Below are positions 1 through 10,575 of a stretch of 10,575 bases of DNA, in pieces. Within the stretch, counting starts at the first letter, position 1, and the number at the start of each line of letters is the position of its first letter. Made by a program: the position numbers and the translations under genes. Source of the stretch: Candidatus Omnitrophota bacterium (GTDB taxonomy: Bacteria; Hinthialibacterota; Hinthialibacteria; Hinthialibacterales; JAKPRU01); the NCBI GenBank assembly GCA_029570205.1, contig JAKQSI010000026.1, forward strand, positions 1 through 10,575, written 5' to 3'. The notes below the pieces were generated by a model. It was not told the origin of the DNA, did not search any database, and worked only from the letters and a program-made list of their open reading frames with translations.

Positions 1-16
1 GAAAGGACTCTGCATA

Positions 17-427
17 ATGTGGCGAATTATCGGAGGATTGTTCTTTATTCTCACGCTGATCTCAATCCGCGCGGAAGCGGCCGATGTCTTTCTGAAAAGC
101 GGGATGGTGCGCTCCGGAACCGTGACCGTTCGGAGCTCCGCCTGGGATTCCCAACTGGTAATCACGGTTCAATCTCCGGACAAGCGCGTATTCCAATACC
201 CCTCCAAACAGGTTTCCCAAGTGGTCCATCAGGAGGATCTTCTGGTCTCCAGTCCGAATCCAGTTTACAAAAATCCTTCTGTGGAACCGCAGTTCCTTGT
301 TGTTCTAATGAAAGGGACCGAAGTGGTTCCGCTGGAGCGGCGGGATGGCTGGGTTCGGATTCGCTGCTGGGGAAATCGTGAGGGCTGGATTGAGGAAAAA
401 GTCCTGACCCGAAGGGTCGATTTCTGA
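17..427 (+). CDS. Small exported protein with SH3-like C-terminal domain
   Basis: A 136-residue protein of unknown precise role. The first 21 residues form a signal peptide: an Arg near the start, a hydrophobic run (GLFFILTLIS) and an AEA motif at 19-21 that fits signal peptidase I cleavage. The mature protein is therefore probably periplasmic or secreted. The N-terminal half (about 22-70) starts ADVFLKSGMVRSGTV, which resembles the short beta-rich 'LKDG..xxGxV' domains of many exported bacterial proteins. The C-terminal part (about 92-130, KGTEVVPLERRDGWVRI ... REGWIEEKVL) has the pattern of a bacterial SH3 domain, with the typical 'dGWv.v...g..GWi....l' spacing. Such domains often bind cell wall or peptides. 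A GAAAGGA ribosome binding site lies at 1-7, about 9 bases before the ATG. Whether it is co-transcribed with a gene upstream of the window cannot be seen. Family assignment is inference from motif shape. Confidence 0.8.
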   Translation: MWRIIGGLFFILTLISIRAEAADVFLKSGMVRSGTVTVRSSAWDSQLVITVQSPDKRVFQYPSKQVSQVVHQEDLLVSSPNPVYKNPSVEPQFLVVLMKGTEVVPLERRDGWVRIRCWGNREGWIEEKVLTRRVDF

Positions 428-700
428 GCTGTTTCCAAAAGAAAGCTCGGTCACAACCGTCGCGCCGAGGAGTCTTGTGTTATTCGGTCAACCCCCACCT
501 AACCTTTCCCGATCTTCGGGGGAGGAACCTCTGCCGCAAAGTTTGGAGGAGACAGAGAGGGGGTTGTGCGTATCTTCACGCCTTCGGCTGCGCTGTGTGC
601 GGTGACGCTTTCTTCACCCAATCACCGGCCCCGTCGAAGGGAGGCTCGCGATTGCGGAGTGAGGATTCACAATCGCCGACATTCATGTGGGCTACATCTC
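428..700. other. Intergenic region between exported SH3 protein and GH42-like gene
   Basis: This 273-bp gap holds the repeat element at 489-566, followed by about 135 bp without a clear promoter or ribosome binding site. The reading frame of the downstream gene stays open through it back to GTG 566. The translated stretch is Arg/His/Cys-rich with no domain-like character and precedes a complete lipoprotein signal, so I treat it as non-coding. Confidence 0.5.
489..566. repeat. Hairpin-rich dispersed repeat element (MITE/REP-like)
   Basis: A 78-bp element bounded by perfect 8-bp inverted ends, CAACCCCC (489-496) and GGGGGTTG (559-566). Inside is a hairpin TTCCCGA-TCT-TCGGGGGA and further G/C-rich half palindromes (CTCTG ... 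CAGAG). This 'CCCCCACCTAACC ... GGGGGAGGAACCTC' architecture resembles short dispersed intergenic repeats of bacterial genomes. No transposase is present, so it would be non-autonomous. Its right end provides a GTG at 566 that opens an artificial N-terminal extension of the next gene. Copies elsewhere in the genome cannot be checked here. Confidence 0.5.
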
Positions 701-3172
701 ATGTTCGCCAGAATAGGAAGGCTTTCGCGGTTCAGAATCCTGTTGTCGGTTCTCCTTCTGATTGCCGGATGCGCGAGAAACCCGGAGCAGGTCACTTGGC
801 CCACTTTTGAAGAACTCTCCCAGAGCGCGGAATATCTCAATCCACCTCGATATGAGAAAAACGCTTTTGTTGCAGCGGATGGACACAGAACCTTCCTGAT
901 CGGCGCTTATGGCAAAGATGACCCCCGTTTCGACTTATATGGGAAACGGGAACTCGGTGAACTGCCGCCAAGCTATGGTCTCTATGACCCGAAATTGCAT
1001 GGCTGGATATACGAACAGCCGCTGAATCGGGAATCGGCAACCCGGCTGGGATTCAATTTCTATTCGATGTCGCTGAATCCCAGACCATTTTATGAGACAG
1101 TCAATTACGACGCCCGTGTGCCGGAAGACCCCGATTATGTCGCCACATTCGCCCGCGAATTGCGCCTTCCGTTCTATGTGGATTTTGTTGCCTGGCCGTG
1201 GGGACTCGGAGCGCCGGGACAACCGGACACAGGGAAACTCCCCGATGAATGCCGCAATCCTCATAGCGGTCACTGGATGGCCTACCGGATTATCGGCCCC
1301 GGACGGGAGATCTGGCTGTCGATCTGGAGGCTGTATGCACAAAGGCTCCGGGAGGCCGGTGTTCCCGTGCTGATGTATGAACTGTTCAACGAACCCGGAT
1401 ACAACGCCTGGACAGAGGACCATCGAGCCGAGTTTATCCGGTGGCTTCAGGAGCGATATAACTCACTGGAGACCGTAAACTGCGTTTGGGGAACTTCCTG
1501 GAACTCCTGGGAGGAGATCCGCGACTATCCGGCCCCGAAAACAGTCCCCTCATTATGGCTCGATTATGATGAATACCTTGCGGAGAAATTCGCCGACCTG
1601 TTCAAAGCAGGCATCGACACAATTCGGGAAATCGACCCCAACGCAGTCTGCGTGATCCAGCCAAGACGTACCGCCGCTCTGGTTCCATGGGATGCCGTTC
1701 ACTACGACAAGATTCTCGCTCTTGAAGAAGTTGTTGTCTCGCCGACCGATGGCGGCCTGTGGACCCCCGGAACATCAGGTAATCAACCGGATTCCAGATG
1801 GAGCAATGCGCCCATGGCCCCGGCTCCCATCTCCAGCGATCTCCTTCCGGCAATGGCAGGCGACCGAATGCTGTTCGACAATGAACTCTACCTGACCGGC
1901 CAGACGCGACGCGATGTACGAAATGACTGGTGGACTCGTGTCCTGATGGGCTATGACGGAGCGACATTATTCTCCTGGTCAAAACGCGGCTGGTCGTGGT
2001 GGGATGGACTCGAAAAGATCAAAGAGGAAGCCGAACAGCATCCCTACAGCGCGTTGATCCCAATTGCACGCCGCACGGAGGCATTGCGCGGTATTCTGGA
2101 TTTCGCCCGGGAAATGCCTCGAGTTCGCCTTAATGTATTGCGGAAACCCTGGGTAGAGAATCACAACATCGGATTTGTCTGGAGCTGGGGGAATGCCCGA
2201 CGGTTGATGTGCGACGGCGATCTGCCCGAACAGGCGATGCGATACTATGCCACGCTGAAATACACGCATTGGCCGTTTGAGATGATCCCCTCCTATCCGG
2301 CATCATCCGAGCATCTTTCGCAATTCAAGGTCCTGTTTCTGCCGGGTACGCAGTATCTTGAACGGGAACTTCAAATAAATCTCGAAAACTACGTGCGAAA
2401 TGGCGGTCTGTTGGTCTTGGGCGAGAAAATCCCGGACCGAACGCCTTACGGCCGGCTTAACGGATTCGACGAATGGCTCGGCATCCGGCCGGGGCCGGGT
2501 GACTTTCGGAGAAGCACAATCAGAATGCCGGAAGAGATCAAAGGGGATGGAGCGCCGAAGGCTATTGAGGGTGTGGAGGTAGTTGAACCGATTTCCCTTG
2601 CCTCAACTCTTTCCCAAAGGGAGAGGGAGATAGATTCTCATCATTCCGGCAAAAGCCGGAATCCAGTATCCACGGACAGGACGATCATGTCCCCCTTCCA
2701 CACTCTCATCGCCGATTCCCTGGAAAGACCCGTCCTGATCGAACGGCAACTCGGCAACGGACGCATCTGGTATCTCACCGCAAATTTGAAGGGGTACGAT
2801 CTCGCAACGCTTCTCTCCTGGATTCTCGAAATGGCCGGACAGAATCGAGAACTTCTCATCCGGGATGAATCCGACGGCAACTGCGCGAGGAACATCCTGG
2901 TAAGTTTTCGGCGGTACAACGATCCTTCACGCCACATCTGTGTTCTGTTGAGGAATATGGACTCTTACCCGAAGGATCTGCGCATCACACTGAATCCCGG
3001 CTGGAAAAACTACAGAATCGACGACCCGCTGGAAAGAATTTGTTTCGATCCTCCCCCGGGAAAACTAATGTGGGAATGGGACGACATGCAGACCCATGGT
3101 ATTCGATTGCGAATCGAGGGGAACGACTTTCGATTGCTGATGTTCAGCGAGATCTCCGAAGGCCGTTTTTGA
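701..3172 (+). CDS. Lipoprotein glycoside hydrolase, GH42-like beta-galactosidase
   Basis: An 823-residue protein. From ATG 701 the N-terminus is a lipoprotein signal: RIGRLSRFR, hydrophobic LLSVLLLIAG and the lipobox Cys at 24. It should be exported and lipid-anchored, acting outside the cytoplasm. The catalytic barrel spans about 50-470. It contains LMYELFNEPGYNAW with the presumed acid/base Glu231 in the NEP motif, the GH42-typical stretch FIRWLQERYNSLETVNCVWG, and a presumed nucleophile Glu395 in LFDNELY. A following alpha/beta domain (about 535-600, FKVLFLPGTQYL ... ENYVRNGGLLVLGE) matches the trimerisation (glutaminase-fold) domain of GH42 enzymes, and a beta-rich C-terminus follows. 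Clan GH-A beta-galactosidase activity is therefore likely, but the substrate is unknown. Residues about 632-667 are encoded by inserted repeats (2601-2690) without loss of frame. ATG 701 lacks a clear Shine-Dalgarno; GTG 659 and GTG 566 are less likely starts because the lipoprotein signal would then be internal. Confidence 0.85.
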   Translation: MFARIGRLSRFRILLSVLLLIAGCARNPEQVTWPTFEELSQSAEYLNPPRYEKNAFVAADGHRTFLIGAYGKDDPRFDLYGKRELGELPPSYGLYDPKLHGWIYEQPLNRESATRLGFNFYSMSLNPRPFYETVNYDARVPEDPDYVATFARELRLPFYVDFVAWPWGLGAPGQPDTGKLPDECRNPHSGHWMAYRIIGPGREIWLSIWRLYAQRLREAGVPVLMYELFNEPGYNAWTEDHRAEFIRWLQERYNSLETVNCVWGTSWNSWEEIRDYPAPKTVPSLWLDYDEYLAEKFADLFKAGIDTIREIDPNAVCVIQPRRTAALVPWDAVHYDKILALEEVVVSPTDGGLWTPGTSGNQPDSRWSNAPMAPAPISSDLLPAMAGDRMLFDNELYLTGQTRRDVRNDWWTRVLMGYDGATLFSWSKRGWSWWDGLEKIKEEAEQHPYSALIPIARRTEALRGILDFAREMPRVRLNVLRKPWVENHNIGFVWSWGNARRLMCDGDLPEQAMRYYATLKYTHWPFEMIPSYPASSEHLSQFKVLFLPGTQYLERELQINLENYVRNGGLLVLGEKIPDRTPYGRLNGFDEWLGIRPGPGDFRRSTIRMPEEIKGDGAPKAIEGVEVVEPISLASTLSQREREIDSHHSGKSRNPVSTDRTIMSPFHTLIADSLERPVLIERQLGNGRIWYLTANLKGYDLATLLSWILEMAGQNRELLIRDESDGNCARNILVSFRRYNDPSRHICVLLRNMDSYPKDLRITLNPGWKNYRIDDPLERICFDPPPGKLMWEWDDMQTHGIRLRIEGNDFRLLMFSEISEGRF
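2601..2690. repeat. Two dispersed hairpin repeats inserted in frame in the GH42-like gene
   Basis: Two adjacent hairpins interrupt the coding sequence. The first (2607-2627) has 9-bp arms CTCTTTCCC/GGGAGAGGG with two G-T pairs and loop AAA. The second (2643-2662) is a perfect 8-bp stem ATTCCGGC/GCCGGAAT with loop AAAA, followed by CCAGTATCCACGGACAGG. The second closely resembles the 'CATTCCGGC-GAAA-GCCGGAATCCAG' dispersed repeats known from many bacterial genomes. The encoded peptide, including HHSGKSRNPVSTD, is hydrophilic, unlike flanking GH42 sequence. The frame is kept across both. Confidence 0.7.
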
Positions 3173-3205
3173 GGAATTCCTCCGGTTCGGAATCTGTTGA
3201 TTGAA

Positions 3206-3214
3206 TGCTATAAT
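3206..3214 (+). promoter_or_regulatory. Possible orphan extended -10 promoter
   Basis: TGCTATAAT is a perfect extended -10 box (TGn-TATAAT). The -35 position at 17-bp spacing reads TTCGGA, 3 of 6 to consensus. No supported gene lies downstream on this strand; any transcript would run towards the 3' end of gdhA. Confidence 0.3.
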
Positions 3215-3377
3215 CCGGAATCCCTGTACAAAGCACATCAAGAAAGAACCGCCATGCCCACATTCCTTTAAGTCACGGAGATAATGCGGTTTTATTATTC
3301 GCCCCACAATAGATGGGTCAGAAGAAGCCTGCGTGAACCTCGAACATTTCACCGGCAGGATGCCGCGCCGGCCGGCC

Positions 3378-3404
3378 AAAAAGGGGCGCACAACCGTGCG
3401 CCCC
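3378..3404 (-). terminator. Rho-independent terminator of gdhA
   Basis: Read on the minus strand, the element is a perfect 9-bp stem GGGGCGCAC/GTGCGCCCC with a 4-base loop (GGTT), followed directly by TTTTT. It starts 34 bases after the gdhA stop codon. The plus strand has no T-run after the stem, so it should work for gdhA only. Confidence 0.8.
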
Positions 3405-3437
3405 TGCAGGATAATCGGCAATCTGTGAGAAAGGAAA

Positions 3438-4781
3438 TCAAACCAGCCCCTGGTCCAGCATCGCGTTGGCTACTTTTACAAAACCGGTGATATTGGCCCC
3501 CATTACGAGGTTACCCGGGCACCCGTATTCTTTCGCCGTATCCGAGACAGAGGTATAAATCGCCCTCATGATCTCCTGTAGTCGTCGATCGACCTCCTCC
3601 CTGGGCCAGTAGATGTGCTGCGCATTCTGGGCCATTTCCAGACCGGAAACGGCCACTCCACCGGCATTCGCGGCTTTTCCAGGACCGTAAAGAATCTTCC
3701 GTTCCAGGAACAAACGAACTCCATCCGGATCGGTCGGCATATTCGCCCCTTCGGTCACAACGAAGCATCCGTTATCCAGAAGCATTTTGGCATCCTCACC
3801 GTTAATCTCATTCTGTGTCGCGCTGGGAAACGCGCAATCGCATCTGATCCCCCAGGGCCGTACCCCCTCTTTGTACACGGCGGTGGGAAATGCCTCAACA
3901 TATTCGCGAATTCGTCCGCGCCGGACATTCTTTAGTTCCATAACATAGTGTAGTTTTTCCTCGGAGATCCCGTCCGGGTCATAGATGGTTCCATTGGAGT
4001 CGGAAAGAGAAACGCATTTTCCGCCCAACTGGGTGACTTTCTCTACCGTATACTGCGCCACGTTACCGGAACCGGACACTGTACAGATTTTGCCTTGCAG
4101 GCTGTCTCCCCTGGATTCGAGCATGTTCTGTGCGAAATACGTGGCTCCGTAGCCGGTCGCTTCCGGACGAATATACGAACCGCCCCAGTTGAATCCTTTC
4201 CCGGTAATCGCACCGGAGAATTCGTTACGAATCCGCTTGTATTGCCCGAACAGGAACCCGATCTCTCTCCCGCCCACGCCGATATCCCCGGCGGGCACAT
4301 CGACATTATCGCCGATATACCGTTGCAGTTCGGTCATGAACGACTGGCAGAAGCGCATGACCTCGACATCGGACTTTCCCTTCGGGTCGAAGTCGGAACC
4401 GCCCTTGCCGCCGCCCATCGGAAGGGTGGTCAGGGCATTCTTGAAGATCTGCTCGAATGCCAGGAATTTCAGCACGCCGAGATGCACAGTGGGATGAAAG
4501 CGCAACCCGCCCTTGTACGGGCCGATGGCGCTGTTGAATTCGATACGGAACCCGCGATTGATGCGGTCGTTCCCCTGCTCATCCGTCCACGGCACACGGA
4601 ACATGACCACCCGCTCCGGCTCGATCAGTCGTTCCAGAATGAGATGCTTTTCATACTTAGGATGTCTCTCCAACACCGGTCCCAGGGAATCGAGAACCTC
4701 TTTGACCGCCTGGGCAAATTCCGGCTCCGCCGGATTCCGCTTCACCACCAGATCCATGATCCTTGATGCATACGAAGACAT
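3438..4781 (-). CDS. gdhA: NADP-specific glutamate dehydrogenase
   Basis: Catalyses reductive amination of 2-oxoglutarate with ammonium and NADPH to glutamate in the cytoplasm; the family is hexameric. The 447-residue length from ATG 4781 equals that of E. coli GdhA, and the sequence can be followed alongside it throughout. Visible signatures are the substrate-binding lysine in GPYKGGLRF (Lys90), the catalytic lysine in PMGGGKGGSDFDPKG (Lys126), Asp166 in VPAGDIGVGGRE, and the Rossmann motif GSGNVA (237-242). SDSNG at about 260-264 matches the NADP-type GdhA pattern. The C-terminal EGANMPT and PGKAANAGGVAVSGLEM blocks are intact. I chose ATG 4781 over ATG 4820 because it aligns with family N-termini and has AAGAAAGAGG 10 bases upstream. 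It is transcribed divergently from an NrpR-type regulator, which suggests nitrogen control, and ends at a strong terminator. Confidence 0.97.
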   Translation of the reverse strand: MSSYASRIMDLVVKRNPAEPEFAQAVKEVLDSLGPVLERHPKYEKHLILERLIEPERVVMFRVPWTDEQGNDRINRGFRIEFNSAIGPYKGGLRFHPTVHLGVLKFLAFEQIFKNALTTLPMGGGKGGSDFDPKGKSDVEVMRFCQSFMTELQRYIGDNVDVPAGDIGVGGREIGFLFGQYKRIRNEFSGAITGKGFNWGGSYIRPEATGYGATYFAQNMLESRGDSLQGKICTVSGSGNVAQYTVEKVTQLGGKCVSLSDSNGTIYDPDGISEEKLHYVMELKNVRRGRIREYVEAFPTAVYKEGVRPWGIRCDCAFPSATQNEINGEDAKMLLDNGCFVVTEGANMPTDPDGVRLFLERKILYGPGKAANAGGVAVSGLEMAQNAQHIYWPREEVDRRLQEIMRAIYTSVSDTAKEYGCPGNLVMGANITGFVKVANAMLDQGLV

Positions 4782-4791
4782 AATTATTGAA

Positions 4792-4801
4792 CCTCTTTCT
4801 T
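4792..4801 (-). promoter_or_regulatory. Ribosome binding site of gdhA, deciding the start
   Basis: On the minus strand AAGAAAGAGG lies 10 bases before ATG 4781. The alternative ATG at 4820 lies upstream of this site, so it cannot use it. This supports the 447-residue product. Confidence 0.7.
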
Positions 4802-4896
4802 CCGCTCGGAGCGGCGACACCGTTTATGCTGTCGGATCGGCTGATCAGTTCAAGCACAGAGCCGGTGTGAAATAGGCGTCCGTTTCCTTTATATTA

Positions 4897-4912
4897 TGGC
4901 AGATGGAGGCCA
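4897..4912. promoter_or_regulatory. Weak inverted repeat TGGC-N8-GCCA near gdhA promoter
   Basis: TGGC (4897-4900) and GCCA (4909-4912) form an inverted repeat with an 8-bp spacer. It shares the half-sites TTATGGCA and GCCAATT with the two better palindromes at 5176-5233. It lies about 115-130 bp upstream of the gdhA start codon, next to minus-strand -10-like sequences. The spacer differs by 2 bp from the other two sites, so a shared binding protein is only a guess. Confidence 0.3.
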
Positions 4913-5175
4913 ATTCTGATTAGAATACAAAACGAGCTTCTTCATGTCAAGGCAGCCGGACAATTCGAGGCCATCTTTCTTCCCGGATTTTCGGACAGCT
5001 CGGCAACTCAGAATAATTTTACCTGATAAGTGGTTCATAAATAAGGCCTTATGCCAATTCATTCAGAAATCAGTTTGAGTGGATCATCGAAGAAAAAGGG
5101 CCAACCCTGGACCGGATGCCTTTGAAGAAGGAAAATAGAATTGGGTGGTGATTTTATATACTTCAAACGGTATTT

Positions 5176-5191
5176 ATGGCATTCTTGCCAT
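5176..5191. promoter_or_regulatory. Candidate NrpR operator 1 (ATGGC-N6-GCCAT)
   Basis: ATGGCATTCTTGCCAT is an inverted repeat with 6-bp arms (ATGGCA/TGCCAT) around TTCT. Written as TGGC-N6-GCCA it has the same 4-6-4 geometry as the archaeal NrpR operator GGAA-N6-TTCC. Its centre is 43 bp from that of the second site, about four helical turns, so both would face the same side of the DNA. Confidence 0.5.
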
Positions 5192-5199
5192 TATGTGGT

Positions 5200-5228
5200 T
5201 TGATTTCAGGCCAGATAAATGGTAATAT
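5200..5228 (+). promoter_or_regulatory. Predicted promoter of the NrpR-type gene
   Basis: TTGATT (5200-5205) and TAATAT (5223-5228), separated by exactly 17 bp, each match the sigma-70 consensus at 4 of 6 positions. The -10 box lies inside the second palindrome (5220-5233). Transcription would start near 5235, leaving a short leader before the ribosome binding site at 5250-5258. Confidence 0.4.
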
Positions 5229-5233
5229 TGCCA
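5220..5233. promoter_or_regulatory. Candidate NrpR operator 2 (TGGT-N6-GCCA) over the -10 box
   Basis: TGGTAATATTGCCA is an imperfect palindrome with one mismatched pair (T against G) and the same TGGY-N6-GCCA layout as the site at 5176-5191. Flanking A/T bases (5217-5218 and 5235-5236) extend the symmetry. It covers the predicted -10 box, as expected for an autorepressor site. Confidence 0.5.
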
Positions 5234-5249
5234 ATTAGGAAGATTTGGT

Positions 5250-5258
5250 AAGGAAAGG
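5250..5258 (+). promoter_or_regulatory. Ribosome binding site before a non-AUG start
   Basis: AAGGAAAGG is a strong Shine-Dalgarno-like sequence. No in-frame ATG, GTG or TTG follows at proper distance. The in-frame codons in range are ATT 5259, ACG 5265 and ATT 5268; ATT 5268 is 9 bases after the purine run. Confidence 0.5.
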
Positions 5259-5267
5259 ATTTCGACG

Positions 5268-6263
5268 ATTTCCGAGATTCACCAGAAACAGAAGATTGCC
5301 ATTCTGCGCGTTCTCCGCAATTATGGCCACCCAATCGGCAGCGCCACGATCGCCAGGGAGATTGAGGCTTCCGGTTTTTATTTGAGCGACCGCACAATCC
5401 GCCTTTATCTCCAAGAGATGGAGCGCGAGGGTCTGGTCGCCCATGCGAGACGTGGTCGGCACGGTGGACGGACGATCACCGAGCTGGGAATCGGCGAAAT
5501 CAAAGATGCCCTGGTGATGGAGCGCGTCGGATTCACAGCCGCGAAAGTGGACACCCTCGCCTGGAAAATCTCGTTCGATCTTGCCTCCAAATCCGGCCTG
5601 GTCGTGCTGAATGTCTCGCTGATTCGTGAGTCCTGTCTCAGGGCCGCGATCAATGAGATCATTCCCGTTTTCAGAGCCGGGCTGAGCATGGGGGAGTATC
5701 TTTACCTCGGACGTTCCGGCGAGGAAATCGGCGAATTCCAGATCCCGCCCGGCTATGTGGCCATCGGCACGGTCTGTACCGTCACATTGAATGGGGTCCT
5801 TCTCAGCGCACGAATTCCGACGGATTCGCGCTTCGGGGGCATGCTGGAAGTACAGAACCGAACTCCCATCCGGTTTACCGATGTAATCTATTACGACGGA
5901 ACTTCACTCGATCCTCTGGAAATTTTTATCAAAGGCGGCCTGACCAGTGTTCGCGAGGCCGTACGAACGGGACATGGTCGTATCGGAGTGAGTTTTCGCG
6001 AAGTCCCGACGGCTGCGATGGCCGAAGTAGAGAAAGTGCTTCGCAGGATGGATCAAATCGGTCTCGGCGGGGTTCTGATGATTGGAAGACCCAGTCAGCC
6101 GGTTCTTGATTTCCCCGTTCAGGAAGGCCGAACCGCAATCCTGCTGATCGGAGGCCTGAATCCTCTTGCAGCCGTCGAGGAGGCCGGAATGCCGACTACT
6201 AATTTCGCATTATGTACCCTGTTCGAGTTCCAACGGTTGATCCATTACAGTGAAATCAGGTAG
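5268..6263 (+). CDS. NrpR-type nitrogen regulator (wHTH plus NrpR/DUF128 domain)
   Basis: A cytoplasmic transcription factor. With a start at ATT 5268 it has 331 residues. Residues about 6-55 form a winged helix (KIAILRVLRNYG ... IAREIEASG ... SDRTIRLYLQEMEREGLV), followed by GRTITELG. The rest is a single NrpR regulatory domain with family-typical blocks: GTVCTVTLNGVLLSARIPTDSRFGG, YYDGTSLDPLEIF, a GxGxxxxxFREVP segment, and near the C-terminus LIGGLNPLAAVEEAG. In methanogens NrpR represses nitrogen-assimilation genes and is released by 2-oxoglutarate. Some archaeal members have two such domains; this one has one. It is divergent from gdhA and preceded by twin palindromes, so autoregulation and gdhA control are likely inferences. 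The first standard start, TTG 5382, would delete most of the DNA-binding domain, so a non-AUG start or an indel is implied. The frame is open from 5226. Confidence 0.85.
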   Translation: MSEIHQKQKIAILRVLRNYGHPIGSATIAREIEASGFYLSDRTIRLYLQEMEREGLVAHARRGRHGGRTITELGIGEIKDALVMERVGFTAAKVDTLAWKISFDLASKSGLVVLNVSLIRESCLRAAINEIIPVFRAGLSMGEYLYLGRSGEEIGEFQIPPGYVAIGTVCTVTLNGVLLSARIPTDSRFGGMLEVQNRTPIRFTDVIYYDGTSLDPLEIFIKGGLTSVREAVRTGHGRIGVSFREVPTAAMAEVEKVLRRMDQIGLGGVLMIGRPSQPVLDFPVQEGRTAILLIGGLNPLAAVEEAGMPTTNFALCTLFEFQRLIHYSEIR

Positions 6264-6299
6264 CTGCCCGACACGGACGCCTAGTAAAGGCAATTCGGG

Positions 6300-6305
6300 T
6301 ACAAT
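6300..6305 (+). promoter_or_regulatory. Possible -10 box for the PEP-synthase-like gene
   Basis: TACAAT matches the -10 consensus at 5 of 6 positions, 39 bases before the start codon. No good -35 is seen at 16-18 bp spacing. Only 81 bp separate this gene from the NrpR-type gene and no terminator is visible between them, so read-through from the regulator is also possible. Confidence 0.3.
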
Positions 6306-6344
6306 ACGCCACGAAAGAACCACTGTCCATTCCGGAGAATCGCC

Positions 6345-8972
6345 ATGGTAATGATGAACGCCCAGCTGAGTACGGGCCTTCCCGGCCTGGACCGCGTGAT
6401 CCGCGGAATTATCCCGGGCGATAATGTCGTCTGGCGTGTCGATTCGATTGACGATTATCTCGCTTTTGTCAAACCGTACTGCAGCAGTGCCATCCGACTT
6501 GAAAGGAAACTCGTCTATTTTCGATTCGCCAAACACGATCCCCTGCTCACAGGAGATTCCGGGGCTGACATTTACACGATCGATCCGCAATCCGGTTTCG
6601 AGAGCTTCATCACGGAAATCCACCAGCGAATCAAGCAAGCCGGACTTGGAGCCTTTTTTGTCTTCGATTGCCTGTCCGATCTGGCGGTGGATTGGTACAG
6701 CGACCAGATGCTCGGGAATTTCTTTATGTTGACCTGCCCTTATCTCTATGACCTGGAAACCATCGCCTATTTCGGTCTCCTGAGAAATTACCATTCCTAC
6801 CACGCGGTTTCCGCCATCGCGGAAACGGCCCAAGTTTTTCTTGATGTCTACCGTCACCAGGGAAACATCTACGTTCGTCCGATGAAGGTGCAGCAACGCA
6901 ACTCCCCGATGATGTTCATGTTTCACATTTGGGAGAACTCCACCTTTCGACCGGTAGCCGACAGCTCCACAATTGCGGAGATCCTGAATTCCTCCCCCTG
7001 GTCGGGCGTCGAATCCGCCAGTCCCCGGATGAATATCTGGAACCGGATATTTCGACAGGCGGAGGATATCCGGCAAAAGACGGCTGAAGAAAAGGAATAT
7101 TCTGCCGAGACTCAAGAAGTCTTTCACCGACTTTTGCGAATGATTGTATCGCGTGATGAGCGGATGTTTCGGCTCGCGAAGAAGTATTTTACGCTGAAAG
7201 ACTTGCTCGATATCGGCAAGCGGATGATCGGAACCGGATTAGTCGGTGGAAAATCGGTCGGCATGTTGCTGGCTCGCGCCATTCTGAGGCAGGCAAGCGA
7301 TCGTTGGCGAGACCTGCTGGAGGTTCATGATTCTGTCTTTATCGGCTCGGACGTTTTTTACACATTTCTGGTTCAGAACGGATGCTGGTGGAAACGTCCG
7401 GAGAAAAGAGACATCCATACGATGCTCAGCGTGGCAGAGATCGCCCGGCAGCGGATTCTAATGGGGACTTTCCCGGATCACATTATTAAACAATTTGCGG
7501 ACATGCTCGACTATTTCGGACAATCGCCGATTATCGTTCGATCCAGTAGTCTTCTGGAGGACAATTTCGGGAATTCCTTTGCGGGTAAATATGAGAGTGT
7601 GTTCTGCGCCAACCAGGGTTCCCGGCATAAGCGGCTCGAAGATTTCATGTTTGCGGTGCGCACGATCTATGCCAGCACCATGAGCGAGAAAGCGATCCGC
7701 TATCGCGCCGGACGGGGACTGCTGGATTCGGAAGAACAGATGGCCCTTCTGGTACAGCGTGTCTCCGGCTCTCTGTATGGCAGCCTGTTTTATCCGCAGA
7801 TTGCCGGAACGGGATTTTCATTCAATCCGTATGTCTGGAGCGAAAGGATCGACCCGGAGGCAGGGGTGCTTCGCCTGGTGTTCGGACTTGGAACCCGCGC
7901 GGTAGATCGCTCGGATGACGACTACACGCGAGTGGTGGCGTTGAACGCACCCGAACGAAGGCCGGAGGGAAGCCCGGAGGCGGCAAGGCAATACGCACAG
8001 CGTAAAGTCGATGTATTGGATCTGGAGGCCAATCAGCTGGTCTCGCGGAGTTTTATGCAGGTCGCTGAACACGGTGAAGGACTTCCGATTGATCTCTTCG
8101 CATCCGACCGTTCAGGACCGGTCCGGGCCGATAATTCGGGAATATCGCGCAATCCATCAGACTGGAGCCTGACTTTTGAAAAGCTACTTTCCCGCTCCGA
8201 TTTTCCGAAGAACATGCGCGAGATGCTGGCGACACTTCGCGAGGCCTACGACTACCCGGTAGACATTGAATTTACCGCCAATTTCGAGAACGAACATACA
8301 TACCGGATCAATCTCGTACAATGCCGACCGTTCCAGGTAAAGGGAACCGGCGTGATTGTTCCGTTCCCCGAGAATATCGACGAGAAAAACCTTATTTTGG
8401 AGACAAAGGGGCCTGTAATCGGTCATAGCCGTTCGGACACGGTGGATCGATTGATTTATGTCACTCCGTCGATATACGGGCAGATGCCGCTGAATGATCG
8501 CTATTCCGTGGCCCGGCTGATCGGCAGGCTGACTCATATCGAGCCGCCGAATTCGCAGAGGAATGTGATGCTTCTTGGTCCGGGTCGTTGGGGGACGACC
8601 ACGCCATCGCTGGGTGTTCCGGTTTCCTTTGCGGAGATTAACACGGTGTCTTTCCTATGCGAGATTGTGGCCATGCGCGAGGACCTTGTGCCGGATGTGT
8701 CGTTGGGAACGCACTTTTTCAGTGAATTGATCGAGATGAACATGCTTTACCTGGCATTGTATCCTGACCAGGAAAACAACTACCTGAAACGGTCCTTTTT
8801 CGAGGAGTCACCCAACAAGTTGATCGAGTTGCTTCCGAATGTCGAGAAGTGGGCGGAGGTGGTTCGAGTGATTGACATGACAGATGCCGCTCCCGGGCGT
8901 GTGCTTCGGTTGAATGCGAACACGCTCAAGCAGGAGGCGGTTTGCTATCTGGAGCGGGCCGAGACGTTTTGA
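6345..8972 (+). CDS. PEP/pyruvate-binding domain protein with degenerate KaiC-like N-terminus
   Basis: An 875-residue soluble protein. Residues 9-21 (STGLPGLDRVIRG) match the opening of KaiC/RecA-like ATPases. The phosphate-binding loop that should follow is replaced by IPGDNVVWRVDSIDDY, so Walker A is missing. A Walker-B-like strand, AFFVFD (103-108), and KaiC-like C-terminal strands (about 158-195) remain. After a charged helical linker (about 235-290) comes a PEP synthase/PPDK ATP-binding domain: GLVGGKSVGM (298-307), IVRSSSLLEDNFGNSFAGKYES (397-418), QRVSGSLYG (471-479) and VDIEFTAN ... INLVQCRPF (639-663). The usual TxGGxxSH phosphohistidine domain and the PEP-binding barrel are absent. 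The C-terminus (about 670-875, with LLGPGRWGTTTPSLGVP) is unfamiliar. It could phosphorylate an unknown acceptor or only bind ATP; function is not established. ATG 6345 has GGAG 7 bases upstream. Confidence 0.75.
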   Translation: MVMMNAQLSTGLPGLDRVIRGIIPGDNVVWRVDSIDDYLAFVKPYCSSAIRLERKLVYFRFAKHDPLLTGDSGADIYTIDPQSGFESFITEIHQRIKQAGLGAFFVFDCLSDLAVDWYSDQMLGNFFMLTCPYLYDLETIAYFGLLRNYHSYHAVSAIAETAQVFLDVYRHQGNIYVRPMKVQQRNSPMMFMFHIWENSTFRPVADSSTIAEILNSSPWSGVESASPRMNIWNRIFRQAEDIRQKTAEEKEYSAETQEVFHRLLRMIVSRDERMFRLAKKYFTLKDLLDIGKRMIGTGLVGGKSVGMLLARAILRQASDRWRDLLEVHDSVFIGSDVFYTFLVQNGCWWKRPEKRDIHTMLSVAEIARQRILMGTFPDHIIKQFADMLDYFGQSPIIVRSSSLLEDNFGNSFAGKYESVFCANQGSRHKRLEDFMFAVRTIYASTMSEKAIRYRAGRGLLDSEEQMALLVQRVSGSLYGSLFYPQIAGTGFSFNPYVWSERIDPEAGVLRLVFGLGTRAVDRSDDDYTRVVALNAPERRPEGSPEAARQYAQRKVDVLDLEANQLVSRSFMQVAEHGEGLPIDLFASDRSGPVRADNSGISRNPSDWSLTFEKLLSRSDFPKNMREMLATLREAYDYPVDIEFTANFENEHTYRINLVQCRPFQVKGTGVIVPFPENIDEKNLILETKGPVIGHSRSDTVDRLIYVTPSIYGQMPLNDRYSVARLIGRLTHIEPPNSQRNVMLLGPGRWGTTTPSLGVPVSFAEINTVSFLCEIVAMREDLVPDVSLGTHFFSELIEMNMLYLALYPDQENNYLKRSFFEESPNKLIELLPNVEKWAEVVRVIDMTDAAPGRVLRLNANTLKQEAVCYLERAETF

Positions 8973-8999
8973 GCCGGGCCCGGGAAGGGGGTTGATCTC

Positions 9000-9028
9000 T
9001 TGCGGTCCGTGCGGGCTGATGGTAAAAG
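9000..9028 (+). promoter_or_regulatory. Possible promoter of tRNA-Arg
   Basis: TTGCGG (9000-9005) and TAAAAG (9023-9028) with a 17-bp spacer lie upstream of the tRNA; they match consensus at 3 and 4 of 6 positions. The expected start would be about 15 bases before the mature 5' end. Weak on sequence alone. Confidence 0.3.
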
Positions 9029-9049
9029 ACTGATTGATGGTTGTTCATT

Positions 9050-9123
9050 GCGCCGATGGCTCAATTGGATAGAGCATCTGACTACGGATCAGAAGGTTGG
9101 GGGTTCGATTCCCTCTCGGCGCG
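9050..9123 (+). tRNA. tRNA-Arg (anticodon ACG)
   Basis: A complete 74-nt cloverleaf. The acceptor arm is GCGCCGA/TCGGCGC with discriminator G. The D arm is GCTC/GAGC. The anticodon stem TCTGA/TCAGA encloses loop CTACGGA with anticodon ACG, normally edited to ICG to read CGU, CGC and CGA. The variable loop is AGGTT. The T arm GGGGG/CCCTC, with one G-U pair, closes loop TTCGATT. CCA is not encoded and must be added enzymatically. Phage genes begin about 600 bp downstream, so its 3' end is a natural candidate for an integration site, though no integrase is visible. Confidence 0.97.
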
Positions 9124-9729
9124 GGTTGAAAAGACTGGACTTACGTACTTCCCACCGGACCCTCAATTTCCCGGAGTGAGCATAGAGTGAGCAGGAGAGG
9201 GAAACACCGGCCCCTTTTGACGCACCCCGGACGGCCCGGAAATGTCCCGGTTCCCCGTCCAGCCCGGACGATATGAGACTCATCCCCTCATTCCATCGCC
9301 CCACAGAACGAAAATCCGGCCTGTCCCTGCAAGACATGAGATCAGGAATGCAATCGCGCCCGGTTCCGGGTTCCCGTGGAAAGGGTGAGAGGTTCCCCCT
9401 GGTCCGCTTCGATCCCGATCCGGCCCCACCTGTCCCGATCCGCGCCGATGGTTTCCGAAGGGTGAGACAACCCCCGGTTCCTGCGGATGGGACCCATGTT
9501 CGCACAGGAACGGAATGCACCGCGCCGCCGATGGTCTGGACGGATGGGAGTCCGGTCCGATGGGAGAGGGTGAGAATGCCCGGATTGGACCCGTTGCCCC
9601 TGTGCGCCTGGAAGGGTGGCCCCGGACGGTCCGATCCCTGGAAGGTCTATCAACCGATGGGACCCCCGCGCCGCCCAGGTCGAAAATGAGGAAACCCCGG
9701 ACGGCCAAGGGAGGTTAAACGAAAATGGC
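9124..9729. other. GC-rich repetitive stretch without recognisable genes
   Basis: About 600 bp in which several frames on both strands are open, but the translations are Pro/Gly/Arg/Ser-rich and match no family I know. It contains reiterated words: GGGTGAGA at 9383, 9460 and 9568, each followed within a few bases by a C-run, and CCCCGGACGGYCC at 9225 and 9620 with a truncated copy at 9695. This looks like a degenerate repeat array or decayed DNA between the tRNA and phage genes. The open frames are explained by low stop-codon density in GC-rich sequence. Confidence 0.45.
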
Positions 9730-10011
9730 CTATGGCATGAGATCGAATTGTTGTGCAACCTGCCTGATGTCTTGCCGAATCGCTTCCAGTGCTTCCATGA
9801 TCCGCTGCGGGTCACTGCCGGGAATGGCCCGGACCTTCCGCCGGAAAACATATTGCAGCGCGTCCTCGAAGGTATTGCACCATGCCTCGACCATCCAGGA
9901 TTCTCCGGTTGACGATTTGCTTTTATGGTGCTCTTTGGATTTCCGCCGTGATACCTGCCAGCTCAATTCCGTTGATTCAATCTTCCAGGCGGGTCCAACT
10001 TCCAGAAACAT
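9730..10011 (-). CDS. Small phage-type protein of unknown function
   Basis: A 93-residue protein from ATG 10011, with AGAAAGGG as ribosome binding site 9 bases upstream. It begins 30 bases after the stop codon of the terminase small subunit gene and reads the same way, so the two are probably one transcript. The layout is a basic N-terminal part (TELSWQVSRRKSKEHHKSK), an aromatic middle (SWMVEAWCNTFEDALQYVFRRKVRA), and a C-terminal amphipathic helix (DPQRIMEALEAIRQDIRQVAQQF). I recall similar short proteins near terminase genes of tailed phages, with the pattern 'W.v..r ... yf.sle.Al..ll..kvr ... l.e.i..', but their role is unknown. Assignment as phage-derived rests mainly on its neighbour. 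Confidence 0.6.
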   Translation of the reverse strand: MFLEVGPAWKIESTELSWQVSRRKSKEHHKSKSSTGESWMVEAWCNTFEDALQYVFRRKVRAIPGSDPQRIMEALEAIRQDIRQVAQQFDLMP

Positions 10012-10041
10012 CGTTTCAAGCCCTTTCTGACTGTCATACGG

Positions 10042-10575
10042 TCAATCTGAGGCACGATCTCGGTCCGGTCCGGTACTTTCATCCGCAGCAGTTTGCGCCC
10101 GTAGGAGGTTCTTGCGTTGCCCCTGTTTCAAAAACTTGTCGAATGCGCTTTCTTCCGATGGTTCGATCTCTCGGAGAGGGATACCGCGCCGGGACTTCGG
10201 CCCGTTCATGCCGAACCGATCCGCAAGGTCATTGAATGCACGTGTCAATTCCCGACAAACGCGAAAACGTGGGTTTGACTTGCGCAATCCGCTTGCCGCC
10301 ATGTATGCGCTTCCTTCCTCCAGCAAGAGGGTCTCTTCGCGTTTGAGTAGGCTCCAGATCCGGCAAAGTTGAATGAATGCCAGCCGGTCGATCTCCGAAA
10401 GCAATCCCATCCCGGCCAACTGCGCCGCATGTTGCTTCCAGAAACCAGCCGCCAACTTATCGGTGCGCAGTTCGACAGGACAGCGCAAAGAACGGAGAGG
10501 TTCCGGTTCGATCTTGCCGCCGGAATCCCGATCCCGGCGATACGTGCCCCTGAGTTTCAAGACGTTCGACGGTGT
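10042..10575 (-). CDS. Phage terminase small subunit, P27 family (partial, 5' end outside window)
   Basis: The frame is open to the window edge and about 177 residues are visible. The visible N-terminus reads TPSNVLKLRGTYRRDR, matching the family pattern 'kP..lk.L.GtyRkdR', so the real start is just beyond 10575; TTG 10560 would cut this conserved stretch. The core (AAGFWKQHAAQLAGMGLLSE, IDRLAFIQLCRIWSLLKREE, NPRFRVCRELTRAFNDLADRFGM) follows the P27 terminase layout of a helical domain with the 'GLLTelDr.al...c..w' signature and a C-terminal 'a...l...a..fGltP.sR.r' motif (FGMNGPKSRRGIP). The small terminase recognises phage DNA and delivers it to the large terminase for packaging. A large terminase gene would normally follow, but only the 93-residue gene does, so this is a prophage edge or remnant. 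Confidence 0.8.
   Translation of the reverse strand, partial: TPSNVLKLRGTYRRDRDSGGKIEPEPLRSLRCPVELRTDKLAAGFWKQHAAQLAGMGLLSEIDRLAFIQLCRIWSLLKREETLLLEEGSAYMAASGLRKSNPRFRVCRELTRAFNDLADRFGMNGPKSRRGIPLREIEPSEESAFDKFLKQGQRKNLLRAQTAADESTGPDRDRASD

Follow-up and report, generated by a model that had tools for sequence, protein, structure and literature searches.

The window analysed here is a single 10.6-kb contig (10,575 bp) of a 4.39-Mb MAG. It carries, in order, gdhA on the minus strand, nrpR on the plus strand and a plus-strand gene for a PPDK_N-like protein, with the following features:

3438–4781, minus strand: gdhA, NADP-specific glutamate dehydrogenase, divergent from nrpR (Pfam, NCBIfam and synteny)
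4897–4912, strandless: N10 palindrome TGGCAGATGGAGGCCA, of the form GG-N10-CC, centred near +11 relative to the predicted gdhA start; a weak copy of a site present across the phylum
4922–4950, minus strand: predicted sigma-70 promoter of gdhA, TTGACA-N17-TATTCT (10/12 matches; −35 box invariant in congeners)
5177–5190, strandless: N8 palindrome 1, TGGCATTCTTGCCA, near −51 relative to the predicted nrpR start (pattern, matrix and congeners)
5200–5228, plus strand: predicted weak promoter of nrpR, TTGATT-N17-TAATAT (8/12 matches, below the cut of the scan tool)
5220–5233, strandless: N8 palindrome 2, TGGTAATATTGCCA, over the predicted −10 box of nrpR, at about −8 (pattern, matrix and congeners)
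5250–5258, plus strand: Shine-Dalgarno-like AAGGAAAGG, 9 nt 5′ of the ATT start of nrpR (from sequence)
5268–6263, plus strand: nrpR, winged-helix HTH and one NRD, probable ATT start (Pfam, 3nek and orthologue alignment)
6345–8972, plus strand: gene for the PPDK_N-like protein, 875 residues (Pfam PPDK_N 1.6e-47; synteny)

The gdhA product matches Pfam ELFV_dehydrog (E 1.5e-87) and NCBIfam PRK09414 (1e-221, above the cut-off). NrpR is built from an N-terminal winged helix (HTH_12 PF08461, E 7.2e-14, residues 10–77) and a single C-terminal effector domain (NRD1_2 PF01995, E 2.8e-73, 1–236/238), and its residues 91–330 match the solved structure of the M. jannaschii MJ0159 NRD (PDB 3nek, E 2.7e-21). 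The original prediction of a bacterial, single-domain NrpR homologue divergent from a glutamate dehydrogenase gene is thus borne out. Across 27 bacterial NrpR sequences, the NRD motifs G-T-x-C-x-x-T, Y-x-G-x-x-L-D-P and G-G-x-N-P are invariant or nearly so. An AlphaFold model, bearing on how an NrpR dimer or tetramer meets a palindrome, reached a pLDDT of 51.5 and was too poor for use.

The first ATG, GTG or TTG in the nrpR frame appears only from residue 39 on. The gene likely begins at the ATT at 5268–5270, a rare start codon, since this triplet aligns with the ATG and TTG starts of orthologues and is kept in both congeners. An in-frame GTG is also present upstream of the nrpR ATT in G002. 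The rare start may keep repressor levels low.

The PPDK_N-like protein has a GDNVVW N-terminus, and at least three phyla conserve it as a neighbour of nrpR; next to the GOGAT-nrpR-glnB-glnA genes of G137 lies a KaiC-HTH-cupin protein whose N-terminus is similar. Further along the window lie a tRNA-Arg(acg) at 9049–9124 and, about 900 bp on, a minus-strand gene for a phage terminase small subunit (10042–10575), a possible prophage at the contig end.

Palindromes at the two predicted promoters

The two palindromes upstream of nrpR, centred at 5183.5 and 5226.5 and thus 43 bp apart, are present as the original prediction described them, and they are the sole matches to TGGY-N6-GCCA within the window. 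The pattern gives three strand-matches against 0.55 expected from whole-window shuffles, and three or more arose in 7 of 200 shuffles. A PWM derived from other phyla only places the pair 1st and 2nd in the entire window, with scores of 16.5 and 12.4 bits that background sequence equals or exceeds at 7.9 and 34 positions per Mb. In two congeners, both palindromes lie at identical distances from nrpR with their sequence largely kept: no variation is seen in 25 of the 28 palindrome columns, compared with 294 of 477 columns over the intergenic region as a whole, and among 420 windows of the same shape just 3 match this level. Because they are conserved while the surrounding intergenic DNA drifts, and because they hold the top matrix ranks, the palindromes are not a product of chance. 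We read them as candidate autoregulatory sites of nrpR. The second does cover the predicted −10 box, TAATAT, as proposed, but the promoter to which that box belongs is weak, with 8 of 12 matches. The 43-bp spacing is retained within the genus only, and it would be explained by centres at −51 and −8, positions that derive from weak promoter calls.

One claim about these sites did not survive. They had been assigned the 4-6-4 geometry of the methanogen operator, GGAA-N6-TTCC in Methanococcus maripaludis (PMC2723118); counted from the GG and CC dinucleotides, they are in fact GG-N8-CC, 2 bp shorter than the GG-N10-CC of methanogens. The difference characterises these sites and not the NrpR protein family.

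A site of the longer spacing is found on the gdhA side. All 10 loci of the window's phylum that hold the gdhA-nrpR pair have a TGG-N10-CCA-type palindrome there, with one or two mismatches in some, and the phylum consensus is TTGGCA-N6-TGCCAA. At gdhA of G007 the palindrome is the exact methanogen consensus, GGAA-TTATAT-TTCC. The window copy is of the TGGCA-N6-TGCCA type and has GGCC in one half; it is called weak because the matrix from other phyla did not recover 4897–4912. Of 19 regions with an N10 site, 18 have a TTGAC-type promoter adjoining it. Relative to the predicted strong (TTGACA-type) gdhA or GOGAT promoter, the N10 centre falls at +1 to +5 in 11 genomes, at +11 in the window's genus and between +16 and +23 in a single further phylum; G227, which lacks a good promoter call, is an exception. 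Since a repressor bound near +1 blocks initiation, we read the N10 palindrome as a putative repressor operator of glutamate synthesis, and this site best accounts for gdhA control.

Distribution and spacing across phyla

The survey covered 290 sampled genomes; the set for the window's phylum numbers 14. NrpR exceeded the family cut-off in 19 genomes, of which 10 belong to that phylum, and gdhA and nrpR are divergent in 10 of the 10 phylum loci that hold the pair, the window included. In other phyla, most nrpR genes either diverge from or share an operon with a glutamate synthase domain (PF01645) gene, an archaeal-type gdhA, glnA or P-II. The conservation of palindromes upstream of orthologous nrpR and gdhA genes, on which the original prediction depended, is seen among these relatives.

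Palindrome spacings from 0 to 12 were compared with shuffles in 20 divergent intergenic regions that are linked to nrpR and represent five or more phyla. Strong enrichment is confined to N8 (16 observed, 0.42 ± 0.67 expected) and N10 (12 observed, 0.07 ± 0.26 expected), with z of about 12 each, values to be read with the half-site arm letters having been picked after inspection of the regions and with some of the genomes closely related. The two classes also differ in placement: N10 lies toward gdhA or GOGAT and N8 toward nrpR (p = 1e-5, the sites being not all independent). Within the window's phylum alone, taken as one genome per genus, N10 reaches a z of 8.4 and N8 a modest 2.7; both are strong in the other phyla alone. 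Outside the motif definition, G278 has an N8 site of 24.7 bits, and G295 has N8 and N10 sites of 22.8 and 19.4 bits. For background, 1.84 Mb of an nrpR-less relative holds one N10 and four N8 sites of at least 17 bits. By the phylum sets of the tool, the sites occur in at least five phyla, namely that of the window and those of G037, G160, G227 and G278.

N8 is absent from the nrpR promoters of G005, G006, G011 and G013 and degenerate in that of G007, and recognisable N8 or N10 sites were not found near nrpR of G091/G233, G137 and G184. In G091 and G233 (loci L129 and L130), nrpR adjoins bioY and arginine/carbamoyl-phosphate-type genes, named by eye from sequence. Second nrpR copies lie away from gdhA in G005 (L018) and G006 (L021), with GGAA/TTCC-type palindromes upstream. 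In G133 (L137, 5743–8661), nrpR is divergent from a gene for NAD synthase (NCBIfam PRK13981), with a perfect N8 site and no N10.

A proposed local NrpR circuit and its alternatives

We consider it probable that these elements form a local, autoregulated NrpR circuit that represses glutamate synthesis and is released by 2-oxoglutarate. Its observed basis is the protein family, the synteny, the conservation, and the spacing and predicted placement at promoters of the two site classes; we infer that NrpR binds both the N8 and the N10 class, that it responds to 2-oxoglutarate and the direction of control. When nitrogen is plentiful and 2-oxoglutarate low, an NrpR dimer or tetramer would occupy GG-N10-CC at the gdhA transcription start and block RNA polymerase there; in other phyla, a glutamate-synthase-type gene, in many cases followed by gdhA or glnA, would have the corresponding site at its start. 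NrpR would also sit on GG-N8-CC palindromes in the nrpR promoter, near −51, near −8 or at both. When nitrogen is short, 2-oxoglutarate would bind the NRD and NrpR would leave the DNA, so that glutamate synthesis and nrpR would both be derepressed. Derepression by 2-oxoglutarate is a property of the methanogen protein (PMC4902934); its presumed transfer to the bacterial one draws on the conserved NRD motifs. As a whole, the original prediction stands for the bacterial NrpR, the divergent gdhA and the conserved operator-like palindromes at the regulator's own promoter, but it was mistaken about the geometry and missed the N10 site at the gdhA start.

The predicted regulon looks narrow, and local rather than global, because scans of the amt and glnA loci of the window's phylum gave no convincing sites and because the exact N10 pattern has no further intergenic match in the window's own genome: besides gdhA, its three other matches all lie inside open reading frames. 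An extension of the regulon to amt and glnA was dropped on the strength of those scans. One-mismatch N10 matches in the same genome are no commoner than those of a reversed control pattern, and three of the genomes have a distant second gdh homologue, at which no site occurs. In 1.84 Mb (~36%) of the nrpR-less G004, a search for gdhA returned only a 27%-identical homologue. As a separate observation, an ammonium transporter (PF00909) was not detected in the window's genome or its congener G001 and is present in other phylum members.

A more ambitious version of the circuit, which we offer tentatively and regard as possible but doubtful, has one repressor reading a single half-site at two spacings, each with its own output: GG-N10-CC at +1 would repress glutamate synthesis, and GG-N8-CC at −51, with or without a site at −8, would tune or activate nrpR, in a spacing-coded nitrogen switch common to at least five bacterial phyla. 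Three alternatives were weighed. First, NrpR could repress at N10 and activate its own promoter from N8 near −51, beside a weak −35 box, spacing and position together setting the sign. The N8 centre does lie at about −50/−51 of the predicted nrpR start in five genomes of other phyla, G037, G290, G293, G294 and G296, and these promoters, like that of window site 1, have weak −35 boxes (TTGCAA, TTGCTA, TTGCCA, TTGAAT, TTGATT); the promoter predictions behind these positions are themselves weak, with 8–9 of 12 matches, the second N8 palindrome of the window covers the −10 box, and NrpR is, to our knowledge, known solely as a repressor. We judge activation unlikely. Second, NrpR might act on N10 at gdhA or GOGAT only, leaving N8 near nrpR to a second regulator. 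N8 and N10 differ by exactly 2 bp with intermediates rare, and N8 is missing from some nrpR promoters, as such a division would predict, yet both classes have the half-site GGCA(A)/(T)TGCC in common, N8 is found beside nrpR in G133 too, although the neighbouring gene there encodes NAD synthase, and an unsystematic look noticed no other common regulator gene at these loci; a second regulator seems to us rather improbable. Third, we find it most improbable that the palindromes arose by chance or act as RNA hairpins (attenuator or terminator), and the terminator-like flag on 5176–5191 was rejected, given its 6-bp stem, its poor T run, its location 5′ of the predicted nrpR start and, for the sites in general, a fixed spacing kept across phyla far above shuffles.

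Relation to known nitrogen regulators

The proposed autoregulated repressor circuit matters since NrpR has so far counted as a regulator of Euryarchaeota, along with a handful of uncharacterised homologues in bacteria. Candidate operators, targets and promoter positions now give several uncultured bacterial phyla a nitrogen-control circuit specific enough to test, one that predicts how these organisms couple glutamate synthesis to nitrogen supply and that offers a clean case for studying how a single winged-helix protein copes with operators of two spacings. We found no description of a bacterial NrpR operator, neighbour or regulon in the open-access papers covered by the search.

Nitrogen assimilation in bacteria is also regulated by NtrC, GlnR/TnrA and NtcA, whose proteins and DNA sites are unrelated to those of NrpR. 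NrpR of M. maripaludis has two NRDs, whereas the bacterial protein has one. That homologues occur in certain Bacteria was already noted by Lie et al. (2007), as relayed in PMC2723118. The closest counterpart is NrpR of M. maripaludis, which acts on nif, glnA and glnK-amtB operators and resembles the bacterial system in being an HTH and NRD repressor with a palindromic operator and nitrogen-assimilation targets (PMC2723118, PMC4902934); its GGAA-N6-TTCC also has the same N10 spacing as the bacterial gdhA/GOGAT site. The bacterial half-site differs in being mostly GGCA, and an extra N8 class is present at nrpR. Such operator-like sites in the nrpR promoter are a further difference, because archaeal NrpR expression is reportedly not regulated by nitrogen supply (PMC9765008). 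Finally, the predicted targets in the window's phylum are gdhA/GOGAT rather than amt or glnA, and regulon content is no defining trait of the NrpR protein family.
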